Assembly (NCBI GenBank): GCA_016208305.1
Contig: JACQYI010000009.1
Location: 310,001 to 374,000 of the forward strand
Direction of reading: 5' to 3'
Source of the DNA: Oscillatoriophycideae cyanobacterium NC_groundwater_1537_Pr4_S-0.65um_50_18
GTDB taxonomy: Bacteria > Cyanobacteriota > Cyanobacteriia > Elainellales > Elainellaceae
Length of the DNA: 64,000 bases
The notes under the pieces are model-generated. The model ran no database searches. It saw only the letters and a list, made by a program, of their open reading frames with translations, and had not been told where the DNA came from. Both the position numbers and the translations under genes were made by a program. This document shows, piece after piece, positions 1 through 64,000 of the stretch. How positions within the stretch are numbered: position 1 is the first letter of the stretch; each line of letters begins with the position of its first letter.

Positions 1-9
1 AGTGGCGGG

Positions 10-246
10 TCAAGTCTCTGGCTCTGAGCTATCTAACCACAGCTCAATAAATGCCCTAGCTGCGGCTGGATTAATTTTTTGCAGTGCATCCCGAATTTCA
101 ATAATTGCAGTGCTAGCAGGATCGGCAAGCTCATTAACCCAACGATGAATATTGCCCCGCTGAATTCCCATGACTTTTGCTAGATCGCTTTGGCTAATCC
201 CATAGGTTTCTAAAACTTGCTTAAGGATTATCCCTGCTTTTGCCAT
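10..246 (-). CDS. XRE-family HTH regulator, second copy of a tandem pair
   Basis: The 78-residue product is almost entirely a helix-turn-helix DNA-binding domain of the Cro/C1 (XRE) type. The segment around residues 8-40 holds the pattern VLETYGISQSDLAKVMG followed by a recognition helix with NIHRW. No other domain is visible. It is 27 bases downstream of a paralogue at 274-522 that shares the same framework (MAKAG, LKQVLE.YGISQ, HRW.N..ADP, EIR.AL.KI), so the two probably arose by tandem duplication and are co-transcribed. Two palindromic sites upstream of the first gene suggest autoregulation. The regulated targets are unknown; it could equally be the antitoxin-like half of a module outside the window. 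Confidence 0.85.
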   Translation of the reverse strand: MAKAGIILKQVLETYGISQSDLAKVMGIQRGNIHRWVNELADPASTAIIEIRDALQKINPAAARAFIELWLDSSEPET

Positions 247-273
247 ATCTTGAGCGAACTTGGTTGCTTGCTC

Positions 274-522
274 CTACTCTGTTCTTTCTTCAGGCAAGGT
301 TTCCAGATAGAACCTAATGAAAGCTTCTCCAGCACCCATCTCAATTTTCTCAAGGGCATTGCGGATTTCCAGAATAGAGTCACCTAAAGGATCAGCCGCT
401 CCATTGATCCAACGGTGAACATTGGAGTGAGAAATTCTCATGATCGTAGCCAGCTTATTTTGAGAAATCCCGTAAGCTTCCAGAACCTGCTTGAGGGCTG
501 CCCCTGCTTTTGCCATGCTCAA
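274..522 (-). CDS. XRE-family HTH regulator, first copy of a tandem pair
   Basis: This 82-residue protein carries one Cro/C1-type helix-turn-helix (residues about 10-45, with YGISQNKLATIMRIS and NVHRW) and a short C-terminal helix. It is the promoter-proximal gene of the pair; its paralogue follows on the same strand. The upstream 80 bases hold two TTGTCC-N6-GGACAA palindromes, the likely binding sites for this protein or its sister. An alternative start is the second Met of the MSMAKAG N-terminus, which would match the MAKAG start of the paralogue. The recognition helices differ somewhat (QRGNIHRW versus SHSNVHRW), so the sites bound may have diverged. Function beyond DNA binding cannot be said. 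Confidence 0.85.
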   Translation of the reverse strand: MSMAKAGAALKQVLEAYGISQNKLATIMRISHSNVHRWINGAADPLGDSILEIRNALEKIEMGAGEAFIRFYLETLPEERTE

Positions 523-545
523 AATATGCAGAAGATTGATTAAAC

Positions 546-563
546 TTGTCCAAACTTGGACAA
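546..563. promoter_or_regulatory. Palindromic operator, proximal copy
   Basis: The 18-base sequence TTGTCCAAACTTGGACAA has complementary arms TTGTCCAA/TTGGACAA around a two-base centre. It lies 24 bases upstream of the start of the XRE gene at 274-522 and shares arms TTGTCC/GGACAA with the site at 582-599. Two-fold symmetry suits a dimeric HTH repressor. Binding is inferred from position and symmetry. Confidence 0.6.
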
Positions 564-581
564 TCTCTTGTAATATGGAAG

Positions 582-599
582 TTGTCCGATTATGGACAA
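582..599. promoter_or_regulatory. Palindromic operator, distal copy
   Basis: TTGTCCGATTATGGACAA repeats the TTGTCC-N6-GGACAA pattern of the site at 546-563, with a centre-to-centre distance of 36 bases. The conserved arms with different centres argue for a protein-binding site, not a simple duplication. It would allow cooperative binding of two dimers at the promoter of the tandem XRE genes. Confidence 0.6.
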
Positions 600-1153
600 T
601 CAGTATTCAGTCGATTAAGCCTATTCAGTCAGTGCATTGCGGCAAGCCGCCCACACTGGCTCATTTTTCCATTCAAAATTGAGACTTCATCATTATGACC
701 TATAGCGATCGCTTTCAGCGATAGGTTGTCGTGCGCCTATTGCCCCACTGTCGGCATCAGGACATGGCGAGATTTTATAACTGTTCTGATGCGGAAGGCT
801 ATTGCCAAGTGCTACGGCGGCTCTATCCGCATGATAGCTTCGAGGTCATGTTCGATCCAGAAGGTTGAAATCAGTCAGGGGACGGCCTAGCGTTACAGGC
901 TGACGCCCAAAGACGATGCAAAAAACACTGACTTCATCGGTAAGGGAACTGATCCGGAACTTTTTCAGTCAGGGAATCCACGGAGCCAGTACGGAACCGA
1001 TACGGAGAACAGCGTTTTCCGCCGACATTCTGCCAAACCTCTTTTTAGCCAGAGAACTCGCTACGGCTAAGGGTTTGTCCAAGATTTTGTGACCGATCGC
1101 CCCGCATTTAATTCCTCATTCCTCCTACATGTTGCATCTAGGAAAACTTTGCT
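600..1153. other. Mostly non-coding gap with one doubtful small ORF (731-868)
   Basis: Nothing convincing is encoded here. One open frame runs on the plus strand from a GTG at 731 (ATG at 764) to a TGA at 866-868, giving 34-45 residues with three to four Cys and several aromatic residues (for example MARFYNCSDAEGYCQVLRRL); it resembles no family I know and has no clear ribosome binding site. A HIP1 octamer at about 706-713 lies in an imperfect inverted repeat (CCTAT...ATAGG). The 3' part (869-1153) shows no feature apart from the AGGAAA ribosome binding site of the next gene. Confidence 0.3.
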
Positions 1154-2923
1154 ATGACATCTACCAATTTTGCCCCGCTTAAATTTTCACCTGCCCCCGG
1201 AACTGCTGCACCCCTGGTAGCAGGTGCCTTTCCAGAAGCGATCGCCATTGCCGACTTTAATCGAGATGGCAAAGTCGATTTGCTGATGGGCAATGGTAAC
1301 GAGCCAACCGGAACCGCCTCCCTGTTTTTAGGTAACGGAGCGGGTGGCTTTGGCAATCCTGTGACGTTTGCCATCAACGGTGCCGACCCAGAAATGATTG
1401 CGATTGGCGATTTCAACGGGGACAAAATCCCCGATTTGGTAACAGCCTATGAACAAACACCCGGCAGCATTTCTGTGCTGATGGGCAGCGGCAACGGCAG
1501 CTTTGGGGCAGCCGCGATCCTCCCGGTTGGCAACGATCCTCATGGGGTGGCGATCGCTGATTTTAACGGCGATACCAAGCTAGACATCGTGACCACCAAC
1601 CTGAGCAGTAACGGTGTTTCAGTTCTGTTGGGCAATGGCAACGGCACGTTTGCCGCAGCGACTAGCTACACCACAGGGGCATCGACTCAGCCCGTTGCGG
1701 TAGCGATCGGCGACTTTAATGGCGACAGCAAGCCCGATCTGGCCACTGCCAACCAAACAACAGACAACATTTCCATTTTGCTGAACAACGGGAATGGCAG
1801 TTTTGCCGCGCCTGTCAGCACAGGGGTGGGTGATTTGCCCTACAGCATTGTCACTGCCGATTTCAACAACGATGGCAAGCTGGATTTAGTCACAGCCAAC
1901 TTCAATGCTGCCACTCTATCTGTCCTGTTGGGCAACGGCAATGGCAGCTTTGCTGCGCCTACTCAACTTAACGTCGGCTATGGCCCTGTCTCTGTGTCGG
2001 CTGCCGATCTCAATGGCGATAGCAATAAAGACCTGATTGTGGCGAATCAAAACTCTGGTAGAGTTTCGGTGCTGACAGGCAACGGCAACGGCACCTTTGG
2101 CACGCCAACTAACCTGACCGTTGGCAGTGATCCCTATGCTGTCGCGGTCGGTGACCTCAACAATGATGGCAAGCCTGACCTGGTTACAGCAAATATCGGC
2201 AGCCGTAACTTATCGGTATTGCTCAACCAAACCAGCCTTGTGGTTCGAGACGATCAAGCGATCGACGGCTCTCGTGAAAAGGTCGTTTCCATCACGGCAA
2301 ACCTGACCAGCGCCACGCTGACGCTAAACAGCGCTCCTGCTGTCACCTCAAATATTGCAGGAGTGGTCGATGTGATTGGCACCCAGGTTGGCGACAAGCT
2401 GATTGGCAGTGCTCAAGCAAACACGCTAGATGGACAAGGCGGCAACGATCAAATTACGGGCGCTACGGGCGATGATAGGCTGGTCGGGGGCGCAGGCAAC
2501 GATCGCCTCAATGGGCAAGCCGACAACGATACGCTAGTGGGCAACGCAGGCAACGATCGCTTGAAAGGTGGCTTTGGCAACGACAAATTCCTGTTTAGCA
2601 TGGAAGACAAATTTACCCGTGCAGGAATGGGCGTTGATCGGATCGTAGACTTTCAGAAAGGGCGCGATCGGATTGTGCTTGATCCAGACACCTTCCTGCG
2701 ACTTGAGATCCGCACTATTTTTGGCAGAAGGCTGTCGTTTGAGTCTGTAGACAGCCTCCAGAAAGCTGAGAAAAGCAATGCCGCCCTTACCTACGATCGC
2801 TCTACAGGCAGCCTGTACTATAACGAGAACCGGAAGGATGCAGGGTTAGGGGCAGGCGGACTCTTTGCCACGCTAAATCGATCGATCGATTTGGGCATAG
2901 CTGATTTCACAATTCAGCGATAA
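1154..2923 (+). CDS. FG-GAP/VCBS repeat protein with C-terminal RTX calcium-binding repeats
   Basis: The 589-residue protein begins with seven FG-GAP/VCBS-type repeats (residues about 25-370) of the form A(I/V)(A/G)DFNGDG..DLV.AN, the calcium-binding loop that forms an integrin-like beta-propeller. Residues about 420-475 are RTX nonapeptides (GGNDQITGA, GGAGNDRLNG, GNAGNDRLKG), followed by a 110-residue C-terminal tail. There is no N-terminal signal peptide, which fits the type I secretion route used by RTX proteins, whose signal is C-terminal. A likely role is a secreted or surface-attached structural or adhesion protein; no enzymatic domain is visible. The start is supported by AGGAAA seven to eight bases upstream. 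No type I exporter genes lie nearby. Confidence 0.85.
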   Translation: MTSTNFAPLKFSPAPGTAAPLVAGAFPEAIAIADFNRDGKVDLLMGNGNEPTGTASLFLGNGAGGFGNPVTFAINGADPEMIAIGDFNGDKIPDLVTAYEQTPGSISVLMGSGNGSFGAAAILPVGNDPHGVAIADFNGDTKLDIVTTNLSSNGVSVLLGNGNGTFAAATSYTTGASTQPVAVAIGDFNGDSKPDLATANQTTDNISILLNNGNGSFAAPVSTGVGDLPYSIVTADFNNDGKLDLVTANFNAATLSVLLGNGNGSFAAPTQLNVGYGPVSVSAADLNGDSNKDLIVANQNSGRVSVLTGNGNGTFGTPTNLTVGSDPYAVAVGDLNNDGKPDLVTANIGSRNLSVLLNQTSLVVRDDQAIDGSREKVVSITANLTSATLTLNSAPAVTSNIAGVVDVIGTQVGDKLIGSAQANTLDGQGGNDQITGATGDDRLVGGAGNDRLNGQADNDTLVGNAGNDRLKGGFGNDKFLFSMEDKFTRAGMGVDRIVDFQKGRDRIVLDPDTFLRLEIRTIFGRRLSFESVDSLQKAEKSNAALTYDRSTGSLYYNENRKDAGLGAGGLFATLNRSIDLGIADFTIQR

Positions 2924-3326
2924 AGCCTCTCTAGGAGCAGGTTTTGCCATGACTTTCACTGCATCATGCAGGGCAAAGCCTGCCCACAGGGTTGTAACCT
3001 TTAGGACGAACCAGGGGTGATACCGTCGTTAAAGTGCTTCCGCAATGGCTTAAAAAGGCTATGGCTTTTCTAAAAAGAGGTGTAATCCATCTCCCGTAAG
3101 GATTCCAGGCTTTTTAGAGCTGATGCATTGCTGCCTTGATCTTTCCACATCTAGTATGAGCTTATTTTTTAGACTCTATAGGTAGTGGTAAGGCTGTATT
3201 GTAATGTAACCCTGTCTGTAACCCTGTTTGTAACCCTGATCTGTAACCTTGCGGTGCATAGCTGTAATTCTTAGCCTAACCGCTGTGAATATAGCCACAG
3301 CTCTAGTAAAGAGCGATCGCAGAGGG
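2924..3326. other. Intergenic gap with a short tandem repeat
   Basis: This is a convergent gap between the FG-GAP/RTX gene and the glycosyltransferase gene. I see no open frame or RNA gene. It contains a short stem (GCAGG...CCTGC near 2968-2985) without a T-run, and the 12-base tandem repeat described separately. Confidence 0.5.
3205..3249. repeat. 12-base tandem repeat, 3.6 copies
   Basis: Units TGTAACCCTGTC (3205-3216), TGTAACCCTGTT (3217-3228) and TGTAACCCTGAT (3229-3240) stand head to tail, followed by a partial unit TGTAACCT after one extra base. Such intergenic minisatellites are common in filamentous cyanobacteria. No function is evident. Confidence 0.8.
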
Positions 3327-4253
3327 TCACAATTTTCCGGTACGCTTGTCAATCATGTCAGCCAGTAGGGCAAAGATGGCAATTTGGGTGGAAGCGATCA
3401 GCAAAATCAGGGTGCGCTCAGTCAGATCTTCCCGCACCAACAGATCTTGAAGAAAAGTAAAAAGAAACCCAGCAAAGAATAACCCTGCAAGCGGCATAAA
3501 CACCCGTAACGGCGCAAAATACACCCCCGTCCGCACAATGAGCTGCACAAATCGCAGCGTGTCGCGGATGGGCTTAATTTTGCTTTTGCCAACGCGCATG
3601 TGATAGTCGATCGGTTCGTAATGCACCAGATAGTTATTCATCAGCATGGCAACGGTGATGCTAGTGGTGAAGCTAAAGGTGTTCGGCAAAATGTTTAAAA
3701 ATCGCTCGACCGTACTTTTGCGGAAAACCCGTAAGCCGCTGTTAAGGTCAGGAATCTTTGACTGCGTTAACCATTGGGCAAAGTTGACCAAAAACCATTT
3801 AGGAATACGGCGAATTTTTGAGTACTTAACATTCGCTCCAATTCTGGCTCCTACCACCATGTCAGACTGAGTTGCCAGCGTGACCAGTTCTGGAATCCGC
3901 TCATTGGGATAGGTTCCATCGGCGTCCGTAATGACGATGAGCGGATGCTGGGCGTTGCGGATACCTGTCTTTAATGCTGCTCCGTAGCCCAGATTGCGCC
4001 GATGTTCAATCAGCCGAATGCCAGGATGCGATCGCAACAGCTTTCCCGTATCATCGGTTGAGCCATCATTCACCACAATGATTTCATACTCGCACTGCGC
4101 ATCATTGAGGATGGTTTGCAACTGCTGCAACACAGGGGCAATGCCCAACTGCTCGTTATAGGCTGGAATAATTAACGAAAAAGGCGGACAGCTTTTATCT
4201 GCTGGCGTTAAGCTCACCCTGCCAATTTGGTAATCTGTCTTGATCTCCGTCAT
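3327..4253 (-). CDS. Family 2 glycosyltransferase with C-terminal membrane helices (dolichol-phosphate-mannose synthase-like)
   Basis: The 308-residue protein has a GT-A nucleotide-sugar domain (residues about 20-250). Visible landmarks are LIIPAYNE, VVNDGSTDDT, the metal-binding DAD in VITDADGTYP, and GARIG. Two hydrophobic segments at about 245-270 and 280-300 anchor it in the membrane. This is the layout of polyprenyl-phosphate sugar transferases of the DPM1/GtrB class, which move a sugar from a nucleotide donor to a lipid carrier on the cytoplasmic face. The sugar cannot be told from the sequence. It stands alone, without other polysaccharide genes, so its pathway (exopolysaccharide, protein or lipid glycosylation) is open. 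Confidence 0.88.
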   Translation of the reverse strand: MTEIKTDYQIGRVSLTPADKSCPPFSLIIPAYNEQLGIAPVLQQLQTILNDAQCEYEIIVVNDGSTDDTGKLLRSHPGIRLIEHRRNLGYGAALKTGIRNAQHPLIVITDADGTYPNERIPELVTLATQSDMVVGARIGANVKYSKIRRIPKWFLVNFAQWLTQSKIPDLNSGLRVFRKSTVERFLNILPNTFSFTTSITVAMLMNNYLVHYEPIDYHMRVGKSKIKPIRDTLRFVQLIVRTGVYFAPLRVFMPLAGLFFAGFLFTFLQDLLVREDLTERTLILLIASTQIAIFALLADMIDKRTGKL

Positions 4254-4507
4254 AGCCTGATGCCCCGATCGCTGCTGCTTGCTGAGTACTTAATGAGTAT
4301 AGAAGAAGCCTGTCGCTCTGTGGTTGTAACGAGCAAGAGATCTCCCCTCTCAGCGCTACGCCTGATCTCATCAAGGCTCCTGACAAAATTAAAATCCAGC
4401 ATCTTTTTTGAGAGCATGTAGCTTTGAGAGCATGTAACTTTGAGAGCATATGGCTCTGCCGCACGCTCTCAAAAAACTTCTTCAAGCTATTTCTGTGAAG
4501 ATCCTTA
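4254..4507. other. Spacer upstream of the glycosyltransferase gene, with direct repeats
   Basis: No credible gene. The segment contains a 16-base triple repeat (4407-4454) ending in a hairpin, then the sequence TATTTCTGTGAAGATCCTTA that recurs in similar form near 40850, both times just beyond the 3' end of a minus-strand gene. The MITE at 4508 is inserted at the end of this motif. Confidence 0.5.
4407..4473. repeat. Triple 16-base direct repeat plus closing inverted arm
   Basis: Three units TTTGAGAGCATGTAGC, TTTGAGAGCATGTAAC and TTTGAGAGCATATGGC occupy 4407-4454. The last unit's TTTGAGAGC pairs with GCTCTCAAA at 4465-4473, giving a 9-bp stem, so each unit repeats one arm of the hairpin. On the minus strand this lies downstream of por and could end its transcript. 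Confidence 0.75.
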
Positions 4508-4717
4508 GAGGATGTTTGAAAAGTCCAACTATGGGTAGCAAAACGTTTCAGATCCCCCTAAATCCCCGCGCTATCGCGCTGCTGCGCTAGTAAAAAGGGG
4601 GACTTTGAATTCATTTCCCCCCTTTTTCTAGACGCGAAGCGGCTTCCCGCAGGGTAGGGGGGCAGGGGGGATCAACAGGTGCATAAAATCACAGCCGACC
4701 ACTTTTCAAACATCCTC
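4508..4717. mobile_element. MITE, copy 1 (210 bp, TTA target duplication)
   Basis: A non-coding 210-bp element with perfect 17-bp terminal inverted repeats (GAGGATGTTTGAAAAGT) and flanking TTA direct repeats at 4505-4507 and 4718-4720. A near-identical copy (six substitutions and one indel) lies at 13165-13375. Nested inside are GATCCCCC/GGGGGATC arms and an AAAAAGGGGG/CCCCCTTTTT stem. There is no transposase, so it must be moved in trans; the 3-bp TTA duplication suits IS5-type elements, but that assignment is an inference. The right-hand TTA is the stop codon (TAA on the minus strand) of por. Confidence 0.88.
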
Positions 4718-6755
<2,038 letters not shown>

Positions 6756-6800
6756 GGTTTCTAGTGATCAGGTTTCTAGTGATCAGGTTTCTAGTGAATG
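6756..6800. repeat. 15-base tandem repeat upstream of the taxis cluster
   Basis: Two exact units GGTTTCTAGTGATCA (6756-6770, 6771-6785) and a third ending in GAATG (6786-6800) stand 43 bases before the first gene of the taxis cluster. It lies where its promoter or leader would be, so copy number could affect spacing. No known operator is recognised. Confidence 0.8.
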
Positions 6801-6843
6801 AGTATCAGGTAATATCTTCCCTCCGCTCCCAAAGGGTCAGTTT

Positions 6844-8079
6844 GTGAAACATCTTTATTTTTTGAGAAACTTAGGGCAGCTCCGATTCAGTGGTCAGTTG
6901 ATACGCAAGGACTCAGCTAATCGGCAATGGAGATTTTACCTGTCACAAGGCTCTATGCTTTATGCGACGGGAGGCGAACATCCTGTCCGGCGCTGGCGTA
7001 GGAATTTGACCTTGCATGGCATTCACAAAATAAGTCATTCCAATGGTCATATAGCGAGTCATGCAAACGGTTATGAAACTGCACAAGAAGATGCATGGAT
7101 TTCCGATCTCAATGATCTAAGCGCTGAAGATTGTGCGATCGGTTGGGAATATGCACTTCTAAATTTGTGGGTTTCCCGACAAGAAATTACTGAGGAGCAA
7201 GCCGCTAAAATTGCGCTATCCAACATTGTTGAAGTGCTGTTTGAAATTGCTCAGGCTGGAGTCCTCACCGATGAGGTGCATCAAGGTAGCTTCCCAGCCA
7301 TACGACTGCGCCTCATTAAGCTAGAAAAGGTGACAGCAAGAACACAGGTGCGCTGGCAAACCTGGCAAGACGCTAAGCTAGGCAGCTACTCTCCTCATCG
7401 TGCCCCCGTGATTCGGCAAGCTGAGCAGATTCAAAACCAGACTTCTGCGGCGTTTTATCAAAATCTGGTAACGCTGTTGAATGGTCAGCGGACGCTGCAA
7501 GATCTGTCTGTGCAAATGCGGCGAGATGTCACAGAAGTTACCTTGTCTCTTTTGCCTTTTATTCAACTGGGTTGGATAGAGCTTGTTCAAATTCCTGACT
7601 TGCCGACTCCCCGCTATCCGCTTCTAGCCTTGCTGCCTCAATCGGCAAAAGCCCCCGTTCGGCAGAAGCTCATTGCCTGCGTGGATGACAGCTTTTTGGT
7701 GCGTCACATGATGGAAAAGCTGCTGACTTCTGCGGGCTATCAGTTCATGGGAGTGGATGATGCTGTGCGATCGATCGGTGTTTTGCTATCTCGCAAGCCA
7801 GATTTAATTTTTCTCGATCTCATGATGCCTAATGCCAACGGGCATGAAATTTGTGAGCAGTTGCGCAAACTCTCCCTGTTTCGGCATACGCCGATCGTGA
7901 TTTTGACCAGCAGTGATGGCTATGCCAATCGTCTGCGATCGAATTTTGTGGGTGCGTCAGATTTCCTCAGCAAACCTCTAGAGGCAGAAGCTGTCCTCAG
8001 CGTTATTCGTAAGCATCTAGAGCCACAGGTAGAGCCGCAGGCAAGCCTTTCTCTAGCTGCTGATTCCCAGTTTATCTAA
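6844..8079 (+). CDS. PatA/PixG-type response regulator, first gene of a taxis cluster
   Basis: The 411-residue protein has an N-terminal PatA-type domain (residues about 1-160; DUF4388-like start with FYLSQGSMLYATGG), a middle winged-helix-like part (about 200-255), and a C-terminal receiver domain (about 274-395) with acidic pocket DD at 281-282, phospho-acceptor Asp325 in FLDLMMPNANG and Lys in SKPLE. Proteins with this layout (PixG, PilG, TaxP1) are CheY-like outputs controlling type IV pili in cyanobacteria. It starts with GTG, chosen for AGGG seven bases upstream. It heads a same-strand cluster with CheY, CheW, receptor and CheA, which fixes the assignment. Confidence 0.87.
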   Translation: MKHLYFLRNLGQLRFSGQLIRKDSANRQWRFYLSQGSMLYATGGEHPVRRWRRNLTLHGIHKISHSNGHIASHANGYETAQEDAWISDLNDLSAEDCAIGWEYALLNLWVSRQEITEEQAAKIALSNIVEVLFEIAQAGVLTDEVHQGSFPAIRLRLIKLEKVTARTQVRWQTWQDAKLGSYSPHRAPVIRQAEQIQNQTSAAFYQNLVTLLNGQRTLQDLSVQMRRDVTEVTLSLLPFIQLGWIELVQIPDLPTPRYPLLALLPQSAKAPVRQKLIACVDDSFLVRHMMEKLLTSAGYQFMGVDDAVRSIGVLLSRKPDLIFLDLMMPNANGHEICEQLRKLSLFRHTPIVILTSSDGYANRLRSNFVGASDFLSKPLEAEAVLSVIRKHLEPQVEPQASLSLAADSQFI

Positions 8080-8111
8080 ATCTCTCGCTATTCATTCATA
8101 AGGTGACTGCC

Positions 8112-8477
8112 ATGGGTACAGTGCTCGTTGTTGAAGATTCATTGACGGATATGCAAATTCTGATTCACTGTCTGCAACAGGACGGTATTAATGTCTTAGT
8201 GGCTCAGAGTGGAGAAGAGGCGATGGCCACCGTAACCCGGCAAAAGCCTGATGCCGTCGTGCTAGACATCGTTCTCCCTGGCTGTAGTGGTTTTGAAGTG
8301 TGTCGCCAGCTCAAAGCTGAAGCGAACACCAGCAATATTCCTGTGGTGCTTTGTTCTACCAAGGGCAGCGAGATGGATAAATTTTGGGGCATGAAACAGG
8401 GCGCAGATGCCTATCTGTCTAAGCCTATCGATCAAGCAGAGCTAATTCGCACCATTAAAAATTTGATTAGAAATTAA
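8112..8477 (+). CDS. CheY-like single-domain response regulator (PixH type)
   Basis: About 121 residues form one receiver domain: VVEDS at the N-terminus, phospho-acceptor Asp in AVVLDIVLPGCSG, Thr/Ser-containing CSTKG and the conserved Lys of LSKPID. There is no output domain, so it acts by protein contact, probably with the pilus motor or as a phosphate sink. An in-frame GTG at 8103 is possible, but AAGG lies at proper distance from the ATG at 8112. It follows the PatA-like gene by 32 bases. In the pix and pil operons the same pair (PatA-type then CheY-type) precedes cheW. Confidence 0.88.
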   Translation: MGTVLVVEDSLTDMQILIHCLQQDGINVLVAQSGEEAMATVTRQKPDAVVLDIVLPGCSGFEVCRQLKAEANTSNIPVVLCSTKGSEMDKFWGMKQGADAYLSKPIDQAELIRTIKNLIRN

Positions 8478-8492
8478 GGCTAAAACCTCTCA

Positions 8493-8557
8493 CCTGAGTA
8501 AACAAGTCTGAGCAAACAAGCCTGAGCAAGCCTGAGCACGTCTGAGCCAATCCTGAG
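8493..8557. repeat. Degenerate 10-14 base tandem repeat in the cheY-cheW spacer
   Basis: The hexamer (C/T)CTGAG recurs six times at 8493, 8507, 8521, 8531, 8541 and 8552, within repeated AAGCCTGAGC-like units. It fills the spacer between the CheY and CheW genes. This looks like slippage-generated sequence; no regulatory role can be shown. Confidence 0.65.
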
Positions 8558-8572
8558 CCTAGAAAAGTCTCT

Positions 8573-9172
8573 ATGTCTGATTCTTTATCGATTCCAGAAC
8601 TCCAGTCATTACCTGCGTCCAATCTAGCTATACCCAGTGCTGCCCCGGATTCAATTCCGGCAGATACTGAACAATTTTTGCGGCTGCATCTGCTGAATAC
8701 GCCAGTTTTACTATCAGTGGTACAAATGGCCGAGGTGTTAACAATACCGATCGGTCAAATTATCCCTATTTCTCATATGCCTGCCTGGGTTATGGGGGTG
8801 CATAACTGGCGAGGAGAAGTGCTTTGGATGGTGGATTTAGGGCATCTGTGCGGGTTGTCTCCCTGGTATGAGCAGCCCTCTGTTTCAGCCCATGCAGCCG
8901 TTGTGTTGCAGGTTCGTGATCCCAAGTCTTCTGATGCTATAACTTCTGCTGCCTCGACCTCGACTCCCGCCTCTGCTAAAAAACAAACTTTGGGGATGGT
9001 CGTCAGTCAGGTTGGCGAAATGGAATGGTGCGATCCCCATCAAATTCAATCTCTGGCTCTTTCGTCGGCTACACCGGAGATTGCGCAATTTCTGCGCGGA
9101 TATTGGTGGAATGTGAACGGTGACATGCTGGCCGTACTAGATGGAGAAGCGATCGCTCAAGCAATGCCCTAG
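8573..9172 (+). CDS. CheW-like coupling protein (PixI type)
   Basis: CheW proteins bridge the receptor and the CheA kinase in the signalling array. The 199-residue product has the CheW fold from about residue 40: LHLLNTPVLLSVVQMAEVLTIP, then the typical HMPAWVMGVHNWRGEVLWMVDLGHLCGL segment split over residues 65-95, and GMVVSQVGEMEWC near 140. It is longer than a minimal CheW because of a 40-residue N-terminal extension rich in Pro/Ser and an Ala/Ser/Thr-rich insertion at about 118-138. It lies between cheY and the receptor gene. Confidence 0.85.
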   Translation: MSDSLSIPELQSLPASNLAIPSAAPDSIPADTEQFLRLHLLNTPVLLSVVQMAEVLTIPIGQIIPISHMPAWVMGVHNWRGEVLWMVDLGHLCGLSPWYEQPSVSAHAAVVLQVRDPKSSDAITSAASTSTPASAKKQTLGMVVSQVGEMEWCDPHQIQSLALSSATPEIAQFLRGYWWNVNGDMLAVLDGEAIAQAMP

Positions 9173-9187
9173 GGTTTGGTCAAGGAG

Positions 9188-9216
9188 GCTTTAAAGAGTT
9201 TTAAACCCTTTAAAGC
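9188..9216 (+). terminator. Hairpin between cheW and the receptor gene
   Basis: GCTTTAAAG (9188-9196) pairs with CTTTAAAGC (9208-9216) around an 11-base loop, followed by TTCTTT. It lies 15 bases after the CheW stop. It could attenuate read-through into the receptor gene; the downstream T-run is weak. Confidence 0.45.
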
Positions 9217-9385
9217 TTCTTTCCAATAGAAACGGACAGGACTCTAGTCCAGAACCCTAGTCAGCCATTGAGTAACTAATCCAGAGAGCGCAACAGCAGC
9301 AGAACTGAGGGGCATTCACCTGTCCTCAGGCACCTCTTGCGAGATCAACTTTTTACTATTTTTAGTTTTTGATGAGGATTGTATT

Positions 9386-12253
9386 GTGACTCAGATGTTC
9401 CCCAAAGCTAATCTCGAAGATGCCGCCCAAGAGCCTTCTCTAGACAGTCCTGAATTTGAGGAGATGAGATGGGAAGAAACCTCTGCATCTTCCCATCCGG
9501 CTCAGCTCTCTATCTTACAAAAGGTTGGGCGAGCGCGATCGTCCAATTCAGTGCGGTGGTGGAGAGATCTTAGCGTTAGGACAAAAGCATCTGCGATCGC
9601 CTTCTTAATTGGAACCGCTCCAGTTTTGGCGATTGGAGGAATTTCTTATCAGTTTGCCAACCAATCGATCACGGCTCAAGTTGAACAATTTGAGAAAGAG
9701 AAGGCGGCTGAGATGCAAAACAAAGTCAATATATTCATGCGCGATCGCTTCAGCGATATCCGGATGATGGCAAGCCTCGATATCCTTACTGATCCTGAAA
9801 TTAGAGCAAGGGTTTCAGATCAAGACATAGTGGAAGCCTTGAAGCGCATTGAGCAAAGCTACGGTATCTACAACAGCATCGCCCTTTTAGATATGAAGGG
9901 AAATACCATTGCTCAAACCGATGAGGGACAACGCCCTAACCTGTTCAATCGCCGTTTCTTTCAGGCAGCGCTCAAGGCCAATGGTGCTATTTTAGGTCAG
10001 CCCGAAATTGGCAAAACCTCAGGAACTTTCAATATCTTCTCAGCTTCTACCGTCAGAGACAAAAAGACGGGCGAACCGATCGCAATCATTCGAGCCAGAA
10101 TGCCCGTATCGGCGCTGGAAGATCTAGTTAAAGGCTATGAATCAACTGGAACGCAATACTATCTGATTGATGGAGATGGCAAAGCCTTTATTGGGCCTGA
10201 AGGCGTTTATGTCAAACCCGTTTTTACCACGGGTGAAACGGCCAATGTGGATACCGACTTAATCGCGATCGATCCCAAAGATATTTTCCCAGGACTTGCA
10301 GAGATCGAGAAGTCAATGCAGGCCAGTGCAGTGGTTTCTCGCAATCTCAGGACAAACCAAAACCAGCTAATTGCCTATGCGCCTCCCGTCCAAATGGCAG
10401 GTGTCCCTGATCTGGGTTGGCGTACCTTGGCCGCCGTAGACTCAACGGTAGCCTTTGCTCCCCAGCGACAGATTCTGTTGGTTTTGATTTTGGGGGTAGG
10501 GGTTGCGACGTTGCTGATTGGGGCAATCTCCTCAGCCATTGCTAACCGGGCAACTCGTCCTATCTTAAGTGCGGCTGATGCCGTGGAAAGAATTGGACAA
10601 GGGGAACTTGAAACCCGCCTAGACATTTCAGGAACAGACGAAATTGCCTCTCTGGGGTCAAACATCAACAGCATGGCCTCCCGACTTCAGAGCGCTCTGA
10701 TGGCACAACTGTTTGAAGTGCAGCAAGAACGTCTGCTAACAGCCGCAAAGGGTTCAGGGGTGGTAGAAGCGGGGGATATCCAGGGTATTCTTGACCAAGC
10801 GGTCGAGGGTGCGCGAGAGATCATCGGTCTCGATCGCGTTGTCATCTATCGTTTCAATACAGAGCAGCAATCCGGAATTGTCTCTGAGTCTGTGGAGACA
10901 GGCTGGACGAGCGCTCTGCTAAACAACGTTGATGATGCCTGTATTCCTGAAAACCTGCTAGAGCAATATCGACAAGGGCGCGTCGTCGTTGCCGAAGATG
11001 TCTTTGCGGCCGATCTGCATCCTGATCATTTACAGATGCTCAGAAGTCTGGAAGTGAAGTCCAATCTGGTTGTCCCTATCTTTGGGGGCGGTCAGCTGTT
11101 TGGGTTGCTGATTGGGCATTCCTGCGCGGCTCAGCGCCGTTGGCAAGAGTCTGAAATCAACTTCTTAAAGCGTCTAGGCAATGAGCTAGGGCTGTCTATT
11201 TACCGAGTTGAGCTGCTGCAGCAAACCACTGAACTGGCCGCAGAACAGCGACAGTTGAAAGAAGATTTGCAAAGACGAGCCTTAGAACTGTTGATGGAGG
11301 TTGACCCGATTAGCCGAGGCGACTTGACGATTCGGGCAAAGGTAACGGTGGATGAAATTGGTACGATCGCTGACTCGTATAACGCCACGGTCAGCAGCCT
11401 GCGAAAGATTGTCTTGCAGGTGCAAGAAGCGAGCAACCAGGTGACGACCACCGCCAGTACCAACGAAACCTCAGTTCAAGCCCTCTCAAACGATGCGTTG
11501 CAGCAGGCTGAGGCGATTTCTGCTGCTCTAGAAATTGTTAAAGACATGGCTCAGACTGCGCAATTGGTGGCTGCCAACGCAGAACAAGCAGAGATTGCGG
11601 TACAACAAGCCGCTCAAACGGTGGAAGAGGGAGATGCCGTCATGAACCGCACCGTCGAGGGGATTCAGATCATCCGCTCTACGGTTGCTGATACGGCCAA
11701 GAAGGTAAAACACCTAGGGGAATCTTCTCAAAAGATTTCCAAGGTGGTCGAGGTGATTGGAGCGTTTGCGGCTCAAACCAACATGCTGGCGCTCAATGCT
11801 TCTATTGAAGCCTCTCGTGCTGGAGAAGAAGGCCGAGGCTTTGCGGTGGTTGCAAACGAAGTCCGATCGCTAGCGCGCCAGTCCGCAGAAGCGACCGAAG
11901 AAATTCGGAAGCTGGTGAGCAACATTCAAGCCGAAACCAGTGAAGTGGTCATGGCTATGGAGTCAGGGATTGAGCAGGTGGTCACCGGAACACAGCTTGT
12001 GAATGAAACGCGGCAAAGTTTGACCAAAATGACTGCTGCCAGTGCCCACATTAGTGAATTGGTGGAAGCGATCGCTCAGGCCACCGTCACACAGTCACAA
12101 GCTTCTGAAACGGTGACTCAAACGATGAAAGATGTAGCAGCCAGTGCCAACAAAACATCACAAGATGCCAGCCAAGTTTCGTCTTCTTTTGAAGAGCTGA
12201 AAAAGGTGGCACAACTGCTACAAGAGGGGGTGGATCAATTTAAGGTGAGCTAA
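9386..12253 (+). CDS. Methyl-accepting chemotaxis receptor, dCACHE-HAMP-GAF-MCP
   Basis: The 955-residue receptor has a 65-residue cytoplasmic N-terminus, a membrane helix at about 68-90, a periplasmic double-CACHE domain (about 95-360), a second helix (about 363-385), HAMP (about 385-440), a GAF domain (about 460-610) and an MCP signalling domain (about 690-950) with the hairpin tip [20 protein letters not shown]. The GAF is of the kind found in PixJ/cyanobacteriochromes, but at the usual Cys-His chromophore site it reads Asp-His (residues 547-548), so covalent bilin binding is doubtful. The CACHE domain has NRRFF at 188-192, reminiscent of the R-x-W-Y ligand motif. A GTG start with GAGG eight bases upstream is used. 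Confidence 0.9.
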
Positions 12254-12270
12254 AACGGCTTCACCCACTG

Positions 12271-12335
12271 GATCGCCAGGAATGATCGCCAGCAATTACC
12301 GCCAGCGTTATCGCTAGCGATCGCCAGCGATTGTC
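12271..12335. repeat. Degenerate repeat around CGCCAG units
   Basis: The spacer after the receptor gene consists largely of reiterated (AT)CGCCAGCRATT-like units, about five imperfect copies, partly overlapping a GCGATCGC octamer. It resembles the other small repeats in this cluster's spacers but with unrelated sequence. Confidence 0.55.
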
Positions 12336-12365
12336 GAGAGAATCCTTTATACAGGTGCAACAGCT

Positions 12366-13121
12366 ATGTTTGATCTAAGAAACTTTGCTAACAAAGACAT
12401 GAACGACTGTGCAATTACACTCCGCAATATGGATGCAAATGCACACAGCATGGAAGAAGTAGCAGAACGCATGGTTCGCTATCTATATGAGAATCTGATT
12501 GATCCTCATACAGGTGAACCCGCTTGCGCTCTTGTACGGTTTTTTAGAACCTATGCCTATCGACAACTCAATGAAGATCTCCAGGAGTCTGCCCGCCAGA
12601 TTATAGGAGGAAAAGCGATCGCCTTGGGCACCAAATGCCTAACGCTATTGGCTACTGCTGGTGATGAACCCCACTGGAACTCAAGACGTGAATCGAGCGG
12701 CCACCGAGCTATTCCACTTGTGGATAAAAACTTTGTGGAACGTGCCCCCATGATTTCCCAGCTAATCCAGCAATTTGGATTGGAGATTTCAACGGTTTTG
12801 GAACCCAATCCAGAACTGATGGTGGATTTACAACAGACCAACTTCAACGTCTTCTATGTTCCTGAAGCGTTAGGAAGCGCCCATATCCCAGCGCAAAAAG
12901 ATTTTGTCATCCCTTACGCCATTAAATCGGTCGTGGGATTTGGAGGCATGTTGCCTTCGGGAAATCTTTTCGCAATCATTCTATTTGTCAAAATTCCCAT
13001 CTCTCAAAGTACGGCAGATCTGTTCAAATGGGTGTCTTCTTACGCCCGCATCGCTACTGCCACCTTTGATAGAAGGACTGTGTTTACCAATGTCGCGGGC
13101 ACGGCAGTAGCGCACCCCTAA
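12366..13121 (+). CDS. Uncharacterised cyanobacterial sensory-domain protein in the taxis cluster
   Basis: The 251-residue protein is soluble, with no signal peptide or membrane helix. Features are CALVRFFRTYAYRQLN near residue 58, an LTLLATAGDEPHWNSR segment near 95, RAPMISQLIQQFGLEIS near 130, FNVFYVPEALGSAHIPAQKD near 165 and GFGGMLPSGNLFAIILF near 195. From memory, segments like these occur as an N-terminal input domain of cyanobacterial histidine kinases or cyclases, where they look like a GAF-related ligand domain; I cannot name the family. Here it stands alone between receptor and CheA genes, 112 bases after the receptor, so it is probably an accessory sensor or adaptor of the same pathway. 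Confidence 0.7.
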   Translation: MFDLRNFANKDMNDCAITLRNMDANAHSMEEVAERMVRYLYENLIDPHTGEPACALVRFFRTYAYRQLNEDLQESARQIIGGKAIALGTKCLTLLATAGDEPHWNSRRESSGHRAIPLVDKNFVERAPMISQLIQQFGLEISTVLEPNPELMVDLQQTNFNVFYVPEALGSAHIPAQKDFVIPYAIKSVVGFGGMLPSGNLFAIILFVKIPISQSTADLFKWVSSYARIATATFDRRTVFTNVAGTAVAHP

Positions 13122-13164
13122 TGGCTTAGCCGCTTAAGGGGTACGGCAGCAACAGTGTCCCTTA

Positions 13165-13375
13165 GAGGGTGTTTGAAAAGTTCCAACTATGGGTAGCAAA
13201 ACGTTTCAGATCCCCCTAAATCCCCGCGCTATCGCGCCGCTGCGCTAGTAAAAAGGGGAACTTTGAATTCATTTCTCCCCTTTTTCTAGACTCGAAGCGG
13301 CTTCCCGCAGGGTAGGGGGGCAGGGGAGATCAACAGGTGCATAAAATCACAGCCGACCACTTTTCAAACATCCTC
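13165..13375. mobile_element. MITE, copy 2 (211 bp, TTA target duplication)
   Basis: This element is about 97% identical to the MITE at 4508-4717 and in the same orientation. TTA duplications flank it at 13162-13164 and 13376-13378. The left terminal repeat has one mismatch (GAGGGTG instead of GAGGATG). In the internal stem the tenth pair is A-T (AAAAAGGGGA with TCCCCTTTTT) where copy 1 has G-C, a paired change. It lies inside the taxis cluster, between the unknown protein and the permease gene, and could separate transcription units. Confidence 0.88.
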
Positions 13376-13428
13376 TTAGCAGCATTCTCAATTCACTGCT
13401 TCAAAAAGCATTCTTTACAGGTTGAAAT

Positions 13429-14829
13429 ATGGCAACAAATTCGCAACTCAAAGCAAATTCTAGGGTGGCGGTTCTCCGTCCAGATTGTCTCTCTTTTCCA
13501 GAGATTTTGGCGCAATCGATCGCGACGACTGCGCCCACATTGACAGCCGCCCTTAATGCTCCATTGGTTTTTGCCAGTGCGGGCAACGGAACCTGGTTTG
13601 CTTATGTTTTGGCGACCATTGGGCTGATTTTTGTAGGTCTTAATATGAATGTCTTTGCGCGCCGCTCTGCTGCACCCGGAGCGCTCTACCTCTATGTTGC
13701 TAAGGGGTTAGGCGCAACGACTGGCATTGTCTGCGGATGGGCGCTCACTCTGGCTTATATTGCCGTAGTCGTAACGGAAATAGGTGGCTTTGCCCACTAC
13801 TTCCATCTTGTCTTGGCTGAACTGGGGGTACAGCTTCCCTCTATCCTGCTCTATGCCATCTGCGTTGGCATAGCCTGGTACTATGCCTTTACCGATATTC
13901 AGCTCTCAGCAATTTTGATGCTGGTGCTAGAGCTAATCTCAGTCGGAATTGTCGTCGTTTTGGGAGTACTGGTACTTAAACACAATGGTTTTCCCATTGA
14001 CACCGATCAACTCACCCTCAAAGATGTCACCCCCAACGGCATCAGTCTGGGGATGGTGATTGCGGTTCTCAGCTACGTAGGGTTTGAAAGCTCAGCCACC
14101 TTGGGAAATGAGGCCAAGTCTCCTACTCGGTTCATTCCTCCGTCTTTTCTCTGGAGTGTTGGACTGTGTGGTATCTTCTTTATTTTTGTTGCCTATGTAG
14201 AAGTTGTGGGTTTCCGTGGTTATGCAACTCCGTTAAACGAAAGTGGTAATCCTCTGGATGTTTTGGCGGCGCTTGCTGGCGCAGATGCCCTAGGTTTAAT
14301 CTTGGGCGTGGGCATATCCATGAGTTTTTTGGGCGGTATGCTTGCCAGCTTTAATGCAGGCGGACGTATCGTTTTTGCATTAGCTCGACACAGCTTTTTC
14401 CCTTCCCCGTTAGGCAAGGTTCACATTCACAACCAGACCCCCCACTTGGCGATCACCATCTGTGCGCTGATTACGTTCCTAATTGCCACTTCTATGTCGC
14501 TGTTTGGGGTAGCAGATCTACAGGTCTACAGCTATGCTGGAACGCTTTCAACCTACGGATTTTTGGCTTGCTATGTTCTTCTCTCGATCGCTGCTCCTGC
14601 CTACTTGGCTCGCTGTGGTCAACTGCGGCAACACCATGTCGTAATCTCTGTCGTGGGTGTTGCGTTTATGTGTATTCCCATCGTGGGCAGTTTCTTCCCA
14701 GCTCCGCCGTTCCCCTACAATGTCTTCCCTTATTTGTTCTTGCTATATCTGGCCGGAGGCGCAGCCCTGTTCGTGATGTTCCGCAAACGATCGCCCCAAA
14801 TTGTTGAGCGCATAGAGCGTGATTATTAA
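13429..14829 (+). CDS. APC-superfamily amino-acid permease
   Basis: The 466-residue integral membrane protein has about 12 hydrophobic segments and family landmarks: SIATTAPTLTA in helix 1, SAAPGALYLYVAKGLG, the SYVGFESSATLGNEAK segment of helix 6, and GRIVFALARHSFFP. APC permeases take up amino acids or polyamines by proton or sodium symport, or exchange; the substrate cannot be read from the sequence. It is embedded between the receptor-side genes and the CheA gene of the taxis cluster, 54 bases after a MITE. This placement suggests that uptake and tactic response may share a ligand, or that the gene was inserted; base use looks like that of its neighbours. Confidence 0.85.
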   Translation: MATNSQLKANSRVAVLRPDCLSFPEILAQSIATTAPTLTAALNAPLVFASAGNGTWFAYVLATIGLIFVGLNMNVFARRSAAPGALYLYVAKGLGATTGIVCGWALTLAYIAVVVTEIGGFAHYFHLVLAELGVQLPSILLYAICVGIAWYYAFTDIQLSAILMLVLELISVGIVVVLGVLVLKHNGFPIDTDQLTLKDVTPNGISLGMVIAVLSYVGFESSATLGNEAKSPTRFIPPSFLWSVGLCGIFFIFVAYVEVVGFRGYATPLNESGNPLDVLAALAGADALGLILGVGISMSFLGGMLASFNAGGRIVFALARHSFFPSPLGKVHIHNQTPHLAITICALITFLIATSMSLFGVADLQVYSYAGTLSTYGFLACYVLLSIAAPAYLARCGQLRQHHVVISVVGVAFMCIPIVGSFFPAPPFPYNVFPYLFLLYLAGGAALFVMFRKRSPQIVERIERDY

Positions 14830-14830
14830 G

Positions 14831-14860
14831 GCAAAGACGATCGAAGCAAAGACGATCGAG
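14831..14860. repeat. 15-base tandem duplication after the permease gene
   Basis: GCAAAGACGATCGAA (14831-14845) is followed directly by GCAAAGACGATCGAG (14846-14860). It is the first of two unrelated tandem duplications in this spacer. Confidence 0.75.
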
Positions 14861-14912
14861 GCAGATAGAGCGTTAAGCCAATCAACCTCGATCGGTCTTG
14901 TTAAATAGTCTC

Positions 14913-14938
14913 GTTAAGCAGTTTAGTTAAGCAGTCCA
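14913..14938. repeat. 13-base tandem duplication before the cheA gene
   Basis: GTTAAGCAGTTTA (14913-14925) is followed by GTTAAGCAGTCCA (14926-14938), with two more degenerate copies (TCAAGCAATTTA, CTCAGCAG) up to about 14961. It lies in the leader of the CheA gene. Confidence 0.7.
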
Positions 14939-14984
14939 GCGTCAAGCAATTTAGCTCAGCAGAATCGGCTAAGGGATTCAATCT

Positions 14985-17900
14985 ATGGCAATTAACCCCG
15001 ACATTCGCGACCAGGCTTACCAGTTTTTTAGTGCCGAAGCCCCTGAATTATTGCAAATCATTGAAACAGGGTTGCTCAGTCTCAGCCAAGGTCGCAGCAC
15101 TGCCGAAGTTCATAACCTGATGCGGGCTGCCCACTCGCTCAAAGGTGGAGCCGCCAGTGTCGGATTGGAGGCGATCGCCACCCTTTCTCACCGTCTGGAG
15201 AACATTTTTAAGGCGCTTTACAGCGATACCTTAGAGATCGACATTCACCTAGAGAGCCAGCTACTGCGTGCCTACGACTGCTTACGTCTGCCTCTGATGG
15301 AGCAAATCACGACCGGAGAGTTAGATTCAGCGGCAGTATTGGCGATCGCTGATCCGATTCTTACCCAAATTGAGCAGTATTGTGGCGAGGCGCTGTTGCA
15401 AACCGAGAGCTATATTCCTAGCTCGTCTGACATGGGCGTCAGCATGCTATCGTCCATTTTAGAAATTGATGTAGTGCAAGGGCTAGAACATTTGGCAACG
15501 GTAATAACCCACCCGCAAGACTACGAAGTTGCAGGAGAGTTACGGGCACAGGTGGAAGTCTTTGCTGGATTTGCCGAAATGCTAAACCTACCCAGCCTCA
15601 GCACTGTTGCCGATATGGTTTGCAGTGCCTTAGACGCCCATCCCGATCGCGCCTTAGAAATTACTCAACTCGCGCTGGCTGATTTTGAACGCAGCAGGCA
15701 AATATCTTTAGAAGATCGCACCCAATTAATTCAGCCCTCAGCCACGCTTTTAGCCTTGGCTCATGGGTCGAGTGCTCATGGAGCAGATGCTCAGGAGACA
15801 TTAACTCAAGAGACATTAACTCAAGAGATATTAACTCAAGAGCCAGTAGCTCAAGAGCCAGCAGCTTATGCTTACGCTTTAGATGGGGCGATCGATTTAC
15901 CAGAGCCGTCACTCGACGCTTTATCGGCAATTCCTCTATTGGAAAACGTGTTTGGCGATGCGTTTAATGATTCGCTTGTCGATTCATTGGGTGATGATTT
16001 TGGTGATGACTTTGATGACGACTTTGATGACGACTTTGAAGACACGCTCGATGATGATTTTGATGCCGTTACAGAGGCTGAATCTGCAAATGTTTTTGAA
16101 ACCGTAATTTCTGCACCCGAACTGGCTAAGAGTGAGCAAGAAGCGGCTGATTTAATGAATCGATCAGAATCGATCGCCCTATCAGCAACAGAAAATTTGC
16201 ATGCAGATAGCATCACCGTCGAGCCTGAGCTTGAACCCTTTGAGGGTCTAGAGACGAATGTTGCCATCCCAAGTCTTACAGAAGCGATCGATGCAGAATG
16301 GGTGGCAAACGGTACGGTAGGCTCAGACAAGCCAGATCTAGACAATGTACCTCTAGAGATCCTACCGGAGGCTAGTGGGGCGATCCAGCTTACCCGCTCA
16401 GCCGAACTCTATTACCCTGCGGGCAAAGTGCCGTTGGGTCGCCGGATGCAGCCCCCTGCCCCTCTGACGGTTCGCGTTGACTCAGAGCGGCTAGAGCGGA
16501 TGAATAACCTGACGGGCGAACTCATGATCGATCGGGAGGGGTTGGCGTTGCAGAATGGGCAGCTTCAAAGCGTGCTGCGGGAGCTGCGCAATCGATTCTC
16601 TAGGTTTCAAGTCACGGTTAGCCAATTGCAGGAGCGATCGGATCAAATCCTGTCTGCCTCTAGAAATCGAGATTTTGATGCGAGAACAGCGGCAGCCCCC
16701 AACGGAATGGCAGAGAAAGAAGAAGGATCTACATTTACCGCAGGTGCTACGCTAACGGCTCCTGCTGCTGATCCAGGCTGGGTAGAATTCGATACCTTAG
16801 AAATGGATCGGTATGGATCACTCTATTCACAGTTTCAAGAACTCCTTGAGGACATTGTTCAGTTAGAAGAGTCGATTGATGATGTGACTCTATTCACTCG
16901 ACAATCCAGCCAAATTTTAGATCGACAGCAACAAACGCTATCTCATCTCCAAAATGAGTTTAGATGGGCAAGAATGTTGCCGATTGGAGAAGTACTCAAC
17001 CGCTTCCCTAGAGTCTTGAGAGATCTATCTACTACCTACCATAAGCCCGTAAATCTGACGCTAACGGGAACAGATATTCTCATTGACAAAGCCATTTTAG
17101 AAAAGCTGTATGACCCGTTGCTGCACTTGATCCGCAATGCGTTTGATCATGGCATCGAACCCAGCAGTACCCGACTTCAGCAAGGTAAACCAGAGCAAGG
17201 GCAGTTAGAAATTCGGGCTTATTACAAAGGCAACCAAACGATCATTGAAGTTAAAGACGATGGGCGTGGGCTTAACTTAGATCGGATTCGCAGCAGAGCA
17301 TTTGAATTGGGCTGGCTATCTGCGGATCAGCTGATTTTTACACCTCCAGAGCAGCTATTTGAGTTCATCTTTGAACCCGGATTTTCAACTGCGGCACAGG
17401 TAAGCGAACTGTCAGGACGAGGCGTTGGCCTAGATGTGGTGCGATCGCAACTCTATGCCGTCAAAGGAAGCACCACCGTTACGTCTACCCCCGGTCAAGG
17501 AACCACCTTTACGCTGCACTTGCCGCTCACGCTCACGATCGCCAAGCTGATCATTTGTTTGATAGGCACGAGTGCCGTGGCAATATCGGCTGATACGGTA
17601 GAAGAGGTTTTAACCCCTCAAGCCAATCAAGTCAAACAGTCTGGGTCACAGCGTTTTCTCTATTGGCGCGAGAAAATCATCCCAGCCTATCGCTTAGTTG
17701 ACCTATTGGACTACAACTGTCCCTTGCCCGAAACGATTCTGGGCAAATCTCTCACAACGCTTTCTTCCCCTGAAAATTGGGAACCGCCGATGCTGATTCT
17801 ACGCCAAGAACAGCAGGTCTTTGCGCTAGAGGTCGATCGCTTGGTCAATGAGCAAGAGCTGATTGTCAAACCCTTTGGCAAAGCCATTACGCCGCCGCGC

Positions 17901-18410
17901 TATGCTTACGGCTGCACCATTTTAGGAGATGGGAGTCTTGTCCCTGTTATTGATGGATCGGCACTGCTCTCCCTCGGAGAAAGTTCCAGCTCGGCTCACG
18001 TTCCTACCGCTCGCAAGCCAGCCCCGATCAAAACTCAAATCGCCACTATTCTGGTTGTAGATGATGCCATTACCCTGCGGCAAACTCTAGCGCTTTCGTT
18101 AGAGCGGGCTGGGTTCCGGGTTTTGCAGGCGCGAGATGGCTGGGAGGCGATCGATCAGTTGCGTCACGCAGCCGTAAAGCTCGTCATTTGCGATGTCGAA
18201 ATGCCCAACATGAACGGCTTTGAATTCTTGAGCCATCGCCGTCAAGATCCTCAGCTTTCGGAGATTCCTGTGGTGATGCTCACCTCTCGCAGCAACAACA
18301 AACATCGCTGGTTAGCGCTCAAGCTCGGAGCCGTAGATTACTTCAGCAAGCCCTACCTGGAACAAGAATTTTTGGCAGCGATCGAAAAAATCATTCATCC
18401 AGATATCTAA
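14985..18410 (+). CDS. CheA-type hybrid histidine kinase (PixL type)
   Basis: The 1141-residue kinase has an N-terminal Hpt domain (residues 1-125) with phospho-acceptor His50 in AAHSLKGGA, a second alpha-helical region to about 245, and a long acidic linker (about 265-420) with TQE repeats and DDFDDDFDDDF. Then follow the dimerisation and ATPase domains (about 490-860; N-box RNAFDHGIE, DDGRGL, GRGVGLDVV), a CheW-like domain (about 860-1000), and a C-terminal receiver (about 1020-1140; VVDDA, Asp in VICDVEMPNMNG, SKPY). This is the cyanobacterial CheA-REC architecture of PixL/PilL-type taxis systems. AAGGG nine bases upstream supports the ATG. It closes the cluster started at 6844. Confidence 0.93.
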   Translation: MAINPDIRDQAYQFFSAEAPELLQIIETGLLSLSQGRSTAEVHNLMRAAHSLKGGAASVGLEAIATLSHRLENIFKALYSDTLEIDIHLESQLLRAYDCLRLPLMEQITTGELDSAAVLAIADPILTQIEQYCGEALLQTESYIPSSSDMGVSMLSSILEIDVVQGLEHLATVITHPQDYEVAGELRAQVEVFAGFAEMLNLPSLSTVADMVCSALDAHPDRALEITQLALADFERSRQISLEDRTQLIQPSATLLALAHGSSAHGADAQETLTQETLTQEILTQEPVAQEPAAYAYALDGAIDLPEPSLDALSAIPLLENVFGDAFNDSLVDSLGDDFGDDFDDDFDDDFEDTLDDDFDAVTEAESANVFETVISAPELAKSEQEAADLMNRSESIALSATENLHADSITVEPELEPFEGLETNVAIPSLTEAIDAEWVANGTVGSDKPDLDNVPLEILPEASGAIQLTRSAELYYPAGKVPLGRRMQPPAPLTVRVDSERLERMNNLTGELMIDREGLALQNGQLQSVLRELRNRFSRFQVTVSQLQERSDQILSASRNRDFDARTAAAPNGMAEKEEGSTFTAGATLTAPAADPGWVEFDTLEMDRYGSLYSQFQELLEDIVQLEESIDDVTLFTRQSSQILDRQQQTLSHLQNEFRWARMLPIGEVLNRFPRVLRDLSTTYHKPVNLTLTGTDILIDKAILEKLYDPLLHLIRNAFDHGIEPSSTRLQQGKPEQGQLEIRAYYKGNQTIIEVKDDGRGLNLDRIRSRAFELGWLSADQLIFTPPEQLFEFIFEPGFSTAAQVSELSGRGVGLDVVRSQLYAVKGSTTVTSTPGQGTTFTLHLPLTLTIAKLIICLIGTSAVAISADTVEEVLTPQANQVKQSGSQRFLYWREKIIPAYRLVDLLDYNCPLPETILGKSLTTLSSPENWEPPMLILRQEQQVFALEVDRLVNEQELIVKPFGKAITPPRYAYGCTILGDGSLVPVIDGSALLSLGESSSSAHVPTARKPAPIKTQIATILVVDDAITLRQTLALSLERAGFRVLQARDGWEAIDQLRHAAVKLVICDVEMPNMNGFEFLSHRRQDPQLSEIPVVMLTSRSNNKHRWLALKLGAVDYFSKPYLEQEFLAAIEKIIHPDI

Positions 18411-18887
18411 AGCCCCTTGTGCTCACCCTACGAGGGTACCTCTGTCATTAGCGTCCAGGCTTGCGCAGAAAGGCTTAGTAGGTATGCGTTAGAAGAGGCT
18501 AGGCGATCAGCCGCTTGTGAATGTTGCCAATATGAGAGTAAAGCGCGATCGATCGCGACTCATAGGGTGGGTAAGCAAGGGATGTTTGAGGGCGTAAGCG
18601 CACGCTCAAAAATCTTCTGTCCCAAAACCTATGCTGGTCGGATGAAGGCGCAAAACCCAGTATCCACATGGGTTTCACCATCACCCAACCATCTAGCAAT
18701 TAATTCCACGCACCTACATATCTGCACTCCTAAAGAGTACCCTGTGAGGGCGATTTCTAGTCTTCAATGCTTTGCCATGATACAGACATCAGAGGCGATT
18801 CAACCCAAGATGAGAACAAAAAGGACTTATCTGAGGAAGAAAAAATTACTCCTTTGATGATTTAGTAAACAATAAGAGGATACTCTC
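18411..18887. other. Gap downstream of cheA with small hairpins
   Basis: No convincing gene: the open frames here have unusual composition and no family resemblance. Short stems occur: ACCCT-ACG-AGGGT near 18425, TTTGAGGGCGT...ACGCTCAAA near 18588-18610 followed by AAAA, and ACCCTGTGAGGG near 18739. The first or second may end the cheA transcript. GAGG at about 18876 serves the next gene. Confidence 0.4.
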
Positions 18888-19454
18888 ATGGCAGACAACG
18901 GAAGAGCTACAATGGTTGCCCCCGCACCGACAGCAAATAGTTTGGTCGCACCCGCCAGCATCCCTGTTTCAGGTTCCCAAGCGCCTGTACTCTATTCAGG
19001 AAGCGAAACCTATTCTTACAATATCTTAGGCCCAAGCTCGTTTACGCTTACCCACCTAGATTTTGCAGGATCGAGTGTTATACCCGCAGCGCTCTCACAG
19101 TCCAAATATATTGTTGCCCTAGATGAAGAAGTTACGTTCAGCGTCGTGGTCACTTTTGACCAAAGTCCGCTGACTGCACTACTGATGTGTCTGGGCACAG
19201 ATATTAACATTGATTTTAGCTGTGAAGGATTTGGCAAAGGAGCCACCGAACAGGATGTGGAAGTGACCTACCTGACCACTGAAGGTCAGTTTGCTTACTT
19301 GATCACCGCTAAGACCACGCCTAGAAAAGCAGGTCTGACACCGGGCTTCTATGAACTAGCGGCTACAGCAACCATTGGGCCTGTGACTCACAAGTGTGGT
19401 CAACACATTTTGGGATACGGCTATATCGGTGAAGTTCGCTTCCAGGTGTACTAA
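18888..19454 (+). CDS. Protein of unknown function, probably beta-rich
   Basis: I do not recognise the 188-residue product. The first 45 residues are Ala/Pro/Ser-rich and low in complexity; the rest is rich in alternating Val, Thr and hydrophobic residues, as in a beta-sandwich, with VALDEEVTFSVVVTFDQSP near 85, three Cys (LMCLG, FSCEG, HKCGQ) and a C-terminal GYGYIGEVRFQVY. No signal peptide or membrane helix is clear. GAGG eight bases before the ATG, normal codon use and a length of 567 bases support a real gene. It follows the taxis cluster by 477 bases and precedes a PAS-LuxR regulator; no functional link is evident. Confidence 0.7.
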   Translation: MADNGRATMVAPAPTANSLVAPASIPVSGSQAPVLYSGSETYSYNILGPSSFTLTHLDFAGSSVIPAALSQSKYIVALDEEVTFSVVVTFDQSPLTALLMCLGTDINIDFSCEGFGKGATEQDVEVTYLTTEGQFAYLITAKTTPRKAGLTPGFYELAATATIGPVTHKCGQHILGYGYIGEVRFQVY

Positions 19455-19965
19455 GCTCAAAGCTCTCTTGAGTTAGGTTTTGCTGCTGAGTTAGGCTTTG
19501 TTGGATGATGCGCCTTGAATCAATACAACCTAGATTAACTCAGCAGATAAAATCCTTTTCTCCGCTTTAATCTCCGCTTGCAAGAGTTGGCTTCGTGTGG
19601 CGCTGCCTCAAGAAACCAACTCTTTGTTTTGTATGGCGTACCCTAAAATTCATCGTTTTTGTTGGGTTTCACGTTGTTCAACCCAAGCTACTAGCGCTAC
19701 AGAAAAGATCTGTCAGTCCACCAGGTGACGAACCTGAGTTAAGGGATTCACTCTGCAAACTCTCAAAAATTTGCATATTTTTGCGCTGCCTTTCTGCCAC
19801 TTTATCCCTACCAAACAACAACTCAAAGCCACTGATTTTAGCTATAGAATTTATCTTGGAAAGTGCGCTCCGTGAACCTTTCAAAAAAAACTCTATAGCC
19901 GGATTAAACAATACTAATAGCTTAATATTTAACAGCTTAATATCTACCCTAGAGGGTGATGGCTT
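19455..19965. other. Gap with degenerate repeat-like sequence
   Basis: The stretch 19595-19700 includes TTGTTGGGTTTCACGTTGTT-like sequence, which resembles a dispersed repeat seen in many cyanobacterial genomes (from memory). The open frame of 131 codons through it starts in that repeat and has poor composition, so I do not call it. An ACCCT-AG-AGGGT inverted repeat lies at 19946-19957, whose arms recur inside the palindrome at 19966-19995. Confidence 0.4.
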
Positions 19966-19995
19966 TACCCTTAATTTCGATCGAAATTAAGGGTA
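19966..19995. promoter_or_regulatory. 30-bp perfect palindrome upstream of the PAS-LuxR gene
   Basis: The left arm TACCCTTAATTTCGA is followed immediately by its exact reverse complement TCGAAATTAAGGGTA, with no spacer. It ends 18 bases before the ATG at 20014. Perfect two-fold symmetry over 30 bases suggests either an operator for a dimeric regulator (possibly the LuxR-type product itself) or, in RNA, a hairpin in the leader that would cover the ribosome binding site region. Confidence 0.65.
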
Positions 19996-20013
19996 TTCAT
20001 AGAAGCCCCTAAG

Positions 20014-20604
20014 ATGAAAAGCGCTATTAACCGTCCACAAGCTTTAACGCCCCAGACTGGTCTATCTAAAGAACTCTTCTCTACAAATCAAGAACAATTT
20101 CTTTCCCTTAAAAAAGGAATTGAAGACTTGATTGATGGCATCTTGATTTTGACTGATCAAAAGAAAATACTCTACGTCAACGATAGTGCCCGCCGGATTT
20201 TGCAGCAGCTTAACCAATCTCAGTCCTCATTTGAGTTAGTGCCCGCAGAGATCTGGCATATCTGTCAGTCACTCATTCATAGCCGCAATTTATTTCCTGA
20301 GCAGCAGTGGATGATTGAATCTGAAGTGTTTACAGATAGCTCTGCCTTTCATATTCGAGTGAGATGGCTCAAGCTCACCTCTATAGAACACCCCTGCTTG
20401 TTACTCATCATAGAAGACCGTTATCAAGCGATTAGAAATATGGCGATCGAAGAGTCAGAAAGATATGGGCTAACCCCCCGCGAACAAGAGGTCTGGATAT
20501 TGCATCGCTCAGGTTTGACCTATAAGCAAATTGCGGTGCAGCTTTGTATTACGCCCAATACGGTCAAAAAGCACATGAAAAGTGTTTACGTTAAGCAAAA
20601 ATAA
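20014..20604 (+). CDS. PAS-LuxR transcriptional regulator
   Basis: The 196-residue protein has a PAS-like sensor domain (residues about 30-135; LIDGILILTDQKKILYVND and a later VRWLKL...LLLIIEDR strand) and a LuxR-type helix-turn-helix (about 148-192; LTPREQEVWILHRSGLTYK and NTVKKHMKSVY). It has no receiver domain, so it is controlled by a ligand or partner sensed by the PAS domain. The C-terminus stops at KQK, just after the recognition helix, a little shorter than most LuxR domains. The 30-bp palindrome upstream may be its operator. It appears monocistronic; targets are unknown. Confidence 0.85.
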   Translation: MKSAINRPQALTPQTGLSKELFSTNQEQFLSLKKGIEDLIDGILILTDQKKILYVNDSARRILQQLNQSQSSFELVPAEIWHICQSLIHSRNLFPEQQWMIESEVFTDSSAFHIRVRWLKLTSIEHPCLLLIIEDRYQAIRNMAIEESERYGLTPREQEVWILHRSGLTYKQIAVQLCITPNTVKKHMKSVYVKQK

Positions 20605-21156
20605 GCAAGGTTTACCTGCAAAAAAGCATTGACACGGAAAATCTCAGGCTGAAGGGGAACCGTCAAAGGCAATTATTCCTCAAAAAAACAAAATTCTGGG
20701 TAAAATCCCGTCTAGGCGATCGCGATCGCATCTGGGCAAGGGTGGCAGGCAAGAGCGGCTGCCCTCAACTCCAGCATCGATATAGGTTAGAGCTGGGGGA
20801 GGGATCTGAGCGATCGCACCTCCCCTGCACCCCAAGATCGTGAATAATTACATTGGTAACTCTAAGATTCTGTCAAGTAATTTATCGGGAGCCACGGACT
20901 CTCTTTCAGCTTGCTTAAATAAAAATAACGACAGGCCAGATCAGCATATGAACTCAGGACATGAACGTATATGAATACAGCGACTGGCTAGCTCAATTGA
21001 GCCGCTGATCAAGCCATTCATATTGCAGGATCAGAGATTCAATCAACCCCAAGCGTGTTTTGGAAGTGTCGCGCTGCCAAAACGCTACGCCAGGTTAATG
21101 AATTCGCGATCCTCAGCCATCCATTTTGTTCCTAGAAGTTAAGAGACACAGAAGTT
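20605..21156. other. Intergenic gap, nothing recognised
   Basis: The 552 bases hold tandem HIP1-like sequence (GGCGATCGCGATCGC near 20715) and one more octamer-like site near 20810. No open frame of note, tRNA-like fold, terminator or riboswitch motif was found. The 3' end is the leader of the MFS gene. Confidence 0.4.
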
Positions 21157-22380
21157 ATGAGAACCCTAAATCAGGTTAGAGTGTCCGAATTTCAACAGCC
21201 AACGCTGTGGCTCCCGGTCTGTGCCTTGGCGCTAGTATATGCCCTGTTTAGCTTAGGCTGGATGGTCTATCGCGTGCATTTGCCCGCCCAGATGCTCCAG
21301 TTCGGGTTTTCCGAGCAGGCAGCTCCGCTCTTGCTCTTAATAGAAGCCATTATCTCGATCGCCGTTGAACCCATAGCTGGGGCATTGTCCGATCGCACCA
21401 ATCGCCATCAGGGCACCCGGTTTCCCATCATTGGCGTCGGCATTGCCTTTACCTCTCTACTGTTTGTCATTCTTCCCGCACTCACTTTTTCAGAGCCGAG
21501 TGCTACGGTGCGCTGGGTTTTAATCAGCATTATGCTGTCTTGGTCGATTGCGATGAGCTGTTTTCGCAGTCCGGCTTTGGCGTTGCTGAGGCGCTATGCT
21601 CCGACCCTACGGCTGCCTCAGGCCGCCAGTCTACTGACCTTTGCTTTTGGTCTGGCCGGAGCTGCCGCGCCCCTGGCTAGCCCTTTTGTGCTGAAGCTGG
21701 GCGCAACAATCTCCTTTACGCTAGTGGCGATCGCCCTCTTGCTCAGCGCCATCTGGCTGCGTTGGATGAACCCAATTACCCTAGCGGCTGCCGAACCTGC
21801 CGAATACTTTAGTTCTAATCAGCCGCTTGCCTTCTCGGCTCTGGCTCGATCTTTCGGGCTGGGGCTATGCTCAACGCTTGCCTTTCGGATGGCGATCGAA
21901 ACCTTTCCCAAAATTCTCAAAGCGCAGGTTCCTGACCTTCAGCCTCCGCTATTGGTGGGCGTGATTTTTATCTCTTTGGCGATCGCAGCCCTTCCCATCG
22001 GTCGATTTGCCATACGCCAAGGCAATAAGCAGACCATGCTGTTGGGATTGGCCATCACGGCTCTGTTTCTAGGCGGGATGGGGCTGAGCTACAGCCCAGC
22101 AATCGCAATTCTCATGGCTTTGGGCTTGGGGATTGGCTTTAGTTTTGTCCTGAATGGCACGCTGCCCTTTGCGCTCGAACAAGTTCCTCCCGATCGGGCG
22201 GGTTTGGGCATCGGCATCTTTTTTGCAGGGGTGGCAACGGCTGGGAGCCTAGTTTTAGGAGTCTTGAGCAAACCAGGCGTGCTGTCACCTCAAGGGGCGA
22301 TCGCTCTGGGCGTTATATCACTGGTCGGCGCGGGGCTTTGCCTCGGCATCCGGGGGCGTGACTTGATGCGCCGAGCCTAG
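21157..22380 (+). CDS. MFS transporter
   Basis: The 407-residue protein has about 12 hydrophobic segments and the major facilitator loop 2-3 motif as GALSDRTNRHQGTR (about residues 76-89). The pattern around VEPIAGALSDR resembles the branch of MFS proteins related to sugar or sucrose:proton transporters and the chlorophyll-binding-like BCH2/PucC group, but I cannot choose a substrate. It ends eight bases from the 3' end of the convergent WD40 gene, leaving almost no room for terminators. Expression and function are otherwise unknown. Confidence 0.82.
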   Translation: MRTLNQVRVSEFQQPTLWLPVCALALVYALFSLGWMVYRVHLPAQMLQFGFSEQAAPLLLLIEAIISIAVEPIAGALSDRTNRHQGTRFPIIGVGIAFTSLLFVILPALTFSEPSATVRWVLISIMLSWSIAMSCFRSPALALLRRYAPTLRLPQAASLLTFAFGLAGAAAPLASPFVLKLGATISFTLVAIALLLSAIWLRWMNPITLAAAEPAEYFSSNQPLAFSALARSFGLGLCSTLAFRMAIETFPKILKAQVPDLQPPLLVGVIFISLAIAALPIGRFAIRQGNKQTMLLGLAITALFLGGMGLSYSPAIAILMALGLGIGFSFVLNGTLPFALEQVPPDRAGLGIGIFFAGVATAGSLVLGVLSKPGVLSPQGAIALGVISLVGAGLCLGIRGRDLMRRA

Positions 22381-22388
22381 CGCTTGCT

Positions 22389-25300
22389 TCACGTCTCCTC
22401 AACATTCTCTGCGCCTAAAGCAAATAGAGCGGTGCGTTGCGCTTCGGTCAATCCGGTTGCTCCCGAAATGTTCATGCCTTCATAAGGGCGATCGGCTCTC
22501 AGCGTTTTCAGGCATTCGCCTGTTTGCACTGCCCATAGCCTAATCGTCTCGTCTTCGCTGCCTGTCGCCAACTGCTGTCCATCTGGGGAAAAAGAAACCG
22601 ATCGCACTTCCTTGTGTCCCTCTAGGGTTCTCAGGCAGTCTCCTGTTGAGACTTGCCAAATTTTGACCGTCTGGTCGGTGCTGCCGCTAGCGAGCAAAGA
22701 GCCATCGGGGCTAAAGGCGATCGCCTGAATCCAGCCTCGCTGCCCTTTCAGAATGCTCAGACATTCGCCAGTGCTAGCGTTCCACAGTCTAATCGTCTGG
22801 TCATCGCTGCCGCTGGCAATCAGCTCTTGTTTCTCTATTCCAGATGGATTTAACGCAACCGGACTCACAGCCACCGAAAATACGTAACGGCTATGTCCCT
22901 CAAAAATCCGCAGGCACTGACCCGTCGCAACATCCCACAGCCGAATCGTCTGATCTTCGCTGCCCGTAATCAGGCGATCGCTTTCTGTGAGAAATGCCAT
23001 GCCATAGATGCGTCCCGTATGCCCTTTTAGCGTTCTCAAACGCGGTATAGAGAACGGTATCGGCTTAGGAGAATTGGAGTCGCTAGGCAGCGCTGTATAA
23101 ACGGCACTCATATCCCAAATTTTGACGGTATTATCGCCATTGTTGGTTGCCAGCAGTTGGCCGTCTAGACTGAACTCGACCCGACGCATTTGCCCCGATC
23201 GCTCTTGCAAAGTCTTCAAACACCGTCCGGTCGCCCGGTGCCAAAGGCGAATGGTCTGGTCGTCGCCCCCACTCGCCAGGATTTGTCCTTGTGGGCTAAA
23301 AGTTGCCGTCCAGACGCGCCCTTGATGCCCCTCTAGAATGTGGCTACAGCGTCCGGACTTGGCATCCCACAGCCGCACCTTGCCATCTTCGCTGGCGCTG
23401 ATGAGCTGAGTGCCATCGGGACTAAAAGCGGCTGACCAAATCCAGTTGTTGTAGCCTTGAAACGTGCGAATGCAGCGTCCCGTGTCTACTTCCCAAAGCT
23501 TGAGGGTTTGGTCGTCGCTGCCGCTGGCGATCGTTAAACCATCGGGACTGAAGGCGATCGACCAGACCTGGCTGTCGTGCCCCTGAAAGGTTTTGAGGCA
23601 GTGCTGAGTCTGAATGTCCCAGAATTTGATCATCTGGTCGTCGCCCCCTGTAGCAATGACCTCCCCCAATGTGCCTGCGCCTTTTGCCATCGGCGGGAAA
23701 GCCAGCGACCAAATGCGGCGATCGCAACCGATGGTTTGTAGACATTCGCCCGTTTCCGCCTGCCAGATTTTGACCAGCGCATCATCGCCACCGCTCGCCA
23801 CCAGCCGACCGTCTGGACTAAAGGCGATCGACCGAATCCGTTGGGTATGGCCAGGTAAGGCTTTCAATTCGTCCGTTTCCCAATTCCACAGGCGAATGAT
23901 GTGATCCTCGCCCCCACTGGCGATCGTGGAGCCATCGGGGCTAAAAGCCACGGCACACACGCCGCTTTTAGAGTCTGCCATCACCTCAAGACAGTCGCCC
24001 GTTTCCACATCCCAGATGCGCACCGTACCATCTTCGCTAGCGCTGGCTAACTGGCCGCCCTTGGGGTGAAAGGCGATCGCCCAGACCCAGTTGGTATGCC
24101 CGCGAAAATCTTGATAGCACTGTCCTGTTCTGGCATCCCACAGGCGGATAATTTGGTCTTCGCCGCTGCTGGCAAAGGTGGGGCTGCCAACCGTCTCAGG
24201 AGAAAAGGCGATCGCCTTGACCCAAGAGGTATGCTCACGACAGGTCAAAAGCTGCTGACCGCTATTCAAGTTCCAGACCAGAATTTTGCCATCGCCATCG
24301 CTGCTGGCTAAAAGCTGTCCGTCTGGGCTAATCGCTACTGACAAAATGCTGCCTAACGTTTGGGCAAACACCGACTTAGCCAAGTCAGCCGCTGCAAAAT
24401 TGACGCGATGCAGCGCTACATCTTGCAGGTAGGCGTGCCAGATGGTCAGCTCAGAGAAATCATATCCGGTCAGATCGGTGCCCAACTGACGAAACAAATT
24501 CAGCAAGTTGCCAGCCGCATATCCAGGCGTGCTGCTCATGCGCAGGTGCTCTAGATGCTGATTTAGATGCTGTTCAATGCCTTGCTTTGAGCGAAACTGC
24601 ATCAGCAGCTTGTCTACCAACGGCTCCAAAATGAGGCGACTTTGGCGATCGCGAATGTAGTCTTTGCTAGAGGCTTTGAGCAGGGCATGGGTGTGAAACA
24701 GGGTGCCCCTCTCATCACCGCTCTCATCGCCCATCTCATCACCAATCTCGCGCTTCATGGTTTCAATCAACCGATCGGTGACATATTCCATCACCACGGG
24801 CTGTTGGGTGTAGCGTTGGGCAATTTTTTCAACCAGCGATCGCCGCATCAGCGACCCGATCGCCTCCATCAGCTTAGATTTGGGGTTGGTCTTAGGAAAG
24901 GCAATTAAGTCTTCCTGAAGTTCGGTAAAGGAGATAGATTCGCGGGCGATTGCTAGCCAATACATCATGTCTTGCTCTAGCCGCGAGAGGCGATCGAACT
25001 GCTGGTCTAGCAGATTGCGGATATCGTCGAACACCATAGCGCCCTGCGTCAGAAATTCCGACAGGTCGCCATCAAATAAGTCTTGAATGGTGCTGGCAAC
25101 AATTTTGAGCGCCAAAGGATTTCCCGCATAGCGATCGCTGAGGGTTTGCCAGTCGGCATCTGTCCCAACAAAAGTTCCTTTGGCTTGCAGAACCGCTTTG
25201 GAGTCATTTCCTGCTAGACCGCTAAGGCGGAGCGATCGCACTGGCAGCGTTTCTCCTTCCAAAGCCGTCAAATCTCTAGGATTTTCGCGGCTCGTCAGCA

Positions 25301-26156
25301 CCAAGCAGCTTGAGTGGGCGGTCTGAGCCAAGCGCCGCAGCAGTTCACCATAGCCCTGATACTTGCTCTGAAGATAGCCAGAATATTCACCCGCCTGCAA
25401 AATTGTTTCGACGTTATCCAGCACGAGCAAACAGCGGTGCGATCGCAAAAACTCCATCAGCCGCGACACGCGCTCTGCCGCATCGGGCGGCAAATCGGCC
25501 TCTTTGAGGCGATCGCCTGACAGCACGCGAATCAAATCGGCCACCAGCGTTTCTACCGGAGGGGCATTACGCAGCGTGCGCCAAAGAATGAACTGAAAGG
25601 CGGGGGCTGTAGGTGCAGCAGCCAAGCCAGATTTCTGCGATCGCTCCTCGGCCATTTCTGCCGCCAGCTTGACCGAAATCGCTGTTTTGCCGATGCCGCC
25701 CATGCCCAAAATAGAAATCGATCGGCAGCCTTCCTCTAAAATCCAGCGCTTTAGGGTTGCCAGCTCAACGGTGCGGCCATAGAAGGTAGAGACATCGATC
25801 GCCTCACCCCAATCGACCGTCGGCAGCAGCGGAGCACTCGGAGCCTCAGCAGGTTCAGCTATGGGGCGATCGGCAGGGGAAACGGGTGGCGCTGCTGAAA
25901 CCACCGATCGCCCCAACCGTTTTAACACAGACTGGGCGTTATTTTTGGTAACGCGCTCTCCCAAACCTTCCGAGAGAAATTTCCATAGCTTTGCGCCCGT
26001 ATCTTTGATGTACCCTGCGTCATAGCCCATGCGTTCTGCCATGTCCGCATAGGTTTCGCCCTCCCAGCAGGCACAAAAAATTTGCTCCTGAATGGTGTTC
26101 AGATGCTCTTGCTGCAAGAGGGTATCTAGTAGGGCAAGCGCTTCTTCTGCTGTCAT
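22389..26156 (-). CDS. STAND NTPase: N-terminal HTH, NB-ARC, 14 WD40 repeats
   Basis: The 1255-residue protein starts with a small helical HTH-like domain (residues about 1-85, with [19 protein letters not shown]) that is typical of cyanobacterial NB-ARC/WD40 proteins. A Pro/Ala linker follows, then an NB-ARC ATPase: P-loop GMGGIGKT at 151-158, Walker B LLVLDNVE near 245, and LTSRE near 292. A helical arm region leads to 14 WD40 repeats (about 640-1215), enough for two seven-bladed propellers, and a tail with [21 protein letters not shown] proteins act as ligand-triggered switches; many bacterial ones act in phage defence or signalling. No effector enzyme is fused, so the output is unclear. 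Confidence 0.9.
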
Positions 26157-26274
26157 TTCACTTTAATCTGGCGATCGTTACCTGAAATTATCGCAGACTG
26201 ATTCAAAATGGCGGCATTAGTAAAGTTCTGCCCAGCAATTCCCCGATTGAAACAACATCGGTCGATCGCAAATT

Positions 26275-26351
26275 AGGGTTTTGTAGCGCGCGCCACAAAA
26301 CCCTAAAAGCTGGATTTCAAGGGCGCTCCGCGCCTGTGAAATCCAGCTTTT
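26275..26351. repeat. Dispersed double-hairpin repeat, copy A
   Basis: Hairpin 1 has AGGGTTTTGT and ACAAAACCCT arms (26275-26304) around a GC-rich centre. Hairpin 2 has a perfect 15-bp stem, AAAAGCTGGATTTCA (26305-26319) with TGAAATCCAGCTTTT (26337-26351). A related copy in the opposite orientation is at 54521-54598. It lies between two minus-strand genes and could end the transcript of the PPC-domain gene upstream. Confidence 0.8.
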
Positions 26352-26484
26352 AGAAAAAACAGGAGGACTTGGCAATCTGCTGAACATGTTGAAACAACAA
26401 ACTAAAACTATCCTCCGATTAAGCAGTGCTGCACTCTCTTAAGGTGTGCTGTGATGCAGTCAAAGCTTATGAGATATTGCCGAA

Positions 26485-26997
26485 CTAGATCGGGCGCAGG
26501 CGAGTCAGTTTCAGATTAAAGGAGCCAAGTCCTTGCCCTGCATAGGGACTAACGCGAATGATGTAGTTACCGGGTCGCGTGATGCGAGAAAAGAGCAGCG
26601 AATTGGTCGTGCCATCAGGGCCATCATCGTTTTCGCTCACGGTCGAACCATCGGGGGCAATGAGCGCAATAATCGGGTCAAAGTCTTCAGAGGACAGATC
26701 TAAAACGATTTGATCCCCCTCTTCAAAAGTCACCACGTAATCGCGGTAGAAGCCACCCGACCCCGTCGGAATGTCTTTGTCGGTGAGTGTAGCCGACACT
26801 TCATTGCTAGTTGGCAGTGTAATGGGGTTGTAGAGAGGCGTTTGGGCACTCACAGGTTCAGCGCTAGACCAGGCGCTTAGGGCGATCGTCAAAGCGGTCA
26901 ATGGCAAGAGGAGAGGAAAGCTCAACTTCGAAACTTGGAACTTTTGCATAGAAGACATTCTCATACCCATTTGATTTTGATTCCGACAGATGCCCAC
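26485..26997 (-). CDS. Exported protein with a PPC-like domain
   Basis: The protein of up to 170 residues has a signal peptide (hydrophobic LLLPLTALTIALSAW, cleavage near VSAQ) and one compact domain of about 100 residues resembling bacterial pre-peptidase C-terminal (PPC) domains: EEGDQIVLDLSSEDFDPII, LIAPDGSTVSENDDG, and a final PGNYIIRVSPY. PPC domains are beta-sandwich modules usually found attached to secreted proteases; here it stands alone, so it may be a periplasmic or surface binding protein. The true start may be an internal Met (MRMSSMQ or MSSMQ) about 10-14 residues in. No operon partner is apparent. Confidence 0.75.
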   Translation of the reverse strand: MGICRNQNQMGMRMSSMQKFQVSKLSFPLLLPLTALTIALSAWSSAEPVSAQTPLYNPITLPTSNEVSATLTDKDIPTGSGGFYRDYVVTFEEGDQIVLDLSSEDFDPIIALIAPDGSTVSENDDGPDGTTNSLLFSRITRPGNYIIRVSPYAGQGLGSFNLKLTRLRPI

Positions 26998-27350
26998 TCC
27001 TGCCTCAAAAGATCAGCCTAAGAAGCTGCTTTGAGTAGTGGTTAGGACACGATCGCAGGTGCTCATCTCTCAAACATTCCCATACCTAATGTTCGTGGCT
27101 AAATTAACCTGAATTTTTTTGAGAAAGCAGCTCACTTTTTCAAAAAAATCTTAGATTTGATTCAATTCACGATTCTAAGATTGAGGAATATTTGAGTCAA
27201 ACAACCAGATCCCGTCAATTATGCATCATCCTGCTGGCTACCTCGCCTAAATCGCCCCCAATTAAGCGCTCAGCCAAAATCCCTTATGGCAGCCGCAGCC
27301 CCTCACGAGATGACTTAAGATGAAGAAATATTGCCGCTGCGAGGAATCTT
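26998..27350. other. Divergent promoter region, nothing specific recognised
   Basis: This 353-base region separates the PPC-domain gene (leftward) from grxC (rightward) and must contain both promoters. I see AT-rich tracts (27110-27160) but no clear operator, terminator or RNA. Confidence 0.4.
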
Positions 27351-27617
27351 ATGGCTGCGAACGTTGAAATTTACACCTGGAGTTCTTGCCCTTACTGTAT
27401 TCGAGCAAAAGCGCTGCTCACCCGCAAAGGCGCAGAATTCACAGAGTATTGCATTGATGGCGATGAAGCAGCCCGCAAAAAAATGGCGCAACGCGCTAAT
27501 GGCGGACGCTCTTTACCGCAGATTTTCATTAATGACCAGCACATTGGTGGTTGCGATGATCTGCATGCTTTAGAGGCTAGAGGCGGTTTAGATGCCCTGT
27601 TGCAAAAAGTGGGCTAG
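27351..27617 (+). CDS. grxC: Glutaredoxin 3
   Basis: The 88-residue dithiol glutaredoxin has the active site CPYC at about residues 14-17, TLPQIFI-type cis-Pro loop as SLPQIFIND, and the glutathione-binding GGCDDLHAL. It reduces protein disulfides and glutathione mixed disulfides with electrons from glutathione. The start is set by GAGG six bases upstream. It lies 65 bases before gshB on the same strand, and the pairing of a glutaredoxin gene with glutathione synthetase is common in cyanobacteria; co-expression makes sense because the enzyme uses the product of its neighbour. Confidence 0.95.
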   Translation: MAANVEIYTWSSCPYCIRAKALLTRKGAEFTEYCIDGDEAARKKMAQRANGGRSLPQIFINDQHIGGCDDLHALEARGGLDALLQKVG

Positions 27618-27682
27618 AGGGTTTTGAGCTACCGCGTGGCGCGATGCAGGTGTGCTGAGCCATTTTTTCAAGGAGTTATTCA

Positions 27683-28651
27683 GTGAAATTTGCATTCATT
27701 ATTGACCCGATCGCCAAGCTTGATCCGGGGCATGATACGAGCGTGGCGCTGATGGAAGCGGCTCAGATGATGGGGCATGAGGTCTGGATCACCGAAGCTC
27801 AAGGGCTGAGTGTGGTGGCAGGCAAGGCTTATGCGATCGCCCAATCTGTTTCGGTAGAGCCTGTGCAGCTTGTAGAGGGCAAGTGGGTCACCCAGCCGGA
27901 CTGGTTCACGCTAGGCGATCGCGTTTCTATCCTGCTGGAAGAAATGGATGCGGTGTTTATGCGCACTGACCCGCCTGTGACCATTCCCTACCTGTATGCC
28001 ACTTATATCTTGGACGCTGTTGATCCGGCAAAAACGTTGGTGGTCAATGCTCCTAGCGGCATCCGGGCGGCTAATGAAAAAATGTATGCGCTTCAGTTTG
28101 CGGACGCTATTCCTGACACGATCGTCAGCCAAGACAAACAAATCATCCGGGAATTTGTTGAGCGGCAAGGCATGGCAGTAATCAAGCCGTTGGGTGGCAA
28201 GGCTGGAGAGGGCATTTTGCTGGTGGAAGCCAGCGATCGCAACTTTAATTCCCTCATCGAGATCAGTACGCAGGGCAAAACGCCCATTATGGTTCAAGCC
28301 TATCTGCCTGCGGCCAAAGACGGCGACAAGCGAATTATTTTGCTAGATGGCGTGCCCATTGGCGCAGTCAATCGCATTCCGACGGGCAAAGAGTTTCGCG
28401 GCAATATGGCAGTCGGGGGACGCGCAGCACAGGTTGAGATCACCGATCGCGATCGGCAAATTTGCGATCAGGTGGCTCCTGCCCTGCGTCGAGATGGGCT
28501 GTTCTTTGTGGGCATTGATGTGATTGGGGGCTATCTGACTGAGGTGAATGTCACTAGCCCGACTGGAATTCGTGAGATCGATCGCCTAGAGGGTGTCAAG
28601 TTGGGTAAGCAGGTAATCACCTGGGTCGAGAAGCGCTGGCAAAAGGAATGA
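27683..28651 (+). CDS. gshB: Glutathione synthetase
   Basis: GshB joins gamma-glutamylcysteine and glycine with ATP to make glutathione. The 322-residue length is normal. The N-terminal domain starts FAFIIDPIAKLDPGHDTS, followed by the ATP-grasp fold (about residues 125-315) with VIKPLGGKAGEGILLV, RIILLDGVPIGAVNRIP and the metal-binding EVNVTSPTG near the C-terminus. The GTG start has AGGAG seven bases upstream. It is the second gene of the grxC-gshB pair. Confidence 0.97.
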   Translation: MKFAFIIDPIAKLDPGHDTSVALMEAAQMMGHEVWITEAQGLSVVAGKAYAIAQSVSVEPVQLVEGKWVTQPDWFTLGDRVSILLEEMDAVFMRTDPPVTIPYLYATYILDAVDPAKTLVVNAPSGIRAANEKMYALQFADAIPDTIVSQDKQIIREFVERQGMAVIKPLGGKAGEGILLVEASDRNFNSLIEISTQGKTPIMVQAYLPAAKDGDKRIILLDGVPIGAVNRIPTGKEFRGNMAVGGRAAQVEITDRDRQICDQVAPALRRDGLFFVGIDVIGGYLTEVNVTSPTGIREIDRLEGVKLGKQVITWVEKRWQKE

Positions 28652-28742
28652 GGTATCTAGAACTACAATTGGCTTAAGCCAGTTCCATTAGGTTCGGTAG
28701 AGCTACTGTTCGGTTTGCGCAAGAAGCATTTCAAGAGGTTGT

Positions 28743-29837
28743 ATGGCAAAGTCGCGTCACGCATCAAATCAGTTGTCCGAAATCACCAATATTAATCGCC
28801 GTAAGTTCATTCAGTATGGTGCGATCGCACTGGGCACAGGGGTTGTCACGGCTTGTGCTGCCAACTCGCCTAGCTCTACTAGCTCGTCTGAACCTGCCAG
28901 CCCTAGCGGTGAGCTGACCAAGGTGAGCTATGGCACTAACTGGTTTGCTCAAGCTGAGCATGGTGGATTCTATCAGGCGATCGCTACCGGAATTTACAAA
29001 GACTACGGGCTAGATGTGACGATCAAGATGGGTGGGCCGCAGGTAAACGGCACGCAGCTTTTGATGGGGGGTGCGATCGACTTTTTTATGGGCTATGGCT
29101 CAGATGCGATTAAAGCGATCGAGGAGGGCATTCCCAAAGTTACCGTTGCCTCTATCTTTCAAAAAGATCCGCAAATTCTGATTGCTCACCCTGAAGCGGG
29201 TATCAAAGATCTCAAAGACGTTAAAGGCAAACCTATCTTTATCTCATCGGCCTCAAATGTCACCTTTTGGCCGTTCCTGAAGGCCAAGTATGGCTTTACT
29301 GACGATCAAAAACGTCCCTATAACTTCAACCCTGCTCCCTTCTTGGCCGATAAGACTTCGGTACAGCAGGGCTATCTTAGCTCAGAGCCACTAGCCATTA
29401 AAAAAGAGGGCGGCTTTGATCCGACTGTGCTGCTGCTGGCAGACTACGGCTACTCGCCCTATTCCACCACGATCGAATGCAAGCGAGAGCTGGTCGAGAG
29501 CAATCCTGACTTGGTGCAGCGTTTTGTCGATGCCTCCATTAAAGGTTGGTATAGCTATCTACAGGGCGATCCCCAGCCGGGAAATGCCTTGATTAAGAAA
29601 GACAATCCTGAAATGACCGATGATCAACTTGCCTATGGCATTGCCAAAATGAACGAATATGGCATTGCGATATCGGGAGATGCAGAGTCTAAAGGCATTG
29701 GCGCTATGACGGATGAGCGCTGGAAGTCTTTCTTTGACACCATGCTGGCGGAAGGGGTTTTCAAAGCTGCTACCGATTATAAGCAAGCCTATACGCTCCA
29801 GTTCATTAACAAGGGCGTCGCTGCCTATACCTCCTGA
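28743..29837 (+). CDS. ABC transporter substrate-binding lipoprotein (NMT1/THI5-like)
   Basis: The 364-residue periplasmic binding protein begins with a twin-arginine-like RRKFI and a lipobox (VVTAC, Cys at about 38), so it is probably an exported lipoprotein. The mature part belongs to the NMT1/THI5/SsuA-like group: NWFAQAEHGGFYQAIATGIYK, GLDVTIKMGG, LLMGGAIDFFMGYG. Relatives bind thiamine precursors, riboflavin, nitrate or alkanesulfonates; the AEHGGFY segment most resembles pyrimidine or flavin-precursor binders, but the substrate is not certain. It is followed by an ATPase gene 55 bases downstream, but no permease gene is present. Confidence 0.85.
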   Translation: MAKSRHASNQLSEITNINRRKFIQYGAIALGTGVVTACAANSPSSTSSSEPASPSGELTKVSYGTNWFAQAEHGGFYQAIATGIYKDYGLDVTIKMGGPQVNGTQLLMGGAIDFFMGYGSDAIKAIEEGIPKVTVASIFQKDPQILIAHPEAGIKDLKDVKGKPIFISSASNVTFWPFLKAKYGFTDDQKRPYNFNPAPFLADKTSVQQGYLSSEPLAIKKEGGFDPTVLLLADYGYSPYSTTIECKRELVESNPDLVQRFVDASIKGWYSYLQGDPQPGNALIKKDNPEMTDDQLAYGIAKMNEYGIAISGDAESKGIGAMTDERWKSFFDTMLAEGVFKAATDYKQAYTLQFINKGVAAYTS

Positions 29838-29892
29838 GTCGGCGCGTCAGCCAGCCAAAACGACAAGTCAGCCAGCCTAGCCCTCATCTTCT

Positions 29893-30687
29893 ATGCCTCA
29901 ACCTGTGATTACGCTGGCAGATGTCAGCAAAGTCTACGCTAACGGAACGATCGCCCTCGAAGCGCTAGATCTGTCAGTGCATGCCGGAGAATTTGTCAGC
30001 CTGCTGGGGCCATCGGGCTGTGGCAAGAGTACGGTGCTGCGGCTGATCGCCGGATTGGGTCAAATGAGTAACGGCCAGATTTACTGGGGCGATGGGCAAG
30101 CACGCCGCAAGCTGGCTTTTGTGTTTCAAGAAGCGGCGCTGATGCCTTGGGCAACCGTCCAGGAAAACATCTATCTGCCGTTAAAATTGGCAGGTTTGTC
30201 TCAACGGGCAGCGGCGGCATCTGTGGCAGAGGCGATCGAGCTGGTCGATTTGCGCGGGTTTGAGCGAGCCTATCCGCGTGAGCTGTCGGGCGGCATGAAA
30301 ATGCGGGTGTCGATCGCCCGTGCTCTGGTGACCCGCCCGGATGTGCTGCTAATGGATGAGCCATTTGGCGCACTGGATGAAATGACCCGCAGCCGCCTCA
30401 ACAGCGATTTGCTCAACCTCTGGAGCCAAAAGCATTGGACAGTGGTATTTGTCACCCACAATATCTACGAGGCGGTTTATCTCTCTAGCCGGGTGGTGGT
30501 GATGGCGGCACGTCCGGGGCGAGTGGTGGCCGAAGTGGCGATCGATGCCCCCTATCCCCGGACAGAAGACTTTCGCCCGTCGCTGCTGTTTAATGACTAT
30601 TGCCGCCAGATTTCGGCGGCGTTGGCTGAGGCAGGTGGCCAATCTTCTCACCTTCCGGCTTTTGACCCTAAGCTTATAGGGCGGTGA
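29893..30687 (+). CDS. ABC transporter ATP-binding protein (TauB/SsuB type)
   Basis: The 264-residue ATPase has Walker A GPSGCGKST (about residues 38-46), Q-loop VFQEAALMPW, signature LSGGMKMRVSIARAL, Walker B VLLMDEPFGALDE and H-loop VTHN. It matches ATPases of nitrate/sulfonate/taurine-type importers. It energises uptake together with the lipoprotein encoded just upstream. The usual third component, an inner-membrane permease, is missing between this gene and the next. Confidence 0.9.
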   Translation: MPQPVITLADVSKVYANGTIALEALDLSVHAGEFVSLLGPSGCGKSTVLRLIAGLGQMSNGQIYWGDGQARRKLAFVFQEAALMPWATVQENIYLPLKLAGLSQRAAAASVAEAIELVDLRGFERAYPRELSGGMKMRVSIARALVTRPDVLLMDEPFGALDEMTRSRLNSDLLNLWSQKHWTVVFVTHNIYEAVYLSSRVVVMAARPGRVVAEVAIDAPYPRTEDFRPSLLFNDYCRQISAALAEAGGQSSHLPAFDPKLIGR

Positions 30688-30891
30688 GAGCCAATTCGCT
30701 TAGTGGCATCCCGCAATTAGGCGCGGAAATCTTTCTAAAATCAGCCAAAATCAGCCAGGTGTGTTAGTTGACACACTTTATCGGAAGAGCTGCGCTATTC
30801 TAAGGAAAGACCAGCTTGAGTCAAATTTTTTGCTTTGAGGCGTCTCGTCTCAGGTTTTCTGTCTTCACACTTTCATTGAGGTTCATTTCCT

Positions 30892-31092
30892 ATGACTCTT
30901 CCCTCCACTGCACCGAGTCAATTCTTTGAAGATGTGACTTGGGATAGCCTAAAGCGGGCGATCGCTGCAAGTTCCGGGTTTCAAGGATGGCTGGCAGAGC
31001 GCACAGCCACGCAGTCTCAGCTCCAAAGCTCTAGCCTAGAGCAGTTGGTGAGCAGCTATTTGAGAGAAACGCTAGAAACGTTGGCCTACTAG
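30892..31092 (+). CDS. Small conserved cyanobacterial protein of unknown function
   Basis: The 66-residue protein is soluble and largely helical: FFEDVTWDSLKRAIAASSGF in the first half and LVSSYLRETLETLAY at the C-terminus. Similar short proteins with a FFE.VTWDSLK start and an YLRETLETLAY end are widespread in cyanobacteria as far as I recall, always without assigned function. A TTGACA box at 30768-30773 lies upstream, but no well-spaced -10 follows it. Its own promoter and the 204-base gap from the ABC ATPase gene suggest separate expression. Confidence 0.75.
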   Translation: MTLPSTAPSQFFEDVTWDSLKRAIAASSGFQGWLAERTATQSQLQSSSLEQLVSSYLRETLETLAY

Positions 31093-31189
31093 AAATTGCT
31101 CATGAATGTCCTTTGACGCGCCTTCTAGCCGGAGGTCAGCCTGTGGGCTAGGGTCAGGTCGCAAAGGTCTGAGGGTCAAAGGTGAGCGA

Positions 31190-31828
31190 TCAAAACAGGC
31201 GGATGCCCTCCAACAAACGATTGAGGGTATTATTTAATCCCTGTAGCTCCTCATAAGCTCGACCAATATTGTCCCCATCCAGGATCACCTCTTGGGTGGG
31301 GTAGTTTTGTAGAATTTCTAAAATGCTAACTTGATTATCGTTGCTTGCCGACAGCACTAAGGCAGCACGAATTGCTTTGTCGTCATCTTTACGAGCTGAG
31401 GTGTAAATGTATTGGCTGAGCTGACCCAAAGCCAGATCTCCTACGAAACTATTCAAAACCTGATCGAGAACCACCAAGTTTACCGAGACAGGTTTTGTGA
31501 GGGTGTCACGGATTTCGGCAGGGTCTTGCCCTGAAAGCTTGAGGTAGGTGCGGAGAGGACGCGAAGTTTCTCCTGTCTCAGCAAACTGAGTCAGGTCAGC
31601 GACCGCTATCGATCGCCGGAAAATTTGATATTTCAATACGATTTTCTCAGCCGCAGTCGCTTGACTCGGAGCAATGGCCAAACCCAAGAGGGCTAAGGCG
31701 ATCGCCGTACTCCAAATTCGGCCTGAGCTGATCCGCTTTGAGTTGAGCCGCCTTGAGTTGAGCTGCTTTGAGTTGAGCTGCCTTGAGAACCCGGACGAAA
31801 AAAACCGTGAAAACTGCTGCAAATCCAT
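31190..31828 (-). CDS. DUF1400-type exported protein
   Basis: The 212-residue product has a signal peptide (IALALLGLAIAPSQATAAEK, cut near TAA) and a DUF1400-like domain (about residues 60-175; KIVLKYQIFRRSIAVADLTQFA, then LRTYLKLSGQDP). In many cyanobacteria this domain precedes an alpha/beta-hydrolase domain; here the hydrolase is absent, so the protein is a stand-alone DUF1400. Its N-terminus before the signal peptide contains the repeat QLNSKQLNSRRLNSK, encoded by a 15-base tandem repeat. A start after the repeat is possible but no good internal Met is present. Confidence 0.75.
   Translation of the reverse strand: MDLQQFSRFFSSGFSRQLNSKQLNSRRLNSKRISSGRIWSTAIALALLGLAIAPSQATAAEKIVLKYQIFRRSIAVADLTQFAETGETSRPLRTYLKLSGQDPAEIRDTLTKPVSVNLVVLDQVLNSFVGDLALGQLSQYIYTSARKDDDKAIRAALVLSASNDNQVSILEILQNYPTQEVILDGDNIGRAYEELQGLNNTLNRLLEGIRLF
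31737..31781. repeat. 15-base tandem repeat inside the DUF1400 gene
   Basis: On the plus strand TTTGAGTTGAGCCGC (31737-31751), CTTGAGTTGAGCTGC (31752-31766) and TTTGAGTTGAGCTGC (31767-31781) lie head to tail. Being a multiple of three, the repeat adds five-residue units (QLNSK/RRLNS) without frameshift. Confidence 0.8.
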
Positions 31829-32013
31829 GATTTCTCCTCTGTATCGATCGGTCTATGTCGATCGGCCTGTATTCGATCTATGTGTAGCCGTAATCATCAG
31901 GCTTAGGAGAGGGTTAAAGACGCTCCGCACACCCTTAACAGTCTCCTAAGCCTGCCTCTAAGACTTGCCTCTAATCGCAGAAGGGAAATGAAACAGGCTA
32001 CTTCTCTCGGCTC

Positions 32014-33105
32014 CTACTGCTGCCTTAGCGTCATCTGTGTCGTGGGGCTGGTTTGATTGCCTTCACGGGCAGATGCCTGAATCCGATAGCGCAAGCCAGG
32101 AACGGGTACCGGAATAGCGGGCACCTCGATCTCAAAACGCCCATTGGTATCGGCAGTGACTTCATCATCCACTACAGTCTGGCCGCCGATACTCACCCCC
32201 AGGATAGAAGCACCTGCCACAACCTTAATTTGGACTTTGGCATTGGGTCGTGTTTGCCCTTCTAGCGTAAAGCCTTCACTGCCAACGCGATCGCCCTCCT
32301 TGGGGCTGGTAAAACGCGGCTGGAGCGTAGTGGTGGCCGGGGGCGTAGTATTGCCGCCCGTATTGCCATTGCCGCCCGTATTGCCCCCGTCGGTAGCGCC
32401 TGTGTTGAAGGCGATCGCTTGAGGTGCGGCTGCAAAGACGCTATTGGTTTGACCCTGGCGACGCAGACGACCGATGATTACCCCTTCGGTAATGCGATCG
32501 CCCCGCTGCACTACAAGGCTTGCTGTGTATACGCCAGAGGAAGTTTCGCGGGCAGCGATTTCGCGCACCGTGCGGCTATCTTGCACCAGCAGAAAAGCGC
32601 CCTGCAAACCTGCCGTTCCGTTCATCGTCATCGTTAAGGTCTGCCCAGTCGTCAGCACGACACCGCCACTGTCTTGCGTCACCGCAGAAATTTGTCCGGC
32701 AGGCTGAGCCGCTTGGACGGTGAAAGCCCAGGCAGCCGAACGCGGTGTGCCGTTGACGTTTTTGAATTCAACCCGCACCTGCACCTGACCAGCAGGCAAA
32801 GGCTGAGTCGGACGGTAGGTAAAAAACCGACTGGTGATGGTACTTTGACTGGTTACATCTCGTCCGTTGACAAAAATTTTGACAGAGTTGAGATCAACAT
32901 TAATTCCAGTCGTGGTGTCAAATTGGCCTGCGATCGAGGTACTGGGCGATACGTTGACGCTGTTGGCAGCCGGACTAAAGTCTGAGATGCGTTGCGCCAA
33001 GAGAACTTCTGAAGGGACTTGTGAGAAAGCGGCCTGGGGGAGAGCCAGAGGCGTCAGCAGCAGGCCCGTAGAGGCCAGCATCATAACCAAGGATTTTTGC
33101 ATCAT
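32014..33105 (-). CDS. Exported protein with Ig-like domains
   Basis: The 363-residue protein has a signal peptide ([20 protein letters not shown]), an N-terminal Ig-like or fibronectin-like domain (about 40-130; [26 protein letters not shown]), a central domain to about 235, a Gly/Asn/Thr-rich linker and a C-terminal Ig-like domain (about 265-360; [29 protein letters not shown] shown in parts). It probably acts at the cell surface or periplasm as a structural or binding protein. Its ATG overlaps the mtnP stop in an ATGA arrangement, so the two genes are translationally coupled despite unrelated functions; a second ATG follows at once. Confidence 0.72.
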
Positions 33106-33974
33106 AAATATTTTTTCAACAGTAAACCAAGCTTTTCTTTAGTGGCGATCGGGGCTTTATCTAAAGGCGTGATAATGGCGTACTTGAGCGCCGAATGGGC
33201 TTCTGAAGCGGGCGGATTTTGGCTGAGGCGGCGCACGGTTTCTCGAATGATTTGCTGGGCATTCACCGCATTTTTCATCAGGTTGCCAATCACCATTTCG
33301 ACCGTAACGCTGTCATGATCGGGATGCCAACAGTCATAATCAGTGGCCATGGCTAGCGTGGCGTAGGCAATCTCGGCTTCTCTCGCCAGTTTGGCCTCAG
33401 GTAAGTTCGTCATGCCGATAATAGTAGCGCCCCAGCTTCGATATAGATGAGATTCGGCCTGGGTTGAGAAAGCCGGCCCTTCCATACAGACATAGGTGCC
33501 GCCTCGATGCAGCACAACATCCGGCAGATCAAGCGTGGCGATCGCTTCTGTCAACACGCCCGCCAGCGCCGGACAAATCGGCTGACCAAAGGCAATATGC
33601 CCGACGATACCTTCCCCAAAGAAAGTCGAGATGCGGTTGCGAGTGCGATCGATAAACTGATCGGGAACCACCATATCCAACGGTTTCACCTCGGCCTTAA
33701 GAGAACCCACTGCCGAAGCTGAAATCAGATACTCTACGCCCAAACTTTTCATGGCGTAGATATTGGCGCGAAATGGGAGTTCAGACGGCATTAGCGTGTG
33801 ATTCCGCCCATGCCGCGCCAGAAATGCGACACGCGTTCCCTCTAACGTACCGACGATCAAAGCATCCGAGGGACTGCCAAAGGGGGTATCAATCTGTACC
33901 TCTTCGACATTCTGTAATGCCTCCATCTTGTAAAGACCGCTGCCGCCAATAATTCCAATTTTGACCTGTTCCAT
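33102..33974 (-). CDS. mtnP: S-methyl-5'-thioadenosine phosphorylase
   Basis: MtnP cleaves methylthioadenosine with phosphate to adenine and methylthioribose-1-phosphate, starting methionine salvage. The 290-residue protein begins [15 protein letters not shown], and has the phosphate-binding [20 protein letters not shown] region, [15 protein letters not shown] and [17 protein letters not shown], all typical of the MTAP/PNP family. The open frame runs 35 codons further upstream, but that extension is not conserved-looking, and the Met at 33974 matches the family start. It overlaps the following Ig-like gene by four bases. Confidence 0.95.
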
Positions 33975-34164
33975 ATTCACGCTTGCGCTGCAACGACAAG
34001 CTATTTTACCGAGAAATGGAAGGCTGCAAGACGGAACAGTGCCTAGAGAAGTTCCTGAGGCTGATTTCTGCCAAACCATTTCAGTGGTTTAGCAGTTTTT
34101 TGATCCGCCTCTCTCCTAGAATGCAGGTGCAGACGGATTTCAGCGTATTTGGATCTAGACAGGC

Positions 34165-35613
34165 ATGGCTGTTGATTATGACCTTGTAATTATTGGCGGC
34201 AGCGCTGTGGGGCGCTATGCGGCTGCCCAAGCAGCCCAGTGGGCTAGAGTAGCCTTGGTAGAGCCAGAACCCCCCGCATGGAATGAGCTATACCATTCCA
34301 CCTTTCTGCATGCTGTCCATCGGGCTGAGCCAATGGGGCGATCGCCCCATTGGGGTATGCAGACACGCCAGTCCTCCTTTGACCTTCAGAAAACTATCGC
34401 CTGGGCGCGAGGAGTCGCAGAAAACTTAGAAGATCAGGGTACAGAGGGGCGATCGCTGCCGTTACTGGCAGCGGCTGGGGTCGATGTGGTGATTGGGCGA
34501 GGTGAATTTCTACGGCGACCCCGCTGGGGATTTAGCGTCAATGGACGATTGCTGCGATCGCGTGCCTTTTTGCTGGCTCCTGCTGCCCCCTGTCGTATCC
34601 CTGCTATGGCCGGACTGGAAACCTCGCCCTATCTAACTTTAGATACGGTTTGGCAAGATCCAGTCTGGCAGAAGCCCTTTGCCGATCGCCGGGTCATTTG
34701 GGGCAACGATCCTAGAGGCATTGAACTGGCACAAGCCTGGCGGCAGCTAGGTATACAGGTGACAATTATTAGCCCCGATGTACTGCTGCCCCAGGCCGAT
34801 CGCGAGATGGCAAACCTGATGCAGGCTCACCTAGAAGCAATTGGGGTAGATATTTTTACGCGGGCGATCGTTCAGCGAGTTGACGCGGCTCAAAAGCAGA
34901 TCCATCTGGTCTGGCGCGATCGAGCAGAAGAGAGCGGAGGCGATCGGACGTTAGAAGCAGATACCCTGCTGCTGGCAACTCCGCCCTGTATTGATCTCAC
35001 CTCCCTCAATCTTGACGCTGTAGGCGTAAAATGGCATCCGCAAGGCATTATCGTGAACCGCAAACTGCAAACGACCCATCCTCGGATTTATGCTTGCGGC
35101 TCGGCTCTGGGCGGCTCTGCTGACTTTGCCCTGGCGCGATATGAAGCGACCCTGGCTGTTAGAAATGCTTTGTTTTGGCCTCAGTCTGCTGTGCGTTATG
35201 GACAGGTGCCCTTTGCTTTGATGACGGCTCCAGAACTGGCGCAGGTCGGCCTAACGGAAGCTCAAGCTCGACAAAACTATGGGGCTGAGGTTCGAGTGCT
35301 GAAACAGTTCACCAAAACCTTGGCCAAAGCCCAAATTCAAGGTGATCCGACAGGCTGCTGTAAGCTGATTGTCCATCGCAAGGGTGACATCTTGGGCGGG
35401 CACTGGGTCGGCACAGCGGCCAGCGAAGCCATTGGCATCATCGCCCTGGCGATGCAGCAAAATATCAAGCTCCAGGCGATCGCTCAGCTGCCTATGGCTA
35501 CGCCAACCCATGCTGAACTGCTTCAGGCGATCGCCCAACAATGGCGGCTTACCTCCTGGAAGGCCGCAGGGATCGAAACCTGGCTGAGCCTGCGACGAGA
35601 CTGGAGTTCTTAG
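34165..35613 (+). CDS. Pyridine nucleotide-disulfide oxidoreductase-like flavoprotein without the redox disulfide
   Basis: The 482-residue protein follows the architecture of dihydrolipoamide/mercuric reductases: FAD-binding YDLVIIGGSAVGRYAA at residues 5-20, a nucleotide-binding region around 175-205, IYACGSALGG near 310, and a C-terminal dimerisation domain (about 345-465) with the family's PTHAEL signature. The usual CxxxxC redox pair after the FAD motif is replaced by YHSTFLHAV, with no Cys, and the GxGxxG of the second Rossmann motif reads WGNDPRG. It is therefore unlikely to be a thiol-disulfide reductase. Such cyanobacterial homologues lack an assigned substrate. A partner gene is not apparent. 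Confidence 0.8.
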   Translation: MAVDYDLVIIGGSAVGRYAAAQAAQWARVALVEPEPPAWNELYHSTFLHAVHRAEPMGRSPHWGMQTRQSSFDLQKTIAWARGVAENLEDQGTEGRSLPLLAAAGVDVVIGRGEFLRRPRWGFSVNGRLLRSRAFLLAPAAPCRIPAMAGLETSPYLTLDTVWQDPVWQKPFADRRVIWGNDPRGIELAQAWRQLGIQVTIISPDVLLPQADREMANLMQAHLEAIGVDIFTRAIVQRVDAAQKQIHLVWRDRAEESGGDRTLEADTLLLATPPCIDLTSLNLDAVGVKWHPQGIIVNRKLQTTHPRIYACGSALGGSADFALARYEATLAVRNALFWPQSAVRYGQVPFALMTAPELAQVGLTEAQARQNYGAEVRVLKQFTKTLAKAQIQGDPTGCCKLIVHRKGDILGGHWVGTAASEAIGIIALAMQQNIKLQAIAQLPMATPTHAELLQAIAQQWRLTSWKAAGIETWLSLRRDWSS

Positions 35614-35692
35614 TGAGGTCAATGTCTCTTTGTTTTAGGGTGAATTAGGACGCGCTATCATTCACGCCTTCAAACATTTACGCTTTCAAAAA

Positions 35693-35723
35693 AGAGGGTT
35701 TGAGAGATGCTCTGCCACCCTCT
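35693..35723. terminator. Bidirectional hairpin between convergent genes
   Basis: AGAGGGT (35693-35699) pairs with ACCCTCT (35717-35723), and AGAG-ATG-CTCT forms a smaller stem inside the loop. It lies between the convergent flavoprotein and dcd genes, preceded by an A-run that becomes a T-run on the minus strand, so it suits termination of dcd. Confidence 0.6.
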
Positions 35724-35754
35724 CATAAGCAAGCTATAAGCAAGTTACAAACAA

Positions 35755-36366
35755 TTACACTTTCGCTAACGTCACTTTCTGCGGCTGATCTTGATATTTG
35801 CCAGAGCGATCGGCATAGGTGGTTTCGCAGGGTTCGCCTTCTAAGAATAGAAGCTGCACAATGCCTTCGTTGGCGTAGATGCGGCAATCGGCACTGGAGG
35901 AGTTGCTAAACTCCAAAGTCAAATGACCCCGCCATGAGGCTTCGACTGGCGTGAGATTGGCGATGAGTCCAACGCGAGCATAGGAACTTTTGCCAATACA
36001 GATCACCGTAATGTTGGATGGAATGTCCAGGTGCTCTAGCGCTACCCCTAAACCATAGGAATGGGCTGGGATTACAAAATAGTCACCATCTTCATCCTGA
36101 TGGAGGGGAACGGATTCCAGGTTTTTGGAGTTAAACCGCTTAGGGTTGACTACTGTGCCAGGAATATGGCGAAATACCAGAAATTCCTCAGGTGACAGGC
36201 GAATATCGTAACCATAGGAAGACATGCCGTAGCTCAGCACCTTACGCCCTAGCGCCGACTCGCTGCCCGTGGGATCGATCGCCACTGTGCGAATCAACTT
36301 TGGCTCAAAGGGCGTAATCATGCCCTGTTGGGCTTGTTCATGAATCCAGCGATCGTTTTTCAGCAT
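35755..36366 (-). CDS. dcd: dCTP deaminase
   Basis: Dcd deaminates dCTP to dUTP, feeding dTTP synthesis. The 203-residue protein shows the trimeric dUTPase fold motifs: SSYGYDIRLSPEEF near residue 50, GKSSYARVGLIANLTPVEASW with catalytic Glu near 125-145, and the C-terminal ADRSGKYQDQ that closes over the nucleotide. I place the start at the Met of MLKNDRWI because AGAGGAG lies at correct spacing and homologues start there; an upstream in-frame Met would add 21 residues. It is convergent with the flavoprotein gene. Confidence 0.95.
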   Translation of the reverse strand: MLKNDRWIHEQAQQGMITPFEPKLIRTVAIDPTGSESALGRKVLSYGMSSYGYDIRLSPEEFLVFRHIPGTVVNPKRFNSKNLESVPLHQDEDGDYFVIPAHSYGLGVALEHLDIPSNITVICIGKSSYARVGLIANLTPVEASWRGHLTLEFSNSSSADCRIYANEGIVQLLFLEGEPCETTYADRSGKYQDQPQKVTLAKV

Positions 36367-36507
36367 TGGCTTACTCCTCTTCCTTGGGCTAGTACCAGAG
36401 GAATTATATAGAAGATATGGAAAACGCAATCAGCAGGGAGAGATTTGCCTTGAAAGATTGATGGAGTAGCGGCTCTATGATGCCAAAAATCAATCTTGAA
36501 GGCCAAC

Positions 36508-36867
36508 TTACTGAGGCAGCGGTTGGTAATGGGGGCAGCGATCGCAAGGCCCACTCGGATTAACGGTACAGCGAAGCAGCTCAGAGCGGGCGTTATACAG
36601 GCAGGTAATGTCTCCTACCACCCAGCGCCCTTGCAGCAAGCGCCCTTCGGCTGGAGCCTCAATTTTTTGAACGTAGAGCGCTATCTTATGCAGCTCGTAG
36701 CGTCCCGCTTTTAGCCAATAGCGATGCCGCCGCTCTAGTACCAAGTAGGTCTGACTGTTCATTTCTAGATATGCACCCGGCTGGGGATTCCAGTCCAGAT
36801 GGAGATGACCCAAAGTGGTTCGAGATTGGCTCAAAATCACTTCTGTGGGTAGCGAATTCAACGCCAT
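36508..36867 (-). CDS. Small cyanobacterial protein, DUF6464-like
   Basis: The 119-residue protein has a beta-rich N-terminal part (GHLHLDWNPQPGAYLEM, then TYLVLERRHRYWLKAGRYEL) and a C-terminal Cys cluster (DITCLYNARSELLRCTVNP followed by GPCDRCPHY) that could bind metal. These landmarks match a cyanobacterial family I recall as DUF6464; function unknown. It lies upstream of dcd on the same strand with a 141-base spacer, and may share its transcript. The Cys spacing CxxC-type (CDRC) at the end hints at a zinc site. Confidence 0.75.
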   Translation of the reverse strand: MALNSLPTEVILSQSRTTLGHLHLDWNPQPGAYLEMNSQTYLVLERRHRYWLKAGRYELHKIALYVQKIEAPAEGRLLQGRWVVGDITCLYNARSELLRCTVNPSGPCDRCPHYQPLPQ

Positions 36868-37040
36868 AGTAAGGCCATAGTTCAGTCAGTATCGAGAGGC
36901 AATTTGAATCAAGAGCAGCACCTCCAAAAACCAGATTAGGGTGTCAGGGTACACATTTTGCGCACTCCGACACCCTAACCAGCTCTGTTTCCAAAGCTCT
37001 GAGGTGCTAGACAGATGTCAAGGTTCTAGCGATGCCAGAG

Positions 37041-39128
37041 CTACGAAGCCGCAGCCTGACGCGCTTTGGCCTCTTCAATCACCTCTGTGGCAATGTTGCT
37101 AGGGCAAGGCGAGTAGTGAGAGAACGACATTGAGAACTGTCCGCGTCCAGAGGTCATGGTGCGTAGGTCGCCAATATAGCCAAACATCTCACTCAGCGGC
37201 ACATCAGCCTTGATGCGCGCACCCGTTTGCCCGGTTTCCTGAGACTTCATCATGCCGCGACGACGATTGAGATCGCCAATGACATCTCCCATGTAAGTAT
37301 CTGGGGTGAACACATCAACGGTCATAATCGGCTCTAGCAGCTGAGGTCCTGCCTTAGGAAGACTCTGCCGATAAGCAGCCTTCGCGGCAATTTCAAAGGC
37401 GATCGCCGATGAGTCTACCGGGTGAAAGCCCCCTTCTGTCAGGGTGAACTTCAAGTCCATGCAGGGGAATCCCGCCAACACACCTTTGTCAATGCAGCTT
37501 TCAAAGCCTTTTTGAACGGCTGGCCAGTATTCACGAGGCACGCTGCCCCCCGTCACCTTAGACTCAAACACAAAGCCGCTGCCTGGTTCACCTGGTTCGA
37601 TGATGTAGTTGATCTTGGCATATTGACCCGATCCACCCGACTGCTTCTTGTGAACGTAGCCATCTTCAAGCCGCTTGGTGATTGACTCCCGATAAGCCAC
37701 TTGGGGTTCGCCCACTTCCACTTCTACGCCGTGAGTCCGTTTTAGAATATCCACCTTGATGTCGAGGTGCAGTTCGCCCATGCCCTTAAGGATGGTTTCG
37801 CCGCTTTCCTCATCCGTCACCATGTGGAAGGAAGGATCTTCCTGCACCATCTTGGTCAACGCAGCGCCCATTTTTTCTTCACCCCCCTTCACCTTAGGCT
37901 TCACCGAGATGGAGATCACCGGATCAGGGAAGACCATGGGTTCTAGCGTCGCCGGATGCTTGGGATCGCAAAGGGTATGGCCTGTGCGCACGTTCTTCAT
38001 GCCAACGATCGCAATAATGTCGCCCGCTTGAGCCGAGTCGATTTCCTCACGCGAGTTGGCATGCATCTCAACCAAGCGGCTAATCCGCTCAGTTTTGCCC
38101 GTGTAAGTGTTGAGGATGGTATCACCCTTAGACAACTTACCGGAATAGAGGCGGGTAAAGGTCAAGGCTCCAAAGCGATCGTCCATAATCTTGAACGCCA
38201 GCGCCCGTAGCGGCTTCTCAGGATCAACAACGGCAAACTCGCCCGTTTCGTTACCTTCCAGATCCACTTCAGGCTGAGGTTTGACTTCCATAGGATTGGG
38301 CAGATAGTCCACCACAGCATCCAATACAAGCTGCACACCTTTGTTCTTAAAGGAGGAACCGCAGTAGGTTGGGAAGAATGCCATATCGCGTGTGCCCTTG
38401 CGGATGCAGCGCTTCAGGTCTTCAATACTGGGTTCTTCGCCTTCCAAGTATTGCTCCATCAAGGCGTCATCTTGCTCGATCGCCAATTCGACGAGCTGTT
38501 CCCGATACTTCTCAACCAGGTCAACCATGTCGGCAGGCACTTCTTTAATGGTGTAAGCCATAGGGTCGCCAGAGTCGTCCCAGATCCATGCTTTGCGCGT
38601 CAGCAGGTCAACTGCGCCGGAAAACTTCTCTTCTACACCTATCGGCAGCACCATCACCATCGGCTTCGCGGCTAATACCTGCTCAACTTGCTTGACCACG
38701 CGGTAAAAATCAGCACCCGTGCGATCGAGCTTGTTGATATAGATGATCCGCGCTACCTTGGAGTCGTTGGCATAGCGCCAGTTAGTCTCAGACTGTGGCT
38801 CTACACCGCCCGAACCGCAGAAAACGCCAATGCCGCCGTCAAGAACCTTGAGAGAGCGATAGACCTCAATGGTGAAATCGACGTGACCGGGAGTGTCAAT
38901 GATGTTTAGCTGGTGCTCGTTCCAGAAGCAGGTTGTAGCAGCCGATTGAATCGTAATGCCCCGCTCTTGCTCTTGCTCCATGAAGTCCGTCGTTGCCGCA
39001 CCTTCATGCACCTCACCAATCTTGTGGATCTTTCCGGTAAGCTTCAGAATTCTTTCAGTTGTGGTCGTCTTACCTGCATCCACGTGGGCGAAGATGCCGA
39101 TGTTTCGATAACGAGTCAGGTCTTTCAT
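37041..39128 (-). CDS. fusA: Elongation factor G, EF-G2-like paralogue
   Basis: The 695-residue translational GTPase has G1 [15 protein letters not shown], switch [13 protein letters not shown]3 DTPGHVDF, G4 NKLD, domain II, and the C-terminal domains IV-V of EF-G. EF-G drives ribosomal translocation or helps recycling. The N-terminus [18 protein letters not shown] and the [29 protein letters not shown] stretches are more like EF-G2 proteins of gammaproteobacteria than the usual cyanobacterial FusA of the str operon, and rpsL, rpsG and tuf are absent here. So this is probably a second EF-G. It is monocistronic, with GAGAG before the ATG. Confidence 0.88.
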
Positions 39129-39422
39129 AGTTGCTCTCTAAATTAAATGTGACCGCTGGTGACCCCCTGCAAGCGCTATCTGGAGGCAGTTGGCGTTGCT
39201 TTTGTAACCAGTGCAGGCTAAATTTTAAGACCCTAAAGTTTTAGGGAATGTCGATTCTGCCTCATGGCAACATTGCCAATTGTAAAGTGTTGCGATGTAA
39301 ATGTAGAAGGGGGATCAGCAATGATTTGGGGGATTTTGCGAAAATAAACAAGCGCTTGGAACGTGGAAGATGCTTTGCACATACAGCCACAGGCTAGAAA
39401 CTTGTTCGGCTATCTCTCCAGG

Positions 39423-40676
39423 CTATTCTTCGGCCACCGCTTGCTTGAGGCGATCGCGCTGCCTCTGAATATGACGCTCATACCAGTCCATAACGGGCGT
39501 GGCGCTAATGCCGTGAATGAGGATTGAGAAAACAACAGTTCCTAACGTAATCCAGGCAATCATTTCTGCCACATCGCCCTGTAGTCCTCCACCCATCGCG
39601 TAGAATAAATAGTATAGCGAACCGACACCCCGAATGCCAAACCAGCCAAACAGCCAGCGTCTAGCAGGGGCATAGTTTGTGCCGATTGTGCTGATCCAAG
39701 CGCCTAGTGGCCGGATTACGAACAGCAGCAGCCCTGAAACGAGGAAGATTGGCCCTGCGAAGCGTAGCATCGGCTCAAAGCGAAGGAGCGATCCCAGCAG
39801 CAAAATGGTGCCCAACTCCGCAAGCTTTTCAAACTGTTCAATAAATTCGAGCTGCGCTAGCCGTTTTTCGCGGTTGTGGTAGTAGTGCTGTGTCGCAATA
39901 CCCGCCACAAACACTGCTAGGAATCCGTACCCATTTAACAGCTCGGTCACAGAGTAGGTAATCAAAATAATGCTCAGCGATACGAAGTTGTCCATCGCTT
40001 CACTCACCGGGCGGCGTTGTTGCACAAAGCGATCGATCCAGACTGCACCTTTGGCAATCAAAACCCCTACGCCCAGACCTATCGCGATCGCCCAAACGAG
40101 ATCGATCGCCACCCATTCCCCAAACCAATCTTGCCATCTGTCATTTTCTATCCAGTGCAGGCCGAAATAAACAAAAGGAAAGGCCAGCGCATCGTTCAGT
40201 CCCCCCTCAGAGGTCAGACCAAACCGTAGCTCGTCCTGATCGTCCGGGTGATTGAGCTGGCTCTCTGACGCTAAAACTGGATCGGTGGGAGCTAAAATTG
40301 CGCCCAATAAAATGGCCTCTCCCCAACCCAAGCCCAGCAGCCAATGTCCCAATAGCGCAACGGCAAAAATGGAAATAGGCATGAGTAAGCCAATCAATCG
40401 AACGGCTGATCCCCAAGCCCAAAAATTAAGGGGACGGTTCATCTTCAAGCCGCAGCTAAATAGAGAAATAAGCACCACCATTTCGGTGACTTTTTCTAAA
40501 AAGCCTGCGCCAGGTCTAATTTGAATCAGGTTAAACCCATAGGGACTTAGAATAATTCCAACGGTTAAATAAATAAGAGCAAACGAGAAGGGCGATCGCG
40601 TGATCCAGCCTGATCCCAACGTTACCGTTAGCAAGAGTAATCCAATAACCAGCAGGTCTAGAATATAGGTATCCAC
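39423..40676 (-). CDS. Na+/H+ antiporter, CPA1 family
   Basis: The 417-residue protein has about 12 hydrophobic segments and CPA1/NhaP landmarks: GAILAPTDPVLA (helix 5), SEGGLNDALAFPF (helix 6, with the conserved Asp), and GIRGVGSLYYLFY in the C-terminal half. It exchanges cytoplasmic Na+ or K+ for protons, supporting salt and pH tolerance. There is only a short soluble tail, so no regulatory domain is visible. It stands alone, 294 bases from fusA. Confidence 0.9.
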   Translation of the reverse strand: MDTYILDLLVIGLLLLTVTLGSGWITRSPFSFALIYLTVGIILSPYGFNLIQIRPGAGFLEKVTEMVVLISLFSCGLKMNRPLNFWAWGSAVRLIGLLMPISIFAVALLGHWLLGLGWGEAILLGAILAPTDPVLASESQLNHPDDQDELRFGLTSEGGLNDALAFPFVYFGLHWIENDRWQDWFGEWVAIDLVWAIAIGLGVGVLIAKGAVWIDRFVQQRRPVSEAMDNFVSLSIILITYSVTELLNGYGFLAVFVAGIATQHYYHNREKRLAQLEFIEQFEKLAELGTILLLGSLLRFEPMLRFAGPIFLVSGLLLFVIRPLGAWISTIGTNYAPARRWLFGWFGIRGVGSLYYLFYAMGGGLQGDVAEMIAWITLGTVVFSILIHGISATPVMDWYERHIQRQRDRLKQAVAEE

Positions 40677-40812
40677 TGCATTTCCATCATCTAAAACTGC
40701 TTCTCAAAGCTAGCAAGATATTTTGCAAGGGGAAATATACCCTAAGCTACACATCGGTCTATCTTTAGAGATACCTATTAGATTAGATGCCGCCTACCTC
40801 AGCAACTTAGGC

Positions 40813-40873
40813 TCCTTACAAAATTAAAACGAAAAACTTTTTTGAGTTATTTCTGTGACGATCTTAAAGGGAT
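40813..40873 (-). other. Downstream region of the GTPase gene with a motif shared with the por 3' region
   Basis: Here CAAAATTAAAA, ACTTTTTTGAG and TTATTTCTGTGACGATCTTA occur in the same order as CAAAATTAAAA, TCTTTTTTGAG and CTATTTCTGTGAAGATCCTT at 4384-4506. Both lie just beyond the stop of a minus-strand gene. The significance is unknown; a common 3'-UTR or terminator remnant is possible. Confidence 0.45.
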
Positions 40874-42802
40874 TTAGACCTGCTTCAGGTAATTATTAAA
40901 CCGTTCTCTTAGCTGTTCCACGCTCAAGTCTTGAGTCCAGTATTCTACTAGAGCATGACCAAACGCCCAGGCATTTCGTTCTGGCGAACTAGAGTTTTCT
41001 AGCAAAAGCGCCCAGAGCGATCGCAAATCAAAGCTCAGGACGTTCGCTCCTGGATTAACTTCCTCATGCAGTATGCTGAACAAATCGTAGGCCATCTGGA
41101 GTTTGCCAATGACGATCGGCAGTTGCTCAACGGGTATTTGTTCGGCCAGCAGATAGGCGAGGGCAGGCGATCCGGTTGAAAGTGTTGAAACAAACTGGAG
41201 GACAGGACTTTTGAGTAAAGCTGCCAGTCCTTGAGTGGTAGTCATCTGAAAGATATAGCGATCGATAATTTTGGCGGCAGCAACGGTACGCGCTTCTAAA
41301 TTGCGTAGAAATCTGGCGAGACGGATCTGCTTGGCAGGGGCGATCGTTTCTAAAAGGGCTAGAGACAGGGCTTCTGCGCCCCAAGCGGTTCGTCCACTTT
41401 CTAGATGGATGGTCACTAGGGGCAAAACTCGATCGCAATAGTCCCCCAGCATCTGAGCGCGATATTCCGTGGCTTCTCGCATGGCTTTCTCTTTGGGACG
41501 ATCGCCCCATTGCCAGTCATAGGGAGGCTCCCACTCTCGCAGAGGTCGCAACCGATCGACTTGGGTAACGATGGCGATCGTCGGTAAGCCTGGGATCTCG
41601 GTCTTGAGGTCTTTCAGAAAATCTGCATCCATTTGCAAAGCCGGATCGAGAGCTGGGGTGACTAGCAGCAGCAGATCGGCAGTCGTGGCATAATCCAAGA
41701 CCTGATCGCGAAAGTCTTGGCGATTGACCTGTTCGTATCCTGGTGTATCCCACAGAGTCAGGGTTTCATCGGCTGCTTGCCACTGGTAGCTCTGAATGCG
41801 ATCGGTACTGGGCAGCATATCCACCACAGCGCGATCGGCTTGAAACAGCGTGTTAATCAAGCTGCTTTTCCCTGCGCCTGTTCGCCCGACGAGCAAAATA
41901 TTGACGGGTTTCTGCGCCACCTGTTCCGCTGACTCTGCCTGCGTCAGAATCTCGCGCAAGGTTTGAGTCTTGGCTTTGACTACAGCGCTTTTGGGGGGAG
42001 CAGAAGCTGGGGCTGCAAAGGCGTCAGGTAAGGTGCTACCGCTATAAAGGGCGATCGCTTGCCGACAGAGGTTTCGTAATGCCGCCTCTCGCAGCATTTG
42101 GCTCAGGTTGAACAAGAGCTGCTGGCTGGCTCGGTTGCCGGAAGGCGAACTTGCCTGTTTGGCTACTGCTGCCGCAGGATTGAGCAGCCACTGTGCCCAG
42201 TTCCAGACGCGCAAGACTTTGCGGGCAGAAGGCTCTAGCTTTTGGTAAACCTCATAGGCTTGAATGGTTTGGGCGATTGTTGCCTGTCCTAGCACTGGGG
42301 AGAGCTGTTGCATCCACTGATCAAGGTCATCTACGGTGCCGCGAATGAGTCCGTAGGCTTGAGGAATGTAGATGTTGAGGAGCGGATATTTCACTTCGGG
42401 ATGGTAGATCTGGGCAATCGCCACAACCAGCTCTTGGCAGCGTATCCAGAAAGTTGACCAGTCTTCCCAAAGGGGGCGATCGGTTTGTGTGGTTTTGAGG
42501 ATTTCTTGTAGGGCTGCTTCGGCGCGATCGGCATTGCTGCCCGGATTGCTGTCCAGAGTCAGAGGCGCTTCAAGGGTTGTTTCGAGTGGGCTGGTTTGCA
42601 CCGCTTCGGCTTGCGCCAAAATCGGGCGCGTCCATTTCACCAATAGCCACTGCCACCCCACGATCACGAGCGTAAACACAGCCCAGATCCAGCTCAACCC
42701 CCAGGCATGAATTTGCAGCCCCGCAGCCACCAGAAAAAACCCAATCAGGCTAGCGATCGGCATTGCCAATACGACCCACTGCCACACTTTTAATCGCACC
42801 AT
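40874..42802 (-). CDS. Membrane-associated GTPase
   Basis: The 642-residue protein has two N-terminal membrane helices (about residues 8-55), a helical region to about 285, and an Era-like G domain (about 300-460) with G1 GRTGAGKSS, G3 DTPGYE, and G4 TQVD in place of NKxD. The C-terminal 180 residues are helical with a hydrophobic stretch (about 520-560). This layout is shared with cyanobacterial and bacterial GTPases of the YfjP/DUF697 group, linked to membrane or division processes, but the exact role is unknown. It stands divergent from the response regulator gene at 42936. Confidence 0.82.
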   Translation of the reverse strand: MVRLKVWQWVVLAMPIASLIGFFLVAAGLQIHAWGLSWIWAVFTLVIVGWQWLLVKWTRPILAQAEAVQTSPLETTLEAPLTLDSNPGSNADRAEAALQEILKTTQTDRPLWEDWSTFWIRCQELVVAIAQIYHPEVKYPLLNIYIPQAYGLIRGTVDDLDQWMQQLSPVLGQATIAQTIQAYEVYQKLEPSARKVLRVWNWAQWLLNPAAAVAKQASSPSGNRASQQLLFNLSQMLREAALRNLCRQAIALYSGSTLPDAFAAPASAPPKSAVVKAKTQTLREILTQAESAEQVAQKPVNILLVGRTGAGKSSLINTLFQADRAVVDMLPSTDRIQSYQWQAADETLTLWDTPGYEQVNRQDFRDQVLDYATTADLLLLVTPALDPALQMDADFLKDLKTEIPGLPTIAIVTQVDRLRPLREWEPPYDWQWGDRPKEKAMREATEYRAQMLGDYCDRVLPLVTIHLESGRTAWGAEALSLALLETIAPAKQIRLARFLRNLEARTVAAAKIIDRYIFQMTTTQGLAALLKSPVLQFVSTLSTGSPALAYLLAEQIPVEQLPIVIGKLQMAYDLFSILHEEVNPGANVLSFDLRSLWALLLENSSSPERNAWAFGHALVEYWTQDLSVEQLRERFNNYLKQV

Positions 42803-42899
42803 GACTCTATTCTCGCGAGGTTACAATTAAGAAAATTGACGTTAGTCCGCAAAAGGTAATGTCTTTTTGTATTGTGGGCATTTTGTAGCGTGGGCGCAT

Positions 42900-42936
42900 C
42901 AGCACAGGTACATCAGCACAGGCAATACAGCACAGG
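42900..42936. repeat. 14-base spaced repeat overlapping a start codon
   Basis: CAGCACAGG occurs at 42900-42908, 42914-42922 and 42928-42936, a period of 14 bases. The third copy provides the G of the GTG start of the next gene, and each contains an AGG that could act as a ribosome binding site. Confidence 0.75.
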
Positions 42937-44861
42937 TGACTCAACCCGTAAAAATTCTACTTGTTGAAGATGATACGCTGACGGCTGAAGCGATCGTAAG
43001 GCTCTTGGCTGTGCCGCAGCCGCATCACCCGCCTTACAAAATAGATGTGGCTGAAGATGGACAAATCGGTCTGGAATGGGCAAAGGCGATCGCCTATGAC
43101 TTGATCATTCTGGATGTTATTCTGCCAAAGTTAGATGGCATTCGCCTCTGCCAAGAGTTGCGACTTCGGCAACATACGGTGCCCATTCTGCTGTTGACCG
43201 CCAAAAACGGCATTCCTGACAAAGTGGCAGGGCTTGAGGTCGGAGCCGATGACTATATGGTCAAGCCGTTTGATCCGCAAGAGCTACGTGCCCGAATTCG
43301 AGTTTTGCTGCGCCGAAATCAGACCCCTTTCCCCCTTTTGACCTGGGGCGACCTGTGCTTGAACTCGGCTAACCATGAGGTCAGTTACGGAGAACAGGCT
43401 CTGACGCTGACCCACAAAGAATATCAGCTCCTTGAGCTGTTTCTGCAAAATAGCCATCGCGTGTTTAGCCGCAGCGCCCTCATTGAGAACCTGTGGGCCA
43501 TAGGCACCCCTCCGACAGAAGGTACAGTCACAACTCACATCATGAGTTTGCGGCGGAAACTGAAGCTTGCAGGCGCTGATGCCGAGCTGATTGAAACGGT
43601 CTATGGCACAGGCTATCGGCTCAAGCCCCTGCTTGCCTCTCCACCTATTGCTGCATCTGGGGCAGACTTGCCATCTGGGTCAGTGCCCCACGAGATCTCG
43701 CAACCTCAGCAAACTCATCTGGCAATTGCGCGTTTATGGGAGGAATTGCAGGACAAAGTTAAAGCCCGTCTGCCTATTTTTGATCAGGTCTTGGTGGCGC
43801 TTCAGACTGATCAGCTAACCCTCGAACTCCAACATCAAGCGGCTCAAGAAGCGCACCGACTGGCGGGATCGCTGGGTATTTTTGGGTTTACTCAGGGTTC
43901 TGACTTGGCGCGATCGCTAGAAGCATTGCTATCTGACTCTAACCTGACGCATGCTCAAGGGAATGCTGTGATGAAGCAGATTACAAAGCTGCGTCAAGCC
44001 CTCAACCTCGCACCCCCTAAGCCGCATCTTGGGCAAATCACCGCAGCCCCTATCCTGGCTAGACCCAACCTAGCCGTAAATTCATCTCGCCCTACTGTGC
44101 TGTTGGTCGATGATGACGCAAATTTAGCACAGCAGCTTTGTGGAGAGGCTCACGCCTGGAATATACAGCTAGAGAGCGTTTTAGACTTGGCGGCTGCCAG
44201 AGTGGCGATCGCCCATCAGCCCCCCGATGCCATCCTCCTAGACCTCAACTTTGCCCACAGCCCTGAAGATGGGTTTGACCTCTTGGCAGAGCTGGCGACC
44301 CAAAGGCCACCGATTCCCACGCTAGTGTACACGGGCAAAAATGAGTTGAGCGATCGCCTCAAAACTGCTCAGTTGGGGGGGCAAGCCTTTCTGACAAAAA
44401 ACCTGACCTCAGCTCAAGTCCTAGCAGCAGTGACCCAGGTGCTCCAACAGTCCACTCTTCAGAAAATCGGCCAAGATGCCACGCTTTTGATTGTGGATGA
44501 CACTGAAGAAGATTTGGCGATTTTGCATACCCTCCTGCAACCTTGGGGATTCCGCCTCGTGACCATCAGTCAGCCACAACAATTCTGGGAGGTCTTAGAA
44601 TCGACCCAGCCTGATTTGCTGATTTTAGATGTGATGATGCCTGGTATTGATGGCATTGAGCTGTGCCGAGTTGTTCGCAATGATTCCTCTTGGAGTCGGC
44701 TGCCTATTGTATTTCTGAGCGCCCACACCGATTCAACTCTGCTGCAACGGCTATTTGCGATCGGAGCCAACGACTTTCTCAGCAAACCGATTGAGGGTTC
44801 AGTCCTGATTCCTCGTATCCTCAATCGGCTGGCATCCTTGACGCGACAGCCCCCGGTTTAA
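42936..44861 (+). CDS. Multi-domain response regulator REC-wHTH-Hpt-REC-REC
   Basis: About 641 residues: an N-terminal receiver (1-120; VEDD, Asp in LIILDVILPKLDG, VKPFDP), an OmpR-type winged helix (about 130-225; LTHKEYQLLELFL, THIMSLRRKL, ETVYGTGYRL), an Hpt domain (about 265-360; AHRLAGSLG with acceptor His), and two further receivers (about 390-510, acceptor in ILLDLNFAHSPEDG; and about 530-640, acceptor in LILDVMMPGIDG). It combines a DNA-binding output with a built-in phosphorelay. I use the GTG of VTQPVKILLVEDD, since upstream sequence is repeat-derived; a TTG 23 codons earlier is possible. No cognate kinase is adjacent. Confidence 0.85.
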   Translation: MTQPVKILLVEDDTLTAEAIVRLLAVPQPHHPPYKIDVAEDGQIGLEWAKAIAYDLIILDVILPKLDGIRLCQELRLRQHTVPILLLTAKNGIPDKVAGLEVGADDYMVKPFDPQELRARIRVLLRRNQTPFPLLTWGDLCLNSANHEVSYGEQALTLTHKEYQLLELFLQNSHRVFSRSALIENLWAIGTPPTEGTVTTHIMSLRRKLKLAGADAELIETVYGTGYRLKPLLASPPIAASGADLPSGSVPHEISQPQQTHLAIARLWEELQDKVKARLPIFDQVLVALQTDQLTLELQHQAAQEAHRLAGSLGIFGFTQGSDLARSLEALLSDSNLTHAQGNAVMKQITKLRQALNLAPPKPHLGQITAAPILARPNLAVNSSRPTVLLVDDDANLAQQLCGEAHAWNIQLESVLDLAAARVAIAHQPPDAILLDLNFAHSPEDGFDLLAELATQRPPIPTLVYTGKNELSDRLKTAQLGGQAFLTKNLTSAQVLAAVTQVLQQSTLQKIGQDATLLIVDDTEEDLAILHTLLQPWGFRLVTISQPQQFWEVLESTQPDLLILDVMMPGIDGIELCRVVRNDSSWSRLPIVFLSAHTDSTLLQRLFAIGANDFLSKPIEGSVLIPRILNRLASLTRQPPV

Positions 44862-44951
44862 GGCTATGGTTTGAGCCAATCTATGTTTAGAATCATGGTT
44901 TAGACTCATGGACTAAACCGAACTATTACAAGTTTAGTAGATCGTAAAGCC

Positions 44952-45842
44952 CTAATTTGCGATCCTTAGCTCACCTCTATCTCCGTCTAAGCAGGCTAAG
45001 ATGCCTACGGGTAGAGCCGCATTGACCCCATCGTGACCAAAGGGCAGCGCAGAAACGATGGGGATGCCTAAATCGCCCAGCCGATCGCGCAACACTTCGG
45101 CAACGGTGAAGCTAGGAATATGGGCAGGCGGTTCGCATTGGCTAAATCGCCCTAGGGCAATGCCCTGAACGCTTTTGAGAGCGCCGCTCATGCGCCATTG
45201 GGTCAACATGCGATCGATGCGGTAGGGCGCTTCGGAGACATCTTCTAAGGCTAAGATCACCCCTTCTAAAGGGGGCTGCGCTGGAGTCTGCAACAAATGA
45301 GTGGCTACTGTCAGATTGGCAGGCAGCAAAATACCGCTAGCGGTACCTCCTCCCCAACCTTCGCCTTGCAAAGGCGGCAGCGATCGCCCTTCTACCCAGT
45401 TAAATAAGCGCTGGTGTGACCAGTCGGGTTCAGCAGCGATCGTTGTTAACAGAGGCGCATGCACCCCTGAGATGCCCTGAATGCTGAGGCTCCAGAGCAA
45501 ACTCGTAATATCTGAAAAGCCAATCAGCCACTTGGGTTCAGCGTCGATCCACTGCCAGTTTTCTAGGAGGCGTGCTCCACCGTAGCCGCCTCGAGCACAG
45601 AGGATGCCTCGACAGGCAGGATCGGCCATTGCTTCGGCCAGTTGGAATCGTCTTTCGGCATCGGTTCCGGCCAGATAGCCCCAGCGCCGATCATAACCAG
45701 GACTTAGCTCAACTCGGTAGCCACGCGATCGCCAAATCTCGATACCTTGTTGAAATGCCTCCTGCTCTCGCAAGGCTCCACTGGGGGCAATCACCCGCAG
45801 TAGATCGCCAGGTTGCAGCGGAGCGGGAAGCCTAAAGGTCAT
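44952..45842 (-). CDS. ldcA: LD-carboxypeptidase (peptidase S66)
   Basis: LdcA removes the terminal D-Ala from tetrapeptides during peptidoglycan recycling in the cytoplasm. The 296-residue protein has IAPSGALREQEAF at the N-terminus, CARGGYGGARLL, the nucleophile Ser in IGFSDITSLLW, Glu in ILALEDVSEAPYRI and His in PFGHDGVNAALPVG, completing the Ser-Glu-His triad. I start it at the Met of MTFRLP because GAGAGGAA lies five bases upstream; an upstream Met adds 15 residues. It shares the peptidoglycan-recycling theme with anmK at 52737, though not linked. Confidence 0.92.
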   Translation of the reverse strand: MTFRLPAPLQPGDLLRVIAPSGALREQEAFQQGIEIWRSRGYRVELSPGYDRRWGYLAGTDAERRFQLAEAMADPACRGILCARGGYGGARLLENWQWIDAEPKWLIGFSDITSLLWSLSIQGISGVHAPLLTTIAAEPDWSHQRLFNWVEGRSLPPLQGEGWGGGTASGILLPANLTVATHLLQTPAQPPLEGVILALEDVSEAPYRIDRMLTQWRMSGALKSVQGIALGRFSQCEPPAHIPSFTVAEVLRDRLGDLGIPIVSALPFGHDGVNAALPVGILACLDGDRGELRIAN

Positions 45843-46052
45843 AGTTCCTCTCAAGATAGGTTGGGTTTTTTTAAAAATGAGCGGCACAGATTCTCATGGA
45901 TTCTGTTGGACAGAGCGCAGGACGATGCACAGTTCACCATGCACCAAAATCATCGCCATGTCTAGACTTCTACGGATTTCTCTAGAGTTTTATAACCCAC
46001 CGTCTTATAGTTCATAAAAAATTTATCTCTACAATCCGCAAAGCGCCCTTTT

Positions 46053-48272
46053 CTACCGAGAGGCGGGCAGCTTGTTTTGCAAAAACTGAGTGGCTTCTGC
46101 CGCTGTAATCGGTGTACTAAATAGGAATCCCTGCATCTCTTCACAGCCTAGCGATCGCAGCAAATACTCCTGTACTTCGTTTTCAACCCCTTCGGCCACC
46201 AGCTTCAAGTTCAAGATTTTTCCTAGGGCAATAATGGCTGCCACGATCGCCTGATCGCTCGGTTCTGTTGTGAGGTGCTGGATGAAAGAGCGATCAATCT
46301 TTAAGGTTTGAATGGGCAGTTTTTTTAAGTAGCTGAAGGACGAATAGCCTGTACCAAAGTTGTCGAGGGCGATCGAAACACCCATTTGGCGCAGCTCAGT
46401 CAAAATAGACTGCGTCCGCTCTACATGCTTTCCGGCAGTGGTTTCTGTTATTTCCAACTCTAGGTAAGAAGGCGCAAGACTTGTATCGGCCAAGATTTTT
46501 TGCACTCTCTTGAGAATTTGCTCTTGTCCAAACTGTTGGGTCGATAGATTTACAGAAATGGAAATAGGGGACAACCCCATCATCTGCCAAGATTTGTTTT
46601 GTCTACAGGCCATTTGCAGCACCCATTCACCGATCGGTACAATCAGCCCTGTCTCTTCAGCTAAGGGGATGAACTTCTCAGGAGGAATAACACCCAGAAT
46701 CGGGTGCTGCCAACGAAGCAGCGTTTCCATATGAGTAATCTTACCTGTTACCACATTAATCCGAGGTTGATAATAAACCTCAAATTCCTCGCGTTCTAAG
46801 GCTCTGTGCAAAGAGTTCTCTAACGTCAATAATTCTGATACCTGCGTGTTGATAGCAGCAGTATAAATATGGTAACTGTTTCGTCCACCTTCTTTGGCAC
46901 GATAGAGAGCGGCATCAGCATTTTTAAGTAACGTTTCCGCATCTTCACCGTCATCAGGATAGGCGGCAATGCCAATGCTGATGCTGATATGCAGACTATG
47001 GCCTTCTAGAACAAACTCTTGGCGCAAAGACTCTAAAATTCGCTGAGCGATCGCTGTAGCATCTTTGATGTCGTGGATATTGGATAAGAGCAGCGTAAAT
47101 TCGTCACCTGCCCAGCGTGCCACCATATCGCTCTCTCGCAGACAGTCGGTTAGGCGCTCGGCCACGCTTCGCAATAGCAAATCTCCTGCCGCATGACCGA
47201 GCGTATCGTTAATGTTTTTAAATCGATCTAAATCTAAAAACATGACTGCCAGCCGCGTTTTTTCTCGTTTGGCATGCTCTAGCGTTGCAGATAACCGATC
47301 GCTGAACAACATCCGATTGGGTAACCCGGTCAGTAAATCATGGGAAGCCTGATAGCGAATCATTGCTTCATTGCTATGGCGAGTTGTGACATCTCTAAAG
47401 CTCCAGACGCGACCCACAATCTTGCCGTTGAGGCACTGGGGCAGAGAATAGCGTTCAAAAATCCGGCCATCTTTTAGCTTCAGCACATCTTCGTAGGTTG
47501 ATCCTTCACAGGTTTCGTAGTCGGCAGAAGCCGTTAAAGGGTGAGGCAAATCTTCCCCTCCTCTAAAACTTTCAAGGGTAAAGTCAGGGGTAAAAAATGC
47601 AGCAGGGTCTTGTAGCTGTCCTAAAATCTCTTCTATCGGCATTTGATTTTTGTGAGAAGATGCAACCGCTATGTTCCACATTTCGACAAATTTTTGGTTG
47701 AATCCTTCCACTTTTCCAGACTTATTGATGACTAAAATGCCATCCGCAGTCGATTCCAGGGTGGCCTGTAGCAGCGAGAGAGATTGTTCTAGGTTGGCCT
47801 GAGTTAGCTGGCGATCGCTAATATCTTTCCTGATGGCCACATAGTTTGTGATTTCACCTGCACAACCGTAGACGGGAAACAGAGTCGCATCCTGGTGATA
47901 AATCGAGCCATCTTTGCGTTTGCCTAGGCAGGAACCTGTCCAAGCGCTGCCTGACGAGAGGGTACGCCAAATTTCTTCGTAGAAAACATCGCCATGCTCT
48001 TCCATTTGAAATAAAGCCACAGAGGTTTGTCCTAAAGCCTCTTCGCGGCGATATCCCGTGATTCTTTCAAAAGCTGGATTCACATAAACCAAGCGAGATT
48101 GCAAATCGCCAATCTCGATCGCATCTATGGCTTGCTCTAGGATGGCGGTTGCTAGCACTGTTTGGTGGGATACTTCGCAAGGAAAGGTTTGGGCTGAAGG
48201 GCGTGAGAGCATTAAGTTCAATAAACCTTGATTTGGAACCGCTCCCAATATCGGCGGCACATCTTCCGTCAT
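46053..48272 (-). CDS. PAS-PAS-GGDEF-EAL protein with degenerate active-site motifs
   Basis: About 739 residues: a first PAS/PAC (about 45-155; [13 protein letters not shown]), a second PAS (about 165-300), a GGDEF domain (about 310-470) and an EAL domain (about 480-735). The GGDEF motif reads AGDEF, with a product-inhibition site RESD five residues before it. The EAL motif reads ETL (METLLRW), keeping the Glu, but the metal-binding DD pair reads DN ([10 protein letters not shown]). So cyclase activity is possible and phosphodiesterase activity is doubtful. It would set cyclic di-GMP, which governs motility and attachment. The start uses GGAG six bases before the ATG; a GTG 12 bases upstream is an alternative. 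Confidence 0.92.
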
Positions 48273-48544
48273 TAGCATCTCCACCCTAGTCCTTATGCTG
48301 TATGTACTTATCCAAAATCGAAACAGCGAGCTTGAGCGTGAGTCTAGTAGTTGCCTACCTAGTGCAGATATCCGTAGTCAAGCAACGCTTTTGGCTAACT
48401 TTAGATACATCTCTATCTCAGTATAGGCATCTAGTAGAGTGCGTTACTCAGCTTTTTGGCGGATCTATCTGAGCACCTGTAAGTTTTAGTGCCATTTCAG
48501 GTGTTGCTTCATCTGGCTGTGAATTGGCGAATGCTTCATTCGGC
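48273..48544. other. Upstream region of the PAS-GGDEF-EAL gene, nothing specific
   Basis: This stretch precedes the GGDEF-EAL gene on the minus strand and should contain its promoter. No ORF, operator or RNA was recognised. Confidence 0.4.
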
Positions 48545-48599
48545 TATAGAAATTTATTTTGAGAGGCGCGCAGAACACTTCTCAAAATAAATTTCTATA
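48545..48599 (-). terminator. 20-bp perfect-stem hairpin after the methyltransferase gene
   Basis: TATAGAAATTTATTTTGAGA (48545-48564) pairs exactly with TCTCAAAATAAATTTCTATA (48580-48599) around a 15-base loop. It lies 45 bases past the stop of the methyltransferase gene (minus strand) and before the GGDEF-EAL gene. The loop is GC-rich while the stem is AT-rich. A terminator or 3'-end stability element is likely. Confidence 0.7.
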
Positions 48600-48643
48600 A
48601 ATAAAATTAATAATGCTAAATCTCTTAGTCAATTCAGCCCCAA

Positions 48644-49489
48644 TTACCGGGTGCCGTAGAGTAAACCGAAGCGGATTAAGCCTCGACGATAGCCTTGCTG
48701 CATTAGACCCAACGAAAGCGCCGCTTGAATAGTGGTCCAGCCAGACCCTAGCAGACCTAAGACTGCGGCGGGAGTGATGGCAGAGTCGATGACAACATCC
48801 CAAAAAGGTGCAACGGCAGTAGACCAGTCGGCTGTGCGGAGGCTCTGAAAACCCTGAGCCTGTGCGATCGCTTCATATTCGGGTAGCGAAATCACGTAAG
48901 GCAAGCAGTAAACTTGGTAGATTCTTTCCAGAAGCTTACGCTCATCTGAGGTCAGGGGCGCTTGAGGCGCAGCAGTGGGGCGATGGCACCAAGTCACAAA
49001 GATGAACTTGCCGCCCGGTTTCAGCACCCGATAGCACTCTTGCAAAAATTTTTGCTTATCGGGCATATGTTCGCCGCTTTCTAACGACCACACCAAGTCA
49101 AAAGACTGATCAGCAAAGGGCATCTCTAGGGCATCTGCAACTTGAAAGGTGGCGCGATCGCCCAAACCTGCGGCTTGCGCGCGGGCAATAGCCCGGTTGG
49201 CCTGCACCGGACTCAAGGTGATCCCCGTAACTGTAGCCTGATATTTCTCGGCCAGATAGAGCGAACTGCCACCAATACCACAGCCCACGTCTAAAATTTG
49301 AGTTGCCTGTTGGATATCAGCCCATTTCAACAGCTCTTCAATGAGATCAATTTGTGCCTGCCGTCGCTCTTTACGCTCGGTACCTGCCTCGCCGTAATAG
49401 CCATGATGCATATGTTCCCCCCAGATTTGCTCCCACAAACCTGAAGATGCGTCATAGAACTGCTGAATTTGTTGTTGAAGGGTAGGCAT
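48644..49489 (-). CDS. Gamma-tocopherol methyltransferase-like enzyme
   Basis: The 281-residue class I methyltransferase has the SAM motif LDVGCGIGGSSLYLA near residue 65, GITLSPVQANRA near 90, and the acidic loop FDLVWSLESGEHM near 135. The N-terminal FYDASSGLWEQIWGEHMHHGYY pattern (shown in part) and the LSPVQA motif mark the cyanobacterial/plant tocopherol methyltransferases, which convert gamma- to alpha-tocopherol. A related sterol- or quinone-type specificity cannot be excluded. It is followed by a strong hairpin and preceded by a divergent small gene. Confidence 0.85.
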   Translation of the reverse strand: MPTLQQQIQQFYDASSGLWEQIWGEHMHHGYYGEAGTERKERRQAQIDLIEELLKWADIQQATQILDVGCGIGGSSLYLAEKYQATVTGITLSPVQANRAIARAQAAGLGDRATFQVADALEMPFADQSFDLVWSLESGEHMPDKQKFLQECYRVLKPGGKFIFVTWCHRPTAAPQAPLTSDERKLLERIYQVYCLPYVISLPEYEAIAQAQGFQSLRTADWSTAVAPFWDVVIDSAITPAAVLGLLGSGWTTIQAALSLGLMQQGYRRGLIRFGLLYGTR

Positions 49490-49581
49490 GAGTAAAATGG
49501 TGCGTCTACGGCTTTTTGCTTAGTTTACGCGATGTGCAACGCTCTCGCGTCGCCTCATGCAGATGTTGTTAAGGCTAAGGC

Positions 49582-49890
49582 GTGGCACAATCTACAGTGA
49601 ACCGCAAGACGCGCCTCGTGGCATTGAAGATTATGGCTGAAATTGAGCGATCGGAACCCTTTAGCAGCGTTGAATCCGCCAATATAGGCTGGATTAAAGA
49701 GCCTGGAGTCGATGATCCCCCTCCGCGATCGCCCAGCTCTAAGCCAACGCTACGAGGCGAAATTCAACAGGGCTGGGGCTATGTTCTGTTTATTTGGAAC
49801 CTATCAAAGCGCATCCGCAGTTGGAAAAATCGCGCTCGCTTTGTTCTGGGGTTGATTCTCTGGAAGCCGATTCTGCCCGATGACCAATAG
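49582..49890 (+). CDS. Hypothetical small basic protein
   Basis: The 102-residue protein starts with GTG and has a basic C-terminal half (RIRSWKNRARFVLGLILWKP) with one hydrophobic segment; the central region is Pro/Ser-rich. I recognise no family. AAGG before the GTG is weak support. It lies 90 bases before the hydroxylase gene on the same strand, separated by a 13-base tandem repeat, and might be in the same transcript. A spurious frame is possible. Confidence 0.45.
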   Translation: MAQSTVNRKTRLVALKIMAEIERSEPFSSVESANIGWIKEPGVDDPPPRSPSSKPTLRGEIQQGWGYVLFIWNLSKRIRSWKNRARFVLGLILWKPILPDDQ

Positions 49891-49894
49891 CCAG

Positions 49895-49959
49895 CCCTCA
49901 TACTTCACCCTCATACTTCACCCTCGTACCTCACTCTCGTACCTCACTCTCACTCCTCG
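49895..49959. repeat. 13-base tandem repeat, five copies
   Basis: Units CCCTCATACTTCA (49895-49907 and 49908-49920), CCCTCGTACCTCA (49921-49933), CTCTCGTACCTCA (49934-49946) and CTCTCACTCCTCG (49947-49959) lie head to tail and end 21 bases before the hydroxylase start. The graded divergence suggests stepwise slippage. Confidence 0.85.
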
Positions 49960-49980
49960 CCTGTTTTTATCGGAGCAAAG

Positions 49981-50490
49981 ATGGTCTATTACGATGCCCA
50001 ACAATTTGAATTTGTGGCAGATTTAGAAGCCAATTGGCAAACGATGCAGCAAGAGCTAAGCCAATTGCGCCCCAAAGACTTTGTGGCCTATCCAGAGCGG
50101 TATTTGCTCGACCAAAATACGGGCTGGGATGTGTTCGGCCTGTATTTTGTCGGGGTCAAAATTGACATCAACTGCGATCTCTGCCCAGCGACGGCACGAT
50201 GGGTCAAGTCTGTTCCTGGCATGATCACGGCTGGATTTTCTAGCCTGGCTCCAGGGGCGCATATCGTGCCTCATTCGGGCAGGCCCAGCGGCGTGTTGCG
50301 CTGCCACATGGGCTTGGTCGTCCCAGAACGTTGTGCCCTGCGAGTCGGCAGAGAAATCAAAACCTGGAAGGAAGGTAAATGTCTGGTGTTCGATGATACC
50401 TCAGAGCATGAAGCTTGGAACTTGAGCGATCGCCCCCGCACCGTTTTACTGCTAGATTTCAAAGCTCCAGAAGGCTTTTTACCCTTATGA
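49981..50490 (+). CDS. Aspartyl/asparaginyl beta-hydroxylase-family dioxygenase
   Basis: The 169-residue protein belongs to the 2-oxoglutarate/Fe(II) hydroxylase family of AspH/LpxO. The iron and co-substrate residues are visible as HIVPHSGRPSGVLRCHMGL (first His, conserved Arg and following His) and DDTSEHEAWN (distal His), in about residues 90-145. Members hydroxylate Asp/Asn side chains or lipid A acyl chains; here the substrate is unknown. Its stop overlaps the ktrB start (ATGA), so the two are translationally coupled. Confidence 0.88.
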   Translation: MVYYDAQQFEFVADLEANWQTMQQELSQLRPKDFVAYPERYLLDQNTGWDVFGLYFVGVKIDINCDLCPATARWVKSVPGMITAGFSSLAPGAHIVPHSGRPSGVLRCHMGLVVPERCALRVGREIKTWKEGKCLVFDDTSEHEAWNLSDRPRTVLLLDFKAPEGFLPL

Positions 50491-51821
50491 CAGTCGCTCG
50501 CACCATTTGCATAGGTTTCATGGCAGTCATTGCCATCGGCGCAATTTTGTTGACGCTGCCTATCTCGATCGCCAATGGCACTTGGGGAGATTTTACGACT
50601 GCGCTATTTACCTCAACTTCAGCCGTCTGCGTTACGGGATTGGTTGTGGTAGACACAGGCACCTACTTCTCCTTCGTAGGCCAGATTTTCATCATGTTGC
50701 TGGTCCAAATTGGGGGATTGGGTTACATGACGGCTACCACCTTTTTGCTGCTGATCTTAGGACGTCGATTTGGGCTGCGAGAAAAAATGGCGATTCAGCA
50801 ATCGCTCGATCGACGGGGGATGTCGGGCGTGGTGCCGCTGGTGCAGTCAATCATCGCCGTAACGCTGATCTTTGAGTTGACAGGCGCATTTTTAATGATT
50901 CCCGTCTTTGCACCCCAATATGGCTTTAGCCATGCCCTGTGGCTGAGCCTTTTTCATAGCGTCAGCGCCTTTAACAATGCTGGGTTTGGGCTATTTCCTG
51001 ATAATTTCATTAGCTATGCCGATTCCATCCCCATTAACCTCATCATCCCGCTGCTGATTATTTTTGGGGGCATTGGCTATCAGGTAATTATGGAAATGTA
51101 CTTATGGTTCCGCGATCGCCTCATGCGCCGTCAAGAATGCGTGGTTCTGAGCCTCAATTTCAAGATTGCGGTGCGGACGACTCTGTTCCTGCTGGCTGTC
51201 GGAACGATCGCCATCCTGTGGATAGAGTTTCAGAATCCCGATACCTTTGGAAATTTTACTTTGTGGCAGAAAATCCTGCTGGCCTGGTTTCAGGCTGTCG
51301 TGCCGCGCACTGCCGGGTTCAACTCACTCGATTACGGCAAGATGACCGATGCCGGATTGTTTCTGACGATCGTGTTGATGTTTATTGGAGCCAGCCCAGG
51401 TGGCACAGGCGGCGGCATTAAAACCACAACGCTGCGGGTGCTGTCTAGCTCGACTGCGACTGTTTTGCAGGGTAAAGAAGAGGTGATTTGCTATCAGCGG
51501 CAGATTCCAATGACGCTGGTCATCAAGGCGATCGCGGTTGTATTTGGTTCGATTATAACGGTGGCGATCTCGACGACGCTCATTGCCATCAGCGATCCAA
51601 ACGTCGAATTCATTCGAGTTTTGTTCGAGTCTGTTTCTGCTTTTGCGACGGTGGGGCTTTCTACCAACCTTACAGCCAGCCTCTCTACATTTTCTAAAAT
51701 CGTCTTGATCTTGACGATGTATGTGGGCCGCGTTGGTGTTCTGCTCTTGATGTCTGCACTGCTTGGCGATCCTAAACCAACCAAAATCAACTTTCCAGAA
51801 GAGAATCTGCTAGTGGGCTAG
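50487..51821 (+). CDS. ktrB: K+ uptake channel subunit KtrB
   Basis: The 444-residue membrane protein has four pore-loop repeats of the TrkH/KtrB fold, including STSAVCVTGLVVVDT, VSAFNNAGFGLF, VPRTAGFNSLDY and VSAFATVGLSTN, where Gly marks each selectivity filter. It carries K+ (with Na+ dependence in cyanobacteria) and needs the KtrA gate ring. I use the ATG overlapping the preceding stop (ATGA), since the 24 residues upstream are in the coding region of the hydroxylase in another frame. ktrA follows 85 bases downstream. Confidence 0.96.
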   Translation: MTVARTICIGFMAVIAIGAILLTLPISIANGTWGDFTTALFTSTSAVCVTGLVVVDTGTYFSFVGQIFIMLLVQIGGLGYMTATTFLLLILGRRFGLREKMAIQQSLDRRGMSGVVPLVQSIIAVTLIFELTGAFLMIPVFAPQYGFSHALWLSLFHSVSAFNNAGFGLFPDNFISYADSIPINLIIPLLIIFGGIGYQVIMEMYLWFRDRLMRRQECVVLSLNFKIAVRTTLFLLAVGTIAILWIEFQNPDTFGNFTLWQKILLAWFQAVVPRTAGFNSLDYGKMTDAGLFLTIVLMFIGASPGGTGGGIKTTTLRVLSSSTATVLQGKEEVICYQRQIPMTLVIKAIAVVFGSIITVAISTTLIAISDPNVEFIRVLFESVSAFATVGLSTNLTASLSTFSKIVLILTMYVGRVGVLLLMSALLGDPKPTKINFPEENLLVG

Positions 51822-51906
51822 GCAATTTCTGCTAAGTTAAAAGAGCTTTCTCTAAGAGTTCAAAGGCTGAAGAGAGCAAAACATCCTATCTTAGGGTCGC
51901 TACATC

Positions 51907-52614
51907 GTGACTTTAAATTCTCCTCTGTCCTCTTTAAGTTTCTTTAAAGGATTGCGTGCTCACAGTCGTCAATTTGCCGTAGTTGGGCTAGGACGGTTTG
52001 GTCGAGCGGTTTGTGGGACACTCCACAGTCTGGGATATGAAGTTTTAGGCGTTGATTCTGATGAGAGACTGGTGGCTCAGGTCTTAACAGATCAAATCGT
52101 TTCTCACGCGCTTCAGCTAGACTCAACTGAGCCGTCAGCCTTGAGAGAGGCGGGTTTGTTTGAGTTTGATACGGTCATTGTCGCGATCGGTAACTATGTG
52201 CAAGAGAGTATTATCACGACACTCAACCTCAAGGAGGGCGGTGTGCGCTACGTGGTAGCCAAAGCCTCTTCAGAAGTGCATGGAAAGCTGCTCGATCGCG
52301 TAGGAGCCAATCAGGTGGTTTTTCCAGAACGAGAGATGGGCTGTGCTCTGGCGCGATCGATCACCAAGCCAGGCGTGCTAGAGCGGTTTGAGCTAGATCC
52401 TGACCACAGCATTGTAGAAGTGATTGTTCCAGCTGCATTTGATGGCAAAACGATCGCTGAACTTGACTTGCGCAAACGCTATGGGCTAAATCTGCTAGCC
52501 GTGGGCATTGCTGAAAAGTTTGAGATTAACCCCTCACCCATCATGCGGCTCCAGAAAGACTGGCTGATGGTTGTGATTGGAACCAATAAGGGAATTGATC
52601 AACTGCCGGAATGA
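51907..52614 (+). CDS. ktrA: K+ uptake regulatory subunit KtrA
   Basis: The 235-residue cytoplasmic subunit has an RCK N-domain with Rossmann motif VVGLGRFGRAVCGTL (about residues 25-40) and acidic VDSDERLV, binding NAD(H) or ATP/ADP, and an RCK C-domain (about 150-230). KtrA octamers open KtrB. The initial 20 residues (LNSPLSSLSFFKGLRAHSRQ) are an extension before the Rossmann strand. It completes the ktrBA pair; the third cyanobacterial component, KtrE, is not here. Confidence 0.95.
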   Translation: MTLNSPLSSLSFFKGLRAHSRQFAVVGLGRFGRAVCGTLHSLGYEVLGVDSDERLVAQVLTDQIVSHALQLDSTEPSALREAGLFEFDTVIVAIGNYVQESIITTLNLKEGGVRYVVAKASSEVHGKLLDRVGANQVVFPEREMGCALARSITKPGVLERFELDPDHSIVEVIVPAAFDGKTIAELDLRKRYGLNLLAVGIAEKFEINPSPIMRLQKDWLMVVIGTNKGIDQLPE

Positions 52615-52736
52615 TTCTCATCACAACAGCTTGCTAACTTCGGGAGGGTGCATCCTCCCAGAGTTATGCTTGCAAATTGTTCTGGTTATGCCTGACTTTT
52701 ACACCCCTAAACTTCCACACCCTTTCGCTCAGAGCC

Positions 52737-53918
52737 ATGAAGCAATATGTGATTGGATTGATCAGCGGCACATCGGTCGATGGCATAGATGCAGCACTAG
52801 TGGAACTCTCAGGTTCTACCCAAGATCTGAGGGTTGCTTTGCTGGCCGGAGCGACTTACCCCTACCCAGAGGCATTGCGATCGCAAATCCTGTCGGTTTG
52901 TGAAGGTGCTGCTCTGACGATGACAGAGTTTGCCCAGCTAGATGAGGCAATCGCCCAAGTCTTTGCTCAGGCTGCGATCGCGATTCAGGCAGGTCAGCCC
53001 ACCGCAACCCTGATTGGCTCCCACGGTCAGACTGTTTTTCATCGACCGCCAGGCTCTACTGGAGAGAGCCAGTCCCTCTCAGCGCTGCCCTCACAACTGG
53101 GCTATAGCTTACAGCTAGGTCGGGGTGCTCTCATGGCTCATCTCACGGGCATCACCACCATCAACAATTTTCGGGCGGCTGATATTGCGGCGGGCGGGCA
53201 AGGCGCACCCTTGGTTTCGCCTGTGGATGTTTGTCTTTTGAGCCATCCAATTTATCATCGCTGTGTGCAAAATATTGGCGGCATCGGCAATGTCACCTTT
53301 TTGCCTGCAATCGATTCAGAATTTCGGCAAACAAAACCCATTCTGGGTTGGGATACCGGGCCTGGAAATGCGCTGCTTGACCTGGCAGTGCATCGGCTGT
53401 CGCAGGGAAAGCTGACCTTCGACCGCAACGGCGACTGGGCAGCGCAAGGTACGCCCTGCCAGATGCTGGTACAGCAGTGGCTCCAGCAGGATTATTTTCA
53501 GCAGCCACCCCCTAAGTCCACCGGGCGTGAGCTATTTGGAGAAGCCTATTTAGAAACCTGTCTGGCCGATGCTGCCTCCCATACCCTTGCCCCTGCTGAT
53601 ATTTTGGCAACGCTAACAGAACTGACTGCTGCTTCGATCGCCCAGAGCTACGATGCCTTTCTGCCTCAAAGACCTGACCAAGTGCTGCTTTGTGGAGGCG
53701 GTAGCCACAATCTTTATCTAAAGCAGCGCATTCAGGCTAATCTGGATCAGGCCGTGGTTTTGACCACAGATGAGGCAGGCTTGAACTCAGACTTTAAAGA
53801 AGCGATCGCTTTTGCGGTGCTGGCCTATTGGCGAAATTGCGGCATTCCCGGTAATCTCCCGGAAGTCACAGGCGCGCAGAAATCCGTGCTTCTAGGGGAT
53901 ATTCACCTGGTTAGTTAG
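52737..53918 (+). CDS. anmK: Anhydro-N-acetylmuramic acid kinase
   Basis: AnmK opens and phosphorylates 1,6-anhydro-MurNAc to MurNAc-6-phosphate in cell-wall recycling. The 393-residue protein shows [18 protein letters not shown] at the start, [24 protein letters not shown] and [11 protein letters not shown], and the C-terminal LLCGGGSHN, all family signatures. The Met at 52737 gives the canonical N-terminus; a longer frame from an upstream TTG (20 codons) is less likely. It follows ktrA by 122 bases. Confidence 0.95.
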
Positions 53919-53979
53919 ATCCACGCAAGACTAAGATGCAGTAGCCCATGAATTCGGCAGGGTTGCTGCTTGAGACGGA

Positions 53980-54444
53980 ATGATAAGGACAAGTGTTGTG
54001 TCTCACACTTTTTTATTAGAGTCAGGGCGCTGGACGCTGCAAGGAAACTGGCTCGATCGCGATGCCATGCCGATCACGGTGAAGGGAAAAATTCTGGTGG
54101 TCTGGAGCCGAGATGATTGGTTCACGATGGTGACAAAGCTGATTTTTCCAGGTAGCGACCGAGAAGAAATTTCTTTTCAGTATCGCGGTCGCTTTAATGC
54201 GGGTGAGCGGCAATACACCTTTGTCCTACTCCATAGCAGCCTAGGGCGGGTAGAAGGCGAAGGCTGGGTGGCGCCCGAATCGATTGTGCAGCGGTACTGG
54301 GTACTGGGCGATCGCCAACGCCGCACTGGATTTGAGACTCTCCATCAGCTCACCCCTGAGAAATACTGCCTCTCTAGCAGCATCATGGCAGGGCACTATC
54401 TTCACAGCACGATGGAGGCGATCGTCGAGCGACAGCCAGAGTAG
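53980..54444 (+). CDS. Conserved hypothetical protein
   Basis: The 154-residue protein looks like a small beta-barrel: alternating hydrophobic strands (WTLQGNWLDRDAMPITVKGK, EEISFQYRGRFN, YTFVLLHSSLGRVEGEG) with no signal peptide or Cys cluster. I do not recognise a characterised family, though it appears similar to uncharacterised cyanobacterial proteins. It follows anmK by 61 bases on the same strand and could share its transcript; the gene ends before the hairpin element at 54521. Confidence 0.65.
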   Translation: MIRTSVVSHTFLLESGRWTLQGNWLDRDAMPITVKGKILVVWSRDDWFTMVTKLIFPGSDREEISFQYRGRFNAGERQYTFVLLHSSLGRVEGEGWVAPESIVQRYWVLGDRQRRTGFETLHQLTPEKYCLSSSIMAGHYLHSTMEAIVERQPE

Positions 54445-54520
54445 AGGTTTTGGGGCTTTTCTATCCGGAGTCCTTCAAATATTTATAGTCTCAGTAGATC
54501 GCTAAGCTCTCCTATGTTTT

Positions 54521-54598
54521 CTAAAAGCGGGATGTCAAAAGTGCTCCGTGTCTTTGAAATCCAGCTTTTAGGGTTTTGTGGCGCGCCACAAAACCCTA
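54521..54598. repeat. Dispersed double-hairpin repeat, copy B; likely bidirectional terminator
   Basis: Inverted relative to copy A at 26275. An imperfect hairpin CTAAAAGCGGGATGTCAAA/TTTGAAATCCAGCTTTTAG (54521-54570) adjoins a perfect 30-bp palindrome at 54569-54598 with arms TAGGGTTTTGTGGCG and CGCCACAAAACCCTA. It sits between convergent genes (53980-54444 and the SpoIID gene), where a bidirectional terminator is expected. Confidence 0.8.
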
Positions 54599-54618
54599 CT
54601 TTGCGATTCATAGCTCTG

Positions 54619-55725
54619 TTATTCATAGTCCTGCTGAATTCGACCGACCCCGGTACCCGGATAATATTTCGCCAAAATTTGCTCATAGGTATAGCCTTGT
54701 TCTGCTAATTCCAATGCGCCTAGCTGGCTCATGCCCCTGCCTTGAAAAGCCTCTGCCACAATATCATCGGAGGCTGCATACAAAGACTCCACGACCCCGC
54801 CGCGATAGCTGACGAATTCACCCGCCGTCTCATCGACTGCCCGATTAGTGGCATCGGCTTCTCGGTCAATGCCGCTGTAAACCTGAAAGTACTCATCGTC
54901 ACCCAACTGGTAGAGCGAGTTAACAGGCTTAAAGTGATAGGTTAGCCCATAGGATCGGGCTGCAATGGCCTGAGCTTTGAGCGCTTCTGGAGGCCAATTG
55001 GGTGAGACTTCGCTAGCCACAACGCTGTATAAGTACTGCTTAAGGCTGACAAAGTTTACACCCCAAAGGTGGCTATCGTTAGCGGCAATCAGAAGCCGTC
55101 CTCGATAGGTTCGATCGCCTAGCGTAAACAGACCCTCCGGCGAGGGTTCAATCCAAATGGGCGAAGGCAAATTCTGGGAGGCAAGGCTAATAGATTGTCC
55201 GTTGGCCTGGGCTGTGTAAGTTTGCCCAGCCGAGAGACTCCCTAAGTGCTCTCCATTCTGATTAATTAAATCTGCATTGGCAGAAACGCTGAGGGCAAGA
55301 GTAGAAACACCTTTAGCGATCGCGACCCGCATTTCAATCAAGGAATCGACTGAAGCTAAAGAAGACTCAAATGCAGCCTTTGCCCGCTGATTCATGGCCT
55401 GCTGCTCTGGAGTCAAAGAAGGATTTGTGGAAGCAGCTTCAGGCTCGGCTTCGGGCACATTTGCTTTAGGCGTACTGGCTTGGGGTGAAGCGGCTGGGGC
55501 TGGAGCAATGGCAGATTTATTTTTAGAAGCGATCGGTGAAGGTTCAGCTTTGGATGCCGCCACAGACGCTGGAGATGCTGTAGTCTGAGAGCCGACAGGG
55601 ACAGATTGTTCACTCAGCATCTGAGCTTGTCCGCTAAGGAAAATGCTTCCCAGAGAAAGCGCTGCCAGCAGTAGCAGCAGCCAGGGGCGCTGCTTCAGTA
55701 GCTTAAAGATGGATGATCCTTTCAT
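54619..55725 (-). CDS. SpoIID/LytB-domain exported protein
   Basis: The 368-residue protein has an N-terminal membrane helix (WLLLLLAALSLGSIFLSG, residues about 15-32), a Pro/Ala/Ser/Glu-rich linker (about 40-105), then a SpoIID domain (about 205-365): LKQYLYSVVASEVSPNWPPEALKAQAIAARSY in pieces, with catalytic-type Glu in ASEV, and the GRGMSQLGALELA signature near 338. SpoIID enzymes are lytic transglycosylases acting on peptide-stripped glycan; in cyanobacteria they presumably act in wall remodelling. It is convergent with the gene at 53980. Confidence 0.88.
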   Translation of the reverse strand: MKGSSIFKLLKQRPWLLLLLAALSLGSIFLSGQAQMLSEQSVPVGSQTTASPASVAASKAEPSPIASKNKSAIAPAPAASPQASTPKANVPEAEPEAASTNPSLTPEQQAMNQRAKAAFESSLASVDSLIEMRVAIAKGVSTLALSVSANADLINQNGEHLGSLSAGQTYTAQANGQSISLASQNLPSPIWIEPSPEGLFTLGDRTYRGRLLIAANDSHLWGVNFVSLKQYLYSVVASEVSPNWPPEALKAQAIAARSYGLTYHFKPVNSLYQLGDDEYFQVYSGIDREADATNRAVDETAGEFVSYRGGVVESLYAASDDIVAEAFQGRGMSQLGALELAEQGYTYEQILAKYYPGTGVGRIQQDYE

Positions 55726-57578
<1,853 letters not shown>

Positions 57579-57722
57579 TTTTCTTTTTTTACAAACGAAA
57601 TCGCCAAATTTAGTGGGCGGTTACTTAATAAATGCTGTTTCGTGGCACTGCCATAGGAGAATAACTGATAGCTGTTTGCTCCGAAGTAATAGCTCCGAAG
57701 TTAAACCCTCAGCGTCAATGTA

Positions 57723-58652
57723 ATGTTGCAACTGCCTGAATCACCCCGCGCAACCCCTCTAATTTCCTTGGACAATGCCTACGAACTCTGCCGCCAAGTT
57801 ACGGCAGAGTATTCCAAGACGTTTTATCTCGGTACTCTGCTCATGTCAGAGGAAAAGCGTCGAGCGATTTGGGCAATCTATGTCTGGTGTCGTCGGACTG
57901 ACGAACTGGTAGATGGGCCTAATTCTGCCGAAACAACGAACGCTACGTTAGATCAATGGGAAGGAACGCTAGAATCCATCTTTGCTGGACAGGCGATTGA
58001 TGATGAAGACATAGCGCTAATTGACACCCTTGAGCGATTTCCCATCGAAATTCAACCCTTCCGCGACATGATTGCGGGACAGCGGATGGATCTGTATCGA
58101 TCGCGTTATGAAACCTTTGAAGAGCTAGAGCTGTATTGCTACAGAGTGGCTGGAACTGTGGGTTTAATGACGACTCCAGTTATGGGCGTAGATACTAGGC
58201 GGGGCACTGCCCCCTGGGATCAAGCGCATCCAAAAGCCAATCCGGAAGCCAAGGCGATCGCCCTTGGCATTGCCAATCAACTCACCAATATTCTGCGCGA
58301 TGTGGGAGAAGATGCCCGTCGGGGTCGAATTTACCTGCCGCTTGAAGATCTAGAGCGATTTAAGTACTCAGAAAAAGATCTGTTTAACGGCGTGGTAGAT
58401 GATCGCTGGCGTGCCCTCATGAAGTTCCAGATTCAGCGCGCCCGACAGTTTTTTAACGAAGCTGAGCTAGGCGTTCGGCTATTGAGTCCCGACGCCCGTT
58501 TTCCCGTTTGGTCAGCGTTGATGCTCTATCGCGGCATTCTAGACGTGATAGAGCAAAATCAATACGACGTTTTTCGCAAGCGCGCTTACGTGCCAAACTG
58601 GAAAAAGTTTTTGTACTTACCACTGGCAAAGCTGAAGGCAGAAGTTCTATAA
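57723..58652 (+). CDS. crtB: Phytoene synthase
   Basis: CrtB condenses two geranylgeranyl diphosphates to phytoene, the first carotenoid-specific step. The 309-residue protein has both Asp-rich motifs: [13 protein letters not shown] (about residue 60) and [20 protein letters not shown] (about 190), and [10 protein letters not shown] between them. It is downstream of crtP on the same strand, so precursor formation and desaturation are made together. An alternative GTA-less ATG at the same place is not available; the start is the first Met. Confidence 0.97.
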
Positions 58653-58678
58653 GCCCAAGGTGCAGCTTGAGACAAACT

Positions 58679-59041
58679 CTAGATGGCGTGCTGCTTGAGA
58701 TCGCTCAGCGCAGCATATTCAATTGCGGCAGCATGAGTCGCTTCTAGCACCACAGGCGGAGCAACTCCAGCCTCCAGAGCCTCTTGCCAACGCGAGGCGC
58801 ACAGACACCAGCGATCGCCCGGTTTTAGCCCCGGAAAGTTGTACATGGGCATCGGCGTGGTGAGATCGTTGCCTCGTGACTGGCTGAAGGCCAAAAACTC
58901 TGCGGTGACTTGAGCACAGACAATATGCACTCCCACATCTCCGGCACCCGTGCTGCAATATCCGTCACGGTAGAATCCGGTCATCGGGTTAGTGCAGCAG
59001 CATTCTAGCGCTCCACCCAAGACATTCTTAGCTTGAGACAT
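58679..59041 (-). CDS. DUF2237 family protein
   Basis: The 120-residue protein matches the DUF2237 family: NVLGGALECCCTNPMTGFYRDG at the start, VHIVCAQVTAEFLAFS, and GLKPGDRWCLCASRW. The function is unknown; the Cys-rich pattern suggests metal or redox chemistry. The Met of MSQAKNV has GGAGGAA seven bases upstream and replaces a longer frame of 22 extra residues. It is convergent with crtB, 26 bases away, and lies downstream of petD on the same strand. Confidence 0.9.
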   Translation of the reverse strand: MSQAKNVLGGALECCCTNPMTGFYRDGYCSTGAGDVGVHIVCAQVTAEFLAFSQSRGNDLTTPMPMYNFPGLKPGDRWCLCASRWQEALEAGVAPPVVLEATHAAAIEYAALSDLKQHAI

Positions 59042-59206
59042 GATTTCCTCCACTAGAAACTTTCTTGACTCGAAAAAGGCAGGGCAAACGGTAAAGCGAG
59101 TGAACAAAATTTAAGCAAAAAACTAGCGCCCCCTCGACCTCGCAAAGATGAATTAACATCTACAGAGAGTTCGGGCGGACGCTAAATTAGCGGTGCGATC
59201 GCAGGT

Positions 59207-59689
59207 CTAGAACAAACCGAGCGTCAGCGCCTTGTCGATGGGCATTACAGCGCCAATTCCTAGCCATAGGGTGACAACTGTACCAAACAGAAAAACTGCG
59301 GTTGCAACGGGGCGGCGGAATGGGTTTTGAAACTTGTTAACGTTCTCAATGAAAGGAACCAAGATCAAACCTAAAGGCACCGCACCCATGCAGGCCACAC
59401 CCAACAGTTTGTTGGGCAGGACGCGCAGGATGTTAAACACAGGATACAAGTACCACTCAGGCAAAATTTCAAGCGGTGTTGCAAAAGGATTGGCTGGTTC
59501 GCCCACCATAGAGGGGTCAAGTACAGCTAAGGCAACACAACAAGCGATCGTTCCCAGAATTACGACCGGGAAGATGTAAAGCAAATCATTTGGCCAGGCA
59601 GGTTCACCGTAGTAGTTGTGACCCATGCCATTTTTCAGCTTCTCCCGCAGAACCGGATCTGCGAGATCTGGCTTCTTGATTGTTGCCAT
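59207..59689 (-). CDS. petD: Cytochrome b6f subunit IV
   Basis: PetD forms, with cytochrome b6, the quinol-oxidising core of the b6f complex in thylakoids. The 160-residue protein has the normal length, three membrane helices, and the PEWY motif ([13 protein letters not shown]) at the Qo site. It follows petB on the same strand by 90 bases, the standard petB-petD operon. Confidence 0.98.
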
Positions 59690-59779
59690 GAGGCAGTGTT
59701 CTCCTTGAAATGGTTTAACTAGAAAATGCTTTGAGCATTTGAAAACCTTAAAGTTAAGCCGCTGAAAAGTTGGGGCGAC

Positions 59780-60448
59780 CTACAAAGGACCTGAAATACC
59801 CTGCTTACGAATCATCAGAAAATGCAGCAGCATGAAAACTGCAATCAGCCAGGGCAGAACGAAGGTATGAGCGCTGTAGTAGCGAGTCAGTGTGGCTTGA
59901 CCTACGCTAGCTCCACCCCGCAACATGTCAGAGATGAGAACGCCCACTACAGGAATTGCCTCAGGTACACCCGAAACAATCTTGACCGCCCAGTAACCAA
60001 CCTGATCCCAAGGCAGAGAATAGCCAGTAACGCCAAAGGATACCGTGATGACCGCTAGAACAACGCCTGTTACCCAGGTCAACTCACGAGGCTTTTTGAA
60101 TCCGCCCGTCAGGTAGACGCGGAAGACGTGCAAGATCATCATCAGAACCATCATGCTGGCAGACCAGCGATGAATAGAACGGATCAGCCAGCCAAAGCTG
60201 ACATCATTCATGATGTACTGCACAGAAGAAAAAGCTTCAGCAACAGTTGGCCTGTAATAAAACGTCATTGCAAATCCAGTGGCGAACTGGATGATGAAGC
60301 AAGTTAGGGTAATTCCCCCCAAACAATAGAAGATGTTGACGTGGGGAGGAACATACTTGCTGCTGATGTCATCAGCGAGCGCCTGAATCTCAAGACGCTC
60401 ATCAAACCACTTGTAGGGTTTTGAGTCTGTAACTTGCTTAGTAAACAT
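59780..60448 (-). CDS. petB: Cytochrome b6
   Basis: The 222-residue protein has four membrane helices with bis-His haem ligands ([20 protein letters not shown] in helix [22 protein letters not shown] region in helix D) and Cys42 in FYCLGGIT, the covalent attachment site of haem c-i. It carries a seven-residue N-terminal extension (start [10 protein letters not shown]) relative to the 215-residue form. It leads the petB-petD operon and is divergent from ctpA. Confidence 0.98.
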
Positions 60449-60651
60449 GAAACGAGAGTTCCAGGGGGGATATTATGACTGTCAATAAATGTAACACAGC
60501 TCTCAGGTGAATTGCACTTTACAAGGCTTTGCAAATCGAGGTTTGAGCGCATCTTAATGATCTCGTTAACCCAGGTGCAAAGATGATGAAACTGTACTTT
60601 TCCGCACTCACCCTATAGCCAGGAAGCCAGACTCCCTTTAAGATCTGTATC

Positions 60652-61929
60652 ATGAGAAATCGGATTTTGAAATCTGTATTGCTGCTCGTCTTGGCAGTCA
60701 GTCTGGCAATGGGTGCGCTAGGTTCACCTGCATTGGCCCTGACGGAAGAGCAGCGGCTTTTGAGTGAAGTTTGGCGGATTGTCGATCGCGCCTATGTAGA
60801 CAGTACGTTTAATCACCAGAACTGGTGGCTGGTGCGGCAAAAAGCCTTGAAACAGCCCATTAGCAACCGGGAGCAGACCTATGTTGCTATTCAGAAAATG
60901 CTGGCCAGCCTGGACGATCCCTTTACGCGGCTGCTGAAGCCCGATCAGTATCGCAGCCTCCAAACCAATACGGCTGGAGAACTCACAGGTGTCGGTTTAC
61001 AAATCACCCAAGATAGCCCTAACAGCGAATTGCGCGTGATTGCACCTATCGAAGGCTCTCCAGCCGAGAAAGCCGGAATTAAGCCTCGCGATCGCATCCT
61101 CAAAATCAATGGCTACCCCACGGCTCAGCTTTCCTTGGATGAAGCGGCTGAACGCATGCGTGGGCCAATGGGTAGCAAAGTAACGCTAACCATCGTTTCC
61201 GAATCAGGTGTAACTGAATCAGGTCAAAAATCGGTTAGTCCGATAATGGCAGAGGCGCAGGATATTACCCTGGTGCGCGATCGCATTAGCCTTAATCCAG
61301 TTTATGCCGAATTGCATACGCAGAAAGACGGCACACAGATTGGCTATATTCGCCTGAGCCAGTTCAATGCTAACGCCAGTACTGAGGTGGCTCATGCCAT
61401 CCAAACTCTAGAATCTCAAGGTGCAAATGCCTATGTGCTAGATCTCCGCAGCAATCCAGGCGGTCTTTTGCAATCCGGTATCGAAATTGCACGGCTATGG
61501 CTAGCTGAAGGCACCGTGGTTTACACCGTGAATCGCAACGGCATCCAAGACAGCTTTGAGGCCAGTGGGGCAGCTCTGACGGATGATCCCCTCGTCGTAC
61601 TGGTGAATCAGGGAACCGCTAGCGCCAGTGAAATTTTGGCGGGGGCATTGCAAGACAACGGACGGGCGCAGCTAATCGGCGAACGCACGTTTGGCAAGGG
61701 TTTGATTCAGTCTCTCTTTAATCTGTCCGATGGCTCTGGGTTGGCTGTGACGATCGCCAAGTATGAAACTCCTAACCATCACGACATCAATCGCCAAGGA
61801 ATTGCGCCAGACGTCACCGTATCGCTTGAGCCAATCACGCGAGATGAATTGGCAACCCCTGCCGATCGCCAGTATCAAGCTGCCGTTGAGGTGCTCACTC
61901 AAGGAGCCGTGGTGGCAGGTGCAGCCTAG
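60652..61929 (+). CDS. ctpA: Carboxyl-terminal processing protease CtpA
   Basis: CtpA removes the C-terminal extension of the photosystem II D1 precursor in the lumen. The 425-residue protein has a signal peptide (VLLLVLAVSLAMGALGSPALA), a PDZ domain (about 105-185; GVGLQITQDS), and the S41 peptidase core with catalytic Ser in NQGTASASEILAGAL and Lys in FGKGLIQS. Its place next to petB-petD is the cyanobacterial arrangement. The last codons overlap the start of the HD gene. Confidence 0.96.
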   Translation: MRNRILKSVLLLVLAVSLAMGALGSPALALTEEQRLLSEVWRIVDRAYVDSTFNHQNWWLVRQKALKQPISNREQTYVAIQKMLASLDDPFTRLLKPDQYRSLQTNTAGELTGVGLQITQDSPNSELRVIAPIEGSPAEKAGIKPRDRILKINGYPTAQLSLDEAAERMRGPMGSKVTLTIVSESGVTESGQKSVSPIMAEAQDITLVRDRISLNPVYAELHTQKDGTQIGYIRLSQFNANASTEVAHAIQTLESQGANAYVLDLRSNPGGLLQSGIEIARLWLAEGTVVYTVNRNGIQDSFEASGAALTDDPLVVLVNQGTASASEILAGALQDNGRAQLIGERTFGKGLIQSLFNLSDGSGLAVTIAKYETPNHHDINRQGIAPDVTVSLEPITRDELATPADRQYQAAVEVLTQGAVVAGAA

Positions 61930-63196
61930 CGCAGGACGAACCTATCAAGATCCGTTACATGGGGCAATCACGCTTGATTTGAGTGACCCGGTTGAGGCAC
62001 TGCTGATTCAGCTCATCGATACGCCCCCCTTCCAGCGGCTGCGGCGAATTCGGCAGCTTGGGCCAGCCAGCCTAACTTTTCATGGGGCTGAGTCTTCGCG
62101 GTTTACCCATTCGCTAGGCGTGATGGCGATCGCTCGACGCGCCTTCGATCGCATTGCTTCAAAGCATCCTGACCTTTGTCGCTACAGAGCCGTGGTGCTA
62201 TGTGCTGCGCTGCTTCATGACATTGGGCATGGCCCCTTTAGCCACACCTGCGAAGAGATTTTTGGCAATCACCACGAGCATTGGACAGAGCGGATTCTGC
62301 AAGAGTCTCTTCCCATCCGTTCCCTGTTAGATGGATTTTCTCCGAACCTGCTGGAGCAAATGCGGCAGGTCTATCACAAAAAACATCCAGTCCCATTAGT
62401 TTGGCAGCTTGTCACTAGCCAATTGGACTGCGATCGCCTGGATTATCTGATGCGAGATAGCTACTTTACAGGCGCATCCTACGGCAAGTTAGACCTCGAT
62501 CGCATCCTCATGGCAATGGACTACGATGCACTGACGCAGCAGCTTGTCGTAGCCAAAAAAGGAATGGCGGCGATCGAGCATTACTTGATTGTTCGCTACT
62601 TCATGTATGCCCAAATTTATAATCACCCTAAAAATCTAGCGGCATCCTGGGTGTTGGAAACCGCTTTCCGTCGTGCCCAAGAGCTTTTGGCGCTGCATCA
62701 GCTCTGGGCCGACGACACTATGACCGCTTGGCTGCAACAAGACTGTAATCAGTTATCCCTCAACCACTACTTAGAAGCGGATGATGGCCTGTTTACCTAT
62801 CATCTTCAGCGTTGGCAGCATGGCTCTGAACCGATTCTTGCCGACCTCTGCCGCCGTTTCCTAGATCGAGACTTGCCTAAAGCCTTCGACGTGACTGACC
62901 TGGAAAGCGATCGCCAACAGCAGCTTTTGCAGGCGGTCTTATCTAAAGCCGTATCATCTCAGCAAGAGAGGTTGAAGTTTGACGCCTCTGAATCTAGCCA
63001 ATTTTCCTACTGTGCAGGGTTAAGGACAACTTGGAGCCGAGGCTATACGCTCTATCAGCGGGGTATTAAACTGCAAACTGGCTCTGGTCTACGGGAAATT
63101 AGCGATCTTTCCCCCTTGGTCAAAACTTTAACTCAGCCTTGGCAGCGTAGCTGGTTAATCTATCCACGAGAAGTGGATCTCACAGAATTCCTGTGA
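61919..63196 (+). CDS. HD-domain phosphohydrolase (dNTPase-like)
   Basis: The 425-residue protein is an HD-superfamily hydrolase of the COG1078/SAMHD1-like type: RTYQDPLHGAITLDL at the N-terminus, metal His in RFTHSLGVM, HD pair in LLHDIGHGPFSHTCE, and a distal Asp in SQLDCDRLDYLMRD. Relatives cleave dNTPs or nucleotides; the substrate here is unproven. I use the GTG at 61919, which overlaps the ctpA stop by 11 bases and has AGGAG upstream; longer frames read into ctpA coding sequence. Coupled translation with ctpA is likely. Confidence 0.88.
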   Translation: MQPSAGRTYQDPLHGAITLDLSDPVEALLIQLIDTPPFQRLRRIRQLGPASLTFHGAESSRFTHSLGVMAIARRAFDRIASKHPDLCRYRAVVLCAALLHDIGHGPFSHTCEEIFGNHHEHWTERILQESLPIRSLLDGFSPNLLEQMRQVYHKKHPVPLVWQLVTSQLDCDRLDYLMRDSYFTGASYGKLDLDRILMAMDYDALTQQLVVAKKGMAAIEHYLIVRYFMYAQIYNHPKNLAASWVLETAFRRAQELLALHQLWADDTMTAWLQQDCNQLSLNHYLEADDGLFTYHLQRWQHGSEPILADLCRRFLDRDLPKAFDVTDLESDRQQQLLQAVLSKAVSSQQERLKFDASESSQFSYCAGLRTTWSRGYTLYQRGIKLQTGSGLREISDLSPLVKTLTQPWQRSWLIYPREVDLTEFL

Positions 63197-63235
63197 GAGT
63201 ACAGTGTTAATCCACCGCAGTTGAGGAGCAAGAGC

Positions 63236-63272
63236 TTTTGAAAGTGCTGTGCAAAGCGCGGCACTTTCAAAA
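63236..63272. terminator. Bidirectional terminator hairpin
   Basis: TTTTGAAAGTGC (63236-63247) pairs with GCACTTTCAAAA (63261-63272) around the loop TGTGCAAAGCGCG. It lies between the convergent HD gene and the repeat-protein gene, and T/A runs border both sides. Confidence 0.75.
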
Positions 63273-63356
63273 AACTGCTATGGGCTAATTAATTGGCAAT
63301 CCTAGTTCTCAAAGATATGAGTTCTCAAAATTGCGAATTCTTAACCAGATTTAAGA

Positions 63357-64000
63357 CTAAACGAAATAGTTGCCAACAGCTAAGGAGGCTTTTTTGACGT
63401 CACCTGGCTTAAACTCAATGCCCGTCACATCAGCGACGAGATCAAGCTTTGGCGCAAAGGCTGCCTTAGCGTCATTGACAGACAGATAAGTGCGGCTACC
63501 AAACTTGAAGAATAGCGCCTCATCTTTCTTAAGAACCTGCTTGCCGCGCTTGCTAGCGCTCTTATCGGCATAAGCAAATTTAGTTGCTTCTGTTAGGTTG
63601 CGTGCTTTGACTTTACCGGCATAAGACAAGCCTTTAGGGCGTTGAGCGGTATTGAGGTTATTGTCAAAGTCAAGCTGGAAGCGATCGCCATCACTAAATT
63701 TGAAATCAGTCACTTTGCTGAGCTTACTGACGGTAGAGCTTTTTAGCGCAGAGGCTTTGCTTGTGCCCGCGAATACAAAGCGATCGGCTCCTGTATCTCC
63801 GGTAGAGGTTGTACCGCCTCCCCCAATGATCGTGTCGCCCCCCGTTGACCCCGTTAAGACGCCTCCGGGCGTTCCAGAATTACCTCCGGTGATCAAGAGA
63901 CTGTTGGTGAAACTGCCAGACAATAGCGTTCCATCTGAGGTCTTAACCTCAAAATTGCCTACCTCATGAATATTGGTGGCAGTGCCCGTAGATCCTGCGA
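63357..64000 (-). CDS. C-terminal part of an exported cyanobacterial repeat protein (partial)
   Basis: The frame is open to the window edge, so the 5' part lies outside; at least 214 residues are visible. It has Gly/Thr-rich stretches (GGNSGTPGG, TGSTGGDTIIGGGGTTSTGDTGAD) reminiscent of degenerate RTX loops, then a C-terminal domain with DRFVFAGTS, VTDFKFSDGDRFQLDF, ALFFKFGSRTYLSVND and a final AVGNYFV. This tail type ends many large cyanobacterial exported or surface proteins using type I secretion. Upstream codons to position 64000 continue in the same style (NIHEVGNFEVKTSDGTLL), confirming that the gene goes on. Confidence 0.8.
   Translation of the reverse strand, partial: AGSTGTATNIHEVGNFEVKTSDGTLLSGSFTNSLLITGGNSGTPGGVLTGSTGGDTIIGGGGTTSTGDTGADRFVFAGTSKASALKSSTVSKLSKVTDFKFSDGDRFQLDFDNNLNTAQRPKGLSYAGKVKARNLTEATKFAYADKSASKRGKQVLKKDEALFFKFGSRTYLSVNDAKAAFAPKLDLVADVTGIEFKPGDVKKASLAVGNYFV

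Follow-up and report, generated by a model that had tools for sequence, protein, structure and literature searches.

A pix/tax1-type taxis operon with a conserved APC permease gene between a probable light and chemical receptor and CheA in cyanobacteria

The stretch of DNA analysed here, in the following called the window, comprises 64,000 nucleotides from Oscillatoriophycideae cyanobacterium NC_groundwater_1537_Pr4_S-0.65um_50_18 (contig JACQYI010000009.1, positions 310,001 to 374,000). Between window positions 6844 and 18410, seven open reading frames follow each other on the plus strand in the order PATAN-CheY, CheY, CheW, receptor, P5, APC permease, and CheA-REC, with intergenic gaps of 23, 95, 213, 112, 307, and 155 bp. 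The features of the locus are:

6844-8079, plus strand: PatA/PixG-like response regulator with a PATAN-like N-terminus and a C-terminal REC domain (Pfam Response_reg, 8.1e-22, aa 277-388)
8103-8477, plus strand: CheY/PixH-like single-domain response regulator (Response_reg, 1.2e-26)
8573-9172, plus strand: CheW/PixI-like adaptor (CheW, 1.5e-18)
9386-12253, plus strand: PixJ-like receptor of 955 aa, TM-dCACHE-TM-HAMP-GAF-MCP signalling (Pfam, profile match, AlphaFold model)
9650-10459, plus strand: periplasmic dCACHE domain of the receptor, about aa 89-358 (Pfam dCache_1 below cut-off, PctA profile match, AlphaFold model)
10775-11200, plus strand: GAF domain of the receptor, DXCIP cyanobacteriochrome type (Pfam, TePixJ match, motif)
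12366-13121, plus strand: P5, 251 aa, predicted soluble GAF-fold accessory protein (conserved family, low-confidence AlphaFold model)
13161-13380, no strand assigned: MITE-like element of high copy number, bounded by 21-nt inverted ends and located between P5 and the permease
13429-14829, plus strand: APC-superfamily permease of 466 aa (Pfam AA_permease_2), putatively amine-type by the genomic context of its relatives
14985-18410, plus strand: PixL-like CheA-REC hybrid kinase with Hpt, dimerisation, HATPase, CheW, and C-terminal REC domains (Pfam)

Two hallmarks of pix/tax1 systems are found together at this locus. PATAN-CheY, CheY, CheW, an MCP-type receptor, and CheA form a single cluster that reads in one direction, with the domains arranged as is canonical for pix, and the GAF domain of the receptor appears, from its similarity to TePixJ and its DXCIP motif, to be of the cyanobacteriochrome type. 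The cluster is almost certainly a taxis operon of this kind, and the best-supported reading of its role would be the steering of type-IV-pilus motility by a known kind of chassis. The catalytic residues are present (Hpt His50 of CheA and the REC aspartates), and DUF4388 at the N-terminus of the PatA-like protein scores slightly under the Pfam cut-off (22.9 bits). Directly downstream of cheA lies a 188-aa ORF (window 18888-19454) with no Pfam match and no counterpart in the Drouetiella locus L092; the gene that comes next there is a match to window 20014-20604.

The GAF domain of the receptor finds its best solved match in TePixJ (PDB 3vv4, E=1.6e-33). At the DXCF position it reads D517-A-C519-I-P521 (nt 10934-10948), and the position of the canonical Cys is taken by D547 (nt 11024-11026), followed by His548, so that both traits of the DXCIP lineage, D-X-C-I-P at the DXCF position and absence of the canonical Cys, are seen. 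In this lineage of cyanobacteriochromes, the chromophore is attached via the second Cys and the dark state is green-absorbing (PMC5578081; PMC6628166; Fushimi et al. 2016, as cited in both). A DXCIP motif without the canonical Cys recurs in all nine full-length permease-linked receptors; among permease-free receptors, DXCIP is found in L172-L176 and L182 and DXCFP in L184, and the motif is lost in L177-L179 and L185. A TePixJ-like GAF domain with this motif makes light a likely input, and we consider binding of a bilin rather likely. As far as can be judged from sequence, the receptor is probably a dual sensor that responds to light as well as to a chemical stimulus.

The arrangement of the genes is far from chance, with at least 11 genomes sharing it. 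The first search covered 40 relatives, in several of which homologues of the permease, CheA, the receptor, and P5 lie side by side. In a named survey of 80 permease loci, the permease stands between receptor and CheA in ten, and sampling 390 genomes across the class recovered the same linked loci plus one more (G313). The order receptor-(P5)-permease-CheA is thus kept in 11 cyanobacterial genomes, always on the same strand and in the same slot; in the twelfth, G313, receptor and permease are adjacent and the contig ends before CheA. With the window's genome included, 12 of the 390 carry the linkage, and these fall into six genera and two GTDB families. P5 accompanies the linked permease in Drouetiella hepatica, PMM_0036, Phormidium tenue FACHB-886, and Microcoleus sp. 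FACHB-1515 and is missing from Stenomitos rutilans, S. frigidus ULC18, PMM_0002, PMM_0085, Lyngbya sp. HA4199-MV5, and CRU_2_3, the last with frameshifts and stops in permease and CheA that are probably due to low coverage of the contig. The first-pass annotation had given the gene order and the single direction as they stand, with all seven ORFs on the plus strand, and the permease between receptor and CheA that it pointed out is shown by the synteny comparison not to be confined to this strain, which it had named as grounds for refutation: since the same slot is filled in 11 genomes, a strain-specific insertion is ruled out.

The interval between receptor and CheA is a variable, general cargo site, as its contents differ from one sister operon to the next: it may be empty (L172-L176, L178, L179, L188), contain P5 alone (L186, L187, where the receptor lacks a GAF domain of its own), the permease, or both, or be occupied by a second receptor gene with no permease (L177, L180). 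Because most sister operons do without the permease (L172-L176, L178, L179, L186-L188), it is not needed for the pathway. In a permease tree of 86 rows, the linked copies form two groups within one sub-family of 14 rows, 11 of which are linked; the unlinked rows are two copies from Phormidium tenue contig1 and one from RU_5_0. Linkage requires 2 label changes on this tree, a value as low as that in none of 500 shuffles, and the linked operons need 2-3 changes on the CheA+MCP tree. One gain with subsequent losses and two or three gains both fit this history.

Such variability in the slot (empty, P5, permease, or second receptor) is also what would be expected of a plain phototaxis operon, in which the receptor senses light, the dCACHE domain has a residual or structural sensor role, and the permease amounts to co-regulated uptake cargo under a motility-phase promoter and outside signalling. 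Sister operons, in which the chassis functions with no permease, agree with this explanation, as does the fast divergence of the dCACHE domain (24-65%) while the MCP signalling region (75-93%) and the DXCIP motif persist. However, most of the permease sub-family is devoted to this slot, in which it has been retained across six genera and two families, more than random cargo predicts, and the dCACHE fold is intact in the predicted structure; we therefore regard this explanation as possible but somewhat unlikely.

The permease itself has an intact APC core (AA_permease_2, 7.2e-28), and the TM6 motif G218-F219-E220 is, along with many other positions, invariant among ten permease homologues. It reaches no curated equivalog cut-off in NCBIfam and has only weak matches in the PDB, for which reason an assignment as an ordinary amino-acid permease by family was rejected and the substrate class was judged from genomic context instead. 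Among the nearest non-taxis permease loci, 15 out of 15 have an amine-related gene within 3.5 kb (counted were copper amine oxidase, HODM N-demethylase, and glutamine-synthetase (GS)-like ligase), as compared to 0 out of 61 in a distant clade. These genes are a copper primary-amine oxidase in L099 and L193, a HODM-type haem N-demethylase in L096 and L097, and a GS-like ligase in L098, L101-L103, L105, L107, L110, L116, L117, L119, and L183, in places joined by a PuuD-like hydrolase (L105), an aldehyde dehydrogenase (L101), or an omega-aminotransferase (L119, L107). Since the GS-like ligases next to these permeases do not reach the gamma-glutamylputrescine synthetase cut-off of NCBIfam, amine is to be read as a probable class and not as a named substrate. 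No such amine-related enzyme gene adjoins the taxis-linked permeases. Judged by the gene neighbourhoods of its closest relatives, the permease would, by a narrow preference, be assigned an amine or omega-amino compound as its substrate.

Some of these neighbourhoods deserve mention in their own right. In L096 (9965-14390) and L097, from Phormidium tenue FACHB-886 and RU_5_0, tandem permeases of the same sub-family flank the HODM-like gene, possibly forming a cyanobacterial dimethylamine-use locus. Around sister permeases, a recurrent cluster consists of PhyH dioxygenases, the APC permease, a GS-like ligase, a DUF6885 protein, and a GATase (L098, L101, L102, L105, L107, L119, L183), in places with an aldehyde dehydrogenase or omega-aminotransferase, and looks like an uncharacterised pathway for amine or amide utilisation. 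The distant clade, which is the largest one of the permease (Nostocales, Microcoleus, and others), adjoins a Cad-like/Cad-family transporter in 56 of its 61 loci (most of L109-L171), suggesting a role different from that of the amine-linked clades.

The periplasmic domain of the receptor remains under the Pfam cut-off for dCACHE (40.2 vs 45 bits). PctA is matched (E=1.2e-8) by a profile built from nine sequences of this region, and its ligand-binding domain is also the nearest structure to the AlphaFold model (mean pLDDT 82; TMt 0.79), as would be expected for any dCACHE_1 domain. The amino-acid motif of PctA consists of Y121, R126, W128, Y129, Y144, and D173, the last of which is conserved in both amino-acid and amine motifs (PMC10104139). 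The residues of the window receptor aligned to these six are P, R189, F191, F192, E207, and R238, meaning that the Asp that binds the amine of the ligand is replaced by Arg (nt 10097-10099). The dCACHE domain consequently lacks the residue set of dCache_1AA (PctA-type) and, with Arg238 at the position of PctD D235 (equivalent to PctA D173), also the terminal Asp of dCache_1AM; an Asp at this position was found in none of the linked receptors examined. The letters NRRFF are present at aa 188-192 (R189-R-F-F at nt 9950-9961). The pattern R-x-(Y/F)-F, however, occurs likewise in the permease-free receptors L172, L174, and L184 and is absent from the linked L095 and L121. Given the exchange of Asp for Arg, the loss of Y121 and Y144, and this distribution, NRRFF was rejected as an amino-acid motif. 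Nor does similarity of the dCACHE domain track permease linkage, the window's being closer to those of permease-free L184 (37%) and L174 (34%) than to those of linked L095 (24%), L100 (29%), and L121 (27%). Co-specialisation of receptor and permease via this domain was rejected on these grounds, and the dCACHE type, not being tied to the presence of the permease, argues against a shared ligand.

These results bear directly on the first-pass annotation, which had suggested a chemotaxis system for amino acids or amines that combines transport with sensing; on this reading, dCACHE domain and permease would recognise the same amino-acid-like ligand. Its dCACHE receptor gains support from the PctA profile and fold, although the GAF domain had been overlooked, and its 'amino acids or amines' survives in part, through the amine-type substrate that the relatives' genomic context suggests for the permease. 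The dCACHE amino-acid motif does not stand: the claimed resemblance of NRRFF to the amino-acid R-x-W-Y motif fails both in the PctA alignment and in comparison to permease-free receptors. A shared ligand could still draw on PctA, an amino-acid receptor, as the closest solved relative, on the conserved adjacency of the transporter, and on the alignment of R189 with PctA R126. Yet with Y121 replaced by P, Y144 by E207, and D173, a position common to amino-acid and amine motifs alike, by R238, and with R-x-(Y/F)-F distributed irrespective of the permease, we consider it improbable.

Across the 19 members of the conserved family to which P5 belongs, mean column identity is 66%. P5 finds no match in Pfam, NCBIfam, or PHROGs, and the PDB gave none worth noting. 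Its AlphaFold model, which is of low confidence (mean pLDDT 62), resembles GAF domains most closely, including several from cyanobacteriochromes and phytochromes, and several stand-alone copies of the family adjoin histidine kinases, mostly with a PAS domain (L191, L198, L205-L209). Judging by the predicted fold, P5 is most likely a soluble signalling partner of the GAF type, and the family may serve cyanobacterial sensors more generally in this capacity. Between P5 and the permease, the MITE-like element (220 nt) has 55 matches in the window's genome; a second copy at window 4504-4721 is 97% identical to it. The P5-permease interval measures 307 bp in the window and 59-136 bp in relatives, which points to a recent insertion. 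In the window strain, the element could affect expression of the permease and may separate it from the upstream promoter.

Some bacterial taxis responses need transporters, for example, PcaK and TfdK. That the permease is likewise a transceptor, whose transport state the receptor, P5, or CheA would sense and feed directly into the taxis signal, nevertheless appears most improbable despite this precedent and its conserved position between receptor and CheA, as it has no soluble extension or docking domain, no contact is visible in its sequence, and sister operons exist without it.

On balance, we thus lean towards a dual-sensor operon of the pix/tax1 type with accessory genes in the slot between receptor and CheA. 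In such an operon, the periplasmic dCACHE domain would bind a small molecule, and the cytoplasmic DXCIP-type GAF domain would bind a bilin through Cys519 and report green light. Both inputs, light and solute, would be relayed by HAMP, the MCP hairpin, and CheW to CheA, and CheA would phosphorylate CheY and PATAN-CheY, thereby biasing pilus activity. The embedded permease would be co-expressed with the operon and import an amine or amine-like nitrogen compound, so that uptake would be switched on together with movement, while P5 as a soluble GAF-fold protein might act as an additional signalling input or modulator. The amine-type permease was probably inherited with the taxis operon and is probably expressed with it, as the gene neighbourhoods suggest, and a coupling of transport to sensing is plausible in view of the conserved gene order. 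A functional tie of the permease to the taxis output, beyond co-expression, is a tentative proposal that we hold to be less likely than not. A light-gated nitrogen-foraging unit, in which the receptor combines a green-light signal with that of a periplasmic solute, the amine permease is a transceptor with the receptor, P5, or CheA reading its transport state, and the filament moves to where light and amine nitrogen coincide, is an unlikely extension of it. If uptake and steering are coupled, the operon would exemplify a phototaxis pathway that incorporates nutrient transport. In any case, a conserved transporter inside a light-receptor operon offers a concrete handle, as permease substrate, receptor ligand, and bilin can each be addressed with single purified proteins. 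Our literature search for work linking cyanobacterial chemotaxis to amino-acid permeases or polyamines found nothing relevant.

Several known systems invite comparison. With PctA-type dCACHE receptors (dCache_1AA), the window receptor shares the predicted fold (TMt 0.79) and the equivalent of R126 (R189), but it lacks those of Y121, Y144, and D173. Puu-like gene sets for putrescine or amines combine an APC permease with enzymes comparable to those beside the nearest non-taxis homologues of our permease, whereas the taxis-linked permeases have no such adjoining enzyme and the relatives' GS-like ligases stay under the curated cut-off. Relative to that of TePixJ, a DXCF cyanobacteriochrome, the GAF domain retains two residues of the DXCF motif (Asp and Cys) and the His that follows the canonical Cys position, but has Asp547 in place of the canonical Cys and Ile-Pro in place of the DXCF Phe; with the DXCIP cyanobacteriochromes, compared by sequence alone, it shares D-X-C-I-P and the absence of the canonical Cys. 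The receptors of tax2 and tax3, the stimuli of which are described as unknown (PMC5812497), have no cyanobacteriochrome-type GAF domain, unlike PixJ1 and the window receptor. The closest likeness is to tax1/pix of Synechocystis (PixG-PixH-PixI-PixJ1-PixL), the components of which are reviewed in PMC5812497, and to ptx of Nostoc, which share with the window operon PATAN-CheY, CheY, CheW, an MCP-type receptor with a cyanobacteriochrome GAF domain, and CheA (PMC5812497). In contrast to these, the window receptor adds a periplasmic dCACHE domain and has a single GAF domain of the DXCIP type instead of two with the canonical Cys, and P5 and the permease lie between receptor and CheA. The chassis itself is already known, and the permease, with or without P5, is an addition to it.
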